In this document: in pieces, positions 1 to 64,000 of the stretch
How the letters are laid out: each line of letters opens with the position of its first letter
How positions within the stretch are numbered: the first letter of the stretch is position 1
Source: Desulfobulbaceae bacterium
GTDB taxonomy: Bacteria > Desulfobacterota > Desulfobulbia > Desulfobulbales > Desulfocapsaceae
Reading direction: 5' to 3'
Assembly (NCBI GenBank): GCA_024640625.1
Contig: JAHEER010000003.1
Span: 1-64,000, forward strand
DNA: 64,000 nt
Translations under genes and position numbers: made by a program
The notes under the pieces: generated by a model
The model's input: only the letters and a program-made list of their open reading frames with translations
Database searches by the model: none
What the model was told of the DNA's origin: nothing

Positions 1-2
1 GC

Positions 3-401
3 AGCGAACCGGACTCCACCGCTTTGGTGGTTTCCGACCGGGTCAGTCACTGTAATGTCTTTGTCGAGCTGCTGCGCAGACAGCAGATTTCTGTCGCCCT
101 GCTCACCGGCCAGATTCCCCCGGAGCAGCGCAGCCAAATCGTCGCCGACGTGCAGAACGGCAAACTTCAGGTGCTGGTGGCAACGCTGCAGCTTATCAGC
201 GAGGGGTTTGACTGTTCCGGACTCGCCAGTCTCTTCCTGACCACCCCCATTACCTTCGAAGGACGGCTGGTCCAGGTGATAGGCAGAATCCTTCGGCCCG
301 CAGCCAACAAGGTCCCGGTAGTCTATGACTACGTCGACGATCAGGTGCCGGCCCTGCGCCGTTCGGCTGCCGCCCGCCAGAAAGTTCTGCTGAAACTCTG
401 A
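3..401 (+). CDS. DEAD/DEAH-box helicase, C-terminal part (partial)
   Basis: The reading frame is open from the window edge to a TGA, so only the C-terminal helicase lobe (about 132 residues) is present. Superfamily 2 features are visible: an 'LTGQIPPEQR' stretch at the start of the second RecA-like domain, 'VATLQLISEGFDC' in the motif V position, and 'QVIGRILRP', the motif VI arginine-finger segment (QxxGRxxR). The layout resembles SSL2/COG1061-type helicases, in which the second lobe ends the protein. The substrate cannot be told from this fragment. No strong terminator follows; a GATCC-GGCC-GGATC palindrome overlaps the stop at 400-413. The promoter and leader of bipA come next on the same strand. 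Confidence 0.85.
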   Translation, partial: SEPDSTALVVSDRVSHCNVFVELLRRQQISVALLTGQIPPEQRSQIVADVQNGKLQVLVATLQLISEGFDCSGLASLFLTTPITFEGRLVQVIGRILRPAANKVPVVYDYVDDQVPALRRSAAARQKVLLKL

Positions 402-421
402 TCCGGCCGGATCCGAACTGC

Positions 422-450
422 TTTACATCTGTTCCCGCCTGGTGTATGGT
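422..450 (+). promoter_or_regulatory. candidate sigma-70 promoter for bipA
   Basis: TTTACA (422-427) and TATGGT (445-450) are separated by 17 bases, an acceptable sigma-70 arrangement, and lie about 70 bases upstream of the chosen bipA start. The -10 element is imperfect and no experimental support exists. Confidence 0.35.
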
Positions 451-517
451 GGCCCCCCTTTGTAACGGGGTTGCGAAGAATCACCCCATTGATGAGACGG
501 CCCTCGGCCGGACTGTT

Positions 518-2320
518 ATGCGCCAGGAAGATATTAGAAATGTGGCAATCATCGCCCACGTGGACCACGGTAAAACCACCCTGATTGACCAGCTGTTCCG
601 TCATTCCGGAATGTTCAGGGACAATCAGGCAGTCGCAGAGAGACTCATGGACTCGATGGATCTCGAGCGTGAGCGGGGCATTACCATCACCGCCAAGAAC
701 GGGTCTTACCGATACGGCGACGTGCACATCAACATCATTGACACCCCCGGTCATGCTGATTTCGGGGGTCAGGTGGAGCGGGTGCTGCGTATGGCCGACG
801 GGGCCCTGCTGCTGGTGGATGCCCAGGAAGGTCCGATGCCGCAGACCTATTTTGTACTGAAGAAAGCACTGGCCAACAACCTCCCGGTGATTGTGGTTAT
901 CAACAAGATTGACAAACCGGCGGCCCGCTGTGATTGGGTAGTGGATCAGGTCTTTGATCTTTTCGTCAAGCTTGAAGCACCTGACGATATTCTTGATTTT
1001 CCGGTACTCTACGCTTCCGCGAAAGAAGGCTACGCAGTGGCCGAGCCGGATCAGGAGGTAAGCGACGGGGGCTCCATGGCGCTGGTATCTGAGATGATCG
1101 TCGACCATATTCCACCGCCGTCCGGATCAAAAGATGGCGGGCTGCAGATGCAGGTCGGAACAATCGATTATTCCCCCTATCTTGGAAGATTGGGCATCGG
1201 CAAGGTGGTCAATGGCACCATGGCCTTGAACCAGCCCATCGCTGTGGCACGGAGGGACGGCTCGATCAAACCGGTACGCATCTCCAAGATATATCGATTC
1301 GAACAGGACCATAAGGTTGCGGTCGATTCCGCCAGCACCGGAGAGATCGTTGCCGTGGCGGGCATGGATGACGTGACCGTCGGTGTGACCTTCACCGATC
1401 CGGAGTCACCCCGGCCGCTGCCGCTGATTGATATCGATCCGCCGACCATTTCCATGGATTTCATCCCCAATGACTCGCCTTTTGCCGGCCGCGAGGGTAA
1501 ATATGTCACTTCTCGTCATCTCAAGGAGCGTCTGGATCGGGAAACGCTGGCCGACGTTGCCCTGCAGGTTGAACCGCTGGAGGATGGGGTGGGGTTCAAG
1601 GTATCGGGCAGGGGCGAACTCCACCTGTCGATCCTGATCGAGAAAATGCGCCGGGAAGGCTACGAGCTCCAGGTCACCCGGCCCCGGGTGATCATGCGCA
1701 GGGAGGATGGACAGCTGCTCGAGCCCTACGAGAAGTTAACCGTCGATGTCGATGAAACGGTGCAGGGACCGGTCATTGAGCGGTTGGGTAAGCTCAAGGG
1801 CCAGCTCGAGGAGATGAGCCAGAGCCACGGTATGACCCGGATGGTTTTCAATATCCCCACCCGGGGCCTGCTCGGCTATCGCCCCCGGTTCATGACCGAC
1901 ACCAAAGGCATGGGCACCATGAGCTATGTATTCGAGGGCTACGGCCCGCATGCCGGGGAGATTGCCAACCGCATCAACGGCGTGCTGTCGGTGAAGCAGG
2001 GATGCACCTCGGTGGCCTACGCCTTGTTCAATCTCCAGGACCGTGGTACGCTTTTCATTGAACCGGGGGTTGATCTTTACGCCGGACAGATTATAGGTGA
2101 GAACTGCCGGTCAGGTGATTTGGTAGTCAATCCGGCTAAAGGCAAGAAACTGACCAACGTCAGGGCCGCCGGTTCGGATGAGGCGGTGATCCTGACCCCG
2201 CCGACCGTCCTGAGTCTCGAGGATTGCCTGTCATTCATCAACGACGATGAGTTGGTGGAGGTCACTCCGGCATCGATCAGGCTGCGCAAACGGGCCGCTT
2301 CTAAGCAAGCGGGAAGATGA
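518..2320 (+). CDS. typA: translational GTPase TypA/BipA
   Basis: Ribosome-associated translational GTPase of the elongation-factor family, used for 50S assembly and stress or cold adaptation. The 600-residue product has the G1 P-loop 'AHVDHGKTT' (residues 13-21), switch region 'RERGITI', G3 'DTPGHADFGG', G4 'NKID', EF-Tu-like domain 2, EF-G-like domains III and V, and the BipA-specific C-terminal domain. Length and order match the family. The frame is open upstream to 446, but the ATG at 518 gives the conserved 'MRQEDIRNVAIIAHVDHGK' N-terminus, so that start is preferred. The stop is one base from the ATG of a tiny downstream ORF, which implies translational coupling. Confidence 0.97.
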   Translation: MRQEDIRNVAIIAHVDHGKTTLIDQLFRHSGMFRDNQAVAERLMDSMDLERERGITITAKNGSYRYGDVHINIIDTPGHADFGGQVERVLRMADGALLLVDAQEGPMPQTYFVLKKALANNLPVIVVINKIDKPAARCDWVVDQVFDLFVKLEAPDDILDFPVLYASAKEGYAVAEPDQEVSDGGSMALVSEMIVDHIPPPSGSKDGGLQMQVGTIDYSPYLGRLGIGKVVNGTMALNQPIAVARRDGSIKPVRISKIYRFEQDHKVAVDSASTGEIVAVAGMDDVTVGVTFTDPESPRPLPLIDIDPPTISMDFIPNDSPFAGREGKYVTSRHLKERLDRETLADVALQVEPLEDGVGFKVSGRGELHLSILIEKMRREGYELQVTRPRVIMRREDGQLLEPYEKLTVDVDETVQGPVIERLGKLKGQLEEMSQSHGMTRMVFNIPTRGLLGYRPRFMTDTKGMGTMSYVFEGYGPHAGEIANRINGVLSVKQGCTSVAYALFNLQDRGTLFIEPGVDLYAGQIIGENCRSGDLVVNPAKGKKLTNVRAAGSDEAVILTPPTVLSLEDCLSFINDDELVEVTPASIRLRKRAASKQAGR

Positions 2321-2321
2321 G

Positions 2322-2483
2322 ATGAAAACTATTGTAATCCTTATAATCTCCGTGCTGGCCGGACTGAGCGTGTTCGGCTTGATCGCCAAAAGATACGGCA
2401 GCGACTGCATCCCCTGACTGCTGCTCTACTCCTCCGTGGGCACGGGGGCCGTGGTCTTCTGGGCACTCAACACACTGCTTTAA
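2322..2483 (+). CDS. possible 53-residue membrane selenoprotein (in-frame TGA, CxxU)
   Basis: This ORF starts one base after the bipA stop. It reads 31 codons to a TGA (2415-2417), then continues in frame for 21 more codons to a TAA. Both halves look like transmembrane helices, 'MKTIVILIISVLAGLSVFGL' before and 'LLLYSSVGTGAVVFWALNT' after, joined by a short loop 'KRYGSDCIP'. If the TGA is selenocysteine it makes a C29-x-x-U32 redox motif. Downstream, 2431-2437 can pair with 2442-2448 around the loop GGGC (2438-2441), a G-loop hairpin about 20 bases past the TGA, as bacterial SECIS elements have. The alternatives are a 31-residue peptide or a decayed gene. Coupling to bipA supports translation of at least the first half. 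Confidence 0.42.
2431..2448 (+). promoter_or_regulatory. SECIS-like hairpin after in-frame TGA
   Basis: A seven-base-pair stem (CCTCCGT with ACGGGGG, one G-U pair) encloses the tetraloop GGGC. It begins 13 bases and its loop 20 bases after the TGA at 2415. Bacterial SECIS elements sit inside the coding region directly downstream of the UGA and expose a G in a small apical loop. The fit is by eye; GC-rich DNA forms such hairpins by chance fairly often. Confidence 0.35.
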
Positions 2484-2634
2484 TCATACCCCACTGCCTA
2501 CAGGCCATCCCACCAGGCACTGTTACCTGCCAGAGGATGGGGATCCGATTCCTGTTGTCTACTCTCTTGGCCGCGCCTCCTCGGGTCGTGGTAGGGTGAA
2601 CTTGTGTCGCCAGGCAGAGAACGGGCTGCTGCGC

Positions 2635-3054
2635 CTATCTGCAGCTCGAGAAGTAGTCATCCAGGATCCTGGCGTGGTCAAAGGCCAGTTCCGGCAGCTC
2701 CTCTCTGGAAAACAATGCCGCCCTGGCGGCATCGTCGGCCCCCTTCGGTACCCCCTCTCCTTTGGCGATATAAACCGTTGACGCGGTGTGCATCCGAGCA
2801 TCGCGCCCTGGATCTGAATAGGTCCTGAACTGGCGCAGGTCGGTGACGGCTATCCCGGTTTCTTCAAGCGCTTCCCGCACGGCCGCCTGCTCGAACGATT
2901 CACCATAGTCGACAAAGCCGCCGGGCAGCGCCCAGCCGGGGGGAGGGAATTTGCGCTCGATGAGCACGATTCGAGCGCCTATTTCAATGATGACATCCAC
3001 CGTCGGCACCGGGTTTCTGGGCTGGATGGTCTTGTTGCAGTGGGGGCAGTTCAT
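2635..3054 (-). CDS. Nudix hydrolase with N-terminal zinc-ribbon motif
   Basis: Pyrophosphohydrolase of the Nudix superfamily; substrates are typically nucleoside diphosphates linked to another moiety. The 139-residue product begins 'MNCPHCNK', a CxxC knuckle as in Nudix proteins with an N-terminal zinc ribbon, and carries a full Nudix box, '[20 protein letters not shown]' followed by TG (GX5EX7REUXEEXGU). No second CxxC is present, so metal binding at the N-terminus is uncertain. The gene follows the HAD gene with nine bases between them, and the OB-fold gene lies just upstream, so the three are probably cotranscribed. The exact substrate is not predictable. Confidence 0.92.
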
Positions 3055-3063
3055 CTCGATGAC

Positions 3064-3651
3064 TCAGTTGAAATCGATCAGATCCAGTATTTCCCTCCAG
3101 CTGTTCACCGAGGGCAGATCGTGGCGATCACTGTTCCAGGGTTGGGCGAAGACCAGTGGTTTGAGCCCCGACTCGGCCAGCATCAGACAGGTTGTGAGCC
3201 GGTCATCGACGAAATAGAGGATGTTGTGCTGCCTGATAAAGCGCTCTTTGTCATCGTGGTGCCCTGATGACACTAGCTTGATGCGCTCGGCTTCTACGCC
3301 GCAATGCAGCCGCAGCCAGTCTGTAACCGGGCCTAATTCAGGCCGGGCGGTGATTATCGTAACCGGAGAATGACGGCTCAGTTGCTTGAGCGACTCGACG
3401 GCGCCGGCGATAGGCCTCAGTTCGGTGCCGATGGAATCACGCAGGATATCAGCGAAGATTTGCTCGATGGTGGAGCGCTCCATGTTCAGACATTGCTCGA
3501 CCTGGAAGCTGCTGATCTGCTCGAGTTTCAGACCGCAATGCCCGTATTTGGTGCAGGCCAGCCTGATGAACGCCTCGCCGATATCGGCGATGACCCCGTC
3601 GAAGTCAAAGCCGATGTGTTCGGGGGCTATTTGAGGTGCTGGACCGGCCAT
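3064..3651 (-). CDS. HAD-like hydrolase, 5'-nucleotidase type
   Basis: Haloacid dehalogenase superfamily phosphatase, 195 residues. Motif I is 'GFDFDGVIAD' near residue 14, with the nucleophile and acid/base aspartates DxD. Motif II is 'TIITARPE', motif III a lysine in the 'DDKER' area, and motif IV 'YFVDDR'. The layout resembles the 5'(3')-deoxyribonucleotidase/NT5C-like group, so a nucleotide or small phosphate ester is the likely substrate, which fits the neighbouring Nudix gene. It starts six bases after the OB-fold gene stops and is nine bases from the Nudix start, an operon arrangement. A degraded stretch similar to its middle section lies at about 8300-8430. Confidence 0.85.
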   Translation of the reverse strand: MAGPAPQIAPEHIGFDFDGVIADIGEAFIRLACTKYGHCGLKLEQISSFQVEQCLNMERSTIEQIFADILRDSIGTELRPIAGAVESLKQLSRHSPVTIITARPELGPVTDWLRLHCGVEAERIKLVSSGHHDDKERFIRQHNILYFVDDRLTTCLMLAESGLKPLVFAQPWNSDRHDLPSVNSWREILDLIDFN

Positions 3652-3657
3652 GCCCGA

Positions 3658-4476
3658 CTATTGCGTGACGATCGTGCTGTCCTCGACGAGGACCACATAT
3701 TTGTAGCCGGCACCAAAATCCTTGTCAGCTGCCACCACCCCTTCGATGGTGATCACCTTCGGCCCGCTGAGCTGTTCGGTGGTGGTAACAACCAGATCGT
3801 GGGTGTTCTGCATCGGATCACCCGAGCCGTCCTGGAGATGCAGCCAGTTGCGGCCCATTATATTGGCATTGTATTTCACCACCTGTCCTCTGACGCGCAC
3901 TTTCTTGCCGTCCAGATCCTTGGCCCGCTCGAAAATCTCGGCCACGGTGAAACTGTTTTCTCCCTCGGCTTTTTCAACCTCTGTTTCAGAAAATGGGGCG
4001 ACGGCGCCCATACTGCCGGCGCTGCCCTGCTGCGGCTCGATTGGCGCCGCGGCGCCGGTGCTGGCCTGGCGTTCCGCCTCAACCGCTGCGGCGAACGAAT
4101 CGTCGGCGGAATCTTGTGGCGCTGCTGATTGTCCATGCGGACTCATTGGTGCAGCACCGACCAGACCCGGAGAAAAGATAATCGATTCAAAGGTGCGATC
4201 GAACGAGTTGGAGTGAAAATTCTTCATTTCCATACCCTCGAGGGCTGAGACTGTATCGCCTTGGCTCACTTTCGATTGCGGGATTGCTATCCAGACCTGC
4301 GTATCCCCGGTATCCAAATTCATGTAGGTGTAGCCGGCGGCATCCATGGTTTCCAGAATGGTACCTGATATTTCCGCAGCAAGGATCTTGTGCGGTATGA
4401 CGAAGAGCAGGCTCAGGGCGATAAAAAGCGCGGCAAGGCGGCCGCTAGAAACGGGTTTTACGAGGTGCGGGACCAT
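3658..4476 (-). CDS. periplasmic protein with C-terminal OB-fold nucleic-acid-binding-like domain
   Basis: A 272-residue exported protein. The N-terminus has a basic start, a hydrophobic core 'ALFIALSLLFVI' and an Ala-rich cleavage region, so a signal peptide of about 34 residues is likely. Residues about 35-95 form a beta-rich domain ('TYMNLDTGDTQVWIAIP'), followed by an Ala/Pro/Ser/Gln-rich linker. The C-terminal part 'GKKVRVRGQVVKYNANIMG' with 'NWLHLQDGSG' is typical of small OB-fold proteins annotated as DNA-binding in deltaproteobacteria and of NrfJ-like periplasmic proteins. Its ligand is unknown; a periplasmic location argues against a DNA role. It is the first gene of the OB - HAD - Nudix group. 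Confidence 0.75.
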   Translation of the reverse strand: MVPHLVKPVSSGRLAALFIALSLLFVIPHKILAAEISGTILETMDAAGYTYMNLDTGDTQVWIAIPQSKVSQGDTVSALEGMEMKNFHSNSFDRTFESIIFSPGLVGAAPMSPHGQSAAPQDSADDSFAAAVEAERQASTGAAAPIEPQQGSAGSMGAVAPFSETEVEKAEGENSFTVAEIFERAKDLDGKKVRVRGQVVKYNANIMGRNWLHLQDGSGDPMQNTHDLVVTTTEQLSGPKVITIEGVVAADKDFGAGYKYVVLVEDSTIVTQ

Positions 4477-4546
4477 GGAACATCTCCTTGGAAATTGTGC
4501 TCAATGTGAACAGTGCGTCGTGATCCAGACGTTGAGCAAGGATAAA

Positions 4547-5083
4547 TCAATCAACCGGTTTTGCAAGCAGTTTGCGCAAATACTCATCCAGGTACGAGGC
4601 CCATAAGCGGTAGCCGAGGTTGCTCAGGTGAACGCCGTCGAAATCGAAGAGTTCGTCGAAACTGTTTTCAAAGGGGCTGCAGAGGTCGAAAAAGTGGCAG
4701 CCGTGTTCTTCACAGATGAAGGTCAATTGCTGGTTGGCTGCGTGGACGACGTCGATGAGACCGGGTATTTCATAGGGCAGCAGGCTGGTGATCACTATTT
4801 CCGAATTGTGGCAGCTGGCGCGGAGCAGGGTGATAATGCGGGCCAGCAGGTCCACGAATCCGAGGTCGCCGAAGACGATGTCGTTGGTGCCGCTCATAAT
4901 GACGATACCATCCGGTGTGCCAGCCGGCAGGCGGAGAGGAAGGCGATTCAGGAGCCCCTCGGTGCGTTCGCCCGGGATGCCGCTGCTGATGACCCGATAC
5001 CCAGGCAGCCGCCGGTGCCACTCGCCGTAGTCAATCAGGGAGTCGCCCAGCATCAGCAGCAGCGGTTTGTCATTATCCATCAT
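4547..5083 (-). CDS. SGNH/GDSL-type hydrolase
   Basis: Esterase-like protein of the SGNH superfamily, 178 residues. Block I is 'LMLGDSLIDYG' near residue 10 with the nucleophile Ser, block II carries Gly ('SSGIPGERT'), block III 'MSGTNDI' supplies the oxyanion Asn, and block V 'DGVHLSNLGY' supplies the catalytic Asp and His. There is no signal peptide, so it should act in the cytoplasm, possibly as a lysophospholipase, acyl-esterase or carbohydrate deacetylase. It lies 20 bases downstream of glgX on the same strand, but a functional link to glycogen is only an inference. Confidence 0.88.
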   Translation of the reverse strand: MMDNDKPLLLMLGDSLIDYGEWHRRLPGYRVISSGIPGERTEGLLNRLPLRLPAGTPDGIVIMSGTNDIVFGDLGFVDLLARIITLLRASCHNSEIVITSLLPYEIPGLIDVVHAANQQLTFICEEHGCHFFDLCSPFENSFDELFDFDGVHLSNLGYRLWASYLDEYLRKLLAKPVD

Positions 5084-5103
5084 CTGGCAACCTGCAAGAA
5101 GTG

Positions 5104-7203
5104 CTATGGGGTGGTCGGATCGGCCGACTGCAGGACTACAAGAGCCATGGGTTCGACCCGATAGCCGGATCCGGCCGGTACCGTCTGAGCATCAGCTCTG
5201 TCGACGAAGTCGTCCGGACTGTTTAAAGCCGTATCGATGAGGCGCAGCCAGGGGCTATCCTGGCCGGAAGGGACGTCAGGTACAATAAAAGTTTTACGAG
5301 TCTGGCGCCGACCGTTCACCATGATGAAAAAACTCGGTTCAGAACCGTCAGCCGCGCTTTTTCCGTTGAGAATAAATCCCAGCTCTCGACATTCCGGTGA
5401 CCAGTCTTCCGTGCCCGGGATCATGGACTGCCAGACGATATCCCGATCTTCGAGTGGCGCCTGCGCAGGATAGTGGCTGAAAAATCGATCACGCCTGAAG
5501 AGTGTATGACTTTTGTACATATCGATACATTTCTTCACAAAACGCAGCAGATCCGCATTGGACTCCAGCAGGCGCCAGTCGAGCCAGTTTATCTCGTTGT
5601 CCTGGCACCAGGTATTGTTGTTGCCCCCCTGGCTTCGACCCAGTTCATCTCCCGCGCAGATCATTGGAATTCCCTGAGAAAACAGGAGCAGAACGATGAG
5701 CGACCGCATTCTTCTGCGCCGCAGCCGCTCAAAGCGAGCTGCCGCAGGGGCTCCTTCGAAGCCGCTGTTCCAGCTCAGGTTGTGGTTCTCCCCATCATTG
5801 TTCTGCTCGCCGTTTTCGTGGTTGTGCTTGTGATTGTAGCTGACCAGGTCGTAGAGGGTGAAGCCGTCATGGCAGGTAACGAAATTGATCGAATTCAGCG
5901 GTCCGCGGCCGTCGTCCTGGTAGAGATCCGAGCTGCCGGCAATCCTGGTGGCCAGCCGATGTACCGAGTCGGGATGACCCGACATGAAGAGGCGCACATC
6001 ATCTCGGAATTTCCCGTTCCATTCCATCCAGCGGCGGTTGGTTGAAAAGGAACCGACCTGATAGAGCCCCGCCGCGTCCCAGGCCTCGGCGATGATCTTG
6101 CAATCCCTGAGGAGCGGATCCTGGGCGATCATCTCGATCAGCGGGGCGTTTTCCACGGGAGCGCCCGAGGTGTCCCTGCTGAAGATGGCCGCCAGGTCGA
6201 ACCTGAAACCGTCGAGGTGAAATTCCTGCACCAGGTAGCGCAAGGAATCGAGGATCATGGTGCTGACCACCGGGTGGTTGCAGTTCACCGTATTGCCGCA
6301 GCCGGTGTAGTTCAGATAATCGGATCCCTGCTCGTCGATGAGGTAGTAGACCGCGTTGTCAATGGCCCTGAAACCTGTGGTGGTGCCTTCGAGGTCGCTT
6401 TCCCCGGTGTGGTTGAAGACCAGGTCGAGAATCACTTCGATGCCGGCCTGGTGCAGGCTGCGAACCATGGTCTTGAATTCGTTGAGCGCTTCAGCGGGTG
6501 TGGAGGCAAGCCCGGAGCGCAGGGCGAAAAAGGAAAGGGGATTATAGCCCCAGTAGTTTAACAGCAGTTCACCGGTCTCCGGGTGGCTGAATTTGTTGTC
6601 GGTCTCATCCCATTCGGTGACCGGCAGCAGCTCCACCGCGGTTATTCCCAGTTCTTTGAGGTACTCTATCTTCTCCGTGACACCGCTGAAAGTGCCGGGT
6701 GCGGCGACACCTGAACTGGGGTGCCGGGTGAATCCTCTGACGTGAAGTTCATAGATGATCGTTTCCGAGGCTGGAATACGCAGGGGACGGTCTCCCTGCC
6801 AGTCGAAATCCAGCCCCTCTGCAGCCAGGCAGATCGGTTCCCTGCCTGCCTCCGAGCTGAGCGCCCAGCTGCGGGGTTTATGCAGCCGGCAATAGGGATC
6901 TATGGCAATGACCCTTTCGGTGGCAGCCGGAAAGCTTGGCTGCGCGTGATCGGTCTCGACCCGATAGCCGTAATAAACCGCTCTGCCATCAGTGTGCAGG
7001 AACAGATGCCAGATATCTCCGGTTTTATTAACGTGCGGATCCAGTTCGATCTCCAGCTGATGGTCGGAGTCCAGGTAGCTGAAGACCAGGGTAACCGAAC
7101 GGCCATGCCGTGAGAAAAGGGCAAAATTAATTCCTTGTGCACTCCAGCTTGGGCCCAGGGGCAGCGGCCGGCCCGCTTCTGTTTTTGGTGCCCGTTCGTC
7201 CAT
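5104..7203 (-). CDS. glgX: glycogen debranching enzyme (isoamylase type)
   Basis: Alpha-1,6-glucosidase that removes short branches left by glycogen phosphorylase, acting in the cytoplasm. The product (about 699 residues from this ATG) has the N-terminal CBM48/isoamylase beta-sandwich ('GINFALFSRHGRSVTLVFSY'), then a GH13 barrel with 'DLVFNHTGE', the nucleophile region 'DGFRFDLAAIF', the acid/base 'IIAEAWDAAG' and the transition-state Asp in 'TCHDGFTLYDLVSYN'. The frame is open to a GTG at 7260, but the ATG at 7203 starts directly before the conserved region and is preferred, although no clear Shine-Dalgarno precedes it. A Fur-box-like palindrome lies nine bases upstream. No other glycogen genes are nearby. 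Confidence 0.95.
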   Translation of the reverse strand: MDERAPKTEAGRPLPLGPSWSAQGINFALFSRHGRSVTLVFSYLDSDHQLEIELDPHVNKTGDIWHLFLHTDGRAVYYGYRVETDHAQPSFPAATERVIAIDPYCRLHKPRSWALSSEAGREPICLAAEGLDFDWQGDRPLRIPASETIIYELHVRGFTRHPSSGVAAPGTFSGVTEKIEYLKELGITAVELLPVTEWDETDNKFSHPETGELLLNYWGYNPLSFFALRSGLASTPAEALNEFKTMVRSLHQAGIEVILDLVFNHTGESDLEGTTTGFRAIDNAVYYLIDEQGSDYLNYTGCGNTVNCNHPVVSTMILDSLRYLVQEFHLDGFRFDLAAIFSRDTSGAPVENAPLIEMIAQDPLLRDCKIIAEAWDAAGLYQVGSFSTNRRWMEWNGKFRDDVRLFMSGHPDSVHRLATRIAGSSDLYQDDGRGPLNSINFVTCHDGFTLYDLVSYNHKHNHENGEQNNDGENHNLSWNSGFEGAPAAARFERLRRRRMRSLIVLLLFSQGIPMICAGDELGRSQGGNNNTWCQDNEINWLDWRLLESNADLLRFVKKCIDMYKSHTLFRRDRFFSHYPAQAPLEDRDIVWQSMIPGTEDWSPECRELGFILNGKSAADGSEPSFFIMVNGRRQTRKTFIVPDVPSGQDSPWLRLIDTALNSPDDFVDRADAQTVPAGSGYRVEPMALVVLQSADPTTP

Positions 7204-7211
7204 GGACAAAA

Positions 7212-7226
7212 TGAGAATGATTCTTA
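7212..7226 (-). promoter_or_regulatory. Fur-box-like palindrome before glgX
   Basis: The minus-strand sequence TAAGAATCATTCTCA matches the 7-1-7 Fur core (TGATAATnATTATCA) at 12 of the 14 fixed positions. It sits between the glgX start and the divergent DUF1566 gene. Iron control of glgX would be unusual, so this may be chance. Confidence 0.25.
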
Positions 7227-7327
7227 TAATCGAGTGAATTAGTTTAAAAGATTGTAACACATATATGGTGGTTAGCCAGGTTTAGCACCTGAAAAATAAT
7301 AGACCAAGACAGTGTGAGGGATACACC

Positions 7328-8263
7328 ATGGGCATGTATCATAAAATCCAGGTTGGCGATAAGACGATAAATCAGATCGACTGGGAAATGACTCCCGAGA
7401 TGACGTTCGGCACCTACGAATCATGGGGTGGCCGTGAGCGGGTCCGCAACAACGCAGAGCGTATTTACTACTTTTTCATCGATAACTGGGGTGAAAAGCC
7501 GAAACTTTGCTTGATGGAGCGCGGCGTCAAACACGCCAGGATCATCGCCGAGATCCAGGCACCCGCCGAGTTGGTCTCCTCCTGTGTGGACAGCCAGGGT
7601 GAGGTGGCCTTTTACGATCAGAGCTTTGCCATTAATGAGCAGATTCAAACCTGGCTCATCGATCACGTGCTCGACGACGGCGACAGCAGCCTGGTGACAC
7701 CGCTCATCGAACGTGTCTCCCACGAAGATATGGGTCCCAAACTGCCTGTCTGGGACGGCAATAAGGACGGCTTTGAGCCAATAGTGCTGCCTTCTGCAAA
7801 CCCAGATCTTTCCGATGACGAGGTGCGGGAGATCGTGATCAGCCACGGCTTCACCGATGGCGAGCTGAATCCATCAGGCGCCTTTGTCAATCGTCTCTAT
7901 CTCCACGGCCAGCATCTCATCGTCGATCTTATGACCGGTCTGATGTGGCAGCGGGGGGGGCTTGACATTACCTCGATCAGGTCGATGAAAAAGAAAATAG
8001 ATGAGCTCAACCGTGAGGGGCTTCATGGCTATAACGACTGGCGCCTGCCCTCGGTCGAGGAGGCCATGTCGCTGATGGAAGCGAGCCCCAATGACAAAGA
8101 TATCCACCTCAATCCCAATTTCTCCAGGGAGCAGCCCTTTATCTTTACTTCGGCCCAGCGCACCCCCGGCGGGTACTGGTTCGTCGATTACAAGCACGGC
8201 AGACTGTTCTGGTCCTCGGGTACGATCCCGGGGGGCTTCGGCAGGCTGTGCCGGACCATTTAG
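7328..8263 (+). CDS. DUF1566 (Lcl C-terminal) domain protein
   Basis: A 311-residue protein with no signal peptide or TM helix. Its C-terminal third is a DUF1566/Lcl_C domain, a C-type-lectin-like fold often found with FGE-sulfatase-type modules: 'VDLMTGLMWQRGG', 'GYNDWRLPSVEEAMSLME', 'YWFVDYKHGR' and the closing 'GGFGRLCRTI'. The N-terminal 180 residues contain 'WEMTPEMTFGTYESWGG' and 'IYYFFIDNW' and are not recognised. The role is unknown; family members are often secreted adhesin-like proteins, which this one does not appear to be. It is preceded by 'GTGAGGGATACACC', a reasonable ribosome-binding region, and stands alone, divergent from glgX. Confidence 0.8.
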   Translation: MGMYHKIQVGDKTINQIDWEMTPEMTFGTYESWGGRERVRNNAERIYYFFIDNWGEKPKLCLMERGVKHARIIAEIQAPAELVSSCVDSQGEVAFYDQSFAINEQIQTWLIDHVLDDGDSSLVTPLIERVSHEDMGPKLPVWDGNKDGFEPIVLPSANPDLSDDEVREIVISHGFTDGELNPSGAFVNRLYLHGQHLIVDLMTGLMWQRGGLDITSIRSMKKKIDELNREGLHGYNDWRLPSVEEAMSLMEASPNDKDIHLNPNFSREQPFIFTSAQRTPGGYWFVDYKHGRLFWSSGTIPGGFGRLCRTI

Positions 8264-8575
8264 ATAGTTTCCATTCGGAAAGGGCTCTTTGACTTACCTC
8301 AGCGCTGAGCTCAGGATTGTCTCCTCGGACGATCGGTAAGCGTATTAAGCGCTTCGTCTGGCCTCCGCAATGCAGCCCCAGCCACTCTCCCCTGCCTGAA
8401 CGATCGTTATGAACGCTCAGTGATTGTCAGGTAGGATCGTAAAAACCATTATGGTATTGACTTACCCAGGTAAACCACGCACAATGCCACTGCAGGCTGT
8501 GAAACTTTCCCGATCAGCCAATGGTTCACCCAGTAGACGTCTCCCAAGACAATGGGGACAGGAGGAGTAGAGAAG
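8264..8575. other. intergenic region with a HAD-gene remnant and a weak promoter
   Basis: The 312 bases between the DUF1566 gene and the aminotransferase carry no intact gene. The left half holds a decayed minus-strand fragment (listed separately). A possible promoter for the aminotransferase is TTGACT (8457-8462), 17 bases, then CACAAT (8480-8485), a poor -10 box. Just before the start is a strong ribosome-binding site, AGGAGGAG. Confidence 0.4.
8300..8430 (-). pseudogene. decayed fragment similar to the HAD hydrolase gene
   Basis: Bases 8364-8387 match 3299-3322 inside the HAD hydrolase gene in all but two of 24 positions. Read on the minus strand in one frame, the region gives 'EWLGLHCGGQTKRLIRLP', resembling 'DWLRLHCGVEAERIKLVS' of the intact protein. 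There is no start or complete domain, so it looks like the relic of a second, related HAD gene. The evidence is one short alignment made by eye. Confidence 0.35.
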
Positions 8576-9829
8576 ATGATTCCCCCGTTTCAGGTCAGGT
8601 TTGCCGACCGCATGAATCAACTGCCGCCCTATCTGTTCGGCATGATCAACAAGATGAAGATGGAGAAGCGCTGGCAGGGCGACGATGTGATCGACCTGGG
8701 CATGGGCAATCCCATCGATCCCGCTCCCGGCACGGTCACTGAAAAGCTCTGCGAGGTTGCGGCCGATCCCAAAATACATCGCTATCCCGCCATTGCCGGC
8801 GGCATGAAGAACCTCAAAAGGGAAATCGCCATCTATTACAGTCGCAATTATGATGTCGATTTAACAGGAGAAAATGATGTCATCTGCACCATCGGCTCCA
8901 AGGAGGGCATCTCGCACATGTGTCTGGCCCTGCTCGGCCCGGGCGATACGGTGCTGGTGCCGGCTCCGGCCTTTCCGATCCATGTCTATGCGGCGGTCAT
9001 TGCCGGAGCCAATGTGCTGCGCATCCCTCTGGGGGATGAAGATGAGTTTTTGGCTCAGCTGGTGGGCATGTGCCGGTCGCTCTATCCGGGACCGAAGCTG
9101 CTGATGCTCAATTTCCCTCACAATCCCACCGGCACGCTGGCTTCCAGGGAATTGTTCAGCGCCGTCGTCAAATACGCCAAGCAATACGGTTTCATGGTAA
9201 TCAATGACTTTGCCTATGCCAAAATCACCTTCGACGGTTATGTGGCCCCGAGCTTTCTCGAAGTAGAAGGGGGACTCGATGTCGGGGTCGAGTTCGGTTC
9301 GTTCTCCAAATCCTACAATATGGCCGGCTGGCGTCTGGGGTACTGCGTCGGCAACGAGCAGATCATCGATGGTCTGGCCAAGATCAAGGGCTACTATGAC
9401 TACGGCATTTTCTCCGCCATCCAGATCGCCGGCATCGTGGCCATGCGCGACTGCGACGACGATATTGCCGAGCAGGCGGCCGCCTACCAGAAACGCCGGG
9501 ATGTTCTCTGCGACGGTCTGGTCCGCATGGGCTGGGAGGTTACTATACCCAAGGCCGGTATGTTTCTCTGGGTGAAGATACCACCCCCCTACGACCGCTT
9601 GGGTTCGGTGCGGTTTGCCATCGAAATGATGAATCGGGCCAATGTGGCGGTCGCGCCGGGCGCCGGGTTTGGCGAGGAAGGTGACGGCTGGCTGCGGCTG
9701 GCGCTCGTCGAGAACGAAAATCGCATACGTCAGGCGCTCAAGCAGATGCGTCAGAGCCTCAAGGAAATTGATCAGGAGGCCGAGGCCGGCACCTTCAACT
9801 TCGAGGAAGATGCAGCCGATGCCTTCTAA
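8576..9829 (+). CDS. class I/II PLP-dependent aminotransferase (alanine transaminase AlaC type)
   Basis: Fold-type I aminotransferase of 417 residues. Seen are 'IDLGMGNPIDPAPG', 'YPAIAGGMKNLKREIA', the cofactor-contacting 'LNFPHNPTG', 'INDFAYAKI', the PLP-lysine region 'GSFSKSYNMAGWRLGY' and the C-terminal substrate-arginine region 'WLRLALVENENRIRQA'. This combination matches the AlaC/YfdZ group that makes alanine from pyruvate and glutamate, though related members act on aspartate or LL-diaminopimelate. The open frame extends to 8552, but the ATG at 8576 has AGGAGGAG ten bases upstream and begins the conserved 'MIPPFQVRFADRM', so it is chosen. The acidic tail 'EEDAADAF' is typical of this group. 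Confidence 0.92.
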   Translation: MIPPFQVRFADRMNQLPPYLFGMINKMKMEKRWQGDDVIDLGMGNPIDPAPGTVTEKLCEVAADPKIHRYPAIAGGMKNLKREIAIYYSRNYDVDLTGENDVICTIGSKEGISHMCLALLGPGDTVLVPAPAFPIHVYAAVIAGANVLRIPLGDEDEFLAQLVGMCRSLYPGPKLLMLNFPHNPTGTLASRELFSAVVKYAKQYGFMVINDFAYAKITFDGYVAPSFLEVEGGLDVGVEFGSFSKSYNMAGWRLGYCVGNEQIIDGLAKIKGYYDYGIFSAIQIAGIVAMRDCDDDIAEQAAAYQKRRDVLCDGLVRMGWEVTIPKAGMFLWVKIPPPYDRLGSVRFAIEMMNRANVAVAPGAGFGEEGDGWLRLALVENENRIRQALKQMRQSLKEIDQEAEAGTFNFEEDAADAF

Positions 9830-9912
9830 GTGCCAGTGTGTTTCTGCCGCCTCCTCTCTTGCTCCTGAGGCGGTGCCGATAAGGGGGCTTGTTGGGCGAT
9901 CCGGGTTTGGGA

Positions 9913-10554
9913 ATGATCGCGGGCCTTGAAAATCCGCTGGTCTTTCTCGGTGCCGGCATTCTGCTCAATCTTTATCCCGGTCCCGACACCCTCTACATCA
10001 TCGGCCGCAGCCTCGCCCAGGGCCGGGGCGCAGGCGTCTGCGCCGCCCTGGGGATCAGCAGCGGGGCGCTTATCCACACCCTGCTCGGCGCTTTCGGGCT
10101 TTCCGCCCTACTCGCCGCTTCGGCTTCGGCCTTCACCATCATCAAATACCTCGGTGCCGTCTACCTGATTTACCAGGGGCTGCGGCTCATCTTCGACCGA
10201 TCGGCTCCGGCGCGCCCGGGGAGCAACGGAAAGGGTACATCCGGACTGCTGCGCATCTACCGTCAGGGGGTGTTGACCAATGTGCTCAACCCCAAGGTCG
10301 CGATTTTTTTCCTCGCCTTTTTACCCCAGTTCATTTCCGTATCGAGTCCCAACAAGGTTCTCTCTTTCATCCTGCTCGGGCTGATTTTCATCACCACCGG
10401 CACCATCTGGTGCATTATCGTCGCCCTCTTTTCCTCGGCCATCGCTGCCCGGCTGCACGATTCGGGCAGCAACACCAGCCGGTTGAAACAAATAAACGGG
10501 CTTCTGTTCATGCTCCTTGGCCTCAAACTGGCCGCCTCCAAAGTCGATTTATAG
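9913..10554 (+). CDS. LysE/RhtB family amino-acid exporter
   Basis: Inner-membrane exporter of the LysE superfamily, 213 residues with about six transmembrane segments. The family signature 'GILLNLYPGPDTLYIIGRSL' is near the N-terminus, followed by 'GISSGALIHTLLGAFGLSAL', 'IKYLGAVYLIYQGLRLI' and 'GVLTNVLNPKVAIFFLAFLP', all standard. Substrates in this family are amino acids or homoserine lactones; which one is not predictable here. The open frame begins with a TTG at 9889, but the ATG at 9913 gives the usual N-terminus. It follows the aminotransferase by 83 bases, so a shared role in amino-acid balance is possible. A GCTGC-GTA-GCAGC hairpin follows at 10582-10594, without a T-run. Confidence 0.92.
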   Translation: MIAGLENPLVFLGAGILLNLYPGPDTLYIIGRSLAQGRGAGVCAALGISSGALIHTLLGAFGLSALLAASASAFTIIKYLGAVYLIYQGLRLIFDRSAPARPGSNGKGTSGLLRIYRQGVLTNVLNPKVAIFFLAFLPQFISVSSPNKVLSFILLGLIFITTGTIWCIIVALFSSAIAARLHDSGSNTSRLKQINGLLFMLLGLKLAASKVDL

Positions 10555-10613
10555 CGGTTTCCTCCGAGCCGTCGACGGACTGCTGCGTAGCAGCCGCGCG
10601 CACAAAATGTACA

Positions 10614-10657
10614 TTGACATTATCTATTTATTTCATATAATATGTACATGTACATAT
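10614..10657 (+). promoter_or_regulatory. lexA promoter with 18-bp palindromic operator
   Basis: TTGACA (10614-10619) and TATAAT (10636-10641) are 16 bases apart, a near-consensus sigma-70 promoter. A perfect 18-base palindrome, ATATGTACATGTACATAT, covers 10640-10657 and overlaps the -10 box, where a repressor would block RNA polymerase. A half-like copy, ATGTACAT, lies at 10607-10614 overlapping the -35 box. By position this is the operator for the LexA-like protein encoded just downstream, controlling the whole cassette. It differs from the E. coli CTG-N10-CAG box. Confidence 0.8.
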
Positions 10658-10672
10658 ACATGAGGACAACAG

Positions 10673-11314
10673 ATGCTTACTGAAAAACAGCAGGATTTCT
10701 TTGCTTATCTGAAACGGCGGCTGCGGAATGAGGGTCAGTTGCCCAGCCTGCGGCAAGCGGCCAAAGAACTTGCCATCAGCCACAATGCGGTGGCCCAGCT
10801 TCTGGCCCAGCTGGAAAAAAAAGGACTGGTTGCCCGGGAAGGGCGCTACAGCCGGACATTGCGTCTGCTGCCGGAAGATTCCCGGCCGGAGCGTTCGCTG
10901 GGCCGGGAACTGCCGATAATCGGCAGGGTTACTGCCGGGATGCCGATGTACGCCCAGCAGGAGTGGGCCGGCAGCGTGGTGGTCGATGACAAGATGTTCG
11001 GCGGGGAAAGTCTTTTCTGCCTGCGCATCAGCGGCGAATCGATGTGTGGTGCCGGCATCTTCGATGGCGATCTGGCCATTTGTGAACCTCGTCAGTATGC
11101 GGAAAACGGCGAGATCGTCGCAGTTTTGCTGCACCAGGAAGAGGCCACCGTCAAACGCTTTTTCCTGCGCCCGGACTGTATCGAACTGCATCCGGAGAAC
11201 AGCGACTACCCGGTAATGCACTATGGTTTCAGCGAGGTTCTGGTACAGGGCAAAGTCGTCGGTATCGTCAGGGGACCGCATCCCAGTTTTTCTCTGCCGG
11301 ATGGCCGTCAGTAA
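10673..11314 (+). CDS. lexA: LexA-type self-cleaving repressor
   Basis: SOS repressor of 213 residues. The winged-helix DNA-binding domain occupies residues about 1-65 ('LPSLRQAAKELAISHNAVAQ'). The self-cleavage site is Ala88-Gly89 in 'GRVTAGMP'. The S24 peptidase domain has catalytic Ser123 in 'ISGESM' and Lys161 in 'ATVKRF'. On DNA damage, RecA filaments trigger cleavage and derepression. It begins 15 bases after an 18-base palindromic operator and heads a cassette with DUF72, imuB-like and dnaE2 genes, as LexA paralogues controlling damage-inducible mutagenesis cassettes do elsewhere. Whether this is the only LexA of the organism cannot be seen. Confidence 0.93.
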   Translation: MLTEKQQDFFAYLKRRLRNEGQLPSLRQAAKELAISHNAVAQLLAQLEKKGLVAREGRYSRTLRLLPEDSRPERSLGRELPIIGRVTAGMPMYAQQEWAGSVVVDDKMFGGESLFCLRISGESMCGAGIFDGDLAICEPRQYAENGEIVAVLLHQEEATVKRFFLRPDCIELHPENSDYPVMHYGFSEVLVQGKVVGIVRGPHPSFSLPDGRQ

Positions 11315-12176
11315 AAAAATGCAAAGCGACCGTACACCGGGGCCGGCTACGGCCCTGCTCCGGGGGGAACAACCCGGCTCCTCCTGCCTGGTGATGACCG
11401 GTACCAGCGGCTATTCCTATCTGGAATGGGTGGACAGCGGTTTCTATCCACCGGGAACCAAATCGGCGGCCATGCTGGAATTTTATGGCCGCTCTTTTTC
11501 GGTTGTCGAACTCAATTACACCTGGTACCAGATGGCCCGTTCCGATGTCCTTTCCAGAATGCTGGCTGCCGCGCCCGGCCACATCATCTTTGCCGCCAAG
11601 CTGACCCGCACGGTGACCCATGAGCGGGAAGAGGACTGGCGGGAGCAGGTGCAGCGTTACCGTCAGGGAATCTGCGCCCTGGGAAAAAGGCTCGCCGCTA
11701 TCCTGGTGCAGCTGCCGCCCGATTTCGACCGTACCATTGCCAACCGTCGTTTTTTGGCCGAGCTGCTCGATTACCTGCAGGGAATGCCGGTGGCGGTCGA
11801 ATTCCGTCACGCCTCCTGGGCGGTCGATACGGTGTTCGTCGAACTCGAGCGCCGCCAGATTACCCTGGTGAGTGTTGATGAGCCAAATCTACCGGACCTT
11901 TTTCCCCGCCTCGATGTGATCACCAACCCGGCCCTGTTCTATGTGCGTTTCCACGGCAGAAATGAAAAGGGCTGGCAGAACGGAAATATGCAGAAAAAGT
12001 TTGACTACGACTACTCCGAGCAGGAGCTGCACCAGTGGTGCGAGCACGAGCTCGGTTCGCTGTCGCGCCGGGCCCGCAGGGGGATCATCTTTTTCAACAA
12101 CCATGTGCGGGCCCAGGCCCCGCGCAATGCCCTGCTGCTGGATTCTCTGATCAGCAGGAAAGCGGGTCGGGGCTGA
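11301..12176 (+). CDS. DUF72 (YecE-like) protein within SOS cassette
   Basis: DUF72 family protein with a TIM-barrel-like fold; biochemical role unknown. Seen are the family opening 'GTSGYSYLEWVDSGFYP', 'FYGRSFSVVELNYTWY', 'LVQLPPDFDR', 'VAVEFRHASW', 'YVRFHGRN' and the closing 'FFNNHVRAQAPRNALLL'. The ATG at 11301 overlaps the lexA stop by 14 bases; an ATG at 11394 directly before the conserved domain is the alternative, and 11319 a third. The gene ends two bases before the imuB-like start. Here it fills the slot where imuA sits in lexA-imuA-imuB-dnaE2 cassettes, which implies, without proving, a part in damage tolerance. Confidence 0.88.
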   Translation: MAVSKKMQSDRTPGPATALLRGEQPGSSCLVMTGTSGYSYLEWVDSGFYPPGTKSAAMLEFYGRSFSVVELNYTWYQMARSDVLSRMLAAAPGHIIFAAKLTRTVTHEREEDWREQVQRYRQGICALGKRLAAILVQLPPDFDRTIANRRFLAELLDYLQGMPVAVEFRHASWAVDTVFVELERRQITLVSVDEPNLPDLFPRLDVITNPALFYVRFHGRNEKGWQNGNMQKKFDYDYSEQELHQWCEHELGSLSRRARRGIIFFNNHVRAQAPRNALLLDSLISRKAGRG

Positions 12177-12178
12177 CG

Positions 12179-13357
12179 ATGAACCACCACCGTTTTATCC
12201 TGCACCTCAATGTGGCCGATTTTGCCGTGGCCGTCGAACGGGTTGTCGATCTGAGCCTGCGTCAAAAGCCGGTGATCGTCGCCCCTCTCCAGGCGGCCCG
12301 GGCGGCGGTCTACGACATGAGTGAAGAGGCTTACCGGGACGGGGTGCGCAAGGGCATGCTGCTCAACCGGGCTACCCGGATATGCCGCGCGGCCCGGGTG
12401 CTGGCGCCCCGGTTTGACCTGTATCGCAAGGCCATGGCGTCGTTCGTCAACGAGGCCCGGAGTTACAGCCCGGTACTCGAATATGGTGCTGAAGACGGCC
12501 ATCTCTATCTCGATATCACCGGCACTCATCGGCTCTTTGGCACACCCCCCGACGTGGGCTGGCGGCTGCACCGGCAGATCCGTTCCAAGCTCGAAATAGA
12601 TCCGATCTGGAGCCTTGCCGGCAGCAAGCTGGTCTCCAAGATCGGCTCACGCCTGGTCAAGCCGGTGGGTGAATACATCGTCGCCAATGGCGATGAGCAG
12701 CGCTTTCTGGCCCCGCTGCCCCTGCACCTGCTGCCGGGGCTGAAAGGCTTCGAAAGACAGCGGTTGAGCGAATTCAATATTGTCAGAATCGGTGAGTTGG
12801 CAGCGCTCACCAGGATGCAGCTCCACGGGGTGTTCGGCCGCCGCGGCGAGACGCTTTTCGAACTCAGCCGCGGCATCGACGACGGCGCCGTTCGGCCGGA
12901 GGAAGCGCAGCCCCCCCGGGTGGTTCGGGAACATATTTTCAGCAATGACTGTGCCGACCGGACTGTCTTGAAAGGCGTCGTCACAGCCCTGGCGGCTCAG
13001 CTTGGCATGGAGCTCCGCCTTACCAGGATGGCCGTCCGGCGGGTGGGGCTGCAGCTCGACTATACAGACGGCGCCACGATTTCGAGACAGGCCAGTGTCC
13101 GTAAGGGCACAGCCGATGACGACTGCCTGCAGCGCCTGGCTCTGACGGCCCTCGAGCGGGCCTTGACGAGACGGACTCGGGTGCGGAGCTGCCGTCTGAT
13201 CGGCGACCGGCTGCACCCCAGATCTCCACAGCTTCGCCTTTTCAGCGACTCCACCAGCGGCCAGAAGAAAGAGCACCTCCTGGCGGCCATGGACCGCATC
13301 CGTCAGCGGTTCGGCCGGGAGGCCATCCGGCTGGGCAGTCAGCCGGTCCTGCCTTGA
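12179..13357 (+). CDS. imuB: ImuB-like Y-family DNA polymerase homologue, probably catalytically inactive
   Basis: A 392-residue Y-family homologue with palm/finger, thumb ('LPGLKGFERQRLSEFNIVRI', helix-hairpin-helix) and little-finger regions. The first catalytic motif, HxDxDxFFAxVE in DinB, reads 'HLNVADFAVAVE', so the metal-binding Asp is Asn11. The second, SIDE-AYLD in DinB, reads 'EDGHLYLDIT', with Gly-His in place of the Asp-Glu pair. Loss of these carboxylates is the mark of ImuB, the non-catalytic partner that ties DnaE2 to the sliding clamp. A short 'QLRLFSD' near the C-terminus could be a clamp-binding motif. It sits between DUF72 (2-base gap) and dnaE2 (18-base gap). Confidence 0.85.
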   Translation: MNHHRFILHLNVADFAVAVERVVDLSLRQKPVIVAPLQAARAAVYDMSEEAYRDGVRKGMLLNRATRICRAARVLAPRFDLYRKAMASFVNEARSYSPVLEYGAEDGHLYLDITGTHRLFGTPPDVGWRLHRQIRSKLEIDPIWSLAGSKLVSKIGSRLVKPVGEYIVANGDEQRFLAPLPLHLLPGLKGFERQRLSEFNIVRIGELAALTRMQLHGVFGRRGETLFELSRGIDDGAVRPEEAQPPRVVREHIFSNDCADRTVLKGVVTALAAQLGMELRLTRMAVRRVGLQLDYTDGATISRQASVRKGTADDDCLQRLALTALERALTRRTRVRSCRLIGDRLHPRSPQLRLFSDSTSGQKKEHLLAAMDRIRQRFGREAIRLGSQPVLP

Positions 13358-13375
13358 TCCCCCCGGGCAAAGGTC

Positions 13376-16300
13376 ATGATCCCCCTGCGCGTCCGTTCCT
13401 GTTTTTCGCTGCTGCGTGGAACCGCATCGCCCGCATCTCTGTGCCGCCGAGCCGCACGGTTCGGCTACACCGGGCTGGCCCTGACGGACCTGGAAAACCT
13501 GTACGGTCTGTGGTCGTTTCTGGCGGCCTGCGAGCAGGAAAATATCAGGCCGATCATCGGCACGGAGATCGAGACCGATACGGCAGGCCGGCTGGTGCTG
13601 CTGGTGCGCAACGAGACGGGCTACCGCAACCTCTGCAATATAATCAGCCGCAGGAAGCGTAAGGAGAGCCTGAGCGTCACCAGCGAATCGGCGCCTCTTT
13701 TTGAAGGGCTCGTGCTGTTGAGCAGGTCCGAGGCCACGTTAAAGGTATGCCGGGAGCTTGAACTCGAGGCGGCCGCAGACCTCGGTAACCGACCGACGGA
13801 GAGGGGCAGCCGCTTGCGTCGCCTGGCCGCTGACCTTGAAATTCCGGCCGTGCCTGTTCCCGACAGTGACCTTGGCGAGCCCGGAGAGCGGAGCCTGCAC
13901 CTCCTGCTGCGGGCCATCGCCGCTTCAGAAACGCTTGATTCCGCCCTCCGCGGCGCCAGGGACGAGGTGCACTGGCTCCACTCCCCCGAGGTCTACAACA
14001 ACCGTTTTTCCGTCTGGCCCGAAGTGGGGCGGGCCAGCGACGAAATCGCCGAACGCTGCAGCTTCGGCCGGCCGTCCGCCGGCCTGCTGATGCCGCCCTG
14101 GCAGAACCACGGCCGCCAGGCGGCCGGTGTGGTCCTGAGGCAGCAGGCCTACGAGGGTGCCCGGCAGCGCTACGGGGGTACGCTGCCGGTCCAGGTCGTC
14201 GACCGTCTCGACTATGAACTTGGTATCATTGAGGCCATGGGGTTCTCTTCTTATTTCCTGGTGGTACGTGACATCGTTCAGCCGCTGCAGCCGGACGGCA
14301 CCAGAAAAAGCCGCCGCATCTGCGGCCGGGGGTCCGGAGCCGCCTCTCTGGTGGCGTATTGTCTGAACATCACCAATGTCTGCCCGATCCGTTACAATCT
14401 TTACTTCGAACGTTTCCTGAATCCGGGCAGAAGCGACCCGCCGGACATCGACGTCGATTTCGCCTGGGACGAGCGCGACCAGGTACTCGCAGAAGTGCTC
14501 GGGTTCTTCGGTGAGCGGGCGGCGATGGTCTGCAACCACGTCTGTTTCAAGCCGCGCGGGGCCATCCGGGAAACGGCCAAGGCCTTCGGCCTGCCGGGCT
14601 ATGAGATTTCTAGAATGACCAAACGACTGCCCTGGTTCTTCAAACGCAGCGATCTGAGCCTGCAGGAGCAGATCAGCACGCTGCCGGCGCTCAAGGACCA
14701 GGATTTTTCCGGCCCCTGGGCGGAGATCATCGAGCGCGCTTCCGGCCTTATCGGTCTGCCCCGCTACCTTTCGGTTCATCCGGGCGGTGTGGTGATCACC
14801 GAGGGGCCGGTTCAGGACTACGTGCCGGTGGAGCAGGCCCCCAAAGGCGTGCCGATCATTCAATGGGAGAAAGACGGGGCGGAAGAGTCGGGGCTGGTAA
14901 AGATCGATCTGCTCGGCAACCGGAGTCTCGGGGTAATACGGGATGCCATCGGTAATCTAAGAACAAACGGCGCCGATTTCTCCGAACAGGGATGGCACCC
15001 GGAGGATGATCTGCAGACCAAGGCGGCGGTCGGGGCGGGCCGGACCATGGGCTGCTTTTACATCGAGAGTCCGGCCATGCGGCTGCTCCAGAAGAAGGCG
15101 GGAAGCGGTGACTTCGAGCAGCTGGTGATCCAGTCTTCCATCATCCGGCCGGCGGCCAACGAGTTTGTTCGCGAATATGTGAGAAGACTCCACGGGGGCC
15201 GCTGGGAGCCGCTACACCCGGCCCTGGAGGAGGTACTGGACGAAACCTTCGGGCTGATGGTCTACCAGGAGGACGTCTCCAAGGTCGCCGTGGCTCTGGC
15301 CGGGTTCAGCCATAGCGAGGCGGATGGCCTGCGTAAAGTGCTCTCCAAGAAAGACAGGGAATTGCGGCTCAGGGATTACCGGGACAAGTTCTACCGCGGC
15401 TGCAGGGACAACGATATAGAACCGTCCGAGATCGAGCGGATCTGGGCCATGATGATGAGCTTTGACGGTTATTCGTTCTGCAAGCCGCACTCGGCTTCAT
15501 ATGCACGGGTATCGTTTCAGTCGGCCTATCTGAAAACCCATTTTCCGGCTGAATTCATGGCGGCGGTCATCTCCAATCAGGGCGGCTACTACTCGACCTT
15601 TTCCTACGTTTCCGAAGCCAAGCGCATGGGGCTGGTAATCGATCCCCCCGACGTCCAGGTCAGTGAGTTGTCCTGGCGCGGCAAAGGTGCCAGGATCAGG
15701 GTCGGTCTGCAGGCCCTGCACGGCGTGTCACAAGAGACCCGCGAACGCATTCTCAGCTGCCGCAGCAAACAGCCGTTTCGAAGTTTCAGTGATTTTCTGC
15801 AGCGGGTACAGCCCGCGGAGAACGAAATTCAGGTGCTCATCGACAGCGGCGCCATGGACGGTCTTGACAGAAGAGGCAACCGCAGCAGGTTGTTCTGGGA
15901 AGCCGCAGCCCGGGAGGTAAAAACAGGACCTGGTGGTGGCGGTCTGTTCCCGGCGGTGGAGGCCGGTTCCCCGCCCCTCAAAGAGCAAGCGCCGATCGAG
16001 CGTCTACGCCGGGAGTACAGGGCCCTCGGCTTTTTGTGCCGGACTCACCCCGTCAACCTGATCGGCAAAGGTGGCGTACACACGTGCAAAGGAGTCGAAC
16101 TGGCCAACCACGTGGGTCGGCAGGTGAATTTTATCGGCCTGCTGCTCAGCGGTAAGATCGTTTCCACTAAAACGGGCGAAGCCATGGAATTTCTGACTTT
16201 TGAGGACGCAACTGCGATCATCGAAACGACATTCTTTCCGGAGGTATACCGTCGTTATGCCCACCTCCTGTCAGCCCAGAAAGCATATCTCCTCAGGGGC

Positions 16301-16393
16301 CTGGTCGAGGAGGATTTCGGCGCCCTGACGCTTACGGTGGAGAGGGTCAAACTACTCAGCAACACCAGCGAGCTTCACTCAACCGCTGGTTGA
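13376..16393 (+). CDS. dnaE2: error-prone DNA polymerase III alpha subunit DnaE2 (ImuC)
   Basis: Damage-inducible C-family polymerase, 1005 residues, the size of DnaE2 rather than replicative DnaE1. The palm aspartates are intact in 'PDIDVDF' (residues 356-362) and 'SGLVKIDLLGN'. Also seen are 'CGRGSGAASLVAYCL', 'SVHPGGVVI', 'FCKPHSASYA' and a C-terminal OB-like region near 'FIGLLLSGKIVSTKTGEAME'. The N-terminal PHP domain has 'LRVRSCFSLL' where active PHP domains have HxH, so a metal-dependent proofreading site is probably absent, as expected for an error-prone enzyme. It is the last gene of the lexA cassette and follows the imuB-like gene by 18 bases. Confidence 0.93.
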   Translation: MIPLRVRSCFSLLRGTASPASLCRRAARFGYTGLALTDLENLYGLWSFLAACEQENIRPIIGTEIETDTAGRLVLLVRNETGYRNLCNIISRRKRKESLSVTSESAPLFEGLVLLSRSEATLKVCRELELEAAADLGNRPTERGSRLRRLAADLEIPAVPVPDSDLGEPGERSLHLLLRAIAASETLDSALRGARDEVHWLHSPEVYNNRFSVWPEVGRASDEIAERCSFGRPSAGLLMPPWQNHGRQAAGVVLRQQAYEGARQRYGGTLPVQVVDRLDYELGIIEAMGFSSYFLVVRDIVQPLQPDGTRKSRRICGRGSGAASLVAYCLNITNVCPIRYNLYFERFLNPGRSDPPDIDVDFAWDERDQVLAEVLGFFGERAAMVCNHVCFKPRGAIRETAKAFGLPGYEISRMTKRLPWFFKRSDLSLQEQISTLPALKDQDFSGPWAEIIERASGLIGLPRYLSVHPGGVVITEGPVQDYVPVEQAPKGVPIIQWEKDGAEESGLVKIDLLGNRSLGVIRDAIGNLRTNGADFSEQGWHPEDDLQTKAAVGAGRTMGCFYIESPAMRLLQKKAGSGDFEQLVIQSSIIRPAANEFVREYVRRLHGGRWEPLHPALEEVLDETFGLMVYQEDVSKVAVALAGFSHSEADGLRKVLSKKDRELRLRDYRDKFYRGCRDNDIEPSEIERIWAMMMSFDGYSFCKPHSASYARVSFQSAYLKTHFPAEFMAAVISNQGGYYSTFSYVSEAKRMGLVIDPPDVQVSELSWRGKGARIRVGLQALHGVSQETRERILSCRSKQPFRSFSDFLQRVQPAENEIQVLIDSGAMDGLDRRGNRSRLFWEAAAREVKTGPGGGGLFPAVEAGSPPLKEQAPIERLRREYRALGFLCRTHPVNLIGKGGVHTCKGVELANHVGRQVNFIGLLLSGKIVSTKTGEAMEFLTFEDATAIIETTFFPEVYRRYAHLLSAQKAYLLRGLVEEDFGALTLTVERVKLLSNTSELHSTAG

Positions 16394-16728
16394 AGCGGGG
16401 GCTGAATCTGCGGCTCAGATCGGCACGATAGCAGGGGAGTGAGCAGGGCTGGAACGCAGGCACGGTACATTTGTTCAATTACCTGATCTGACTTATAAAG
16501 TGCTCCTGTGAGGAGCTTAGTAGCAGGTGGATTGGTTGTTGTCAAGCGATTTCAGCCGGTGGCACACCGCGAAAACCTTGACAACAGAAGGTTTGGCGTC
16601 TTGTAGATTGACCTTGACGCTGTGATTGTGGTATACCAGAAATAATATGGTATTGTGAATAATCGCTTGTTTTTCTGGACTGTTATCACAGATAGGCAGG
16701 CACAATCAGTTCTCCGGGGATGATCGCC
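16394..16728. other. intergenic region after dnaE2 with hairpin and operator-like palindrome
   Basis: No gene is seen. A perfect hairpin, GCTCCT-GTG-AGGAGC (16502-16516), follows the mutagenesis cassette but lacks a T-run, so it is at best a weak terminator. TTGACC (16608-16613) is 18 bases from TATACC (16632-16637), a possible promoter for the acyl-CoA synthetase, and the latter lies in a 10-base palindrome TGGTATACCA (16629-16638). A regulator controlling fatty-acid use could bind there, but none is identified. Confidence 0.4.
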
Positions 16729-18435
16729 ATGGCCGACGGGCCCGATGTGCGGATGACGCTTAATTACGTAATCGATTCCAGCAAAGAGAAGTATGGGGAT
16801 CTCGGCGCCGTCGGTATGGCGATGGAGCGGCCAGTCACCTATGAGGAGTTGCACGAGCGCATCTGCGCCCTGGCCGCAGGGCTGATGGAGAAAGGATTGA
16901 GCAAGGGGGATCGGGTCGCGATTCTGGCGGAGAACTCCCATCATTGGGGAACCGCCTATCTTGCGGTTGTCCGGTGTGGCGGAGTCGGCGTGCCCATTCT
17001 TCCCGACCTGCCCGAAGCGGATGTCCACCATATTCTTGGCGAAATGAAGGTGAAAGCCATTTTCACCACCCAGCGCCAGATCGACAAGATCTATGATCTC
17101 AGAAGCGAGCGCCCGGAAATCGTCATTACCCTTGACGATTTTCAAAGCGCCAAGGGATTGCCTGCAACCGTAAAATTCTCGGACTATCTGGAAACAGCGC
17201 TGGCCGACTACCGCGAGCGAACGCACACCGGGGAAGTTGTCGAATTTCCCGAAGTCGGTGAAGATGACCTGGCCTCCATTCTCTATACCTCAGGCACGTC
17301 GGGGTTCTCCAAGGCGGTGATGTTGAGCCATCGTAATCTGACCTCCAATGCCTATGGTGCCTCGAGGCTGATGGATATCCCTGTCGGCTCGGTCTTCCTC
17401 TCCATTCTGCCGATGTCCCATACCTATGAATTCACCACCGGCTTCATTCTGCCCCTGCTGATAGGCGGCCGCATCGCCTATGCCGGGAAAACGCCGACCC
17501 CGGCCATCCTGCAGAATCTTTGTAAGCACGAGAAACCCTATGTCATTTTTGCCGTACCGCTGGTGCTCGAGAAAATCTATAAAAAGAGAGTGCTGCCCAA
17601 TATCGAGAAAAGCCGGCTGCTGAGGTTACTCTGCAAATTTCGCCGGGGGAGGAGGCTCGTGCATAAAAAAGCGGGTGCCAAACTGACCGAGTTTTTCGGT
17701 GGCAACCTGGCCATGATGGGAATCGGCGGAGCTTCTTTGAACCCGGAGGTGGAGCAGTTCCTGGTGGAAGCCGAGTTTCCCTATCTGGTCGGTTACGGGC
17801 AGACGGAAACGGCGCCGCTCATTGCCGGGGGCCCCTTCGGGGACACTTCGATCGCCATCGGCTCGACCGGCAAGCCGCTGCCGGGAGTGGAGGTCAAAAT
17901 TGAAGATATCGATACGGAAAGCGGGATAGGGGAGATCCATGCCCGGGGTCCCAATGTCATGCTCGGCTATTACAACGACGAGGAGACCACTGCCGCTACC
18001 ATCGGCCCGGAAGGCTGGCTGGCGACCGGCGACCTGGGGCTGCTGGACGAGCAGGGCAACCTCCATATCAAGGGCAGATGCAAGAACATCATCGTCATGG
18101 CCAGTGGTGAAAATATCTATCCGGAGGCCATCGAGCACAAGATAAATGCCTATCCCTGGGTGGTGGAATCGCTGGTGGTCGAGGACAACGGTAAACTCAA
18201 CGCCTGGGTTTACCCGGACTACGAATATATCGATGAACTCACCGCCGGTCAGATGAGAACCCAGCGTCGGGAGTACCTGGACGGGTTGCTCGATGATCTG
18301 CGCCGCGAGGTGAACGCCGGACTGGCCACCACGTCACGGTTGGCTGAGGTCTTCGAGCGCAGAGAACCCTTTATAAAAACGGCGACCCATAAAATTAAGC
18401 GTTACTTGTACGACAGGTATGCTAAAATAGCGTAA
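16729..18435 (+). CDS. long-chain fatty-acid--CoA ligase (AMP-dependent synthetase)
   Basis: Activates a fatty acid to acyl-CoA through an acyl-adenylate in the cytoplasm. The product (about 568 residues) has the P-loop-like 'LYTSGTSGFSKAVMLSHRNL', 'ILPMSHTYEF', the A5 motif 'GYGQTETAP', 'GWLATGDLGLLDEQGN' (A7) and 'KNIIVMASGENIYPEAIE' (A8/A10 region), matching long-chain acyl-CoA synthetases. It is shorter than animal-type enzymes and has no signal peptide. Two ATGs compete, 16720 and 16729; the second has CGGGG about nine bases upstream. The next gene encodes a FadL-like outer-membrane transporter, so the pair probably imports and activates exogenous long-chain fatty acids or hydrophobic substrates. 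Confidence 0.92.
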   Translation: MADGPDVRMTLNYVIDSSKEKYGDLGAVGMAMERPVTYEELHERICALAAGLMEKGLSKGDRVAILAENSHHWGTAYLAVVRCGGVGVPILPDLPEADVHHILGEMKVKAIFTTQRQIDKIYDLRSERPEIVITLDDFQSAKGLPATVKFSDYLETALADYRERTHTGEVVEFPEVGEDDLASILYTSGTSGFSKAVMLSHRNLTSNAYGASRLMDIPVGSVFLSILPMSHTYEFTTGFILPLLIGGRIAYAGKTPTPAILQNLCKHEKPYVIFAVPLVLEKIYKKRVLPNIEKSRLLRLLCKFRRGRRLVHKKAGAKLTEFFGGNLAMMGIGGASLNPEVEQFLVEAEFPYLVGYGQTETAPLIAGGPFGDTSIAIGSTGKPLPGVEVKIEDIDTESGIGEIHARGPNVMLGYYNDEETTAATIGPEGWLATGDLGLLDEQGNLHIKGRCKNIIVMASGENIYPEAIEHKINAYPWVVESLVVEDNGKLNAWVYPDYEYIDELTAGQMRTQRREYLDGLLDDLRREVNAGLATTSRLAEVFERREPFIKTATHKIKRYLYDRYAKIA

Positions 18436-18516
18436 GATACCGATATCACAGTCGGTACAACATGCCGTCGCGGTCTGCAGCCGGGGCGGTAAACCAACTA
18501 GCAGAGGGAGAACCGT

Positions 18517-19740
18517 ATGAAAAAGTCGATATCACTACTGGCGCTGGCATCGATACTGGCGGCGGGCACCGCCTATGGATCAGGCTATCGCATTCCGGAG
18601 CAGTCAGCCGATTCGGTGGCCAAGGCGGGAGCTCATATCGCCTCATCCACAGGTGCTGATTCGAGTTATTACAACCCGGCAAATATGGGTTTTGCCGATG
18701 ACGCCTGGCTCACCGAAATCGATCTGACCTACATTCACTTGACGTCGATCGATTACACTGATGCCAGAACACCGGCGTTCAACGGCAGTTCCGAAAAGGA
18801 AAACTTCCTGCTTCCGACCTTCTTTGTCGTTTCACCTGATTACAACAATTTTCGGTTCGGCCTGTCCTTCACCGCGCCCTATGGCCTGGCCAAACAATGG
18901 AAGGATCCATACCCGGCCCTGTTCGCCAGGAAATTTGAATTAGAAGTATTTGATCTGAACCCCTCGGTGGCGTATAAGGTCAACGACTATTTCTCCCTGG
19001 CCGGCGGGGTGAGGATGATCGTCTCCACAGCCCAGGCGCAATTTGGCGGCACCAGGCCGGATAATGGTGTGACGTATGATGTTAATTTGGACGGTGATTA
19101 CGGCGTGGACTGGGGCTGGAATCTGGCCCTGGCCCTCAAGCCCAATGAAAACTCGAACATCTCGGCTACCTATCGGTCAAACGTCACCCTGAACCTCTCG
19201 GGTGATGTCGCTGCCAGCACAAATGCGATGGGCCCCATGAGCTTTGTCACCGGCGGCGACGCGGAGCTTCCGGCCCCGGCGGTATTCACCCTGGCAGGCG
19301 CCTATACCTGGAACGATCTCACCATTGAACTGGTATGGGATCGCACCTTCTGGTCCGAGTATGAGGAGTTGGATTTAAACTATGATGACCCAACCCTAGA
19401 GGCAATTTTGGGTCCTGCCCAACCACGGGACTGGGATGACACCGACGCCTTTCGGGTCAGTGCCGCTTACGATTTCAATGACGCCTTTACCGGCATGCTC
19501 GGTTTCGCGCTGGACTCAAACCCGGTGCCCAATGAAACCGTAGGGTTCCAGCTGCCCGATTCCGACGTCATGCTCTTCTCGATAGGCGGTCGTTATAACA
19601 TCAATGAGCGGTCTTCGTTCGGGCTGGGCGTGCTCTACGATTACAAAGACTCGAGAACGGTTAACAATCGGGAGGCTGTGGGCGAATTCGAGAATGCCGC
19701 CGCACTTCTGATCTCAGCTGGATTTAGCTACAAGTTCTAA
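18517..19740 (+). CDS. FadL/OmpP1-family outer-membrane transporter
   Basis: Outer-membrane beta-barrel for uptake of long-chain fatty acids or other hydrophobic compounds, 407 residues. A clear signal peptide ('MKKSISLLALASILAAGTAY') precedes the plug/hatch segment 'IPEQSADSVAKAGAHIASS' and the conserved 'YYNPANMGF'. The rest is a series of amphipathic strands ending in an aromatic residue ('SAGFSYKF'), as outer-membrane insertion requires. Start: ATG at 18517 with AGAGGGAG nearby. A strong terminator follows. It lies 81 bases after the acyl-CoA ligase. Confidence 0.94.
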   Translation: MKKSISLLALASILAAGTAYGSGYRIPEQSADSVAKAGAHIASSTGADSSYYNPANMGFADDAWLTEIDLTYIHLTSIDYTDARTPAFNGSSEKENFLLPTFFVVSPDYNNFRFGLSFTAPYGLAKQWKDPYPALFARKFELEVFDLNPSVAYKVNDYFSLAGGVRMIVSTAQAQFGGTRPDNGVTYDVNLDGDYGVDWGWNLALALKPNENSNISATYRSNVTLNLSGDVAASTNAMGPMSFVTGGDAELPAPAVFTLAGAYTWNDLTIELVWDRTFWSEYEELDLNYDDPTLEAILGPAQPRDWDDTDAFRVSAAYDFNDAFTGMLGFALDSNPVPNETVGFQLPDSDVMLFSIGGRYNINERSSFGLGVLYDYKDSRTVNNREAVGEFENAAALLISAGFSYKF

Positions 19741-19757
19741 ATTTTCCTTCACAGCAG

Positions 19758-19793
19758 AAAAAACCCCGAATCGTAAACGGTTCGGGGTTTTGT
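19758..19793 (+). terminator. intrinsic terminator after fadL-like gene
   Basis: AAACCCCGAA (19761-19770) pairs with TTCGGGGTTT (19781-19790), extended inside by TCG with CGG around the loop TAAA. The stem ends in a T-rich stretch on the plus strand and A-rich on the other, so it can terminate the plus-strand operon and perhaps also the opposing M50 gene. Confidence 0.9.
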
Positions 19794-19846
19794 ATTTGTA
19801 GGACATAAGGAGCTGTAACCTGGCTTTTGTGCTTGTGTCTAGATGC

Positions 19847-20476
19847 TCAGGCCAGCAGCAGGTTGTTGGCAAATCTGATCACCGGAAAGATCACCGTACC
19901 AAGCACCCCGCTAAAGGCCAGCAGCAGGATAACGATGAAGCCGTAGCGCTCGAACGAGGCGTAGGTCCGGGCCAAATCCTCGGGCAGCAGGCCGGTGAGA
20001 ATCCGGCCGCCGTCCAGCGGCGGAATCGGCAGAAAGTTGAAGATGCAGAGCACCAGGTTGATCCACACCGAGGCGACCAGCATGTTGTAGAGCGGTACCA
20101 GGATCGCGCCAAGCATTGGCGTGTAAGGAATCACCGAGGCCGTGCCGATCATCGCCTTGAGCAGCAGGGCACTGGCCACGGCCAGCAGCAGGTTGGTAAC
20201 CGGACCGGCGAGGGCCACCCAGAGCATGTCTTGTCTCGGGTTCTTGAAATAATAGGGATTGACCGGCACCGGCTTGGCCCAGCCGAACTTGATGAAGAAA
20301 AAAGCGATGGTGCCGATGGGATCGAGATGACTCAACGGGTTAAGCGTCAGCCTGCCCGCATCCCGGGCCGTCGGATCACCGAGCCGGTAAGCCACATAGC
20401 CGTGGGCGTATTCATGCAGGGTCAGGGCCAGCAGCAGGGGCGGCGCCATTATTATCAGTTGACTTACAGTATCCAT
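19847..20476 (-). CDS. site-2 protease family (M50) membrane metalloprotease
   Basis: Intramembrane zinc protease-like protein of 209 residues, S2P/M50B group. The zinc motif 'LHEYAHG' (HExxH, residues 21-25) is in the first helix region, 'NPLSHLDPIGT' follows, and the third ligand region 'FNFLPIPPLDGGRIL' (NxxPxxPLDGG) is intact. About five hydrophobic segments are present and there is no PDZ domain, so it resembles the small Rip-like members common in anaerobes. Substrates are unknown. It is transcribed toward the fadL terminator and is not obviously in an operon with the tRNA nucleotidyltransferase 137 bases upstream. Confidence 0.93.
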   Translation of the reverse strand: MDTVSQLIIMAPPLLLALTLHEYAHGYVAYRLGDPTARDAGRLTLNPLSHLDPIGTIAFFFIKFGWAKPVPVNPYYFKNPRQDMLWVALAGPVTNLLLAVASALLLKAMIGTASVIPYTPMLGAILVPLYNMLVASVWINLVLCIFNFLPIPPLDGGRILTGLLPEDLARTYASFERYGFIVILLLAFSGVLGTVIFPVIRFANNLLLA

Positions 20477-20612
20477 TAAACGTTTATTTCCGTTGTTCGT
20501 TTTCAGGTGCGCTGATTCCAGCCTTTCTCCCTCTATGTGTAATCATCCGGGCCGGTAAGTAAATGAATTTCAATTATGCCTGTATAGGTGGGGGAAGACT
20601 CGGGGAGGGAAA

Positions 20613-23291
20613 TCAGTTTTTCCGGTAGGGCGCGAACTCGCGGTTGACCAGTTCTATTTCTTCCTGTCTGGAGTCGACCTCCTCGTCCAGGCGAGCCAGC
20701 AGGAGGGTTTCCAGAATTGTCTTGAACACTGGTCCCGGACGGTAACCGAGTGCTTTCAAATCGTCGCCGTTGAGCAGCGGCTGCTGGGTGCGCATGGTGG
20801 TGACATAGAGCGACACGCATTTTTCCACTTCCTCTTTTCTGGCCATCGCCATCAGAAAAAGCAGCGCTTCGATGCTCAGCTCCTTAAGCGCCATGTAAAT
20901 CTCGCTTGCTTTCAGCTCGGTCCTGCGGTTCAGGAAGCGGGAGGTCTTGTCGGCCAGGGTCTTTTCATTGATAATGAAATTCTTCGTCCGCGGCGCGAGT
21001 TGAAACCTGTTGCAGAAATTGGTCATCACGGTCACCGGCGAGCGGCCCATAATGGTGAGCAGATACACGATCCAGGTCTCGAACTCGTCTTCGAGATAGA
21101 GCAGTTTGAACCAGGTGATCGCCTTCTGGGCCTGAATCAAACACTGGTTGAAACGCTTATCGATATTGAGGTGCGGTTTGAGATCGGGCCACAGGTACGG
21201 AAACAGGCCGAACTCCGAGAGCCGGTTGAGGGCCGGGATGGCATTTTCTTCGCCCAGCAGGATTTTCAGCTCGGTAAAGAAGCGGGGATCGTCGGCTTTA
21301 CCGAACAGATTCATCTTTACCGCGTTTCTGATCAGCCGATCGGTGTGCTTGACGATGTTGAAGTCCATCCTGGTCTCGAAACGGACGGCCCTGAAGATAC
21401 GGGTCGGGTCGTCCACGAAGCTCAAATTGTGCAGCACCTTGATGGCCCTTTGCTTCAGATCGTTCTGGCTGTTGAAGAAATCGATGAGCTTGCCGAACTG
21501 GCTGGGGTTGAGCTGGATAGCCATGGCGTTGATGGTGAAATCGCGCCGGTAGAGATCCAGCTTGATCGACGACAGCTCCACCGTGGGCAGAGCCGCCGGG
21601 TATTCGTAATACTCGAGACGGGCGGTGGCGACATCGAGCTTGAGTCCGCTTTCCAGGACCAGCGTGGCGGTGCCGAAACGTTCATGGACCCTGACCCGTC
21701 CGCGCAGCTCGGCGGCCAGATCGCGGGCAAAAGTAATGCCGTTGCCTTCGACCACGATGTCGAGGTCCATGTTAGTTTTCTTGAGCAGCAGATCCCTGAC
21801 GAAACCGCCCACCACGAATGCGCTGTAGCCCAGCTGATCGGCCACCTCGCCGACTTTCTGGAGCAGCATGATGATCTCTTTGGAGAGAGTGCTGGTCAGC
21901 AGGTGGGTGAGGTTGCGGCTGCGTTCCAGGGACGGGTACTCGGCTTCGTGCAGCAGATTTTTCGGCAGGTTGGCCGGGTCGTTTACCAGTCGGTTAAGAA
22001 GATCGGTCCGGGTGATGATGCCTTTGAGCTCCCGCTCGTGGACGATGGGGATCAGCCGCTGCCGGTGCTCGATGATGATCTCCTGGATGTCGGCCAGAGT
22101 GGCATTGAGAGACAGCACTTCCACGTCGGTGGCCATGTAGTCCTGCACCGGCTGGTCTCCGAGATCGTGGCTGATGGCCCGTTCGACCATCTGCCTGGAG
22201 ATGATGCCGAGGATGAAAGGGTCGCCGCTGCCGGATTTCGGCTCAACCCGGGGAACCACCACCATGGCGTTGATATTGTAGCGGCTCATCAGGGACTTGG
22301 CATGATGCAGGGTAGCGTTTTCCGGGGCTGTAATGGCCGGGGAGGTCATCATTTCCCGGGCAATTGCCTGGGGTCTGATGTGGCGGTGCAGGCTTCTGAT
22401 CAGCTGCTCATGCGCCTCGATGGTGCTCATTTCCGTCATCGTTGCCGAGGCCGCCGTCGAGTGCCCGCCGCCGCCGAAGTCCCGGGCGATGGCACCAACG
22501 TTGACGTCGGGGATCCTGCTTCTGGCAATCAGATAAGTCCGTCCCCCCATGGTTGCAATGGTGAACAGCACATCGAGGTTTTCCATGGTCAGAAAACGTT
22601 TGACGATCAATGAAAAATCGTCGACGTAATAGGGCAGCGACAGGGTGGCGATGACCACCGGGATGTCCTGGATGGTGATGCGGCTGGCGTTCTTGACCAG
22701 ATCGTTTAAGTGGCCGACCTGCTGGGAGGTGAGGTCATGGCTGATGAATTGCGAGATGACGTCGAGTTTGGCCCCTTTTTCCAGCAGCCAGGCGGCGGCC
22801 CGCATATCGTCTGGGGTGGTGGTCATGTGGGTGAGTGAGCCGGTATCCTCATAGATGCCGAGACTGAAAATGGTGGCTTCCTCTTCGGTAATATCTATCT
22901 CTTGTTCTTGCAGAATCTCGGCAAAGAGGGTCATGGTCGAGCCGACGTCGCGGATCACCTCGAGATCACCCACCAAATCAGCACCGCTTTTCGGGTGATG
23001 ATCGTAGAGGTGGATTGACAGGCCGGGATTGTTCAGGCATTCGGCCAGTGGACCAAGTCTGGATGAGGATCTAGTGTCGACCACGACCATTGAGGTCACG
23101 TTGGCCAGCACGACCTGCTTGGCTTTGATGAAATCATACTGGTAGAGCAGGGTGTGGGAAATGAATTCTCTCAGGGTTTTTTCCTGGGAACCGGGAAATA
23201 CCAGCAGGCCGTCGGGATAGAGCTTCTGGGCGGCGATCATGGAGGCCATACCGTCGAAATCGGCATTGATGTGGGTGGTTATGATGCGCAT
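20613..23291 (-). CDS. DHH-CBS-tRNA nucleotidyltransferase/poly(A) polymerase fusion
   Basis: A large 892-residue protein joining three units. Residues about 1-310 are a DHH/DHHA1 phosphoesterase-like part ('TTHINADFDGMASM', 'LYDHHPKSGADLV', 'GGGGHSTAASATM'). Residues about 315-430 are two CBS domains ('MSRYNINAMVVVPR', 'IITRTDLLNRLV'). From about 470 a class II CCA-adding/poly(A)-polymerase head follows ('AFVVGGFVRDLLL', 'MDLDIVVEGNGI', 'RRDFTINAMAIQL', 'DDPTRIFRAVRFE'). This architecture is known from deltaproteobacteria and Aquifex-like lineages, where such enzymes add the A of the tRNA CCA end or complete it. CBS domains suggest adenine-nucleotide sensing. All key head motifs appear intact. 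Confidence 0.93.
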   Translation of the reverse strand: MRIITTHINADFDGMASMIAAQKLYPDGLLVFPGSQEKTLREFISHTLLYQYDFIKAKQVVLANVTSMVVVDTRSSSRLGPLAECLNNPGLSIHLYDHHPKSGADLVGDLEVIRDVGSTMTLFAEILQEQEIDITEEEATIFSLGIYEDTGSLTHMTTTPDDMRAAAWLLEKGAKLDVISQFISHDLTSQQVGHLNDLVKNASRITIQDIPVVIATLSLPYYVDDFSLIVKRFLTMENLDVLFTIATMGGRTYLIARSRIPDVNVGAIARDFGGGGHSTAASATMTEMSTIEAHEQLIRSLHRHIRPQAIAREMMTSPAITAPENATLHHAKSLMSRYNINAMVVVPRVEPKSGSGDPFILGIISRQMVERAISHDLGDQPVQDYMATDVEVLSLNATLADIQEIIIEHRQRLIPIVHERELKGIITRTDLLNRLVNDPANLPKNLLHEAEYPSLERSRNLTHLLTSTLSKEIIMLLQKVGEVADQLGYSAFVVGGFVRDLLLKKTNMDLDIVVEGNGITFARDLAAELRGRVRVHERFGTATLVLESGLKLDVATARLEYYEYPAALPTVELSSIKLDLYRRDFTINAMAIQLNPSQFGKLIDFFNSQNDLKQRAIKVLHNLSFVDDPTRIFRAVRFETRMDFNIVKHTDRLIRNAVKMNLFGKADDPRFFTELKILLGEENAIPALNRLSEFGLFPYLWPDLKPHLNIDKRFNQCLIQAQKAITWFKLLYLEDEFETWIVYLLTIMGRSPVTVMTNFCNRFQLAPRTKNFIINEKTLADKTSRFLNRRTELKASEIYMALKELSIEALLFLMAMARKEEVEKCVSLYVTTMRTQQPLLNGDDLKALGYRPGPVFKTILETLLLARLDEEVDSRQEEIELVNREFAPYRKN

Positions 23292-23448
23292 TCGACCACT
23301 CTTTTGTGAGAACGCCCTGCTCTGCCACCCGGTGCGAAAAAGCCGGGTTCGGTCAGCTCTTCTGATCCCCCTTGAGACCTGGAAAGCGTATAATTTTGTT
23401 GTAATTATAGATAACTATAGCGGCTGCACCACTATATTGCAATGGCTC

Positions 23449-24363
23449 TCAGCCGCGCGGGTGAAAAGAGCGGTGGATCGATTTGAGGCGATCCTGGTCG
23501 ATGTGGGTATAGATCTGGGTAGTCGATATGTCGGCGTGTCCGAGCATCATCTGCACCGCTCGCAGGTCGGCGCCGTTGGCCAGCAGGTGGGTGGCAAAAC
23601 TGTGGCGCAGCATGTGCGGGGAGATGGGCTTGTTGATTCCAGCCGCCCCGGCATTTTCTCTTACTATCTGCCAGAAGCGGGCCCTGGTCATCGGTTTTGC
23701 CCGATTGGTGATAAAGAGGTAGGTGGATTTCCTGCCTTTAAGCAACTGCGGGCGGCTGCTCTCGAGGTAACCGGCAACCGCTTCCGCGGCGGCCCTGCCG
23801 AACGGTATCAGCCGTTCCTTGTTGCCCTTGCCGAGCACCTTGAGAAAGCCACCATCCATATTGCATCCGGCCAGCGGCAGGCTGACAAGTTCGCTGACTC
23901 GTAGGCCGGTGGAGTAGAGCAGCACAAGCATGGTATGGTTTCTTACCAGCAGTGGCGTCGGAGCCGCAGGCTGCAGCAACAGCCTGGTAACTTCTTCGCT
24001 GCTCAGTGCTTTGGGCAGGAGACGGCCACTCTTCGGCAGGTCGACCATGGCGAACGGATTGCGGTCGATATGTCCCTGCCGGTTCAAAAAAGAAAAAAAG
24101 GCGTTCAGCGCCGAAACCCTGCGGGCATTGGAGCGGTGGGAAATGGACTTGGACCTGCAGACGATCAGGAATCCGTGAATGGTCTCCAAATCGATGGCCG
24201 ATAAATCGGTGAGCTTCCGGTCTGCAACAAACTGCAGAAAAAAGCGGATATCACTCTCGTAGGCGGCCGCGGTATTGTCTGCTAATCTGCGTTCGGAAAG
24301 CAGGTGGATGAGGAAGAGTTCCAGCAGGGCGCTGAACTGTTCAGGGATAGTGGAGGGCTTTAT
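23449..24363 (-). CDS. tyrosine recombinase XerC/XerD type, start codon unresolved
   Basis: Site-specific recombinase that resolves chromosome dimers. All catalytic residues are visible: Arg in 'STGLRVSELVSLPL', Lys in 'LGKGNKERLIP', His and Arg in 'HMLRHSFATHLL', His in 'MLGHADISTTQ' and the nucleophile Tyr in 'IYTHI'. The only ATG/GTG/TTG start in frame, TTG at 24189, would remove the N-terminal core-binding domain. Yet the frame upstream encodes exactly that domain ('LLELFLIHLLSERRLADNT', 'AAAYESDIRFFLQFV'). The frame is open to a stop at 24418-24420. An ATA (24361-24363) or ATC (24346-24348) start would give the normal length of about 300. A frameshift or sequencing error is the alternative. 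Confidence 0.85.
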   Translation of the reverse strand: MKPSTIPEQFSALLELFLIHLLSERRLADNTAAAYESDIRFFLQFVADRKLTDLSAIDLETIHGFLIVCRSKSISHRSNARRVSALNAFFSFLNRQGHIDRNPFAMVDLPKSGRLLPKALSSEEVTRLLLQPAAPTPLLVRNHTMLVLLYSTGLRVSELVSLPLAGCNMDGGFLKVLGKGNKERLIPFGRAAAEAVAGYLESSRPQLLKGRKSTYLFITNRAKPMTRARFWQIVRENAGAAGINKPISPHMLRHSFATHLLANGADLRAVQMMLGHADISTTQIYTHIDQDRLKSIHRSFHPRG

Positions 24364-24389
24364 TGGTCTGGCAGGTGTAAGAGGTTGGT

Positions 24390-24418
24390 ATCCTGCCTGC
24401 GGGCGACACAGGCAGGAT
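24390..24418 (-). terminator. 10-bp hairpin between rpsU and xer
   Basis: ATCCTGCCTG (24390-24399) and CAGGCAGGAT (24409-24418) form a perfect 10-base-pair stem with a 9-base loop, 17 bases after the rpsU stop on the minus strand. No T-run follows, so it may attenuate or protect the 3' end rather than terminate fully; it lies immediately upstream of the xer coding region. Confidence 0.5.
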
Positions 24419-24435
24419 CAAGGTCTCAAAACGGA

Positions 24436-24630
24436 TCAGGCAGACCGTCTCATGCGGTTGAACTTTCTGAGCTTCCGCCGGGCTTCAGCCTGCTTGCGGC
24501 GTTTTTTGACGCTGGGCTTTTCGTAGTATTCACGACGCTTAAGCTCTCTTTTGATCCCGTCAATCTGAAGCTTTTTCTTCAACTGCCTGATGGCAAACTC
24601 GAGGTCGCCTCGAACTTCAACTTCTATCAT
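24436..24630 (-). CDS. rpsU: 30S ribosomal protein S21
   Basis: Small basic ribosomal protein, 64 residues. The typical S21 sequence is plain: 'MIEVEVRGDLEFAIRQLKKK', then 'ELKRREYYEKPSVKKRRKQ' and an Arg/Lys-rich tail. S21 helps the 30S subunit pair with the Shine-Dalgarno sequence during initiation. A good promoter lies upstream at 24700-24728 and a strong hairpin follows the stop. Confidence 0.98.
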   Translation of the reverse strand: MIEVEVRGDLEFAIRQLKKKLQIDGIKRELKRREYYEKPSVKKRRKQAEARRKLRKFNRMRRSA

Positions 24631-24699
24631 GTGAGTCTCCGTTTTAATGTTTCAACGATATGAGATCGGCCAAGCCGGTTATTATAACGACAATCTTTC

Positions 24700-24728
24700 T
24701 ATATAAAACGATAAAGTTTTGCTGTCAA
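24700..24728 (-). promoter_or_regulatory. sigma-70 promoter of rpsU
   Basis: On the minus strand TTGACA (24723-24728) is followed after exactly 17 bases by TATATA (24700-24705), about 70 bases upstream of the rpsU ATG. This is a near-consensus housekeeping promoter, fitting a ribosomal protein gene. Confidence 0.8.
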
Positions 24729-24762
24729 ATCATTTTTGATCGGAACAGGGCAGGAAGGGGGC

Positions 24763-26148
24763 TCAGGTGGGGAAGATTTTCCCGGGGTTGAGGATATTGT
24801 TCGGGTCGAACAGGGTTTTAATCCGCTTCATCAACTCCAGGGTCGCTTCATTCAATTCATAGCGCATAAAGGCCTTTTTGCTCAGACCGATGCCGTGCTC
24901 CCCGGAAAGGGTGCCGCCCAGGGCAATGGTCTGGCTGAACAGCTGCTCCTTGGCCTGTTCGGCCCGCGCCACCTCTTCTGGTATGGAGCGGTCGAGCATG
25001 ATATTTACATGGATGTTGCCGTCACCGGCGTGGCCGAAGGTGAGAATGATGAGGCCCAGTTCCCTTGATAGATGCTCGATGAATTCAACCAGCTCCGGGA
25101 TGCGCGAGCGTGGCACTGCCACGTCCTCTCCTATTTTGTTGGGACGTAGTTTGTGCACCGAAGGGGAAATGGCCCGGCGAGCCTGCCAGATCTGCTCCAC
25201 TTCTTCCTTGTTGGTCGCCTGCCTCAGACTAAACTCGGCCCGGTCGCCGATCAGCGAGCTGAATAGTGCCGCCTGCTCCTCGACCGCGCTTTTTTCTCCG
25301 TCGATTTCAACGATCAGCAGCGCTTGAGTGCTGTCCGGCGGCGGCTTGTCAAGAAAGGTGCTGACCGCGCCGATCGCGGTTTTATCCATGTATTCGAGCG
25401 TACACGGCTTTATGTTGTTGTTGAGTATTTCCGACACCATTTCGGTGGTGCGCCGCAGTGAGGTCGAGGTGAGCAGAAAGGTCTCTTTATAGGGAGGTAT
25501 GGGCAGCAGACGAACGATCAGCTTGGTGATAATGCCCAGTGTCCCCTCCGAGCCGACGAACAGGCGGGTGAGATCGTAGCCGGTGACGCTTTTTTCGGTG
25601 CGTGCTCCGGTGGTGATGATATCGCCGTTGGCCAGCACCACTTCCAGGCCCATGACGTAGTCCTTGGTAACCCCGTATTTCACCGCCGAAGGACCCCCGG
25701 CGCACTCGGCCGCGTTGCCGCCGATGGAGCAATACTTCAAACTGGCCGGATCGACCGGATAAAATAATCCCTTCTTTCTTACGGCATTTTGGAATTCCGC
25801 GGTAATAACACCCGGTTCGACAATACCTATCTGGTTGTCCGTGTCGATCTCAACGATCGCATCCAGTTTAGTCATGGGCATGACGATGCCCCCCGCCACC
25901 GGGACAACGCCGCCGGTCATACCTGTTCCCGCACCTCTGGGCACCACCGGAACACGATGGGTGGAGGCCAGCTTCATGATCTCGCTTATCTGCCCGGCGC
26001 TGTGGGGGAAGACAACCAGCTCGGGAAGGTGGGGCCGGGCCGTGCCGTCGTAGCTGTAGCAGTGCAGATCTTCGACTCTCCGGGTGAGGTTGTCGGGGCC
26101 TACGATTTCGCTAATTCTGGTAATAAGGCGAGAAGGTATTGCAGTCAT
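24763..26148 (-). CDS. FAD-linked oxidase GlcD type (glycolate/D-lactate dehydrogenase)
   Basis: Flavoprotein of 461 residues that oxidises a 2-hydroxyacid such as glycolate or D-lactate. The FAD-binding PCMH domain is seen in 'VVPRGAGTGMTGGVVPV', 'PVDPASLKYCSIGGNAAECA' and 'VGSEGTLGIITKLIVRLLP'. The C-terminal cap has the metal/substrate region 'TFGHAGDGNIHVNI' and 'SGEHGIGLSKKAFM'. Length and motifs match GlcD. The usual iron-sulfur partner GlcF is not next to it, so the electron acceptor is unknown. The gene stands alone, 135 bases from the divergent ddl gene. Confidence 0.93.
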   Translation of the reverse strand: MTAIPSRLITRISEIVGPDNLTRRVEDLHCYSYDGTARPHLPELVVFPHSAGQISEIMKLASTHRVPVVPRGAGTGMTGGVVPVAGGIVMPMTKLDAIVEIDTDNQIGIVEPGVITAEFQNAVRKKGLFYPVDPASLKYCSIGGNAAECAGGPSAVKYGVTKDYVMGLEVVLANGDIITTGARTEKSVTGYDLTRLFVGSEGTLGIITKLIVRLLPIPPYKETFLLTSTSLRRTTEMVSEILNNNIKPCTLEYMDKTAIGAVSTFLDKPPPDSTQALLIVEIDGEKSAVEEQAALFSSLIGDRAEFSLRQATNKEEVEQIWQARRAISPSVHKLRPNKIGEDVAVPRSRIPELVEFIEHLSRELGLIILTFGHAGDGNIHVNIMLDRSIPEEVARAEQAKEQLFSQTIALGGTLSGEHGIGLSKKAFMRYELNEATLELMKRIKTLFDPNNILNPGKIFPT

Positions 26149-26283
26149 CTTTTTTTCGATTTAGGGTGAGTCAGAGTCACGATTCATTCAACCTCAGGAC
26201 CATACCCGAGAACCATTCGGGTCGCCAGAGGAAAGGCTGAAGGCCACGGTAATCATCCTCAAATCTCTTGAAAAGGTGCTCCC

Positions 26284-27234
26284 ATGACAAGCGACAAGAA
26301 AATGCGCATAGCCCTGCTGGCCGGCGGCAAATCCGGGGAGCGGGAAGTGTCCCTGAGTGGCGCGGCGGTTTTTGAGAAGGCGCTGGATCCTGATAAATTC
26401 ATCATCAGGCGCTACGACCCGGCCTCTGATCTTGCCGATCTGGCCCGGGACAGCAAAGAAATAGACTTCGCCTTCATTCTCCTGCACGGCCTGTTCGGGG
26501 AAGACGGGTCGGTTCAGGGAATGCTCGATCTGCTGGATATTCCCTACCAGGGGTCGGGGATCCTGGGCAGCGCCGTGGCCATGGATAAAAACCTGGCCAA
26601 AGTGCTGTACCGCATGGAGGGCATCCCGGTGGCCGACTGGCAGGTGGTGACCAGTACGGACGAGGCCCACTGCGAACAGATGGCCAGAGAGATGGGCCTG
26701 CCGCTGGTAATAAAACCGGTCCGCGACGGTTCAAGTCTCGGCCTGACCATTGCCCGCAGCGCTGAAGAGGTCAAGAATGGGGTTGCCCTGGCCCTTGAAA
26801 ACGACACCCGGGTGATGGTCGAGAAATATATAGAGGGCAGGGAGATCACCGTATCAGTGCTGGGCAATGAGGATCCGGAAGCGATGCCGGTGATCGAGAT
26901 TGTGCCTGGAGATGAGTATGAGTTTTTCGACTACAACGCCAAGTATCTGCCGGGCGCTTCAAAAGAAATCTGTCCGGCCGAGATCGACGATGAACTTACC
27001 AGGATTGCTCAGCAGTACGGGGTCAAGGCCCATAAAATACTCCAGCTGCACGGTTATTCCCGAAGCGACATGATCATCGATCGGGACAATACCATCTACA
27101 TACTCGAAACAAATACCATCCCGGGAATGACCCAGACCAGCCTGCTGCCCCAGTCGGCGGCAGCTCACGGCCTTGCCTATCCGCAACTCCTGGAGAGGTT
27201 GATCGAGCTGGGAATGGCGGCCAAAGGGAGATAG
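26284..27234 (+). CDS. ddl: D-alanine--D-alanine ligase
   Basis: ATP-grasp enzyme that makes the D-Ala-D-Ala dipeptide for peptidoglycan, 316 residues. The N-terminal domain has 'ALLAGGKSGEREVSLSGA' and the serine/glutamate pair of the active site; then 'FILLHGLFGEDGSVQGMLDL', 'YQGSGILGSAVAMDKNL', 'LVIKPVRDGSSLGL' (ATP loop), 'REITVSVLG', 'MPVIEIVP' and 'LETNTIPGMTQTSLLPQSA' follow. All are Ddl hallmarks. Start: ATG at 26284, preceded by AAGGTG. No mur or fts genes surround it, unlike in many genomes. Confidence 0.97.
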   Translation: MTSDKKMRIALLAGGKSGEREVSLSGAAVFEKALDPDKFIIRRYDPASDLADLARDSKEIDFAFILLHGLFGEDGSVQGMLDLLDIPYQGSGILGSAVAMDKNLAKVLYRMEGIPVADWQVVTSTDEAHCEQMAREMGLPLVIKPVRDGSSLGLTIARSAEEVKNGVALALENDTRVMVEKYIEGREITVSVLGNEDPEAMPVIEIVPGDEYEFFDYNAKYLPGASKEICPAEIDDELTRIAQQYGVKAHKILQLHGYSRSDMIIDRDNTIYILETNTIPGMTQTSLLPQSAAAHGLAYPQLLERLIELGMAAKGR

Positions 27235-27246
27235 AAGCGGCCTGTA

Positions 27247-28017
27247 TTAATCGACCAGGACACGCTCGGGGTGAGTAAACACGTTCAGGCGGTCCTGGCG
27301 GCCATAGCCACCCAGGGTCAGACCGGCGCGGGCGGCAATGGCCACCCCCAGTGAGGACGGGGCGGTTCTGGACAGAACGACGGGGATTCTCATCCGGGCG
27401 CATTTGAGCACCATATCCGAAGTCAGGCGGCCGGTGGTGTAGATGGCGCCGCCCGGATCGGCTTTGCCCAGGAGGATAGCGCCCATCACTTTGTCGACGG
27501 CGTTGTGTCGACCCACATCTTCATAATGGAGTTTCAGTTCCCCCTCGGACCAGAATCCACAACCATGCACGCAATGCGTGAGGGGACCAAGCGGAGAGAC
27601 CTGGTAGACCTGGGTGATGAAGGGTTTGAGTTCCTTGAAAGGAAGGGTGTAGGGAAGCGGTTCGGCAATCACCCCCTCGAGCATCTCCCGGGGAATCTTA
27701 CCTGTTCCGCCGCAGCCGGAGGTAATGATTACATCCTTGGGCTCGGTGTTATCCACATCGGCGTAGACCGATATTCTTCCCTCGGGACAGACCAGAACTT
27801 CCTTGACTTCCTCGGGGCGTTCGATGTAGCCCTGACCGAACAGGAAGCCGACGCCGAACTCTTCCAGACCCGTCGGCAATACCATCGAGGCACCAATTTC
27901 CACTTCATTGAGCATGATGGTGTAGGGGGTCTCCTGAGCCACACTTTCCTGCGCGCCGGTCTTTCCTTTTGGTGTGACTATGGTAGTGTCGTAAACGAGG
28001 GAGGTCGCGTCTGCCAT
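27247..28017 (-). CDS. fdhD: formate dehydrogenase accessory sulfurtransferase FdhD
   Basis: Delivers sulfur, via bound bis-MGD cofactor, to formate dehydrogenases; required for their activity. The 256-residue product has 'TPYTIMLNEVEIGASMV', 'GFLFGQGYIERPEEV', the cysteine loop 'TSGCGGTG', 'HCVHGCGFW', 'EDVGRHNAVDKVMG', 'YTTGRLTSDMVLK' and 'SRTAPSSLGVAIA'. The loop has one Cys where E. coli has a CxxC pair. The open frame extends to 28092, but the ATG at 28017 fits the family start. It is divergent from mobB, so molybdenum-cofactor insertion genes share one intergenic region. The target formate dehydrogenase is not in the window; in such bacteria it is often a selenoprotein. Confidence 0.95.
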   Translation of the reverse strand: MADATSLVYDTTIVTPKGKTGAQESVAQETPYTIMLNEVEIGASMVLPTGLEEFGVGFLFGQGYIERPEEVKEVLVCPEGRISVYADVDNTEPKDVIITSGCGGTGKIPREMLEGVIAEPLPYTLPFKELKPFITQVYQVSPLGPLTHCVHGCGFWSEGELKLHYEDVGRHNAVDKVMGAILLGKADPGGAIYTTGRLTSDMVLKCARMRIPVVLSRTAPSSLGVAIAARAGLTLGGYGRQDRLNVFTHPERVLVD

Positions 28018-28145
28018 GGTAGTAGATGGGTATGGGGGAACCGCGGATTCACAGGGATGATATCCGCACCATCCCTGATCCGGCGCACGCACAATCTATC
28101 AGGTTTAGATATTTCTTCCACTCAATTCTGTCAACCGGACAGAAA

Positions 28146-28185
28146 GCCGGCAGCCAGGCTGACTTCAGCCTATCGTGTTGCCGGC
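28146..28185 (+). promoter_or_regulatory. structured leader upstream of mobB
   Basis: GCCGGCA (28146-28152) pairs with TGCCGGC (28179-28185), and inside this AGGCTG (28156-28161) pairs with CAGCCT (28166-28171) around ACTT. The composite hairpin lies about 50 bases before the mobB ATG. A second short GCC-TTTG-GGC hairpin follows. It could be a regulatory RNA structure or a protein-binding inverted repeat in the fdhD/mobB divergent region. I do not recognise it as the known molybdenum-cofactor riboswitch. Confidence 0.4.
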
Positions 28186-28234
28186 AGGGATGTTGAATGA
28201 ACCGACAAAGCCTTTGGGCTGAAGGAATACCGAG

Positions 28235-28630
28235 ATGACGGCGATAATTTCATTCATAGGCTGGCATGAGAGCGGCAAAACCACGCTTGCCGCCGGCGTG
28301 GTGGCGCATCTGCACAGAAAGGGGCTGCGGGTCGCAGTGATAAAGCCCAGCGATAAAAGAGGCATCAGCTTCGACACGCCTGACACCGACACCTCTGTGC
28401 ATCGTCGGGCCGGCGCCGCTGAAGTAATGTTGGTGGCGCCCGACCTGGACATCAGCTTCGACTATGTCTTCAGGCTGAATGAAGCGGCCGAGATTGCCGA
28501 ATTCATCCAAAAGCGATTTATTGACAACGAAAAGAGAAGGCCGGATAAAACGGCCCTGCTGGTCAACGGCAGGAAGCTTGTCCTGAAAAGATTTATCCAG
28601 GATTCTCTGGCCGGAGTGGTGGCAGGCTAG
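28235..28630 (+). CDS. mobB: molybdopterin-guanine dinucleotide biosynthesis protein MobB (ends at TAG; frame continues to 28690)
   Basis: GTP-binding partner of MobA in making the guanine dinucleotide form of molybdenum cofactor. The P-loop is 'GWHESGKTT' (residues 9-17), then 'GLRVAVIKPSDKRG', 'DTDTSVHRRAGAAEVMLVAP' and 'DKTALLVNGRKL'. The ORF stops at a TAG after 131 codons, short for MobB. In frame beyond it come 19 more codons, 'VDSLKLSEEVEEIELRIKL', then TGA (28688-28690), which looks like the expected C-terminal strand. So the TAG is probably a recent nonsense change, an error, or a tolerated truncation. TAG is an ordinary stop elsewhere in this window. Divergent from fdhD. Confidence 0.88.
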   Translation: MTAIISFIGWHESGKTTLAAGVVAHLHRKGLRVAVIKPSDKRGISFDTPDTDTSVHRRAGAAEVMLVAPDLDISFDYVFRLNEAAEIAEFIQKRFIDNEKRRPDKTALLVNGRKLVLKRFIQDSLAGVVAG

Positions 28631-28746
28631 GTCGACAGCCTGAAGCTAAGCGAGGAAGTGGAAGAGATCGAACTGAGAATCAAGCTCTGAGCTGGCGCCC
28701 ATCGGTCTTTTCCGCCTGGGCCCAAGTGCGCTCTTCATCCTTTGGC

Positions 28747-30717
28747 TCAGCCCATGGGGTCGTCTTTAGAACCAGCCTTGCCCGCGGCGGCCGCAGCCGC
28801 TGCTTGCTCCTCTTCCTCAATGGTCCGCATGGCCGCCGCACCGGCGAGCTGCTTTTTCACTTCCGGATCTTGCTTCTCACCTTCACCCTCACCTAAGTCG
28901 GCAACATCGACAATGACCTTGCGGTGGGCGTAGTGGATGCCCTGCTCGCTGAGCGCCTCGGTGATGAGGCGGTAGGCTTCCCGGCGGATGACGAAATGGG
29001 TGCCCGGCTGGGCCGTGAACTTGACCCTGATGGTCATCACCGAATTGGCGATCTCCCTGACACCCTGGGACTTGACTGGACGAATGAAGTCCTTGCCATA
29101 CTCTTCATTCTCCAGCATTTTCTGACCGACCTTTTTGATTACCTTGCGGATTTTGTCGATCGGCGCGTCGTAGGGGAAATCGAGGTTGAACTTGACCACG
29201 ATGCCGCCCCGCATGAAGTTGGTGATGGCTCCAAGTTCGCTGTGCGGAATGATCTGCAGCATGCCCCGGTGATGTCTGAGCATGACGTTGCGCAGGGTGA
29301 TGGTCTCGACCGTACCCGACACGGTTCCGGCGTTCAGATATTCGCCGACCCTGAAGGCGTCGTCGAGCAGATAGAAGAATCCGGAAAAGACATCGGCCAC
29401 CAGTTTCTGGGCTCCAAAGCCGATGGCCAGGCCGATCACACCGGCACCGGCCAGCAGGGGGCCGATATCGACCCCGAGAGAGGAGAGCAGGATCATGGTC
29501 ACCATGACCAGCAACACCGAACCGACGAACTTCCTGAGCATAGGCAGCAGCGTGTAGGCCCTGCCGCGGGTGGCCGCACCGCCCCATTCATCTTCAGCTT
29601 CCTCACCGTCTTCTTCCCCCTCGGGGATTGATTCCTGGATCTTCCGCTCAATCCAGGAATTGATGAATTGCCAGAAAACCAGGGCCACGGTCAGGATAAT
29701 GATTGAATCGAGCATGAAGGCGGCCAGCTCGGAGAAAAACGGAATCCTGATTTCCCACAGGTTGGCGACCCAGACGACAAAGGCACCGATGACGACGATG
29801 CGGGCAAAACTATTGACCTTCAGAAAAAAAGCCCGGCCTTTCTCGCGCTGCTCCAGCGTTTCTTCGCTGGGTTCGACCTGATCGTCATAATCATGCTGGT
29901 GGAGGCGTAGCGTGCTCATGGCGTATCCGACCACCCATTGGATCAGCTGGTCGGCCACCATCCAGATGGGTACCACGAAAAAGCTCAGCAAGAAGGCGCC
30001 GCCTCCCTTTCCTTGAATCTCAGGGTCAGCCAGGCCGCTCAGCGTAAGGAACCAGAGAATCGCCAGGTAGAGGAGGGCCAGAATGTGCCAAATCTTGGCA
30101 AACTGTGTTCTGCCCCAGGACGGGCTTTGGTCATCCATGGCCCCAGCAATGAGATGGTCCTGTACCTGTTTTCGATATTTCAGCACCCCGGCTCCGGTTA
30201 CGACGAGCAGCAGGGTGGCGATTAGCAGCTGCAGCAATCTGACGGTTTCCAGCTCCGCCCCGAGGCGCCTGGCGACGACAGCCAGCATCAGGGCGGCAAT
30301 GATATAGCCACTGGCCCAGACCAGGAGACGGTGGCTGGTGAAGGCGCTTCTGTCCCCCATCGGAATCACCCGAAAATCTCCGCTGGCAGGAGAAAACACA
30401 AGCTTGGAGATGATCTGGATAACGCGGATACAGGTGACGGCGATAATAACTGCCATGAACACCAGCTCTACCCAGGGTGAGTCAACCCAGAAAAACAGGG
30501 TGAAGGCAAAATAAGCGCCGGCAAAAAAGAAAATCAGGCCAATGAAATCGGGCAGCACCTGGGCGATGGAACCACTGAATTTTTCCCAGTTGCCGCGGTT
30601 GCCAATCCCCAGGGGAGGCATTTTGATAAAATATTTGGCCAGGAAAATTCTGCGAAACAAGACCTCGACGAGATAGCCTGCGCCGATAAAGAAGAGGATC
30701 CAGAAGCTATTGGCCAC
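28747..30717 (-). CDS. MscS-family mechanosensitive channel, membrane and C-terminal part
   Basis: Large inner-membrane channel of the MscS superfamily, 656 residues from a GTG. About ten hydrophobic segments precede the pore helix and beta domain: 'GVIGLAIGFGAQKLVADVFS', 'FRVGEYLNAGTVSGTVETI', 'LRNVMLRHHRGMLQIIPHSE', and an Ala/Glu-rich tail. It acts in release of solutes on osmotic downshock. The frame continues upstream without interruption to an in-frame TGA at 30742-30744, eight codons before the GTG, beyond which lies a secreted N-terminal domain typical of this channel subfamily. The two parts are thus probably one gene interrupted by a TGA. The 'GGGG' before the GTG could allow reinitiation. 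Confidence 0.9.
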   Translation of the reverse strand: MANSFWILFFIGAGYLVEVLFRRIFLAKYFIKMPPLGIGNRGNWEKFSGSIAQVLPDFIGLIFFFAGAYFAFTLFFWVDSPWVELVFMAVIIAVTCIRVIQIISKLVFSPASGDFRVIPMGDRSAFTSHRLLVWASGYIIAALMLAVVARRLGAELETVRLLQLLIATLLLVVTGAGVLKYRKQVQDHLIAGAMDDQSPSWGRTQFAKIWHILALLYLAILWFLTLSGLADPEIQGKGGGAFLLSFFVVPIWMVADQLIQWVVGYAMSTLRLHQHDYDDQVEPSEETLEQREKGRAFFLKVNSFARIVVIGAFVVWVANLWEIRIPFFSELAAFMLDSIIILTVALVFWQFINSWIERKIQESIPEGEEDGEEAEDEWGGAATRGRAYTLLPMLRKFVGSVLLVMVTMILLSSLGVDIGPLLAGAGVIGLAIGFGAQKLVADVFSGFFYLLDDAFRVGEYLNAGTVSGTVETITLRNVMLRHHRGMLQIIPHSELGAITNFMRGGIVVKFNLDFPYDAPIDKIRKVIKKVGQKMLENEEYGKDFIRPVKSQGVREIANSVMTIRVKFTAQPGTHFVIRREAYRLITEALSEQGIHYAHRKVIVDVADLGEGEGEKQDPEVKKQLAGAAAMRTIEEEEQAAAAAAAGKAGSKDDPMG

Positions 30718-30741
30718 CGCGCCCCGCGATGTTCCGAACGG

Positions 30742-31116
30742 TCAGAGCTTGACGAAGACCCGATAGAGATCGGGGCCCATGGTGTCCAGGGCGCCAAACA
30801 GGTTTCTGATTTCATCGGTATTGTCGTCGTGCCCCCTGGTCATAATGTTCAGCAGCCGGGCCAGGAAGAAGGCGGGTCCCTTCATTTGCTGGGTGCCTTC
30901 TTCTTCAGCCTCGATATCCTTTTTCAGCTCATCGATAAGCAGCTGGCGGACCTGTTCATCGCTGAGTTCGGCCAGCTTCTTGTCGACTTGGGCTGCCGAC
31001 TCCTCTTCGGCGGCCGCCGCAGTTGAGCAGACCAGTCCTCCGAAAGAAATCAGAAGTCCTGTGCTTAAAATTGCCAGGAAGAAAAGCCTGGGCAGCGATT
31101 GTCTCAGTTCTCTCAT
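30742..31116 (-). CDS. N-terminal periplasmic domain of the MscS-family channel, separated by in-frame TGA
   Basis: 124 codons to a TGA. The N-terminus is a signal peptide ('LFFLAILSTGLLISFGGLV', Ala-rich end), then a charged helical segment 'KKLAELSDEQVRQLLIDELK' and 'FFLARLLNIMTRG', as in the periplasmic head of long MscS-like channels of proteobacteria. It ends 'DLYRVFVKL'-TGA, and the same frame continues into the channel gene. A hairpin with GGG loop follows the TGA (30716-30730). Interpretations are selenocysteine recoding, nonsense mutation, error, or two coupled polypeptides. The ATG at 31116 is chosen because it begins the signal peptide; the frame is open into the end of serS. Confidence 0.7.
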   Translation of the reverse strand: MRELRQSLPRLFFLAILSTGLLISFGGLVCSTAAAAEEESAAQVDKKLAELSDEQVRQLLIDELKKDIEAEEEGTQQMKGPAFFLARLLNIMTRGHDDNTDEIRNLFGALDTMGPDLYRVFVKL

Positions 31117-31150
31117 GGTTCCCTCCGCACTGGCCAGGGGGCTGACCTGC

Positions 31151-32425
31151 TCACTCAATACGGCTTTCCAGATACGGTTCAAGCACTTCCGGCACCCCGA
31201 TAGATCCGTCATCCCTCTGATAGTTCTCGATAATGGCCAGCAGCGTCCGGCCGACTGCCAGTCCGGAGCCGTTGAGGGTATGGACCAGCCGGCTTTTCTG
31301 TTCCCCGGTCGGCCGGTATCTTATCGATCCGCGCCGGGCCTGAAAGTCCAGGAAGTTGGAACAGGAAGATATTTCCCGGTAGGCCTGCTGGCCCGGCAGC
31401 CAGACCTCGATATCGTAGGTCTTGGTGGCGGAAAAGCCCAGGTCGCCTGAGCAGAGTGTCACCACCCGGTAGTGAAGGCCGAGCAGCTGCAGTATCTTTT
31501 CGGCGTCTGCCAGCAGGGACTCGAGCTCGTCAAAGGAGGTCTCGGGGGTGGTGAATTTCACCAGTTCCACCTTGTTGAACTGGTGCTGACGGATGAGCCC
31601 GCGGGTGTCCCGGCCGTACGAACCGGCCTCGGAGCGAAAACAGGGGGTGAAGGCTGTGTACTTGATCGGCAGTTCCTGCTGGTCGATGGTTTCTTCCCGG
31701 TGAATATTGGTAACCGGCACCTCGGCGGTGGGTATGAGGTAAAGATCCCAGTCTTTGATCTTGAACAGGTCTTCCTCGAATTTGGGAAGCTGCCCGGTGG
31801 CCGTCATGGTCGGGGTATTGACCAGAAAAGGCGGCAGGATTTCCTGGTAGCCGTGCTGGGTGGTCTGCACGTCAAGCATGAAATTTATCAGGGCCCGCTC
31901 GAGCCTGGCCCCGAAGCCGGACAATAGGGCGAACCTGGCCCCGGAAATCTTGGCCGCCCGTTCAAAATCAAGAAAACCCTCCGCAACGCCAATTTCCCAG
32001 TGGGGTTTGGGGGTGAAGGAAAAGTCTGGTTTCTCTCCCCAGCGTTTTATTTCGACGTTGTCCTCGTCGTCGTTTCCCTCGGGCACAGAGTCATCGCAGA
32101 GGTTAGGCACGGACATGACGATGTCGTCGAGTTCGTGGTGGACACCAGCCAATTCCTCGTCCAGTTCTTTGATCCTGTGGCCGACCTGTTTCATCTCCTC
32201 GATAAGCGGCGCCGCCCCCGCTTCGTCCTTATTTTTTTTGAACACGGCTATTTCCCTGGAGACAATGTTGCGCCTGTTCTTCAACGATTCAACTTCACCC
32301 AGAATGGCCAGCCGTCGTTGGTCCACTTCCATGAAGCGGTCGAGCAGGTCGGTATCCATGCCCCGTTTGGCTGTTTTGGTTTTCACCAGTTCAATATTTT
32401 CGCGTATGAATCGTAATTCCAGCAT
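31151..32425 (-). CDS. serS: serine--tRNA ligase
   Basis: Class II aminoacyl-tRNA synthetase, 424 residues; it charges tRNA-Ser and also the selenocysteine tRNA. The N-terminal coiled-coil arm ('[20 protein letters not shown]') is followed by motif 1, motif 2 '[20 protein letters not shown]' and motif 3 '[19 protein letters not shown]', with the Ser-specific '[15 protein letters not shown]'. The frame opens at 32482, but the ATG at 32425 (with GGAAAC before it) gives the standard '[14 protein letters not shown]'. It lies 34 bases upstream of the channel gene on the same strand. Confidence 0.97.
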
Positions 32426-32615
32426 GGTTTCCTGTGTGTTGAAATTTGCCTGGTATGTAGCCTGAATCTCACTGTTTATCATGGCTATCGGGGGAACGCA
32501 ACATCTATCAAATTGCTTTTCGCCGGTGCATCTGATATTTTCTCGGGACCTGCCGTCAGTGGGTGGGTGGTCAAAAGAGGTTGCGAAATACTAAGAAACT
32601 CTGATCTGGTAGGCG

Positions 32616-33314
32616 ATGATCGAATCCAGACCGGGCCTGGTCGTTTTCATCAATGAAATGAGGCGCTCCATTAGGGCCCTGTTCATAGCCATCGTGGTGG
32701 TCACCGGCGTGGTCTTTTTTCTGACCCCGCAGCTCCTCGAACTGGTGCAGGCTCACCTGGCCGAAAAACTTTACTTTTTTTCCGTTGCCGGCCCCTTCCT
32801 GGCCCATGTCAAGCTGGCCCTCTTCGGTGCCCTGTATGGGCTCATGCCCTGGATAGTGACCGTCATCCTGCGGGCGGTGGGTAAACCGTTTCAGGTCACC
32901 AGGCGGCAGCTGGTGCTGTTCAGTCTCTTCACCTGCCTGCTCTTTTATTTCGGGACCATATTCTGCTATTTCGTGACCTTGCCGTTCGGCATCAACTTTC
33001 TGCTCGGGTTCGGCTCGGAGGAACTCAAACCGGTTATCTCGGTGGGTCGGTTCGTAAATTTCGTCACCGTCTTCATTCTCGCCTTCGGCATCATCTTCCA
33101 ACTGCCGATCCTGATGGTCTTCGCCGCCAAGATCGGGGTGGTGACCCGCAGCTTCTTCGCCAGACACCGCAAGTACGCACTGCTGCTGATCGCCATCGTG
33201 GCCGCACTCCTGACCCCCACACCCGACGTCGTCAACATGCTGCTGATGGGGGGACCGCTTTATATTCTTTACGAGGCGGGAATCGTGATTCTGTGGATTA
33301 TGCGTATTCCTTGA
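32616..33314 (+). CDS. tatC: Sec-independent translocase TatC-family protein
   Basis: Core subunit of the twin-arginine translocase that binds Tat signal peptides in the inner membrane. The 232-residue protein has six hydrophobic segments and the family landmarks 'LALFGALYGLMPWIV', 'FGTIFCYFVTLPFGINFLL', 'ISVGRFVNFVTVFILAFGI', 'FQLPILMVFAAKIGVV', 'KYALLLIAIVAALLTPTPD' and 'LYILYEAGI'. The first cytoplasmic stretch differs from E. coli TatC, but the length is normal. TatA/TatB are not adjacent. Tat export suits an organism with periplasmic molybdoenzymes. Confidence 0.92.
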   Translation: MIESRPGLVVFINEMRRSIRALFIAIVVVTGVVFFLTPQLLELVQAHLAEKLYFFSVAGPFLAHVKLALFGALYGLMPWIVTVILRAVGKPFQVTRRQLVLFSLFTCLLFYFGTIFCYFVTLPFGINFLLGFGSEELKPVISVGRFVNFVTVFILAFGIIFQLPILMVFAAKIGVVTRSFFARHRKYALLLIAIVAALLTPTPDVVNMLLMGGPLYILYEAGIVILWIMRIP

Positions 33315-33323
33315 GAGGGGGAT

Positions 33324-33737
33324 TCAGCCCATTTCTTTGAGCTCAAAGCCGTGTCTTCGCAGCAGTGCCGCGGTAACACCGTTTTTCCTGACCCCGCAGG
33401 AAGGACTGCGGGCCTTGAGAAAAACCTCTTTGACCTGCTGCCGGCTGGCAATATCGAGCACCATTTCAGCCCCGCGCACGAACGCTTCGGTCACATCACG
33501 GCCGTCGTCGCAGAATACCCGGGCCCGGCCGTCCAGCACATCGTCACCGTCACCGCCGATGATGTCGGCCGGGGGACGCGGCGTGGGCAAGCCGCCGAGC
33601 TGCTCAGGGCAGACCGGCACCCAGGTGCAGCCCTCGAGTGCTGTTCTGCAGTCGGGGCGGTCTACTATTCGCTTATCGTATCTGGTTTGCAGGCCGGCCA
33701 GACAGGCGCTGACCAGGACCACTTTTTTTTCAGCCAT
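33324..33737 (-). CDS. DUF523 family protein
   Basis: A 137-residue member of DUF523. Seen are 'VLVSACLAGLQTRYDKR', 'WVPVCPEQLGGLPTPRPPAD', 'AFVRGAEMVLDIASR' and 'FLKARSPSCGV', with conserved cysteines that could bind a metal or Fe-S group. DUF523 proteins have been tied to thiouracil desulfidase-like chemistry in some cases; nothing here proves that. It converges on tatC with nine bases between the stops. A second DUF523 domain, fused to DUF1722, is encoded at 43320-44276. Confidence 0.9.
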   Translation of the reverse strand: MAEKKVVLVSACLAGLQTRYDKRIVDRPDCRTALEGCTWVPVCPEQLGGLPTPRPPADIIGGDGDDVLDGRARVFCDDGRDVTEAFVRGAEMVLDIASRQQVKEVFLKARSPSCGVRKNGVTAALLRRHGFELKEMG

Positions 33738-33826
33738 GGGTACAATGTGTCCGGTGGAGCCCAGGTGGGCGTGCTTCTGCCCACATCCCGCTGCACTCTA
33801 TTCTCCTGTTGCAAAAAGCTGGTGAA

Positions 33827-34774
33827 TTAGAACCTTATGCCGAAGGTGAGCCCCAGAAAGGGTGCCGGATCATAATTTTCGCTGGCGATTCGATTTCCTT
33901 TCTCATCTTCCTGGCGTAATTCGCCTCCGAGCTCGACACCGCCGATCAGGCTGACTGAACTTTTCGGACTGAATCGATGGGTAACGCTGGCAAACAGGGG
34001 AAAGGAAGAATCTTCCCCAATGCCGTCGGGGTTGCCAGCGCTGCTGTCGAGACGGAAGCGCAGCTTCTCATAGCGGCCACCGATGGCCGCGCTCCATTTA
34101 TCATTGGCACGGTAATTGAGCGTCAGGCCGGGCCCCAGGGTGGCGGCCTGGCCGCGTCCCGTTTCCAGACTGAGCTTGTCGGTTATCTTCCAGTTGATGA
34201 TCAGAATGGGGATGACCGTCGCGCTTTCCTCGAGCTGTGAGATGACACCGATACCGGGACCGATGGTGAGCCGCTCCCCAAAACGATAGGCAAAGCCGCC
34301 AAGGACGCCTCCCGTCAGGGTATCACTGAAACTGGCCCCGCTCTCACCGGTGGACCTCACTGACGGTATAACGAAGGTGGACCACTCGTTGTTGATACCG
34401 TAGCGGATCGGGATACCCAAAGAGAAAGTATGGATGTCCTCCCAGGGTTCATTGGCAAAGGCTCCCGGCTCTTTTCCTTGGGCAAAGGAATAGCCGTCGT
34501 AGGTGTACCCCAGAGCCAGCGAAACGCTGTTCTGCCGGTTCCACCGATACCCCGTCCCCGCCTCCAGGTTCAATCTGGTTACCGTGAAGCTGGCGTCGTC
34601 TTCGATATCGGCGTCGAACTGGTAGACGGCGCCGCCGCGGGTGAACTGAGACCAGCCCCCCGGACCTTGACCAGGCGGCGGCGAGTCCGGCTTATCCTGG
34701 GCAGCTGCCGTGAGCGGCAGTAAGCAGGTAAGCAGGAGGGTGACAGTGGCGAGCAAAGGTGATGTTCTTCTCAT
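33827..34774 (-). CDS. outer-membrane beta-barrel protein, DUF6268-like
   Basis: A 315-residue exported protein with a signal peptide ('LLATVTLLLTCLLPLTAAAQ'), a Pro/Gly-rich segment, then about 12 alternating strands and a C-terminal 'GLTFGIRF' ending in Phe, as outer-membrane proteins do. The strand pattern ('LALGYTYDGYSF', 'GPGLTLNYRANDKWSAAIGG', 'GIGEDSSFPLFASVTHRF') resembles the DUF6268 family. No function is known. It is about 90 bases upstream of DUF523 on the same strand. Confidence 0.8.
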   Translation of the reverse strand: MRRTSPLLATVTLLLTCLLPLTAAAQDKPDSPPPGQGPGGWSQFTRGGAVYQFDADIEDDASFTVTRLNLEAGTGYRWNRQNSVSLALGYTYDGYSFAQGKEPGAFANEPWEDIHTFSLGIPIRYGINNEWSTFVIPSVRSTGESGASFSDTLTGGVLGGFAYRFGERLTIGPGIGVISQLEESATVIPILIINWKITDKLSLETGRGQAATLGPGLTLNYRANDKWSAAIGGRYEKLRFRLDSSAGNPDGIGEDSSFPLFASVTHRFSPKSSVSLIGGVELGGELRQEDEKGNRIASENYDPAPFLGLTFGIRF

Positions 34775-34848
34775 GGAATATCCTGTGCGATAATGGTGAA
34801 TGATCCCAGCCGGCAGTGGAACAATGACATTCTTGTCTCAGTTGGAAA

Positions 34849-35388
34849 TCAGGGAGACTGGGGAACCCAGATAAGTGTATCTGCCGCGAACCCCAGTTCT
34901 TCAGCTCTGGCGGTAAATTTTTTCTTCAGTGACTCCTCGACGGATGGTGTGCGTGCCAGAAACCATAAATAATTGGTGTTGGCGCCGCAGACAAAGGCGT
35001 ACTGATACTCTTCCTCATCGAGCTCGAATACCACGTAGGAGCTGTAAAACGGCCCGAAAAATGAGACTTTCAGATGAGCTTCTGCAGGATCGTTGACGAA
35101 GAGTGCTCTGCCCTCGGCCTCCTTCCATCTATTTTTCTCCTTCAGGAAGCCGCGGTTGATGACCTTGATTACGCCGTCCGGCTCCAACAGGTATTCAGCC
35201 GAGACCCGTTCGAGTCCTCGTTCGAACGAATGATCCAGCCGAGCAATTTCATACCAGCGTCCCAGGTAGCGGTCGACGTTAAAATCCTGAACCGGCGTCA
35301 CCCCGGCGGGGACCCCAACGCAGCCCAGCGTCAGCAGGGTCAGCAACATCAGCCCTGGGGTGAGAAGCGTGCTGAAGTTGAGCTTCAT
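34849..35388 (-). CDS. blc: lipocalin family lipoprotein (Blc-like)
   Basis: Bacterial lipocalin of 179 residues anchored by a lipid. The signal peptide ends in lipobox 'LTLGC', so Cys23 would be acylated. The lipocalin signature 'VDRYLGRWYEIARLDHSFER' is followed by 'VSAEYLLEPDGVIKVINRG', 'LKVSFFGPFYSSYVVFELD' and 'NYLWFLARTPS', all typical of Blc, which binds lysophospholipids or fatty acids in the outer membrane. A membrane-maintenance role fits the nearby lipid-modification cluster, but that link is an inference. Confidence 0.95.
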   Translation of the reverse strand: MKLNFSTLLTPGLMLLTLLTLGCVGVPAGVTPVQDFNVDRYLGRWYEIARLDHSFERGLERVSAEYLLEPDGVIKVINRGFLKEKNRWKEAEGRALFVNDPAEAHLKVSFFGPFYSSYVVFELDEEEYQYAFVCGANTNYLWFLARTPSVEESLKKKFTARAEELGFAADTLIWVPQSP

Positions 35389-35419
35389 CTCTCATCCTGT
35401 GGCTTGGTGCGCTCAGGCC

Positions 35420-35806
35420 TCAGTCTAAATATACTTCGCTTCCACCAAGAAGCGCTAAGGCTTTTCGCACCTTGAAGGTAACCAGGTAGCGGCGTTCCCC
35501 ATCACCGGGGCGCGGCGGTCTTCGTGATAATTTCCCGACCAGTTCCTGGTTATCATTTTCTTCGATCATGTCGAGATGCAGCCTGATGCCCTCTGATTTT
35601 CCTCCCTCCTCCACAAATAGGTAATGGGCATTCACGTTCTGCTTGAGATTGGCCCTGCTGAGCCGCTCCCTCATAATAAAGGCAATCTCATCCCGGCCAA
35701 TTACATGAGGTTTGGCATAAACGGCGCCATTGACTTCACCTGCACCATTGGCTGTTGAGAGGATACCAACTCCTCTGTGATTTTCAAGATAATCGGACAG
35801 TTTCAT
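35420..35806 (-). CDS. pyridoxamine 5'-phosphate oxidase-family flavin-binding protein
   Basis: A 128-residue split-barrel protein of the PNPOx-like superfamily. The start 'MKLSDYLENHRGVGILSTAN' and 'GAVYAKPHVIGRDEIAFIM' match small FMN-binding members found in sulfate reducers. The oxidoreductase role is unspecified. The frame extends to 35851, but the ATG at 35806 has AGAGGGA upstream and begins the domain. A CCCGG/CCGGG hairpin-like repeat (35831-35856) lies just upstream. Confidence 0.85.
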   Translation of the reverse strand: MKLSDYLENHRGVGILSTANGAGEVNGAVYAKPHVIGRDEIAFIMRERLSRANLKQNVNAHYLFVEEGGKSEGIRLHLDMIEENDNQELVGKLSRRPPRPGDGERRYLVTFKVRKALALLGGSEVYLD

Positions 35807-36084
35807 ACATATTCCCTCTATGTGGAAGGAACCCGGGCTCAAATTTTGCACCGGGTCCCCGTTATGGTTTTATGCTGCCAACGCTTGCGGCCGATGCTCT
35901 GGCCCAAAACTGAACAAGATCATTTTTCCCCGTCGCTGAGTTGCTCAAATGATGCCCTACCAGGTACTTGCAACCGCATTTAAGGATCTATCTCTTGAGC
36001 TGAGATGTCTCAATGGATGTAAAGACATCGACAGGCGAGACGATAAGAAGACTTGAATAGATAGCAATAGGAGGTTGTTGATAG
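35807..36084. other. intergenic region, little recognised
   Basis: The stretch upstream of the flavin-binding gene holds an ACCCGG (35831-35836) / CCGGGT (35851-35856) inverted repeat and otherwise no clear promoter or gene. At its right end is AGGAGG (36069-36074) before the small ORF described separately. Confidence 0.4.
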
Positions 36085-36252
36085 ATGTTCAGTAAGTTTT
36101 ACTGTGAAAATTGTGGAAGAAACCTGTGGCGGCTCAGTTGTCGTATTTGCCTGATTCTTTCACCACGGTACGGGCAAGATTGGAAAAGACCAGATAATGA
36201 ACTGGCAGCACGCTGTACCAATAAATTCTGCCGAGCACTCCATGGGGGATAA
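36085..36252 (+). CDS. possible small zinc-ribbon ORF overlapping the SDR gene
   Basis: 55 codons preceded by AGGAGG ten bases upstream of the ATG. The product begins 'MFSKFYCENCGRNLWRLSCR' and has C7-x2-C10 and C19-x2-C22, a zinc-knuckle spacing, with further Cys at 44 and 49. From 36134 it runs antisense through the 3' end of the SDR-DUF2867 gene, so the second half may not be selected. It could be a truncated remnant of a zinc-ribbon protein or chance. Confidence 0.3.
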   Translation: MFSKFYCENCGRNLWRLSCRICLILSPRYGQDWKRPDNELAARCTNKFCRALHGG

Positions 36253-37600
36253 AATGAGCAGTTTGCACCAGTTGCTCGGGTTGTACATCGAATTCAAGCC
36301 AGGCTTGGCCCGGTACCTTCATCTGGGCATAGAGAAGCAACCGCTTGCCAGGTCTGATGTCGACGACTTTCCAGAAATCCAGGGCATCGCCGACCCTGAG
36401 CTCAACCTGGTCCCGGCGTCCCCGGGACAGACCGTAACCGCCCGACAGTTTATCCAGGGCGCCGCGCAGGCGCCAGAGAAAGTTGTACCTGAACCAGCCG
36501 TTGGGGCCGCCCAGTGCGCAGACCGAGCGGTAGACTGAATCCTGGCTTGTCTGGTTGTCGTAAGGGACAATGCGGATGTCCCGCAGCACGGCCCCAATCG
36601 GGTCATCAAAGTCTTTGATATCACATGCCTTTTCACTGCTGCTGTCGCACCAGCGGCTGACGATCTGGTTCTGCTCCAGTTCCTGCATGGCGTGGGCCAC
36701 GCTGTCGGTGTAGGACATTGGTTCGATAGCCGGGAAATACATTCTGGCATGATCGTTTTCCTTGACCGTTTCACTCTTCAGTCCCTCCACCAGCGAGGAG
36801 GCAACCCGGTACGGTACAGAGGTGAAAAGGATCAGCCAATAGGAGGAAATTTTAGGAGAGAGCACCGGCACCGGCACCAGAAAACGGCGCAGTCCCATCG
36901 CTTCGGCTGCACCGCTAATCATATCCTGGAAAGTGATTTTGCCAGAGCCGATATCGACGACGAGATTCTCTTTGGTGGGCAGCTCGATTGCCTGCTCCAG
37001 GTAGGCCAGCACATCCTCGATACCAATCGCTTCGGTCTTGGTGCGCACCCAGCGAGGGGTGAGCATGAAGGGCAGTTTATGGCAGAGATTGCGAATGATT
37101 TCAAAACTCGCACTGCCCGAACCGACGATTACCCCGGCCCGGAACCAGATAGTAGAAATCCGGCCGGGCTCAGAACAAAGAATTTCCCCGGTCTCGATCC
37201 TGCTCAGCAGATGTTTGCTGGCACTTTCCCGGTTTCCCAGTCCGCCGAGGTAGATGATTCTTCTCACACCGGCGGCGACGCAGGCCCGGCGAAAATTCTC
37301 GGCGCTCTCCATATCCAGTTTCCGATAATCCTTGTCGGACCCCATGGAGTGGATGAGGTAAAAGGCGGTATCGACATCCTCCAGAGCGGGAACCAGCGTC
37401 TCGGGTTCGAAGGTAGACCCCTCGTGAATCTCGACCGAATCAACAATCGTTGCCTGCACCTTGCGTTGATTTCTGACAAACAGCCGCAGCTTGTAGCGTT
37501 GGCTGGCAAGCAGATGATGGGTAAGCCTTCTGCCGATGTAGCCGGTTGCCCCGGTGATGAGGACGATAGGGTGGGATCCTGAGTGAGCCATCCGGCGCAT
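36134..37600 (-). CDS. SDR-family NAD(P)-binding protein with C-terminal DUF2867
   Basis: A 488-residue fusion. Residues about 10-290 are an atypical SDR/NmrA-like Rossmann domain ('IVLITGATGYIGRRLTHHLL', 'AFYLIHSMGSDKDYRKLD', 'IIYLGGLGN'). The C-terminal DUF2867 part has 'GGPNGWFRYNFLWRLRGALD' and 'AWLEFDVQPEQLVQTAHFIP', a START-like lipid-binding region ending 'LGRIYWYSVLPVHYLVF'. This fusion is common near lipid-modifying genes. It is the last gene of the eight-gene operon, starting three bases after the methyltransferase stop; ATG 37591 (GGAG upstream) is an equally likely start. Confidence 0.9.
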   Translation of the reverse strand: MRRMAHSGSHPIVLITGATGYIGRRLTHHLLASQRYKLRLFVRNQRKVQATIVDSVEIHEGSTFEPETLVPALEDVDTAFYLIHSMGSDKDYRKLDMESAENFRRACVAAGVRRIIYLGGLGNRESASKHLLSRIETGEILCSEPGRISTIWFRAGVIVGSGSASFEIIRNLCHKLPFMLTPRWVRTKTEAIGIEDVLAYLEQAIELPTKENLVVDIGSGKITFQDMISGAAEAMGLRRFLVPVPVLSPKISSYWLILFTSVPYRVASSLVEGLKSETVKENDHARMYFPAIEPMSYTDSVAHAMQELEQNQIVSRWCDSSSEKACDIKDFDDPIGAVLRDIRIVPYDNQTSQDSVYRSVCALGGPNGWFRYNFLWRLRGALDKLSGGYGLSRGRRDQVELRVGDALDFWKVVDIRPGKRLLLYAQMKVPGQAWLEFDVQPEQLVQTAHFIPHGVLGRIYWYSVLPVHYLVFSNLARTVVKESGKYDN

Positions 37601-37603
37601 CTC

Positions 37604-38842
37604 CTACCTGAATTCCGGTTTTGTTGCCACAAGGTGGACAACACTGATCCAGCGTTCTCTGAAACCTCCCTCGCAATAAGCCAAATAGAAATTCCAGAGG
37701 CGTCTGAAGCGGTCGTCATAGCCGTTTAGTTCAAGTGAATCGGTGCTTCGCCCAAAAGCGCTTCGCCAGTCGCTGAGGGTTTTGGCGTAGTCGAGACCGA
37801 AATCTTCTAGTCCCCTCACCACCATATCAGTTTTCCGGGCAATCAGATCGAACATCACCCGGTTGGCCACCAGGCAGCCGCCAGGAAAGACGTGGCGCTG
37901 AATGAAATCCACTCCTTTGCGATACTGCTCATATACCTGATCGCTGATGGTGATGGCCTGAAGCAGCATTTTCCCGGCAGGTTTCAGAAGCCTGCTGCAG
38001 GTGGCAAAATATTCCGGCAGATATTCATGGCCGACAGCCTCGATCATTTCGATGCTGACCAGTTTGTCGTAGGTGCCGTCGAGGTCACGGTAGTCCTTTT
38101 TCAGCAGAGTGATTTTGTCGCTTAACCCCGCCTTGTCGATCCTTCTTTTTGCTTCCTCATACTGGGCCTCGGAGATGGTCGTGGTGGTCACTGCGCAGCC
38201 GTAATTGGCTGCCGCATGGATGGCAAAACCGCCCCAACCCGAGCCGATCTCCACGACGCTGTCCTCCGGCGTGAGGGCCAATTTTCTGCAGATGACATCC
38301 AGTTTGTGGCCGGCGGCCTGTTCAAGGTCGCTTGACTCGTCCGGGTAGATTGCCGCTGAATACATCATCCTGCTGTCGAGGAAGGTTTCGTACAGGTCAT
38401 TGCCCAGATCGTAATGGGAGATGATATTGCGCTTGGCTCCCGATTTGTTGTTCCGGTTGCGGCGATGCAGCACCAGACGATACGGCTGAAACAGCCAGCC
38501 GAATCGTTTTTCCAGCCTGTTGAGCAGGCCCATGTTGCGGGCTATGATGCGCACCACGGCCACCAGATCATTGGTGTCCCATAGACGGTCAATATAGGCC
38601 TCGCCGGCGCCAATGGAGCCGCCCAGGACCAGTTTGGAATAAAACTGCTGGTCAAGCACCGTGATACGGGCTGATAACTCACCGTCGCTGCCGAAGGTCA
38701 TCACCTCTTCACCATCGGAGACAATCAACTGACCGTTTTTGAGGTGCTCCATAAATCTCAGAAATAACGCTTTTGCCCAGCGCTCCGTCATTGAGCCACT
38801 GCGCTCCTGAGCTTTTTCAGCAGTCGTGGTCAACGTGTTCAT
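37604..38842 (-). CDS. cyclopropane-fatty-acyl-phospholipid synthase family methyltransferase
   Basis: SAM-dependent enzyme acting on double bonds of membrane phospholipid acyl chains, 412 residues. Seen are 'ISHYDLGNDLYETFLDSRMM', the SAM-binding 'VVEIGSGWGGFAIHAAANY', 'IEMIEAVGHEYLPEYF' and 'FIQRHVFPGG'. E. coli Cfa has Cys139 in 'YSCGYW', within the bicarbonate site; here the segment reads 'YSAAIY', so that Cys is absent. The product may therefore be a methylated or furan-type acyl chain rather than a plain cyclopropane, as with some Cfa relatives. It overlaps the DUF1365 stop (ATGA) in the operon. Confidence 0.93.
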   Translation of the reverse strand: MNTLTTTAEKAQERSGSMTERWAKALFLRFMEHLKNGQLIVSDGEEVMTFGSDGELSARITVLDQQFYSKLVLGGSIGAGEAYIDRLWDTNDLVAVVRIIARNMGLLNRLEKRFGWLFQPYRLVLHRRNRNNKSGAKRNIISHYDLGNDLYETFLDSRMMYSAAIYPDESSDLEQAAGHKLDVICRKLALTPEDSVVEIGSGWGGFAIHAAANYGCAVTTTTISEAQYEEAKRRIDKAGLSDKITLLKKDYRDLDGTYDKLVSIEMIEAVGHEYLPEYFATCSRLLKPAGKMLLQAITISDQVYEQYRKGVDFIQRHVFPGGCLVANRVMFDLIARKTDMVVRGLEDFGLDYAKTLSDWRSAFGRSTDSLELNGYDDRFRRLWNFYLAYCEGGFRERWISVVHLVATKPEFR

Positions 38843-39579
38843 ACTTCCTCCTTTACATAGGGCTGATAGGGTATTCCTTTGCTAAAGAGTTTTAACGCCT
38901 GCCAATAGATTCCTGCGATGATGAACGCCGTCATGGCCGGTTTGCGCATCAGCAAGCGGCGGGCGGACTGGGCGGTAAACGGCTGGCGCTGCAGACGCAG
39001 GCCGGCCTCGAATACGTGACCGCGCTGGTCATGGACGCCCAGCTTGATGGTTAGCAACTCCCCAGGGGGCTCTATCTGCCAGCGGTAAGTCTGGCCTCGG
39101 CTGGGGTTGAAGGGCGAAACCTTGAAGACTTTCTCATTGACCGCTTCCGTCCGCGTGCCGTTGAGCAAATGGGCGTAATGGTGACGTTCGTTCCATGGAG
39201 TATTGGACACTTCGGCCAACAAATGAGAAGGCTCGTCATCCTTGGTGAAGCCAAAATAAAAGTTAACCGGGCTAAAATAGAGTCCCAGGGTTCTGAGATT
39301 GAGCAGACCGAATACTTTACCGGTCACCCGGATGGTTGTCAATCTACCCATTTCTTCTTTGACGCAGTCTGCCAGGGGGCTATTGGGCCTGCCCAGGTAA
39401 TCGGAGCGCCTGAAGCGGCTCACAGCCCAGTTGTCGGTGGAGAACCAACGCCCCAGGCCGGGCTGGCTGTCGATCTCATCGAGGTCGAGATACCACATGA
39501 AAAACGGGTACTTAAAGCGATGTGTTTTGGGCAGGAAGCGCTCGTGTACGACAACCCCGGAGTAAAGTGCAGAGCCCAT
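38839..39579 (-). CDS. DUF1365 domain protein
   Basis: A 246-residue DUF1365 protein: 'YSGVVVHERFLPKTHRFKYP', 'FMWYLDLDEID', 'RSDYLG', 'LRTLGLYFSPVNFYFG', 'EVSNTPWNERHHY' and 'KVFKVSPFNP'. The family almost always lies between an FAD-dependent amine-oxidase-like gene and a cyclopropane-synthase-like gene, as here, and is presumed to work on the same lipid, but no activity is established. The ATG at 39579 overlaps the stop of the upstream FAD gene (ATGA), which decides the start over the longer open frame. Confidence 0.93.
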   Translation of the reverse strand: MGSALYSGVVVHERFLPKTHRFKYPFFMWYLDLDEIDSQPGLGRWFSTDNWAVSRFRRSDYLGRPNSPLADCVKEEMGRLTTIRVTGKVFGLLNLRTLGLYFSPVNFYFGFTKDDEPSHLLAEVSNTPWNERHHYAHLLNGTRTEAVNEKVFKVSPFNPSRGQTYRWQIEPPGELLTIKLGVHDQRGHVFEAGLRLQRQPFTAQSARRLLMRKPAMTAFIIAGIYWQALKLFSKGIPYQPYVKEEV

Positions 39580-40820
39580 CAATCGCCCTCCAGCATGGCA
39601 CAAACTCTCAGGGCGCTGCGCACACCATCCTCATGGAATCCATTGTGCCAGTAAGCCCCGCAATAATGAACCCGGTCGACACCTGAGATGCGTTGCCACT
39701 GCTTTTGAGCGTCAACCATCGACACCGAGTAGACGGGATGGCTGTAGCGGAATTCTGCGATGATATGGCGGGGCTCGATATCCTGGTTCAGGGTCACCAG
39801 GTAGGTGTGTCTCTTCTGCAGTCGCTGCAGGATATTCATATTGTAGGTCAGGGTGCTCTGGGCCGCACCCCGGTCCGTGATGCGATAATTCCAGCTGGCC
39901 CAGGCCCCTTTGCGCCGCGGCAAATGGGAGGAGTCGGCATGCAGGACCACCCGGTTGTCGGAGAAGCGAAACCGGGAGAGGATTCGGCCCTCGTTTTCGT
40001 CGGGCCGCTGCAGAACCGCCAAGGCCTGGTCGCCGTGACAGGCGAACACCACTTCAGCGAAGCGGCTGAATTCGTCTCCGGTTCGCACGATGACCCCGTC
40101 TTCGCTGCGCTCAACCCTGGTGACAGCGCTGTTCAGGCGTATACGTTCCCGAAATCCCGCGGTCAGCGGTTCGATGTAGGAGCTGGAGCCGCCTTTGATG
40201 GTATACCACTGAGGCCTGTTGGTGAGGTCCAGGAGACCGTGATTGTCGAAAAAACGTCTGAAGAAGTGCAGAGGGAAATCGAGGCAATCCTCGGTGCCCA
40301 TCGACCAGATGGCCGCTATCATCGGCAGCAGGTAATTATCTTTGAACAGTGAACCGTAAGTTGAGCGCTGCAAATATTCCCCGATGGTCGACTCAGCTTC
40401 TGCATCGGAAATGGTTCTCACTTCTTTGTTAAATCGGGTTATATCGGCCAGCATCTTGAAGAAAGACGGCCGTAGAAGGTTTCTGCGCTGGGCGAAAAGG
40501 CCGTTTACCGAGCTGCCGTTGTACTCCAGATCGAGGTGGTCATTGCGCACCGAAAAACTCATCTCGGTGGGCTGATAGTCGACGCCGATCTCATCCATGA
40601 GGCTGATGAAATTGGGGTAGGTCCGGTCGTTGAAGACGATAAATCCGGTATCGATAGCAGCCTGCTCGCTGTGGTAGTCGGTCTGGACCGTATGGGTATG
40701 ACCGCCAATGTAATCAGCTGCCTCGAACAGGGTGATATCGATTCCCTTCTTGTTGAGGTAGTAACCGCAGGTCAAACCGGCAATACCGGTGCCGATAATG
40801 GCGATCCGCTTATTCTCCAT
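39579..40820 (-). CDS. FAD-dependent amine-oxidase-like oxidoreductase
   Basis: A 413-residue flavoprotein related to amine oxidases and phytoene desaturases. The FAD dinucleotide fold is 'IAIIGTGIAGLTCGYYLNKK' with 'FEAADYIGGHTHT'. Then come 'DTGFIVFNDRTYPNFISLM', 'IKGGSSSYIEPL', 'VVFACHGDQALAVL' and the C-terminal 'VHYCGAYWHNGFHEDGVRSA'. In this cluster it probably oxidises an acyl-chain intermediate; related genes in alphaproteobacteria sit next to fatty-acid methyltransferases. It overlaps the upstream SDR by ten bases and the DUF1365 gene by one. Confidence 0.92.
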   Translation of the reverse strand: MENKRIAIIGTGIAGLTCGYYLNKKGIDITLFEAADYIGGHTHTVQTDYHSEQAAIDTGFIVFNDRTYPNFISLMDEIGVDYQPTEMSFSVRNDHLDLEYNGSSVNGLFAQRRNLLRPSFFKMLADITRFNKEVRTISDAEAESTIGEYLQRSTYGSLFKDNYLLPMIAAIWSMGTEDCLDFPLHFFRRFFDNHGLLDLTNRPQWYTIKGGSSSYIEPLTAGFRERIRLNSAVTRVERSEDGVIVRTGDEFSRFAEVVFACHGDQALAVLQRPDENEGRILSRFRFSDNRVVLHADSSHLPRRKGAWASWNYRITDRGAAQSTLTYNMNILQRLQKRHTYLVTLNQDIEPRHIIAEFRYSHPVYSVSMVDAQKQWQRISGVDRVHYCGAYWHNGFHEDGVRSALRVCAMLEGD

Positions 40821-41535
40821 GTTTCACCAATCGTTGCGAGATCCTGACCCACAGTGCTTCTGGGATCATGGAGAGAGTCTTGAGTATAAAGGTGAAGCGC
40901 TTGGGGAAATGGATTTCCAGCTGGCGTTTATCAATTCCCCGGCGGATTCGTTTCGAGGCGTCTTCGACACTCAGGCGAAAGGGCATGGAAAATTCATTGC
41001 GATCGGTCAGCGGTGTCTTCACAAACCCGGGGCACACCAGACTTACATCGATGTTTTCCTGAAAAATATCGATACGCAACGTTCTGATCATGTATTCTAT
41101 GGCAGCCTTGGAAGCACCGTAGGCCTCGGCTCGGGAGAGAGGAAGGTAGGCCGCCGATGAACCCACCGCCACCAGATGGGGGCGCACCCCCTGGCGCAGC
41201 AGCGGCAAGACGCCCTCGATGCAAACCGCCATCGACTCAACGTTGGTGCGCATAACGCGGCTTACCAATGCACTGTCGAAGTCTGGCAGGTCGATGTATT
41301 CACACGAGCCGGCGTTGAGTATGGCCAGGTCGATGGGAGTCATCGCCGTAAACCAGTCAAGGGTCGCTGCCCGGTCCGCGAGGTCGAGCCTGACCGCCTG
41401 CATACCGGCACTGCTGAGTTCATCCAGCGCGGTCTGATTGCGGCCCAAGGCCCACACCTCGTGATTGTCGTGATGGTAATCGAGAGCAAGCTGTCGGCCG
41501 ATCCCGGAGGTTGCCCCGGTAATCAGAATTCTCAT
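40810..41535 (-). CDS. short-chain dehydrogenase/reductase
   Basis: Classical SDR of 241 residues: 'LITGATSGIGRQLALDY' (TGxxxGIG), 'LAILNAGSCEY' (NAG), catalytic Ser in 'AVGSSAAYLPL' and YxxxK in 'EAYGASKAAIEYM', then 'CPGFVKTPLT'. NADPH is likely from the Arg near the end of strand 2. The substrate is unknown but should be a lipid-derived or small carbonyl compound given the operon. It overlaps both neighbours by a few bases. Confidence 0.93.
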   Translation of the reverse strand: MRILITGATSGIGRQLALDYHHDNHEVWALGRNQTALDELSSAGMQAVRLDLADRAATLDWFTAMTPIDLAILNAGSCEYIDLPDFDSALVSRVMRTNVESMAVCIEGVLPLLRQGVRPHLVAVGSSAAYLPLSRAEAYGASKAAIEYMIRTLRIDIFQENIDVSLVCPGFVKTPLTDRNEFSMPFRLSVEDASKRIRRGIDKRQLEIHFPKRFTFILKTLSMIPEALWVRISQRLVKHGE

Positions 41536-41948
41536 GATCCCAGCCTCCTGTTGATGGACCTGACGACACCTCCAAGCACCGGAAGATGCTGGTAGAGCAT
41601 GGAGCCCAGATCAAAATAATCGCGGTGGTGAAAAACTTTATCCGACTCGGAAAATTGCAGAAAAGACGATCCCGGCACCTCTATGACACGGCCGCCGTTT
41701 AAGCGCGGATGGGAAAAGTGCATAATCCATTGTACGTACCCGCGCTGCTCAAGGCACATTGGCTCGTGAAAATCAAAATCGACTGAGGTTACATTGGCGT
41801 AAAGTTTCTCGAAATAGTTGTGCAGGTCGTCGAGCCCGTTTATTTCATGGGCGGGATCCACGAAGCGGATATCGTCGGTATAGATTTCCGCGAGACGGTG
41901 CAGATTTTCACTCGACAGCGACTTGAAGATTTCCAGGAAATCTTTCAT
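41532..41948 (-). CDS. NTF2-like/SnoaL-like protein
   Basis: A 138-residue NTF2-like fold protein: 'LAEIYTDDIRFVDPAHEING', 'YFEKLYANVTSVDFDFH' and 'VFHHRDYFDLGSMLYQHLPV', a pattern usually labelled nuclear transport factor 2 family or SnoaL-like. Such proteins are cone-shaped and may bind a hydrophobic ligand or act as an isomerase or hydratase. It recurs in this lipid cluster in other bacteria. ATGA-type overlaps with both neighbours. Confidence 0.88.
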   Translation of the reverse strand: MKDFLEIFKSLSSENLHRLAEIYTDDIRFVDPAHEINGLDDLHNYFEKLYANVTSVDFDFHEPMCLEQRGYVQWIMHFSHPRLNGGRVIEVPGSSFLQFSESDKVFHHRDYFDLGSMLYQHLPVLGGVVRSINRRLGS

Positions 41949-42511
41949 CGAGATTCTCCATCCCGGCTCGGACCAGCCGATGAGTCAACCAGCTGTTTCT
42001 GTAGTGCGGAACTAAGGGGCTTGTGTGGAGAAAGCCAGATACCGAAGTACGCCTCGCTGAACTCTTCCGACTGGATGGCAACCAGTTGTTCCGCGTTCAG
42101 GTTGAGGGTGGTCAAACCGGTATCTGCATCGTAACATAAAGTGTACGAATCCCCTTTGTCAACAGGTCTGTAAGCGCTGTGCAGAGCATCCACATGCGTC
42201 TTGAGGCGCTCAAGACGTTCCGGCGGATGTTGCCGTTCGAGCACCATGTTGGCTCCCTTGACGAAATCGTTTGGTTTGAGCCCCACGTCGTACTTTAAGA
42301 GCAGACACTTTGACACTTCGGGGCTTAGAATACGGCCCTGGTCTTTCGCTTCGGGAGCGTAGAGATGGGCGTCGTATACCTTTATGAAGCCCATATAGTG
42401 GACATCACCCTTGGCGATGAGGGTCATAGAGTCCACCGAGCCGGCGGCTGCGGCTGGCAGTAATAACAATGAAACAAGAAGCAGAAGAGTGGGGGATATA
42501 GTTATATTCAT
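41945..42511 (-). CDS. chalcone isomerase-like exported protein
   Basis: A 188-residue protein with a signal peptide ('LLLLVSLLLLPAAAAG') and the chalcone-isomerase-like domain: 'YMGFIKVYDAHLYAPE', 'LLLKYDVGLKPNDFVKGAN', 'DALHSAYRPVDKGDSYTLCY' and 'EAYFGIWLSPHKPLS'. Bacterial members bind fatty acids or haem-like ligands rather than isomerise flavonoids. It should be periplasmic. It follows the DUF3833 gene by two bases and overlaps the NTF2-like gene. Confidence 0.9.
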   Translation of the reverse strand: MNITISPTLLLLVSLLLLPAAAAGSVDSMTLIAKGDVHYMGFIKVYDAHLYAPEAKDQGRILSPEVSKCLLLKYDVGLKPNDFVKGANMVLERQHPPERLERLKTHVDALHSAYRPVDKGDSYTLCYDADTGLTTLNLNAEQLVAIQSEEFSEAYFGIWLSPHKPLSSALQKQLVDSSAGPSRDGESR

Positions 42512-42513
42512 GA

Positions 42514-43041
42514 TTAATCCTTTGCAAAAGCAATCGTAATGTCACCCAGGTGAATGCCGAATTTGCTCATCGAGGCTCTGTTTAGAAGGACCTGGTCAGG
42601 CTGCAGAAACATCCAGTCGTCAAAATGGATTTTCCAGGTTGAGCCGTCGGCTTCAACGTTGAGGTGGTAGCGCCAGTTGAGCGCGTTGCCGGAGGATATT
42701 CCCTGGGCCATACCGACCACATCGTCGGCCGTACCCACATAGGTGTCGGCAGCGGTTTTCTTGATGGTCCAGACTCTCGTACTTTCCTCTCCATCACTCC
42801 AGATGAATTGTTCTTCAAGCACAAGGGTGTTCTCGTCGGTAAAAGTGCCGTCGATCGCAACCACAAACTGCCGCAGCAGTTTCCCGCTGCGGTTCTGGAC
42901 CATACCCCAGCCTGATGTCTTACCTTCGAAGTAGGAAAAAATATCAAATGCAGGCTTGTTGTCCGCATATTGTGCAATGTCGACTTTGGAGCAGCCCGCC
43001 AGCAAAATAGCCAAAATAATTCCTAGAAAATATCTCATCAT
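42514..43041 (-). CDS. DUF3833 lipoprotein
   Basis: First gene of the lipid operon, 175 residues. The signal peptide ends in lipobox 'LLAGC' (Cys16). The body 'FDIFSYFEGKTSGWGMVQNR', 'KLLRQFVVAIDGTF', 'WTIKKTAADTYVGTADDVVG' and 'WKIHFDDWMFLQPDQVLLNR' matches DUF3833, a lipocalin-like fold. It probably sits in the periplasmic leaflet and carries or presents a lipid. A Shine-Dalgarno-like AGAGGA precedes the ATG. Confidence 0.92.
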   Translation of the reverse strand: MMRYFLGIILAILLAGCSKVDIAQYADNKPAFDIFSYFEGKTSGWGMVQNRSGKLLRQFVVAIDGTFTDENTLVLEEQFIWSDGEESTRVWTIKKTAADTYVGTADDVVGMAQGISSGNALNWRYHLNVEADGSTWKIHFDDWMFLQPDQVLLNRASMSKFGIHLGDITIAFAKD

Positions 43042-43319
43042 GTTCCTCTTTTCTCGAAAGCAGAAATAGGAGTTTCACTCTGTTATGAAAATTATAAGCT
43101 GCATTGCCCCATCAACAATGGGGGCAAAAAGATTGTGTTATAATAGCAAATACTATCGAAATAGCGCCGTCTGTGATATTGTCTGTTGTGCGATTTTAGA
43201 AAACAATAACCATGCCTTACACCTATGCCAGGAGGACGCGGGTGGGACCGGGTACCCTGTGCTGCTCCACAGGGGGCCTGGTCACCGGGCTTCCAGGTAG
43301 AGTAAGCCGGCTGCGCTGC
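43042..43319 (-). promoter_or_regulatory. promoter region of the lipid operon
   Basis: No gene is seen. On the minus strand TTGTTG, 16 bases, TATAAT lies about 50 bases before the DUF3833 ATG. An inverted repeat TTGCCCC/GGGGCAA overlaps this promoter and may be an operator. Further upstream is TTATAATAGCAA (43138-43149), which recurs at 44458-44469 before the vWA operon. Near the DUF1722 gene end is a CCCTGTG/CACAGGG hairpin without a T-run. No regulator gene for this cluster is in the window. Confidence 0.45.
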
Positions 43320-44276
43320 TCAGGCGTGATTGCGGAGTTTGAGCTCCACCGGGTGTGGGTTCAGATAGTGCTGCTGCATGAGGTAAGGTTCCTGGTATTT
43401 CCTGATGTAATGGTTGATCAGGGTTACCGGCACGATAAGCGGAACAATGTTGTCTCTGAACTGGTCGATGACGGTCAGCATCTCTTGTTTCTCGTCTGCG
43501 CTTATCACCTTCTTGAAATAGCCCATCATGTGCATAAGGACGTTGACGTGCTTTTTGACGGTCGGTTTGAGCCGCATGGCTGCCATCAGCAGCTCCTGGT
43601 AGCGTTCGATAAAGACGTCGAGGTCAAGGCTGCCTGCCTGGGCCATCAGCCGACCCATTTCCCTGGTGAGTTTCTCGCTGTGGGAGAACAGAAGAAGCTT
43701 GTGGGTGGTATGAAAAGCGACCAGTTTGGCAGCGGTCGGGGAGTCGGCCACCTCCCGCCAGCGCTGATAGACAAAGATCTGTTCGATAAAATTTTCGCGC
43801 AGCAGCGGGTCGTGAAGGCGTCCTTCCTCTTCGGTGGGGAGCATTGGAAAATGCTCTTGAAAGGCGCGGGCGAACAAGCCGACCCCAACCGCTTGGGGAA
43901 CGTTGTTGCGGTCATACACCTTGACCCGCATCATACCGGACGAGGGTGATCGGTTTTTGAAAATGAAACCGATAAGATTTTCCTTTTCCAGTTCAACGAC
44001 CCTTTTCCTGGCCCAGGAAAGCATTCGTTCGGTGTGATCAACACCGGTTTTGTTGGTGACCAGTCTCGGTGCCTCAATATCCCCGACCAGCCGCATTGCC
44101 TCCCTGGGTATGGGCAGGCCGCATTCGACTTCGGGACACACCGGAACGAAGGTGAGGTACCTGCCCAGTGTTTCGGTGATGTAGCGGTCATGTTTATGGC
44201 CGCCGTCAAACCTGACTTTGTTGCCGAGCAGGCACGAACTAATTCCGATGGTTATCCTTTTCTCAAAGTCCGACAT
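43320..44276 (-). CDS. DUF523-DUF1722 fusion protein (YbgA-like)
   Basis: A 318-residue protein of two parts. Residues 1-150 are DUF523 ('IGISSCLLGNKVRFDGGHKH', 'FVPVCPEVECGLPIPREAMR', 'FIFKNRSPSSGM'). Residues about 160-310 are DUF1722/YbgA ('VAFHTTHKLLLFSHSEKLT', 'HVNVLMHMMGYFKK', 'LIVPVTLINHYIRKYQEPYL'). In many Gammaproteobacteria this gene lies with a photolyase and the same lipid genes under light or singlet-oxygen control; no photolyase is present here. A GGAGG precedes the ATG at the right distance. Confidence 0.92.
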   Translation of the reverse strand: MSDFEKRITIGISSCLLGNKVRFDGGHKHDRYITETLGRYLTFVPVCPEVECGLPIPREAMRLVGDIEAPRLVTNKTGVDHTERMLSWARKRVVELEKENLIGFIFKNRSPSSGMMRVKVYDRNNVPQAVGVGLFARAFQEHFPMLPTEEEGRLHDPLLRENFIEQIFVYQRWREVADSPTAAKLVAFHTTHKLLLFSHSEKLTREMGRLMAQAGSLDLDVFIERYQELLMAAMRLKPTVKKHVNVLMHMMGYFKKVISADEKQEMLTVIDQFRDNIVPLIVPVTLINHYIRKYQEPYLMQQHYLNPHPVELKLRNHA

Positions 44277-44523
44277 GGGCGTTACCTCCTGTAAGAGAAC
44301 TATAGTATACCTTCTCTAGTTTTTGTCGATTAAAAAGCAATCCACCCGGTAAGCAATGAGGTGTCGACGGCAGACGTAGAGCCCCCATCGCCTTGCTCAT
44401 ATGCGTGACCATTTCCCCTGGCTGCACAAAGAATATAGCAGCAAGGCGGACCTGTTATTATAATAGCAAGTATGACTGAACGGCCCTTATGGCGGCCGGC
44501 TATATGAGGATCTTGCCAATTAA
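44277..44523. promoter_or_regulatory. divergent control region between DUF523-DUF1722 and the vWA operon
   Basis: No gene is seen. An inverted repeat GAGAA (44295-44299) / TTCTC (44312-44316) surrounds CTATAGTATACC, close before the DUF523-DUF1722 gene, where a MerR-like activator or other dimer might bind. On the plus side, TTATAATAGCAA (44458-44469) matches the copy at 43138 and lies about 55 bases before the vWA operon start; TATAAT in it may be a -10 box. Confidence 0.4.
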
Positions 44524-45387
44524 ATGACCATGACCATCAGGAGTGAGATAGTCAAACGCACCATGACCGCCTGCGCGGCCGTGAGTGGGTGCGCCCTGGC
44601 ACTCATGATTTCATCGGCGGTCTCAGCAGCGGATCCGCAAAGTGTGCAGACTGGCTTGACCACCACCATCCTGTCTCTTGAAAAGACCCGGAAGGCGGTG
44701 ATTGAGCAGCACCTGTCAGTTGCCGGCAGGGGCGAGCCTGCCTATTCCCGGGAAGAGGGCCTGCTTTTCGTTGCCTACCTCGAAGGCCGTATCACGCATT
44801 ATTGCCGAGCGCTCTACCTCAGTGGCGGCCCGCAAAGTCTGGAGGGCCTTCCGTGCGGGTCGCCAGCTCAACTGCTGGCCGGAGATCCGCGGTTCGCATC
44901 GGTTCCCGACTTGTCCGGGCAGACCAGCGGAGAAAAGGTGGCCCGCCTGGAGGAGGAATTCACCGCCGCCCTGGGAGAGTTCGATGAAATGCTGCTTCAG
45001 GAGCAGGAAAAGGTGGCCGCTCACATCCCTCGGCAGCGTGAAGACGGCAGTGGAGGTCAGGGGGGACAGCCAGGACAGGACGGTGAACCTGAGACAACAA
45101 CCGGGGGTGCCGGTGGAGGGCAGGAGCAGGCCGCTGGTGGCGCTGACATCGAGTCCGGCTCCCGGCAGAGCGGGGGAGGTCCGGAGCAGGGTGCGACCAA
45201 TGAGGGCGCCGGGCAGGGCAAAGCCGAAAGCCCGCAACGACCGGTCTCCCAGGGACCCAGGGAATTGTCAGAGGATGACGACGTGGTCGCCCGCCAGCTG
45301 CGCGAGGCGGCAGAGCAGGAGACCGACCCGGAAGTAAAAGAGAAGCTCTGGGAAGAATACCGGAAATACAAAGAAGGAACTAAATGA
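44524..45387 (+). CDS. secreted low-complexity protein, first gene of vWA-stator operon
   Basis: A 287-residue protein not recognised. A signal peptide is likely ('AAVSGCALALMISSAVSA', cleavage after Ala near residue 35). Residues about 40-165 are helical with two Cys ('THYCRALYLSGG', 'GLPCGS'). Residues about 170-255 are a Gly/Gln/Glu-rich disordered stretch, and the last 30 ('QETDPEVKEKLWEEYRKYKE') form a charged helix. It should be periplasmic. The stop overlaps the next ATG (ATGA). Two ATGs lie at the start; the first is used. Its operon position suggests it is part of the same envelope complex. Confidence 0.7.
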   Translation: MTMTIRSEIVKRTMTACAAVSGCALALMISSAVSAADPQSVQTGLTTTILSLEKTRKAVIEQHLSVAGRGEPAYSREEGLLFVAYLEGRITHYCRALYLSGGPQSLEGLPCGSPAQLLAGDPRFASVPDLSGQTSGEKVARLEEEFTAALGEFDEMLLQEQEKVAAHIPRQREDGSGGQGGQPGQDGEPETTTGGAGGGQEQAAGGADIESGSRQSGGGPEQGATNEGAGQGKAESPQRPVSQGPRELSEDDDVVARQLREAAEQETDPEVKEKLWEEYRKYKEGTK

Positions 45388-46679
45388 GACACCATATCTA
45401 CAGAGTCAGGCAACGGGAAAGATTCCTCCTAGCCATGCTGGGCTATGCACTTGTCATATTTGCCGCAGCCCTGATGAACGGCTGCGCATCCGTCCCGGGG
45501 AAGCAGGTTGCCGACCAGGTGGCTCCGCTGACCCCGGAACGCGAGCTCAGCGATGCGGAACTGCTCAACGTATCCATCCAGGTTTTCGATCCCGGGCAGT
45601 TGCCCGAAGATCCCGATAAACGAAAGGGGCTGTCGCCGGAAATAAGGGAGGCTGAGTCCCGTTTCGCCCCGATCCATCTCAAGCATACCCTCCAGAGAGC
45701 AGGGTATTGGGGGGTGGTCAGGGTTGTTCCCGACCAGGATGTGGGGTCAGAGGTATTGGTGCAGGGAGCGATACTCCATTCAGACGGCGAAAATGCGTCT
45801 CTTGAAATAACCGTAACCGACGCCAGAAACGTGGTTTGGTTTAAACGGGCCTACGCGGAAACGGCCAAAGCTGAAGAGCATATTGGTGTGGAGATGGAAA
45901 AAGAGGATGTGTTCCAGGATCTCTTTAATACCATCGCCAACGATCTTGCCGTTCACAGAAACAGCCTCAGCGCCGGGGAAATAGAGGAAATAAGACAGAT
46001 CGCCGCACTGAATTACGCCTTCTCGATGGCTCCCGATGCCTTTGGCCCCTATATCGCTACCGATGAAGATGGGCGGGTGTCACTGCAGAGATTGCCGGCC
46101 GAGGACGATCCGATGCTGGAGCGGGTGGAAGCAGTCAAGGTCCGGGACGATCTGCTGGTCGACACCATCAACGACTACTACGATATCTATTACCAGGATC
46201 TTTGGGAACCGTATTCCAACTGGCGCAGGTACCGGCACGAAGAGGTGACCATCTTGCGAAAACTTGAACGCCAGGCCCTGACTCGTCAGATTCTCGGTGT
46301 AACGGCGATTGTCGGGGCCATTGCCTTAGGGGCGGCCGGGGACTATGAAACCGCGGTTCGAACCAGGCCGCTCCAGGACGTGCTGATCGCCGGCGGGGCC
46401 TATTCGGTTTACAGTGGTCACCAGGTGCGTCAGGAAAGCAAGATCAACCAGGAGGTTATTGAAGAACTGGGCTCATCATTTTCCTCGGAGGCCGAACCGC
46501 TGACCATAGAAGTGGAAGGCCAGACGGTGCGGCTCACCGGTTCTGCCGAGCAGCAATACGCCACCTGGCGCAGCATGCTAAAACAGATATATGCGCAGGA
46601 AACGGGATTGATAGGTGAATCCGAGACCCTGCCGGAACTTGCGCCAGCGCCGTCAGAAGAGCTGAATGGACAGCAGTAA
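45384..46679 (+). CDS. lipoprotein of the vWA-stator operon
   Basis: A 431-residue protein of unknown function. A hydrophobic segment ends in lipobox-like 'ALMNGC', so Cys34 would be acylated. The body has a mixed domain ('VSIQVFDPGQLPEDPDKRKG', 'YWGVVRVVPDQDVGSEVLVQ', 'LEITVTDARNVVWFKRAY'), a helical stretch rich in Tyr/Asp ('TINDYYDIYYQDLWEPYSNW'), then a Gly/Ala-rich hydrophobic segment 'GVTAIVGAIALGAAG' that could insert in a membrane. It may be the outer-membrane end of the machine. It overlaps the gene before by four bases and the gene after by 14. Confidence 0.75.
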   Translation: MRHHIYRVRQRERFLLAMLGYALVIFAAALMNGCASVPGKQVADQVAPLTPERELSDAELLNVSIQVFDPGQLPEDPDKRKGLSPEIREAESRFAPIHLKHTLQRAGYWGVVRVVPDQDVGSEVLVQGAILHSDGENASLEITVTDARNVVWFKRAYAETAKAEEHIGVEMEKEDVFQDLFNTIANDLAVHRNSLSAGEIEEIRQIAALNYAFSMAPDAFGPYIATDEDGRVSLQRLPAEDDPMLERVEAVKVRDDLLVDTINDYYDIYYQDLWEPYSNWRRYRHEEVTILRKLERQALTRQILGVTAIVGAIALGAAGDYETAVRTRPLQDVLIAGGAYSVYSGHQVRQESKINQEVIEELGSSFSSEAEPLTIEVEGQTVRLTGSAEQQYATWRSMLKQIYAQETGLIGESETLPELAPAPSEELNGQQ

Positions 46680-48216
46680 ACGGCCGCCTGGTCGAGAATA
46701 TCTCAAAGAGCAGCTGGTCCCGCCGGGCGGCGGTCCGGCGCCGCTGCAGGCCGGCCGGCGAAAGGCTCTGCTGATCTTGGTGGCCCTTTTTGCCTTACTA
46801 CTGGGTGGGGCAGTCGGGGTATTGGTATTTCAGCCCGCCGACAAGACATCGCCGGTGTCGACCGCGCCGTCCCCGGAGCCGGCACCGGTGGCACCGGCCC
46901 CTGCAGCGGTTGAGAAACAGGTAAATCAGACGCAGCAGTCCGAGACTGTCGAACCGCAGACTTTGCAGCAGGTAGAGTCCGCTCCAGAGGAGGCGGCGGC
47001 CGGCGCGGCGGCACAAGCCAGAGAGCGGGTCTGGGCCCTCAAGATTGAAGCTGAAGCGCAGGGCGTCAGCAGCTGGGCCCCTGAAGAGTACGATCAAATC
47101 ATGGCCCAGCTCGAAGAGGCTGATGTTGTGCTGAACGAGGGGGCGGTGCAGGATGCTGCAGAGAGGTATGAACGGCTTTTAAACGATCTGCAAACCCTGC
47201 TCGGCACCAAAGAGCAGCGCTATCGGCAAGCCCTGGCAGCAGGGCAGCTCGGTTTGACGGACGAGCAGCCTGAGGTGGCCAGGGATCATTTCAATCGGGC
47301 GCTGGTCATCGAGCCAGCCAGCAGAGAGGCGCAGCAGGGCGTCGAACTGTCTGAAAAACTGTCCGGCACACTCACGGCGTATCACCACGCCCTGGAGCTT
47401 GAAGCGATGGGCCAGCTGGAGGAGGCGTTAGTGAAGCTGGAGACGATAATTAATGCCGGCTCAGCCTATGAGCCGGCGCGGGCAGCACGCGACAGGATAC
47501 AGGACCGGCTGAACCAGGCGGTATTCGAGGGTGAAATGAGCAGTCTTTTCTCGGCCCTGGAGGTCGAGGATTTTGCCTCCGCCCAGCGCTCATTGCAGAC
47601 CCTTGGCGGTTTGGGCATTCACCAGCAGGAGGTCGAACAGGCGGCGGTCCTGCTGGCGGAAAAACAAAGGCGCAGCGAAATCAATCGATTAAAAAGCCAA
47701 GCCGAGGAGTACCGGGCAGGGGAACAGTGGCCGCAGGCTCTCGAAACCTATGGGGAGATCTTACGCCTTGATGCCGACCTTCTGTTTGCCACCGCCGGTC
47801 AGCAGCAGTCAGCCAGGCGGGCGGAGCTTGACGCTTCTTTGCGCGATGCCGTTGAGCATTCCCAAAGGCTGCAGGATGCACCACAGCGCTCAGCCGCAGC
47901 CGGCCTGCTCAGCTTTGCCAAACAGATCGAACCGCAGGGGCCCAGGCTGCGGGCCCAGATAGAAGCACTTGAAACCCAGCTCGAGAAGTTCAGCACTCCG
48001 GTAACCGTCACACTTGAATCGGACAACCAGACCCATATCACCATCTATCACGTGGGTCGGATCGCCCCCTTCTTCACCAGGAAGATAGATCTGCACCCGG
48101 GCACCTACACCGTGGTCGGCAGCAGGGCCGGCTATCGGGATGTGAGGAAGAAGATAACCGTCGCCCCCGAGAACAGCGATAACCGCTATGAGATCAGGTG
48201 TGAGGAAGCGATTTGA
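46666..48216 (+). CDS. single-pass membrane protein with helical (TPR-like) repeats
   Basis: A 516-residue protein, N-in with one TM helix ('ALLILVALFALLLGGAVGVL', about residues 35-54). A Pro/Ala/Glu/Gln-rich linker follows, then from about 130 to 430 amphipathic helix pairs of TPR type ('AAERYERLLNDLQTLLG', 'ARDHFNRALVIEPASREAQQ', 'WPQALETYGEILRLDADLL'). The last 75 residues are a beta domain ('VTVTLESDNQTHITIYHVG', 'LHPGTYTVVGSRAGYRDVRK') of PEGA-like type. It is probably a periplasmic scaffold. It overlaps both neighbours, the latter by four bases. Confidence 0.8.
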   Translation: MDSSKRPPGREYLKEQLVPPGGGPAPLQAGRRKALLILVALFALLLGGAVGVLVFQPADKTSPVSTAPSPEPAPVAPAPAAVEKQVNQTQQSETVEPQTLQQVESAPEEAAAGAAAQARERVWALKIEAEAQGVSSWAPEEYDQIMAQLEEADVVLNEGAVQDAAERYERLLNDLQTLLGTKEQRYRQALAAGQLGLTDEQPEVARDHFNRALVIEPASREAQQGVELSEKLSGTLTAYHHALELEAMGQLEEALVKLETIINAGSAYEPARAARDRIQDRLNQAVFEGEMSSLFSALEVEDFASAQRSLQTLGGLGIHQQEVEQAAVLLAEKQRRSEINRLKSQAEEYRAGEQWPQALETYGEILRLDADLLFATAGQQQSARRAELDASLRDAVEHSQRLQDAPQRSAAAGLLSFAKQIEPQGPRLRAQIEALETQLEKFSTPVTVTLESDNQTHITIYHVGRIAPFFTRKIDLHPGTYTVVGSRAGYRDVRKKITVAPENSDNRYEIRCEEAI

Positions 48217-50639
48217 GTCGATTTATCACGATCACACAAGTGGATGGCGCGGAAGACCAATTTTCCGACAGGGATCTGCCGCTTACCATCGGCTCAGGTC
48301 CTGACAACCATATCCGCATGAAGGGCAGCGCTGAGCCTGCCGCCTATATCGATGACGCCCAGGGGCATCTGTTCATTCAACCGGCGGAACATCTTGCCGT
48401 GCCGCTGCTTCACAATGACCGCCAGTTGACCGAATCGGCCTGGCTCAAGTCTGGCGATACGCTGCGCTGCGGACCGTTCCTGGCCCGCTTCGAACGCAGT
48501 GGCGACCGCATCGTTTTCAGGGTTGCCGAGGAACGGGCCGCCGACTCACCGGTTTTGTCGCCCCCGCCCCACCCTCCGCCGGGACATATCGGCCAGAACA
48601 ACGGCGGCGATGAGCTTCCGGTGGATATCGCACCTCCGACCAAAACTTCGAGGAGAAAAAAAATAGGTGTCGCCGCCATCGCCTTTTTCTTTCTGGTCTT
48701 GAGTTGCGCAGTGGGCTATGTACTGCTGGCCCGTCCCCTTGAAGTCATCGTCTCGCCCGAGCCAGATTCGCTGAAGGTCTCAGGACGGTTTCCGGCTGTC
48801 AAGATCGGCGGCCGCTATCTGCTGCTGCCGGCTCTCTATTCAGTAGCCGTTGAAAAAAAGGGCTACCACGATTTTCGCACCGAAGTGCAGGTTGGCCAGG
48901 GCGGACAAAGTTCTCTTCAGGTGACTCTGGAGAAATTGCCGGGCCTGCTCAATCTTCGTGTCAGCCCGCCTGACGGGGTGCAGGTCTATTCTGCAGACCG
49001 TTTGCTGGGTACTACGCCGCCGGCTACGGTACCAATTGCCCCTGGTCCCCATACCCTCATCCTGAGCAAACCACGTTATCGCCCCTATCAGACCGAAATC
49101 GTTATCGAAGGCAAAGAGATTGTTCAGGATCTTGCAGTGTCACTCGAACCCGACTGGGCCGATGTCACCATCGGCTCTCACCCCAAGGGAGCAGAAGTGG
49201 TCGTCGACGGAACGGGCGCCGGTACCACTCCGCTGACTGTGCCTCTGCTCAGCGGCACCCACGACATCGAACTGCGCCTGGATTTGCATAGTCCTCACAG
49301 CCAGGCGATTACCGTCGAGGCTGGCGTCGAGGCGGATTATTTCATCGATTTGACGCCGCTGCCGGCACTGCTGTCGCTGACCAGCCTACCCGCTGGTGCC
49401 GCGGTCAGTATCGGCAACCAGTACAGGGGGACCACTCCGCTCTCTTTGACCCTGCCGTCAGGCATCGATCAGGATATCAGTCTGTCACGGCCGGGGTACC
49501 TCACCCTTAATCACCCTATTTCCCTTGCGCCAGGGGAGGAGCGGGATCTGCAGCTCACCCTGGAAGAGGAGCTGGGAGTAGTGTTTCTGACCACCACTCC
49601 AGCCCAGGCGACGGTCACTATCAACGGCACTTCCCGCGGTGCTCTGCAGGGCGCCCTGAAGCTGCCGGCCCGGGCCCAGACCTTCGTGGTCAGTGCGCCT
49701 GGCTACCAAACCGTATCTCGGACGCTTACCCCGAACCCCGCCTTCAGCCAGCAGCTGGTGATCGAGCTGCCGGCCGATGCAGCAGCCGGGCAAGCCGTGG
49801 CGCTTCCTCCGGAGAGCGGGGTGTCATTGACCACTGCGGCCGGACAGCGACTGCGGCTTATCCAGCCGTCGTCCTTTATGATGGGTGCTCCACGCAGGGA
49901 GCCGGGCCGCCGGGCCAACGAGCGTGAACGGCAGGTTATCATGAAACGGCCTTTTCTGATCAGTGAGACCCTGGTTACCAACGGCGAATTTAAAAAATTC
50001 AACGGAGGCCACCGGTCCGGAACCTACAAGGGCTATTCGCTCGATGGTGACAACCAGCCGGTGGTAAACGTGACCTGGGATCAGGCCGTTGCCTATCTCA
50101 ACTGGCTCAGCGAACAGGACAACCTGGAACCGTTTTACCAGAAACAGGACAACGGCTATCGCGCAGCTGCGCCGCCGACCAACGGCTACCGCTTGCCCAG
50201 CGAGGCAGAATGGGCCTACACCGCCAGGCAGGCAGGGGTTCAGGAGATACAGCGCTATCCCTGGCCGGGAGGTTTTCCGCCCCGCGCGGTGCTTGCCAAT
50301 CTCGGCGACGAGTCCGCCCGGACGCTGCTGCCGCGGGTCGTACCGGGCTATAACGATACGTTCCCGGTCACCTCTCCAGTCGGCCATTTCCCGGCCAACC
50401 CGTCGGGTCTCTTTGATATAGGCGGCAATGCGTCTGAATGGTGCCATGACTATTACAGCGCTTATACCGGAAGATTGGCAGAAGACATTGACCCGCTCGG
50501 GCCCGGCATCGGCACGCACCGGGTGATCAGAGGATCGAGCTGGAAAGATGCGACGCTTGCCGAAACCAGGCTGAGTTATCGGGCCTATCGCAAGGAAGCA
50601 CGCAACAGTGTCGGTTTCCGTATTGCCAGGTACCCATGA
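48213..50639 (+). CDS. FHA-like / TM / PEGA-repeat / FGE-sulfatase-domain protein
   Basis: An 808-residue multidomain protein. Residues 1-105 look FHA-like ('LPLTIGSGPDNHIRM', 'LTESAWLKSGDTLRCG'), though the SRxH phosphothreonine motif is missing. A Pro-rich linker leads to 'RRKK' and a TM helix (about 151-173). Outside are four PEGA-like repeats (for example 'VVVDGTGAGTTPLTVPLLSG'). From about 545 comes an FGE-sulfatase/SUMF1-like domain ('MMGAPRREPG', 'PVVNVTWDQAVAYLNWLSE', 'YRLPSEAEWAY', 'DIGGNASEWCHDYYS', 'VIRGSSWKD'), lacking the catalytic Cys pair of true FGE. It likely senses inside and binds sugar or peptidoglycan outside. The TTG start overlaps the previous stop. Confidence 0.85.
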   Translation: MSRFITITQVDGAEDQFSDRDLPLTIGSGPDNHIRMKGSAEPAAYIDDAQGHLFIQPAEHLAVPLLHNDRQLTESAWLKSGDTLRCGPFLARFERSGDRIVFRVAEERAADSPVLSPPPHPPPGHIGQNNGGDELPVDIAPPTKTSRRKKIGVAAIAFFFLVLSCAVGYVLLARPLEVIVSPEPDSLKVSGRFPAVKIGGRYLLLPALYSVAVEKKGYHDFRTEVQVGQGGQSSLQVTLEKLPGLLNLRVSPPDGVQVYSADRLLGTTPPATVPIAPGPHTLILSKPRYRPYQTEIVIEGKEIVQDLAVSLEPDWADVTIGSHPKGAEVVVDGTGAGTTPLTVPLLSGTHDIELRLDLHSPHSQAITVEAGVEADYFIDLTPLPALLSLTSLPAGAAVSIGNQYRGTTPLSLTLPSGIDQDISLSRPGYLTLNHPISLAPGEERDLQLTLEEELGVVFLTTTPAQATVTINGTSRGALQGALKLPARAQTFVVSAPGYQTVSRTLTPNPAFSQQLVIELPADAAAGQAVALPPESGVSLTTAAGQRLRLIQPSSFMMGAPRREPGRRANERERQVIMKRPFLISETLVTNGEFKKFNGGHRSGTYKGYSLDGDNQPVVNVTWDQAVAYLNWLSEQDNLEPFYQKQDNGYRAAAPPTNGYRLPSEAEWAYTARQAGVQEIQRYPWPGGFPPRAVLANLGDESARTLLPRVVPGYNDTFPVTSPVGHFPANPSGLFDIGGNASEWCHDYYSAYTGRLAEDIDPLGPGIGTHRVIRGSSWKDATLAETRLSYRAYRKEARNSVGFRIARYP

Positions 50640-50989
50640 AAAGAAAAAGATTGTCATTCTACTCAATCGCCGCGTTGCCGGCGAGAAATCTCCCCCGGAC
50701 GTTCTTCAGTGTCCGCGGAAAAATGTTTGAGCGCGTCCCCATTGTGCCCACCTGCCCACATATTGCCTGGTACCCGCTCTTGATTCTCATCATCTTGTTC
50801 ATGTTTTGCGGGCCTCTGCAGGCGGAAAAGGAATCGGAGCCGGCGGTTAAGGAGCCTGCGGGCGGCGAAGCTACCCGTGAACCTGCCCCGCCACAGAGCC
50901 CCGCCGAGACCGTCGTCTGGCCTCCACCGTTCAAGCCCAGTGAAGAGATTGGCGCCGATTCCCAAATTTCCTTTCCCACAGATATCTAG
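50636..50989 (+). CDS. small exported or membrane protein in the vWA-stator operon
   Basis: A 117-residue protein not recognised. After an unusually long basic N-terminus (about 45 residues) comes a hydrophobic segment 'WYPLLILIILFMFCGPL', either a TM anchor or late signal peptide, then a short Glu/Pro-rich periplasmic tail ending 'FPTDI'. The start overlaps the preceding stop (ATGA). A later ATG at 50723 would give a normal signal length. The stop lies seven bases before the MotA/TolQ/ExbB-like gene. Confidence 0.6.
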   Translation: MKRKRLSFYSIAALPARNLPRTFFSVRGKMFERVPIVPTCPHIAWYPLLILIILFMFCGPLQAEKESEPAVKEPAGGEATREPAPPQSPAETVVWPPPFKPSEEIGADSQISFPTDI

Positions 50990-50996
50990 GAGCGGT

Positions 50997-51806
50997 ATGA
51001 ACAGAGAACTGTTTCCCATCCAACTCGTCTATCAAGTGTTCACGCTGCTGATCGCCTTCATCATCGTGCATGCAGCCTATGTGACCGTTGTCCGGCCGAA
51101 GGCTGCGGAATTTATAACCTTTGAGCAGGAGCAGATTGCCCAGGACCCGAACTATGTGCAACAGCGTAATTTTTTCGTAGTTATCAAGGATTACGAGCAG
51201 GAAGCCTGTTTCATACTGATGCTCTGGGCGCTCGCCATCCTCGGCTACAAATCCATTTCGGCATATCGCCAGAAGCAAATCCTTGCCAATGATATCCTGG
51301 AGCTGCCGGCAACCCTTCCGGTGGGTCCGGAAGATACCAGAAGTCTGCTCGACCATCTCGCCGGGCTGCAGCCGCCGACCCGGGACTATTTACTACCGCG
51401 GGCTCTGCGCCTGGGGATTCAGCGTTTCGGCGTAACTGGCAACATCCAGGACTCGGCCACGGCCGTACGCGACTTGTGCGAATCTGAAATGGAACGGCAG
51501 GAGGCCGAACTCTCCATCATCAGATATATCGCCTGGGCCATTCCTTCGGTGGGGTTTATCGGTACAGTCAGAGGCATCGGCTCTGCCCTCGGTTTAGCCA
51601 ATCGTGCGGTCGAGGGCGATATTACCGGAGTGACCCAGAGCCTCGGAGTGGCATTCAACTCAACTTTCATTGCCCTGGTCATCTCCATCGTTCTGATGTT
51701 CTTCATTCATCAACTTCAGCTTTTTCAGGAACGGCTGGTGCTCGACAGCGAAGCCTACTGCAACGATAACCTCATCGCCCGTCTGCGCACCAGACCGCTG
51801 CCCTGA
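50997..51806 (+). CDS. MotA/TolQ/ExbB-family proton channel subunit
   Basis: A 269-residue inner-membrane protein with four likely TM helices (about 10-32, 68-85, 180-205, 228-250) and a cytoplasmic part between the second and third. The family signature is clear: 'WAIPSVGFIGTVRGIGSALG' (PxxGxxGTVxGI) and the last helix 'LGVAFNSTFIALVISIVLMF' with the conserved Thr that lines the ion path. Such subunits form pentamers around two ExbD/TolR/MotB-like subunits and turn proton or sodium flow into motion. Start: ATG at 50997 with TAGGAG upstream, preferred over the frame's earlier ATG at 50877. The two downstream genes supply the missing anchor partners. Confidence 0.92.
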   Translation: MNRELFPIQLVYQVFTLLIAFIIVHAAYVTVVRPKAAEFITFEQEQIAQDPNYVQQRNFFVVIKDYEQEACFILMLWALAILGYKSISAYRQKQILANDILELPATLPVGPEDTRSLLDHLAGLQPPTRDYLLPRALRLGIQRFGVTGNIQDSATAVRDLCESEMERQEAELSIIRYIAWAIPSVGFIGTVRGIGSALGLANRAVEGDITGVTQSLGVAFNSTFIALVISIVLMFFIHQLQLFQERLVLDSEAYCNDNLIARLRTRPLP

Positions 51807-51814
51807 GGTAGAAG

Positions 51815-52912
51815 ATGGCTTCTTTTACCCGGCGTCGGATATCGACTTTCAACCTCTCCTTCCTGGATATCATGTTCTGCGGTTTTGGCGCGGTGGTCCT
51901 GCTGGTACTGATACTCAACAGCCACACGCAGAGCCGCCGCAGCGAGCATGTTGCCGACAGGTCGGCTGAATTGCGGCAGGCGGAAATGGAGCAGCGGCTG
52001 ATGGGCGCCCATATCGAGCGGCAGCAGACCGAAATAGGCCGACTCGAACGTTCACTTGCAGCCCTGGAACAGACCCGCACAGCGTTTTTGAACGAGCTGG
52101 AAGAGATTGACAACAAAACAATCCCGCTGAGCCGGAACCAATCTGCCCAGGAGCGCATCGCGGCCTTGCAGGAAGAACTACTGCGCCTGGAGCAGGAACT
52201 GCAGGCCGTTGCCAGCCAGAAAGCTGCTGAGCGTGAGGCGGGCAGACAGGTCCGGGCTTTTGTCGGGACGGGAAACCGGCAGTACCTGACCGGATTGCGC
52301 CTCGACGGACAGAGGGTATTGATCCTGGTCGACTCGTCCGCTTCGATGCTGGACCGCAGAATCGTCGATGTGGTGCGCCGCAAGGTGCGTGACGAAAAGA
52401 GCCGCCGGACTGCACCCAAATGGCTCAAAGCGGTGGCAACGGTGGAGTGGCTGGTGGCCAATCTGCCCCAGACCAGTTCTATTCAGATCCACCATTTCAG
52501 CACTTCAGTGGTCCCGCTGGCCGCAGGCGAAACACCGGGCTGGCTGCCGGTTACCCGGTTCGACCAGGTTGATAGCCTGATCGAGACCCTGAAAATGGTG
52601 GCGCCGCTGGGCGGCACCAACCTCGAGGCACCCTTTCTGAAGGCCCGCTCTCTGACTCCACCACCGGACAATATAGTGCTCATCACCGACGGCCTTCCCA
52701 CCCTGGGAAAGCGGGGAGCGAGGTCGACTACGATTACTGGGCAGGCCAGGGTAAAACTTTACCGGGAAGCGATTAAAAGCCTGCCCGCCAAGGTTCCCGT
52801 CAACACCATTCTTTTTCCCATCGAAGGCGATCCCATGGCGGCGTCGCTGTTCTGGGAGCTGGCGGTGACCTCGGGGGGATCCTTTTTAACTCCGACCAGG
52901 GACTGGCCATGA
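51815..52912 (+). CDS. vWA-domain protein with ExbD/TolR-like TM anchor (first)
   Basis: A 365-residue protein. Near the N-terminus is 'FNLSFLDIMFCGFGAVVLLV' (residues about 12-31), a TM helix with an Asp at its start, as the ion-carrying Asp of ExbD, TolR and MotB. A coiled coil (about 45-140) leads to a von Willebrand factor A domain with an intact MIDAS: 'LVDSSASM' (DxSxS), a Thr in 'GGTNLEAPF' and 'IVLITDGLPT'. The vWA part should be periplasmic and bind a protein partner through a metal ion. It begins eight bases after the channel gene and overlaps the next. Confidence 0.9.
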   Translation: MASFTRRRISTFNLSFLDIMFCGFGAVVLLVLILNSHTQSRRSEHVADRSAELRQAEMEQRLMGAHIERQQTEIGRLERSLAALEQTRTAFLNELEEIDNKTIPLSRNQSAQERIAALQEELLRLEQELQAVASQKAAEREAGRQVRAFVGTGNRQYLTGLRLDGQRVLILVDSSASMLDRRIVDVVRRKVRDEKSRRTAPKWLKAVATVEWLVANLPQTSSIQIHHFSTSVVPLAAGETPGWLPVTRFDQVDSLIETLKMVAPLGGTNLEAPFLKARSLTPPPDNIVLITDGLPTLGKRGARSTTITGQARVKLYREAIKSLPAKVPVNTILFPIEGDPMAASLFWELAVTSGGSFLTPTRDWP

Positions 52913-53904
52913 AAAGACGAAGACGGTCCATAGAGGTGTTCAACCTGTCCTTTCTCGATGTAATATCCTGCGGATTCGGCGCCATCGTGCTGCTGCTGGT
53001 AATCATGAAAATATCGGAGCCCGCGCTGATCGAAGAATCAACCAAAGATATTTCCCTCAGCATCAATCGGATCCGGTCCGAGGTCGTCTCTCTCAGGGAT
53101 CACTCAGCCAGACTCTACCAAACCAGTGAAGAGCTGCGCACTACTGAGCACACCCTGCTCGAGCAGATTGGCGAGCTTAACCTTCAGCTTGCCGGAGCGC
53201 GGGAACAGCAGAAAAACCTGCTGGTCCGCTATTCTTCCCAGGAGGCAATCATTGAGCAATTGTATCGGGCCCAGCAGGAGCTTACCGAGGAGATGCTTCG
53301 GCTGCAACGGCAGAAATCTGCCACTCCCATAAATGCTCCCATCGGCGGCATCCCGGTGGACAGCGAATTTATCATCTTCGTGATCGACACTTCCGGGTCC
53401 ATGCAGCAGTTTGCCTGGCCGGCGGTGCGCAAAAAAATGCAGGAGATTCTTTCCATCTATCCACGGGTCCAGGGAATTCAGGTGATGAACGATATGGGAG
53501 ACTATATGTTTTCCCAATACGCGGGCCGCTGGATACAGGATACGCCGGCGCGCAGAAAAGCCATACTGGAGAGGCTCAGAAGCTGGACGCCTTTCTCTAA
53601 TTCGAGTCCGGTGGAGGGCATTACCGCGGCCATCAGGAGGTTTTACGCAGCGGACAAAAAAATAAGCATCTACGTGTTCGGTGACGATTTTTCCCGCGGT
53701 TCCATCCAGGAGGTGGTCGACACCGTCGATTCAATAAATCGATCGCTCGGAGACGGCCCCCGCCGGGTGCGCATCCACGCTGTCGGTTTCCCGGTCTTGT
53801 TCGGCCATGCCGGAGCCGATATGAACGTGGCCCGGTTTGCTGCCCTGATGCGTCGCCTGGCCGAGGACAATGACGGCAGTTTTGTCGGCCTGCCTGAGCT
53901 GTAG
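52909..53904 (+). CDS. vWA-domain protein with ExbD/TolR-like TM anchor (second)
   Basis: A 331-residue paralogue of the preceding protein. The anchor 'FNLSFLDVISCGFGAIVLLL' is nearly identical to that of the first, including the Asp, while the rest has diverged. A coiled coil (about 48-140) precedes a vWA domain with 'FVIDTSGSM' (DxSxS), 'NSSPVEGITAAI' and 'ISIYVFGDDFSRG'. A pair of unequal anchors suits the two central subunits of an ExbBD-like 5:2 stator, so a heterodimer is plausible. The start overlaps the previous stop (ATGA). It is the last gene of the operon; 195 bases follow before the PLD gene. Confidence 0.9.
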   Translation: MKRRRRSIEVFNLSFLDVISCGFGAIVLLLVIMKISEPALIEESTKDISLSINRIRSEVVSLRDHSARLYQTSEELRTTEHTLLEQIGELNLQLAGAREQQKNLLVRYSSQEAIIEQLYRAQQELTEEMLRLQRQKSATPINAPIGGIPVDSEFIIFVIDTSGSMQQFAWPAVRKKMQEILSIYPRVQGIQVMNDMGDYMFSQYAGRWIQDTPARRKAILERLRSWTPFSNSSPVEGITAAIRRFYAADKKISIYVFGDDFSRGSIQEVVDTVDSINRSLGDGPRRVRIHAVGFPVLFGHAGADMNVARFAALMRRLAEDNDGSFVGLPEL

Positions 53905-54098
53905 GGCGCTACCGGGCACGCAGTTCCAGGTTTGTAAAGCCCCATGCCCACTGGTGGTGCCCGGCGATTCAGGCTGCCCTATGATGGTTAAGAAGTTTGG
54001 CGTCCGGAGGAAAAAGTCTTTCACTTCGGACCTACCTGCGATAGATTTTCAGCCGGTGGTCCAACGACTCTTCCCCATTCATCTTAATTGAGGTGATT

Positions 54099-55646
54099 AT
54101 GCACTTGTTTTCTGCTCGTTTCCTGCTTCTGCTCTATCTGGGCGGCTTGGCTTTACTGTTTTCCGGCTGTGCGTCCCTGCCGCCGCGTCCGGAACTGGCT
54201 CACGAGCCGGCCCTGGCTCCCGCTTCGTCGGGACCCGTGGCAATGCTCGGTGATCGATTTATGAGGGCCAATGGCGCCGAGGCCTCCGGCTTTCATCTGT
54301 TGATTGATGCCCGTGAGGCCCTGGATGCGCGTCTGGCCTTGATCGACTCGGCAACCAGCGCCATCGATTTACAGTATTACATCTGGGCAGGCGATGCCGT
54401 CGGGGTGCTGCTCTTTGATCGCCTACTCAAGGCGGCAGACCGCGGTGTCAAGGTGCGGATAATCGTCGACGATATCTGGCTTGGCTCCACCACCAAAAAT
54501 CTGGCCGCCCTGAATGCTCATCCCGATCTGGAGATCAGGATTTTCAATCCGAACCCGGGGCGGGATTCAACCATCGGCGGGCTGCTGAATATGCTGGCCA
54601 GTTTTCAGGCTCTGAATCAACGCATGCACAACAAATTGATGATCGTTGACAACCAGGCGATAATCGTCGGCGGCAGGAATCAGGGCAACGAGTATTTCGG
54701 CCTCGGCAAAGAGTTCAACTTCCTCGATGTGGATGTCATTGCTCTGGGCGGCGTGGTGGAGGAGAGCTCCGATGCCTATGATCAGTACTGGAATGACAAT
54801 TCGGTCTATCCGCTGACCCGCTGGATAGACAAGTTGCCGGATAATACGCTTGATGAAGTGCGTTCAGGAGTCGCTGAACTGGTTGAAAAATTTCGTCCGC
54901 AACTGACGGCCTATTCCGTGCAGCCCCGCGACTGGCAGCACTGGCTTGATATGCTCGAGGAAAACCTGCTCGTCGGTGAAGCTCACTTTCTCCAGGACGA
55001 CCCTGTCCAGATCGAAGGCAAGAGTTATCGGTTGATCGATATGATCTCCTATTTCTCTGATCCCACCAGGGAAGAACTTCTGTTGACAAGTCCCTATCTG
55101 ATTCCGGTGGGCAGCAGCCTCGAGGATTTGCAGAAGTTGATAAACAAAGGGGTAAGAGCGAAGATAATCACCAACTCCCTGGCTTCGACCAACCACACCC
55201 TGGTCAACAGCCATTACAAAAAGTACCGCAAGCCGATCCTGGCCACCGGTGTCAATCTGTTCGAGTTCCGCCATCAGCCTGCGGGGACGATCAGGAACTG
55301 GGCCGATGTCGAGCCGGTGAGGGCCCCGTTTATTTCTCTGCATGCCAAGACCATCGTCTCCGACCGGCGTCTCTGCTTTATCGGTTCTCTCAATTTCGAT
55401 CCCCGGGCCATTGTCATCAATTCAGAGAATGGGTTGCTCATAGACTCGGTAGAACTGGCCGATGAACTTGCTGATTTTATCGATTACCTGACTGCGCCGG
55501 AAAATGCCTATGAAGTGACGATTCAAAATAATCGTCTACAGTGGAAGTCATCGGACCGCACCATCGACGCCCAGCCCGCCCGTGGAGCCATGCAGGGTTT
55601 CGCTGATCTTTTTTGGGGGCTGCTGCCCATTGAAAGTCAACTTTAA
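54099..55646 (+). CDS. phospholipase D-family lipoprotein (cardiolipin-synthase-C-like)
   Basis: A 515-residue protein with a lipoprotein signal ('LGGLALLFSGC'). Two HKD motifs are intact: 'HNKLMIVDNQAIIVGGRN' and 'HAKTIVSDRRLCFIGSLNFD'. Surrounding segments 'AIDLQYYIWAGDAVG', 'GVKVRIIVDDIW' and 'LLLTSPYLIPVG' match the ClsC/YmdC group, which transfers phosphatidyl groups to form cardiolipin at the periplasmic face. The ATG at 54099 has GAGGTG just upstream and is preferred to a GTG at 54093. It stands 194 bases after the vWA operon and is probably a separate unit. Confidence 0.93.
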   Translation: MHLFSARFLLLLYLGGLALLFSGCASLPPRPELAHEPALAPASSGPVAMLGDRFMRANGAEASGFHLLIDAREALDARLALIDSATSAIDLQYYIWAGDAVGVLLFDRLLKAADRGVKVRIIVDDIWLGSTTKNLAALNAHPDLEIRIFNPNPGRDSTIGGLLNMLASFQALNQRMHNKLMIVDNQAIIVGGRNQGNEYFGLGKEFNFLDVDVIALGGVVEESSDAYDQYWNDNSVYPLTRWIDKLPDNTLDEVRSGVAELVEKFRPQLTAYSVQPRDWQHWLDMLEENLLVGEAHFLQDDPVQIEGKSYRLIDMISYFSDPTREELLLTSPYLIPVGSSLEDLQKLINKGVRAKIITNSLASTNHTLVNSHYKKYRKPILATGVNLFEFRHQPAGTIRNWADVEPVRAPFISLHAKTIVSDRRLCFIGSLNFDPRAIVINSENGLLIDSVELADELADFIDYLTAPENAYEVTIQNNRLQWKSSDRTIDAQPARGAMQGFADLFWGLLPIESQL

Positions 55647-55766
55647 GCCTTGATCTAACATTGTATTTTGCCCAACCTCTGCATTACGCAAGGAAATTAT
55701 ATTCCCGGACATCTAGATTGCTATGTTGCTATTTTCTGCCGTGACGTTTGATATGGATAATGTGAC

Positions 55767-55970
55767 ATGAGTGAACAGAAAGGACTGAAGGTGTCAACCG
55801 CCGGCATCCTGGTCATCGGCCCGGTCGGTATCGTCATTGCCGAATTGAGCCGCTCCCGGGCGATCATGCTGGACGGGGTGTTCAAACTGGTCTACTTTAT
55901 TGCCGGTCTGTTCACCCTGATTTTCACCATTGACCGGCGCTGGGGCGCCTCGGTCGAATCCCTCGCATAG
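55767..55970 (+). CDS. small two-helix membrane protein, DUF131-like
   Basis: A 67-residue protein with two hydrophobic segments ('TAGILVIGPVGIVIAEL' and 'LVYFIAGLFTLIFTI'). The 'GILVIGPVGIVI' piece recalls the small DUF131 (TIGR00304) membrane family, but the match is weak and function unknown. It may be a real gene because its hydrophobic pattern is balanced and the start ATG is 19 bases after TATGGATAATG; no clear ribosome-binding site is seen. Confidence 0.5.
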   Translation: MSEQKGLKVSTAGILVIGPVGIVIAELSRSRAIMLDGVFKLVYFIAGLFTLIFTIDRRWGASVESLA

Positions 55971-56060
55971 TTTTGACTTACAATGAGTCTCCTGCTGCCC
56001 GGGCTAATAGAGTGTTGAAAAAGATCGTCCAGGTTGTAGAGTAGATCAGCTTCTGGGCAA

Positions 56061-58079
56061 TTGGACAGTTTTGCACTTCTGTACGTGGCACCATTGAAAT
56101 CACTCAATCTTAGATTTTTCAGCTTAGCACGAGACCTCGGCATTGGTGCCAGAATGCCTGGCATGGTCGCGATTGCTGCTTCCTGGGGCTTTTCGGTACT
56201 GCTCTACGGGCTCCTTCGGTGGTTCGGGCTGACGGTAGTTGCTGCCCACCTGGCAGCGCTGGCGCTGGTGGCCCCGTTCGTCCTGGTTGTAATGAGGCAA
56301 CGGATATTGAAGGTGGATAAGGAGCAGAAGATATCCCTGTTAGTGATCCTCAGGTTTGCGCTGGTCTTCGTTTTTGCTGCGTCGCTGCAGGGGGTGCTTC
56401 TGAGCCATCTCCAGCAACTATCATTTTTGACCTCTTTCATTGCCTTCACCCCTGCGGCTCTGTTCGGGGTGCTGATCCTCTATTTTATCAGCGCGGTCTG
56501 GGTGTTCCCACTGCCCGGCGGCAACGCTTCCAGCAAAGAAATTGTGCTCAGCGTCTGCATTGCTGCCATGGTTGCGCTTCGCTTGATGTATTTGGGCTTG
56601 CCTGAACTCATGGAGCAGGAAGCCTACTATTGGAATTATGCGCAGCACCTGGACCTCAGCTATCTGGATCACCCGCCGATGGTGGCCCTGTTGATCTGGT
56701 TGGGCACCAATCTGTGCGGGATTAACGAGTTTGGTGTCAGAATCGGCGCCTTTCTCTGCTGGTTCGTCACTGCCTTTTTCTGTTATCGCCTGACGATTAA
56801 GGTTTTCGATCGACAGGCGGCTCTGGGTACCGTGCTGCTGCTGACGGTCCTGCCGCTCTATTTTGGTGTCGGTTTTCTGATGACGCCGGATGCCCCGCTG
56901 CATGCGGCCTGGGCGGCCCTGCTTTTTTACGGCTATCGGGTTCTCGTGGAGGGCGACACGGCCTCCTGGGCCGGTTTTGGGATCAGCCTTGGCCTGGGCC
57001 TGTTGTCCAAATATACCATCGTCCTGCTTGGTCCTGCCTTTTTCCTCTACATGCTGATCGACCGCAGAGCCCGGGGCTGGTTCCTGAAGCCGGGCCCCTA
57101 TGCAGCATTGGCGCTGGCAGGGGCGCTCTTTTCGCCGGTAATTCTCTGGAACATGCAGCACCAGTGGGCTTCCTTTCTTTTCCAGAGCGCCAAGCGGATC
57201 TCCAGTGATCCGGTCATTTCCACCCCTCACCTGCTCGGTCATATCACCCTTATTCTTACCCCTGCCGGGCTGCTCGGGGTGGTGCTCTTTTTCCTTTTTG
57301 GCCGCAGGCTTTTCCAATCTGCTGAAACCGTGAACATCCCCGCTATCCGTAACAAAGCGAGGCGCACTTTCCTGCTGCTCTTTCTGGCTTCGTTTCTGCC
57401 CTTTATCCTCTTTTTTACCATCAGTTTCAGTCGTGAGGTCAAGCTCAACTGGACCAGCCCGTTGTGGCTGGCGGCACTCCCTTTTTTAGGCTGCACCGTC
57501 ACTTCGGTATATGGAAGATTCTGCTCAATCTGCCTGATGGTGATTCATGAATTGTGGCGCTTTACCATACCGGTTCTCATTATGGCGTTGGCGATCGGGC
57601 TGCACTATGTGACCCTGGGTCTGCCCGGCGCCGCTCATCCGCCGGGGCCCTTTCTCATCGGCTGGGATAAGCTCGCCGTAGAAGTCGAAACCCTGGCCGA
57701 CGAAATCGAAAAGGATTCGGGCGCCCGCCCCATCGTGGTGGGTATGGATCACTACCAGATCACCAGCGGTCTGGCCTTCTACCGAACCAAAAATGCCCGG
57801 GACCAGAGCTCGCCGAGCAGATCCGTGACCATCGGCCAGAGTGTCGGCTGGCACCTGTTCGGGCACAACTCACGGATGTATCGGTTGTGGTTTGATCCCC
57901 GTGACTGGCAGCCTGTTGGTGTGATCGCGGTGGCCTCGAAGAAATCGAGACTGGAAAAAGGGTCGTTTGGAACCGAGGTGGTCTTCGACTCCGAGATTAT
58001 GGAGCTGCCTGCCGTCAAAGATGGTCAGGAAGTGCGGCGTTTCTACTACCGACTGGTTTCGGCGGCCACTTTCAAATGA
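56061..58079 (+). CDS. glycosyltransferase family 39 (ArnT/PMT-like) membrane protein
   Basis: A 672-residue polytopic membrane enzyme that transfers a sugar from a lipid-linked donor on the periplasmic side. After four N-terminal TM segments, the GT39 core has the acidic first loop 'MEQEAYYWNYAQHLDLSYLD' followed by 'HPPMVALLIWL', 'FLMTPDAPLHAAWAALLFYG', 'LGLLSKYTIVLLGPAFFLYM' and 'ILWNMQHQWASFLFQ', as in bacterial undecaprenyl-phosphate-sugar-using transferases. The C-terminal 150 residues are soluble and periplasmic. The TTG at 56061 is one start; the ATG at 56154 (before 'MPGMVAIAASWGF') is as likely. Acceptor, lipid A or protein, unknown. Confidence 0.88.
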   Translation: MDSFALLYVAPLKSLNLRFFSLARDLGIGARMPGMVAIAASWGFSVLLYGLLRWFGLTVVAAHLAALALVAPFVLVVMRQRILKVDKEQKISLLVILRFALVFVFAASLQGVLLSHLQQLSFLTSFIAFTPAALFGVLILYFISAVWVFPLPGGNASSKEIVLSVCIAAMVALRLMYLGLPELMEQEAYYWNYAQHLDLSYLDHPPMVALLIWLGTNLCGINEFGVRIGAFLCWFVTAFFCYRLTIKVFDRQAALGTVLLLTVLPLYFGVGFLMTPDAPLHAAWAALLFYGYRVLVEGDTASWAGFGISLGLGLLSKYTIVLLGPAFFLYMLIDRRARGWFLKPGPYAALALAGALFSPVILWNMQHQWASFLFQSAKRISSDPVISTPHLLGHITLILTPAGLLGVVLFFLFGRRLFQSAETVNIPAIRNKARRTFLLLFLASFLPFILFFTISFSREVKLNWTSPLWLAALPFLGCTVTSVYGRFCSICLMVIHELWRFTIPVLIMALAIGLHYVTLGLPGAAHPPGPFLIGWDKLAVEVETLADEIEKDSGARPIVVGMDHYQITSGLAFYRTKNARDQSSPSRSVTIGQSVGWHLFGHNSRMYRLWFDPRDWQPVGVIAVASKKSRLEKGSFGTEVVFDSEIMELPAVKDGQEVRRFYYRLVSAATFK

Positions 58080-58170
58080 CCGGAATACCTTGCAGTGAAA
58101 GCTGTGGACAGACCCTCGGCAGAAATGGTTATATGTCGCTTTGAGGAAAATCTGATCTTTACCTGACCCT

Positions 58171-58500
58171 GTGCTGAGAAAAAAACCCAAAAAAAAGCTG
58201 ACGCCGCTGCAGGAAAACAGGCTGCTGAAAATCGTCATTGGGCTCATCGTTGTGGCCGTCGCCTGGCTGCTTTTCGCTCCTGGGACCGGCGTCTACAGCC
58301 TGATTAAGCAGAGAAGCCGGACCGCTGCGCTCGAGCAACAGACCGAAGAGCTGATTAACACCAACGAAGAACTTCGGGCCGAGATCGAACGGCTCAAACA
58401 TGACCAGGCCTACCTGGAGAAGGTGGCCCGAGAAAAATATGGTCTTCTGAAGAAAAACGAACGGGTCTTCGATTTCTCCAGGAGTAAAGAAAACGACTAA
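58171..58500 (+). CDS. ftsB: septum formation initiator family protein (FtsB/DivIC-like)
   Basis: A 109-residue cell-division protein of the FtsB/DivIC family. A basic cytoplasmic N-terminus is followed by one TM helix ('IVIGLIVVAVAWLLFAPG') and a periplasmic coiled coil ('ALEQQTEELINTNEELRAEI', 'ERLKHDQAYLEKVAREKYGL'), with the 'AREKYG' signature near the end. FtsB works with FtsL and FtsQ at the septum. The start is GTG at 58171. A run of Lys codons follows it. No partner gene is adjacent. Confidence 0.9.
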   Translation: MLRKKPKKKLTPLQENRLLKIVIGLIVVAVAWLLFAPGTGVYSLIKQRSRTAALEQQTEELINTNEELRAEIERLKHDQAYLEKVAREKYGLLKKNERVFDFSRSKEND

Positions 58501-58550
58501 GAGTGATCCTGGTGCCTGATTAAACCCACCCGGGGTTCGCTTCAGGTCGC

Positions 58551-58760
58551 TCAGGAGAATCCGGAGCCGCCGCAGCCGGCAGCTGGAGGCGGGCTCAGGG
58601 GCGCCGCTGAACCTCCCACCTTGATGCTTGAAGCGGACATCACTTTTTTTACTTCACCGCTCTGGCAGGATTCACAGGTTACTGATGTGGTATCGGTGGA
58701 AGAAACGATGGCCTCGAATTCGTTGCCACAGGAATTGCATATAAACTCATAGATCGGCAT
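58551..58760 (-). CDS. FmdB-family zinc-ribbon protein
   Basis: A 69-residue protein with the FmdB regulatory domain: 'MPIYEFICNSCGNEFEAIV' and a second pair in 'CESCQSG', making a CxxC/CxxC zinc ribbon. The Gly/Pro/Ser-rich tail contains a further Cys in 'AAGCGGSGFS', as often seen. The function of the family is not settled; it is common in anaerobes. It is convergent with ftsB. Confidence 0.93.
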   Translation of the reverse strand: MPIYEFICNSCGNEFEAIVSSTDTTSVTCESCQSGEVKKVMSASSIKVGGSAAPLSPPPAAGCGGSGFS

Positions 58761-58886
58761 AGCTGTTACCTGGTTAACTGATGATCATCGCGGCGGCGGG
58801 GTGACCGGCACCGTATTAAATTGTATCCTTTAATACTTTAATGCCGGAATCACGAAAATAAAGGCCGCTGCTCGCCTAAAATGAAT

Positions 58887-59261
58887 TTATTCGACCAGAG
58901 ACTTGAAAATTTTACAATTTCTGCAGATTCCGATTTTCTCTTTATAGGATGATTCACTGGTGCACTCACACAGGGTGCCGCACAGGAACCAGCAGAGGTG
59001 GCCGCTCTGAAATTCCCAGGCCGGACAATCCTCTTTTTCCTGGCATTCCTTCTGCTCCCAGCAGGGGATCAGCTCGTCGGGGTTGCGACCGCGCTGCTTG
59101 ATCAGCAGAAAGAATAGCTGACGTTCGATGTGGGCCGGAATTGAACGCCACCCCTGCTCATAGCTGTGAATGGTTTTCAGCGACATACCCAGCAGCGCTG
59201 CCAGCTGCTTCTGAGTTTTGCCAAGTTGCTTCCTGATTTTACTGAATTCCTCTTTTTCCAT
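58887..59261 (-). CDS. XRE-type HTH protein with two-CW cysteine domain
   Basis: A 124-residue probable regulator. Residues 5-55 form an HTH of the XRE/Cro type ('LGKTQKQLAALLGMSLKTIH', 'SYEQGWRSIPAHIERQL'). The rest holds eight cysteines in the two-CW pattern ('CWEQKECQEKEDCPAWEF', 'GHLCWFLCGTLCEC', 'CRNCKIFK'), a zinc or Fe-S site found mainly in deltaproteobacteria. It may sense redox state, metal or gas. An inverted repeat lies 60-80 bases upstream (59322-59343) where it could bind. Confidence 0.9.
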   Translation of the reverse strand: MEKEEFSKIRKQLGKTQKQLAALLGMSLKTIHSYEQGWRSIPAHIERQLFFLLIKQRGRNPDELIPCWEQKECQEKEDCPAWEFQSGHLCWFLCGTLCECTSESSYKEKIGICRNCKIFKSLVE

Positions 59262-59321
59262 GACCTGTGTCCGCTGACCTGGTTGCAGTGAGTCCGCAAA
59301 TGCTGCGGCCTTTCAATTAGT

Positions 59322-59343
59322 GTATATGTTCATATCAATATAC
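59322..59343. promoter_or_regulatory. inverted repeat GTATAT/ATATAC before the two-CW regulator
   Basis: GTATAT (59322-59327) and ATATAC (59338-59343) are separated by ten bases, an operator-like arrangement in the 280-base gap between the divergent regulator and uracil-glycosylase genes. The gap is otherwise AT-rich and holds no gene. Autoregulation is a guess. Confidence 0.35.
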
Positions 59344-59541
59344 CACAAATGGGGAGAATGTGCTTTGCTTTTCTCCTCTTACTACTACAAAACTACAATG
59401 TGGCTATGTTCATCTTTGTAAATAAGCAAAATTACAGCATCTTATCCTCTCTTCGAAAACTATTGCGGGGACCGTACAAAGCGCTAATATAGGTCAAACG
59501 AGATACAATTTTGCCCATCAGAGTCTGTCGAAACAGTCCGC

Positions 59542-60333
59542 ATGACCACCGCTGAACTCCTCAAATCCATCAGATCCCTGGTCGCCTACCACAAGTCGTG
59601 CGGAGTGCAGCACTACCGGCGCAGCGATGCCTTGGATGCGGGGCTGCGGCTGCTGGAAACCGTGGGCGCAGAGGAGCAGAGCCGGGCAACAAAGGCGGTG
59701 GATTCTCTATCCGTCGATATGACTCCGGCGGCCCCGGCATGCGGTGCGGGGACGGTTACCATCGATGAACTGGCAGCAGAAATTGAAACGTGCCGCCTCT
59801 GTGAACTCTGGCAAACCAGAAATGTCAGCACGCCCGGTAAAGGGGGGCCGCATCCCGATCTGCTGGTGGTAGGCGAGTGGCTCGAGTACAACCCGGAGGA
59901 GACCAGCGAAGCGCTGTTCGGAGAGCAGCAGGACCTGATGCTTTCCAGGATGATCGCAGCCATACGGTTGCGGTCCTCAGAAGTGTTTATCACCAATCTG
60001 ATTAAATGCAGCGTGGCCCAGTCGGGTCGGCCTGATGCCAATCAGATTGCGACCTGCCTCGGCTACCTGAAGCAGCAGATAGGTCTGCTGGCGCCGCGGG
60101 TCATTGTCACCATGGGCACGACAACCTCGCAAGCGCTCCTGGACAGCAGTCGGCCGCTGATTGCTCTGCGCGGCAGATTTCATCAGTTTCAAGTCGGCGA
60201 CGGAGCGCAGATTCCGCTAATGCCAACCTTCCATCCCACCTACCTGCTGAAAAACCCGGAGATGAAACAGCCGACCTGGAATGATCTGCAGGCGGTGAAG
60301 AAAAAGCTCGACGAAGCTCCCGGAAGACACTGA
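59542..60333 (+). CDS. uracil-DNA glycosylase family 4-like protein with altered motif A
   Basis: A 263-residue protein of the UDG superfamily. The Fe-S cysteines are in place ('CRLCELWQTR', 'NLIKCSV', 'QIATCLGYL'), and motif B-like 'MPTFHPTYLLKNPEMKQPTW' with the catalytic-loop His is intact, as are 'LAPRVIVTMGTTTSQALL'. Motif A, GEAPG in family 4, instead reads 'VVGEWLEYNPEETSEALFG', so the catalytic loop is changed and the base specificity may differ or activity be lost. An N-terminal extension of about 70 residues is not conserved. No neighbours in the same direction. Confidence 0.85.
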   Translation: MTTAELLKSIRSLVAYHKSCGVQHYRRSDALDAGLRLLETVGAEEQSRATKAVDSLSVDMTPAAPACGAGTVTIDELAAEIETCRLCELWQTRNVSTPGKGGPHPDLLVVGEWLEYNPEETSEALFGEQQDLMLSRMIAAIRLRSSEVFITNLIKCSVAQSGRPDANQIATCLGYLKQQIGLLAPRVIVTMGTTTSQALLDSSRPLIALRGRFHQFQVGDGAQIPLMPTFHPTYLLKNPEMKQPTWNDLQAVKKKLDEAPGRH

Positions 60334-60717
60334 TCAGCCCAGGGCAATCAATCCTCTTTTACCCAGTTCGCGAAGAAACAGGGTGATGGACTGCTCAGCC
60401 TCCTGATTCGATATCCGATGCAGGCGGGCAAATTCCTCGATCAGTTGGGCGGTTGTTCTGCTGCCGTCGATCATTTGCCAGACCTGGCTGCCGAGGGCAT
60501 CCAACTCGAGCTTTCTGGTCGGCGTCTCGGCGGGGGTATTGCCAAAGCGTTCGAATATCGATTTCAGAATGGGTTTCAGTACCAGCATATACTCAACCCG
60601 CACCACTCCCGAGTCAAGGATTTCCCAGTTGACGACATTATTTCTTACCGGGGTGCAGGCCAGGGCCTGGTCACGCGTCAGGGCCGTCGGCGGCTTCTTC
60701 TTTCGGAATAATCCCAT
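60334..60717 (-). CDS. PqqD-like protein
   Basis: A 127-residue protein whose C-terminal 70 residues match PqqD/RRE-like peptide-binding folds: 'LELDALGSQVWQMIDGSRTT' then 'QLIEEFARLHRISNQEAEQS' and 'FLRELGKRGLIAL'. PqqD domains hold leader peptides for radical SAM maturases, but no such enzyme or precursor peptide is in the window. The start overlaps the upstream gene by 47 bases, so the two are translated from a shared mRNA. It is last in the ABC operon. Confidence 0.87.
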   Translation of the reverse strand: MGLFRKKKPPTALTRDQALACTPVRNNVVNWEILDSGVVRVEYMLVLKPILKSIFERFGNTPAETPTRKLELDALGSQVWQMIDGSRTTAQLIEEFARLHRISNQEAEQSITLFLRELGKRGLIALG

Positions 60718-61564
60718 AACCTTCTTCCAGCATAGTCTCCACCCCTGTTTCTATGGGGGTTCTGCTTCTGATACTATACCCTAAAATACGGTCATGCTGA
60801 GGAAAATGAATAAAGGAGGAAGTCTGGTAAGGCTTCTTCCTTCGGATTCGGCCCCACAGGTACTCAGAAAGCGTGGGAACGTGGCGGAAGTGAAGTGTGG
60901 ACGGTTGGGCTGCCGTCTGTTTTTCGGGCGGGGCGGAACTGAAGGACTGAAAAAGGGCGGACAGTGAATTCTGCTGGAGGTGCTGGGAGGCTGGTGCCAG
61001 CCGACACAGGCGCAGTTCGGCGGCGCTGCTGGTAAAATTAAGAGAGGTCAGCCCGAAACGAAAAGATGAACTCTGGAGCTCGAAACCAGCCGGAATCGAG
61101 AAGTAGAAATCTTGAATCCGCCAGCCTGCCAGTTCGGCGGGATCCGGGTGACAGTTCAGCGATCCTAATACCAGCGGAAAGGCCTCAAAAGTGACAATCG
61201 ACTTGTGGTAGATTCTTATCAGCAGGGTTGTTGCGCAGCTCTTGCAGGTGAGCAGCAGTACCGTGTCCTCGGGGGAGTTATCGAGCCGAAAGGCGTCAAC
61301 TTTGAATTTGTCGTTTAAGCCTGCCGGCAGCACGCCGTTCTGTCCCTGGCGCCTGGTAAAAATTCGGCCCGGCTCGAGCTGCTTGGCGATTTTCTCACCG
61401 GCGCCACCCCTGCTCTTTTGGGCGGGCGGCTGCCAACGCAGTTCAATAATTGGCCTGAGTTCCTGTTCAAGGATCAGATGCCGCTTGTCCTTGACGATGA
61501 CTTCCCACTGTTCAGGGATGTCCAGGTGCAGGTGATTCCAGCGGATGGGTGTTGTGCGAGTCAC
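60671..61564 (-). CDS. uncharacterised protein in the ABC/PqqD operon
   Basis: A 297-residue protein not recognised. It has no signal peptide or TM segment. The first half is rich in beta strands ('LHLDIPEQWEVIVKDKRHLI', 'HKSIVTFEAFPLVLGSLNCH', 'WRIQDFYFSIPAGFELQSSS'), resembling small lipocalin-like or PsbP-like folds, with a variable linker after residue 200 and a conserved-looking tail 'HFPQHDRILGYSIRSRTP'. The overlap with PqqD suggests they act together. Confidence 0.7.
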   Translation of the reverse strand: MTRTTPIRWNHLHLDIPEQWEVIVKDKRHLILEQELRPIIELRWQPPAQKSRGGAGEKIAKQLEPGRIFTRRQGQNGVLPAGLNDKFKVDAFRLDNSPEDTVLLLTCKSCATTLLIRIYHKSIVTFEAFPLVLGSLNCHPDPAELAGWRIQDFYFSIPAGFELQSSSFRFGLTSLNFTSSAAELRLCRLAPASQHLQQNSLSALFQSFSSAPPEKQTAAQPSTLHFRHVPTLSEYLWGRIRRKKPYQTSSFIHFPQHDRILGYSIRSRTPIETGVETMLEEGYGIIPKEEAADGPDA

Positions 61565-61577
61565 GTGATGAGCGGTA

Positions 61578-62168
61578 TCAGCGCGGGAGCATATAGTCCC
61601 AGTCAGGGGCCATCCGCTGCTTGATGCGCTCTTTTTCTTCGTCTGTTTTGCTCTCTTCGCAGAATTTTATGAAACAGAAGCGTTCCTCTTCTTCCATTTC
61701 CGGGTAGGAAAGCTTCACCATGTTGCCGACGTTCTCATTTTCGTTCATCAGATTGTGCTGCAGGATAAGGTTGACCCGCCGGTTGTTGTCGTCGTACAGG
61801 CGCCACTTCCAGACATAAAGGACACCAAACGAGTCGCCTTTCCACTCGTCGGGTTTGCCGTAGTTGGTCTTAAATTTTTCCAGCAGTGTCTGGTAAAATT
61901 CCCTGCTCGAATCCTCATATTTCATCCGCATCTTGATGATCTGTCCGGGATAGGCGCAGGTGCCGTAAGAGATGATTCCTTTTCGAAACCCGTGCCAGTC
62001 ATTGACCACTACCTCTTTGAGATAGTTGGAATACTCGATTCCCTCATAGTCGGTGATGAAGGCTCCGAGTTTGAACCCGCCGATCTCGGTGGGGGCGCCT
62101 GCCGGCCGGACGGGGGAGGCGGCCAGAAGGACTCCGGCGATGAAAACGAAAAGGCAGAGGAATTTCAT
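61578..62168 (-). CDS. exported protein of unknown function
   Basis: A 196-residue protein with a signal peptide ('FLCLFVFIAGVLLAASPVRP'), so periplasmic. The body 'GGFKLGAFITDYEGIEYSNY' and 'YGTCAYPGQIIKMRMKYED' resembles small beta-rich secreted proteins of sulfate reducers and ends in a charged helix 'EESKTDEEKERIKQRM'. Three bases separate its start from the upstream cNMP-binding gene stop. Function unknown. Confidence 0.75.
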   Translation of the reverse strand: MKFLCLFVFIAGVLLAASPVRPAGAPTEIGGFKLGAFITDYEGIEYSNYLKEVVVNDWHGFRKGIISYGTCAYPGQIIKMRMKYEDSSREFYQTLLEKFKTNYGKPDEWKGDSFGVLYVWKWRLYDDNNRRVNLILQHNLMNENENVGNMVKLSYPEMEEEERFCFIKFCEESKTDEEKERIKQRMAPDWDYMLPR

Positions 62169-62171
62169 ATC

Positions 62172-62702
62172 TCAGATGAGTGACGCTTTAGCATCGGCGT
62201 CGTTGAGGACTATTCTGTCGAGCATAAAGGTGGTTTGACTGATGAGGCGCTCGACACGCAGCTGGATGATCCGCTCGATTAACACATCCTTGTGATCGGG
62301 GTACTTTTCCAGGATTTTCTGAAAAGCTTTACGTTCGATGGTGAGGGCTTGCACCTCGGTGACAGCCCGGGCAGAGAAGAACCAGTCAAACTGAGCAAGC
62401 AGGGCTAACTCGCCAAAAAAGTCGCCTTTGTGCAATCTCTGGAGCAGGACATCGGTGCCTTTGTGGGAGATGCTAATTTCAACGGCACCGTCATTAAGGA
62501 TAAACGCCCTGTCAGCCTGGTCACCCTGTTCGATCAGCCTGTCGCCCTGACCATACGCGCGGCGAACTGACAGATAGGCAAAAAGTTTTACCACGTCGAG
62601 ATGCAGTCCAGAGAACAGCGACGATTGCCTGAGAAGCTCGAAATCACTGGTAAGCCTGCAGATATTATTGTTTTCACTCTCTGCTGCTGTTGACGAGTTC
62701 AT
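62172..62702 (-). CDS. cyclic nucleotide-binding domain protein
   Basis: A 176-residue protein with a single cNMP-binding jelly roll: 'LFSGLHLDVVKLFAYLSVRR', 'IEQGDQADRAFILNDGAVEI' and the phosphate-cassette-like 'GDFFGELALLAQ'. No HTH follows, so it is not a CRP-type transcription factor; the C-terminal 50 residues are helical. The usual Arg after the cassette is not clear. It starts inside the end of the ABC gene (29-base overlap) and probably regulates or associates with that protein. Confidence 0.87.
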   Translation of the reverse strand: MNSSTAAESENNNICRLTSDFELLRQSSLFSGLHLDVVKLFAYLSVRRAYGQGDRLIEQGDQADRAFILNDGAVEISISHKGTDVLLQRLHKGDFFGELALLAQFDWFFSARAVTEVQALTIERKAFQKILEKYPDHKDVLIERIIQLRVERLISQTTFMLDRIVLNDADAKASLI

Positions 62703-63999
62703 ACAGGACCCCTTGGCGTTCGATAAGATCGTCATAGGTTCCTGATTCGACTATCTTACCTTCTTTCATTACTAATATATGGTCATATTCTGAAATCATG
62801 TCAAGACGGTGCACCACCGCGATAACCGTCGTATTCCCTCGTAATTTATTACTTATATAGTGCTGTATCCTGGTCTGGGAGCTGTTGTCCAGGCTGGCCG
62901 TCGCCTCGTCGAGAATGAGAATTGGGCTGTTCTTCAGCAGCGCCCTTGCCAGGGCCAATTTCTGTTTCTGACCACCGGAGAGGTTGTCCCCCTTGCTGCC
63001 GACATGGAAGTCGAGGCCGATTTCCATAATGTCATCCATGAGTCCGTATTGCCGTAGTGCTTGCTCCGCCACTACACTGAGATGTTCCCGAACCAGGTCC
63101 CGGTTAATGACGGTGCCGAAGATAATGTTGTCCTGCAGAGTGCGGGAGTAGAGGTAATGATTGATGCAGAAAGGGGTGAAGGAGGTTTTGGCAGGAACCG
63201 CTTCCGATTCAACCGCGAGTGCGGTGATCTCGGATTGCGGCAAGCCGCTGCTGCAGCGCTCGATGTCGATGCCCGCCACATCCTGGAGAAAACGCAGGCG
63301 GGCCGACATGATGGCCGTTTCCAGACGCTTCGGCAAAGTAGTTATTTTATGCAGGCCCGGGATGAATTTGAGGCTGAGCAGCAACAGCCGGTTGCGTTCA
63401 TTTTGCTTGAGACCGGCCAGTGAGTCTCCCGGCTTAATTCTGTCGGTAATTCTGGCGTAATTCTTAAGTTGATCGGGTCTCATGGGGCTGCCCTTGAAGA
63501 GGAAATCGTCACCGCTGAAACTGCCGAGCAGACTGACGGTCGCTGCTGCGATGGTGAGCCCGAACTCAAGCAGCGGATCCTCCAGTCTCTGATCTTTGAG
63601 AAAAGTTCTGAATTCCTGGTTAGTGAGAAGTTTTTTCGTGGTATGGGCGATCCCGTAATTGCCGAACATAATGTTGACAGCCAGTGGGGAGTACCTCAGG
63701 AAGCTGTTTACGTCGTAGAATTCGACCGCCTGGGCGACCTCTTTGCTCAGCTGCTGCTGGACGATGCGCCGCATCTTCAAAAAACTGGGGATCATCGGCT
63801 CAGCTCTTTGAGGCGGGATGGTGGACCGCAGCCCCCAGCGTATCACATCGGGGGCGAGTCCAACTGCGGTCACTGTTTCAAATATTTCCCGCTGTTCGGG
63901 GAGTTCGTTTTTGAGGCCGGCCAGGTGCAGCGCTGTGCTGGCATAGAGCAGATTGTCCCGCACCGTGCCGGTAAAGATGAACGGATGCTGGGCCATGGT
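62674..63999 (-). CDS. ABC-type ATPase with internal insertion (5' end beyond window)
   Basis: About 442 residues of the C-terminal part of an ABC protein. The last 160 residues hold an ordinary nucleotide-binding half: 'LSGGQKQKLALARALL' (signature), 'ILILDEATASLD' (Walker B), 'VIAVVHRL' (H-loop). Two Q-loop-like stretches occur: 'AQHPFIFTGTVRDNLLYA' at the visible start and 'FCINHYLYSRTLQDNIIFG' about 280 residues later, with a helical insertion between ('VAQAVEFYDVNSFLRYSPLA' and following). Either two half-domains are fused or one domain carries a large insert. Walker A lies outside the window. Confidence 0.88.
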   Translation of the reverse strand, partial: TMAQHPFIFTGTVRDNLLYASTALHLAGLKNELPEQREIFETVTAVGLAPDVIRWGLRSTIPPQRAEPMIPSFLKMRRIVQQQLSKEVAQAVEFYDVNSFLRYSPLAVNIMFGNYGIAHTTKKLLTNQEFRTFLKDQRLEDPLLEFGLTIAAATVSLLGSFSGDDFLFKGSPMRPDQLKNYARITDRIKPGDSLAGLKQNERNRLLLLSLKFIPGLHKITTLPKRLETAIMSARLRFLQDVAGIDIERCSSGLPQSEITALAVESEAVPAKTSFTPFCINHYLYSRTLQDNIIFGTVINRDLVREHLSVVAEQALRQYGLMDDIMEIGLDFHVGSKGDNLSGGQKQKLALARALLKNSPILILDEATASLDNSSQTRIQHYISNKLRGNTTVIAVVHRLDMISEYDHILVMKEGKIVESGTYDDLIERQGVLYELVNSSRE

Positions 64000-64000
64000 G

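Follow-up and report, generated by a model that had tools for sequence, protein, structure and literature searches.

Flagella, iron uptake, cell division, secretion and gliding depend on 5:2 motors driven by protons. In June 2025 a motor was predicted in which a TolQ-like pentamer holds a heterologous pair of vWA proteins as its axle, without TolR/ExbD (PMC12204202). In that work, vWA pairs with a TolR/ExbD-like pore helix were found to be tightly linked to tolQ-like genes, pentamer:dimer complexes were modelled, and gliding was suggested for the first class of vWA transducers. Partner proteins of other motors include PorK, GldK and GldJ, which have an FGE fold, with PorK being catalytically dead and serving as a docking hub (PMC12421860), and GltG, the bitopic FHA partner of the Agl-Glt motor (PMC3169522). 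The preliminary description of the operon reported here knew of no motor with vWA domains on its axle together with an FHA/PEGA/FGE partner. That vWA domains on the axle are without precedent is not borne out, as they are predicted in PMC12204202, and the partners have precedents in the FGE fold of PorK/GldK/GldJ and the FHA protein GltG; a published description exists for the motor core and does not extend to the eight-gene machine. Nothing on a PEGA/FHA/FGE combination with a TolQ-like channel was found in the literature searched (mostly without subscription papers and preprints), and the complete machine, to which a small secreted component with a constant tail belongs, is apparently undescribed.

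The operon was identified in a window (the whole analysed stretch of 64,000 nucleotides) from a Desulfobulbaceae bacterium with an assembly of 4.29 Mb in 231 contigs. Eight ORFs occupy positions 44524-53904, all on the plus strand, as are all features given below, and their coordinates and strand were all reproduced by an ORF check. Five of the junctions are overlaps and the other two are gaps of 7 and 8 bases, so that the tight packing reported earlier (overlaps or at most 8 bases) is confirmed. The operon is considered here to encode a proton-driven trans-envelope force transducer, with a probability of roughly 0.6; it is very probably a machine that draws on the proton gradient to turn something, or exert a pull on it, across the cell envelope. 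The outline given in the preliminary description is supported: a motor of the proton-channel type with vWA axle heads, in a conserved operon whose further products include a lipoprotein, a helical-repeat protein and a PEGA protein with an FGE-like domain.

A collection scan with gene 8 gave at least 261 related places, of which 80 were retained for profile searches. All eight genes were found together in 45 loci, with the order 1-8 in 44 of these (counts being of loci rather than independent events, with L016/L026 and L020/L028 each duplicating the same genome). This joint recurrence is far more than expected by chance. The single exception in gene order (L079, Myxococcales) has genes 5-8 and genes 1-4 as two adjoining modules on opposite strands. 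According to record titles, the block is carried by Desulfobacterota, Gamma- and Alphaproteobacteria, Myxococcales, Phycisphaerales and Vicinamibacteria, with Eilatimonas milleporae as one cultivable carrier. Relatives from the same family keep the cluster order, with some copies ending at contig edges and one (G030) being split into several ORFs, and among the fetched loci Desulfofustis sp. Site_B28, with 82% identity in gene 8, is the named relative closest to the window. The gene 8 profile matched 45 of 258 genomes of the source organism's class, a few of them weakly. The channel (gene 6) profile matched 36 of 369 Gammaproteobacteria (~10%) at E <= 1e-20, and 31 of these fell even below 1e-80, with close matches being rarer outside (2/199 in the phylum of locus L076 and 3/190 in the class of locus L075).

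The operon is flanked by what we take, on reading the sequence, to be a DUF523-like gene upstream and a phospholipase-D-like gene downstream. These flanking genes are common to close relatives only, so that the block ends where its boundary was first placed. Among the fetched loci, no conserved flanking genes were detected beyond the operon outside close relatives, except in some Gammaproteobacteria, where two extra lipoproteins, and in most cases an M48 peptidase, follow the operon. Distant relatives of the channel, with E-values between 1e-15 and 1e-37, were found in the phylum of L076 and in Gamma- and Alphaproteobacteria. Their neighbours include genes for FHA and trypsin-like proteins, PP2C phosphatases and Ser/Thr kinases, suggesting that phospho-control may be a recurring theme of the wider channel family. 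Most of these relatives are also located near a vWA protein with a similar anchor.

Gene 6 (P0006, 269 aa, 50997..51806) encodes a TolQ/ExbB-type channel subunit. Its start was taken as the ATG at 50997, with the mechanical ORF opening earlier, at 50877. The product scores above the cut-off of Pfam MotA_ExbB (PF01618; E=6.6e-14, 52.2 bits against 22.9). An AlphaFold2 monomer model (pLDDT 91) gave top Foldseek matches that were all ExbB/TolQ (probability 1.00, TM-score up to 0.58/0.70), at modest E-values (best 1.3e-3), with ExbB and TolQ ranking above ZorA and MotA/PomA. When the channel profile was run against PDB sequences, no solved structure was matched. Two pore threonines within 51564..51665, T190 (GTVRGI) and T223 (AFNST), were present in 100% of 75 sequences. 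By hhalign profile alignment, T190 corresponds to the threonine after the first glycine of GTVWGI in the TolQ that this genome encodes elsewhere; the correspondence of T223 was read by eye, the confident alignment spanning the T190 region only. The assignment to the MotA/TolQ/ExbB channels is borne out by the Pfam score, the fold and the pore threonines, together with the axle aspartates of genes 7 and 8. Separate TolQR and MotAB sets are encoded elsewhere in the same genome, and the motor of the operon is therefore an additional one.

Genes 7 (P0007, 365 aa, 51815..52912) and 8 (P0008, 331 aa, 52909..53904) are paralogues with ~31% identity over their first 179 residues. Each product has a single pore helix, a coiled coil and a vWA head, and the pore-helix aspartate is invariant in both (D18 in all 88 gene 7 sequences and D17 in all 89 gene 8 sequences). 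The DxSxS metal-site (MIDAS) motif, DSSAS in gene 7 (52331..52345) and DTSGS in gene 8 (53386..53400), and the distal D were likewise found in 100% of both families. The site of gene 7 is completed by T268 (95%) and D292 (100%), and that of gene 8 probably by S232/S233 and D259. The window copies match Pfam VWA_2 at 5e-5 (gene 7) and 9e-5 (gene 8), both below the curated cut-off; all 29 gene 7 homologues scanned match this family (best 1.7e-9), and both heads are assigned as vWA domains with a metal site on the basis of homologues and the motif. A PDB search with the vWA profiles returned mainly coiled coils and no vWA chain. The anchors had been described as ExbD/TolR-like. The vWA heads of that description are supported, whereas a TolR relationship is undetectable by sequence: no Pfam match to PF02472 (ExbD/TolR) was obtained for genes 7 and 8 or the homologues scanned, alignment to the genome's own TolR (hhalign, a single TolR sequence) was not significant, and membership of TolR/ExbD by sequence was rejected. 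The likeness to TolR is positional: a lone helix at the N-terminus carries an aspartate.

The operon closely resembles the TPH-vWA motors (PMC12204202, with an Idiomarina reference family), a likeness judged by published features. In a proteobacterial setting, a tolQ-like gene adjoins a heterologous vWA pair, the pore helices carry an aspartate, a threonine ring and an aspartate pair are shared, and there is no tolR/exbD neighbour, with no TolR/ExbD-like gene detected in the cluster by Pfam scan. No SHLS helix was found either, as the cluster contains no such TolA/TonB-type motif apart from a chance-like SHTQS in the window's gene 7. As a difference, no PEGA, FHA or sulfatase-like partner is mentioned in the main text of PMC12204202, and no gene 5 tail is described there. 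What is new here appears to be the whole machine, i.e., the tail of gene 5, the PEGA/FGE-like rod of gene 4, the gene 2 lipoprotein and a ninth gene.

Gene 5 (P0005, 117 aa, 50636..50989) consists of a signal peptide or anchor, a variable linker and a near-invariant C-terminal tail (PSEEIGADSQISFPTDI-COOH, 50936..50986). Within the tail, which ends in FPxDI-COOH, the P and the I are found in 65/65 sequences, the last D in 63/65 and an earlier D in 62/65. Gene length differs among homologues, with the conserved tail always at the end, and synonymous codons within it vary among the 65 sequences, indicating conservation at the protein level. On reading, six loci missed by the gene 5 profile were seen to have a related tail, one of them ending in DM rather than DI. 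The earlier label of a small membrane protein understated this gene, whose tail ranks with the best-conserved parts of the whole operon, and the product could also exist in a fully cleaved, free form. A role of the tail as a general substrate tag was rejected, as FPxDI followed by a stop occurs genome-wide in gene 5 alone; a second match to the pattern ends in TGG, not a stop.

Gene 4 (P0004, 808 aa, TTG start, 48213..50639) encodes an FHA-like N-terminal domain (48213..48530) placed in the cytosol, a TM helix at ~153-171, five PEGA stretches (Pfam, 1e-44) and an FGE-like C-terminal domain (49860..50630; FGE-sulfatase, 9.6e-38). No conserved Cys was found in the FGE-like region of 66 sequences, in which cysteines are only partly conserved, at columns 629 and 744. 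As the two catalytic cysteines are not conserved, an active formylglycine-generating enzyme was rejected, and the domain is probably non-enzymatic. The PEGA and FGE-like parts of the description first given to this protein are supported, while its FHA-like part is weak: the window copy has no Pfam match to FHA (PF00498), 2/28 homologues match at E ~0.003, and the top PDB matches of the domain profile are FHA domains at only E=0.03-0.5.

Many loci have a ninth gene, placed after the channel gene and before the first of the two vWA genes. In one branch the encoded protein ends in a clear FHA domain (5.6e-12), which is degenerate or missing in others. This gene mostly accompanies gene 4 forms that lack the FHA-like part: across related loci, uncorrected for phylogeny, the long gene 4 (with the FHA-like N-domain) occurs without the ninth gene in 33 cases and the short form (without that domain) with it in 26, against 7 exceptions. 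One exception has both (L058), two have neither (L024, L088), three resemble ORF-start artefacts (L078, L100, L104) and one is a fragment (L101). An ASKHA/Hsp70-like identity of the ninth gene is no more than a guess, as its match to Hsp70/DnaK reached only E ~0.9.

The remaining three genes encode a secreted protein (gene 1), a lipoprotein (gene 2) and a protein with one TM helix (gene 3). The product of gene 1 (P0001, 287 aa, 44524..45387) has a Sec-type signal peptide, an N-terminal domain, a variable low-complexity linker and a conserved C-terminal helix motif (DDDxVARQLREAAExETDPExKxKLWEEYRKYK, 51 sequences), and that of gene 3 (P0003, 516 aa, 46666..48216) has a TM helix near residues 36-54 and TPR-like helical repeats, with a Pfam TPR match in one homologue (L072) and a weak PEGA match at the C-terminus. 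Gene 2 (P0002, 431 aa, 45384..46679) encodes a lipoprotein with an invariant Cys34 and Ala at +2, consistent with an outer-membrane location. Its AlphaFold2 model (pLDDT 85.6) comprises an alpha/beta domain followed by a helix of 74 residues and then two paired helices that are hydrophobic and Gly-rich, the alpha/beta domain resembling PelC (probability 1.00, E=2.5e-3), the TolB N-domain and LptE. The likeness to PelC and LptE fits a motor that energises the insertion, extraction or secretion of a lipoprotein, polysaccharide or protein in outer-membrane biogenesis, quality control or export, as do the lipoproteins and the M48 peptidase found after the operon in a set of Gammaproteobacteria. 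Such a role is conceivable, if unlikely; those tail genes are limited to some Gammaproteobacteria, and the cluster has no transport channel or ABC ATPase.

A gliding- or adhesion-type machine, in which the motor would drag outer-membrane or surface adhesins as in Agl-Glt or GldLM, with genes 2 and 4 providing the coupling, is also considered unlikely. The Agl-Glt system of Myxococcus offers the parallel of a single TolQ-like channel that serves two distinct axle proteins (AglR with AglQ/AglS), a bitopic FHA protein in GltG, matched here by a putative FHA-like domain, and TPR proteins. The FGE-fold partner has its parallel in GldK/PorK, and PMC12204202 suggests gliding as the role of the first of its classes of vWA transducers. 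However, AglQ/S carry ExbD/TolR domains (PF02472), which genes 7 and 8 do not, and the C-terminal domain of GltG is TonB-like and not PEGA/FGE. The recurrent neighbours in the fetched loci included no conserved gene for a surface adhesin, a track or a barrel of the outer membrane. The operon further resembles the type IX PorKLMN/GldKLMN systems in its predicted proton-driven 5:2 motor and its probably dead FGE-fold partner, which serves as docking hub in those systems (GldK/PorK), but its channel is TolQ-like, its axle carries vWA heads, and its FGE-like domain belongs to an inner-membrane PEGA protein, in contrast to the outer-membrane lipoprotein ring of PorKLMN/GldKLMN. Membership of type IX PorKLMN was rejected, the match to GldK being partial and below cut-off and no match to GldL or GldM being obtained.

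The channel fold and the TolB-N-like domain of gene 2 are shared with TolQRAB-Pal, and a second, diverged Tol/Ton-like system would stabilise the outer membrane without any new mechanism. This is improbable, since the cluster lacks TolA/TonB, the TolB propeller, Pal and TolR, and the genome already has its own TolQR. An anti-phage motor of the Zorya type is very improbable and was rejected on PADLOC, plasmid and viral searches: ZorAB is likewise a 5:2 motor with a MotA/ExbB-type channel and axle proteins, gives a weak ZorA match (E=0.0064) and appears among the Foldseek matches, but the operon has vWA heads instead and no Zorya effectors, no relatives of ZorC, ZorD or ZorE lie in the cluster or neighbourhood, the remaining PADLOC matches are weak coiled-coil matches of gene 7, the operon was not found in 72,556 plasmids or, by a close-relative search, in viral contigs, and the eight-gene order is stable across phyla rather than variable.

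The joint conservation of the genes, the channel fold, the invariant motor and metal-site residues, the lack of conserved FGE catalytic cysteines and the gene 5 tail are computational results. For the proton-driven force transducer, we infer the stoichiometry, rotation, ligand, location and moved object as follows. The gene 6 product, predicted as monomers only, may assemble into a TolQ-like pentamer, enclosing a heterodimeric axle to which gene 7 and gene 8 would each contribute their pore helix. Protons passing T190/T223 and both helix aspartates would turn this axle, and the coiled-coil stalks would hold both vWA heads in the periplasm. Genes 3 and 4 would be inner-membrane scaffolds, the five-PEGA rod of gene 4 presenting its putatively dead FGE-like docking domain toward the outer membrane, where the gene 2 lipoprotein, through its PelC/TolB/LptE-like domain, would receive or anchor the force. 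The cytosolic FHA-like domain, of gene 4 or the ninth protein, would probably read a phospho-threonine switch. The metal sites of the vWA heads may grip an acidic ligand, for which the best candidate is the FPxDI tail of gene 5, the latter acting as a tethered regulator or hook. The pairing of this tail with the metal sites is a conjecture, and it is doubtful that the heads are metal-dependent grippers on the aspartate tail, with rotation reeling in or releasing the tethered peptide under cytosolic FHA phospho-control. To our knowledge, no described 5:2 motor acts on a peptide ligand via metal-site heads on its own axle.

A large uncharacterised class of such motors exists in environmental Proteobacteria, with ~10% of the sampled gammaproteobacterial genomes matching the channel profile. 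With the list of eight parts, the invariant residues and the gene 5 tail, what had been published as a structural prediction becomes a system of known parts that is open to point-mutation tests.

An additional, ninth gene was found between the channel gene and the first vWA gene in about 30 of the related loci (L058:7494-8918 and its equivalents). In one branch its product carries an FHA domain at the C-terminus, and the N-terminal domain is uncharacterised, with weak Hsp70/actin-like hints and no others. In locus L079 (6234-18697), genes 5-8 and the ninth gene form one module and genes 1-4 another, the two lying on opposite strands. This grouping suggests that one module serves as the motor and the other belongs to the envelope.

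Immediately 3' of the operon in the window lies a gene (54093-55646) which, from its sequence, appears to encode a phospholipase-D-like (cardiolipin-synthase-like) lipoprotein, and which is common to close relatives only. In a set of Gammaproteobacteria (L072:11068-13826; also L092, L099, L080 and L122) lipoprotein genes come after the operon, accompanied in all but L080 by an M48 peptidase-like gene. Genes 7 and 8 of genome G030 (entry L025) are broken into several ORFs and gene 4 of locus L019 is in two parts, reflecting either sequencing errors or decaying copies.

Genes for FHA, PP2C, Ser/Thr kinase, PEGA and trypsin-like proteins adjoin the distant relatives of the channel (L112, L113, L114, L116, L132 and L134), most of these loci also having a vWA protein with a similar anchor. 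These distant relatives possibly represent a motor class under phosphorylation control.
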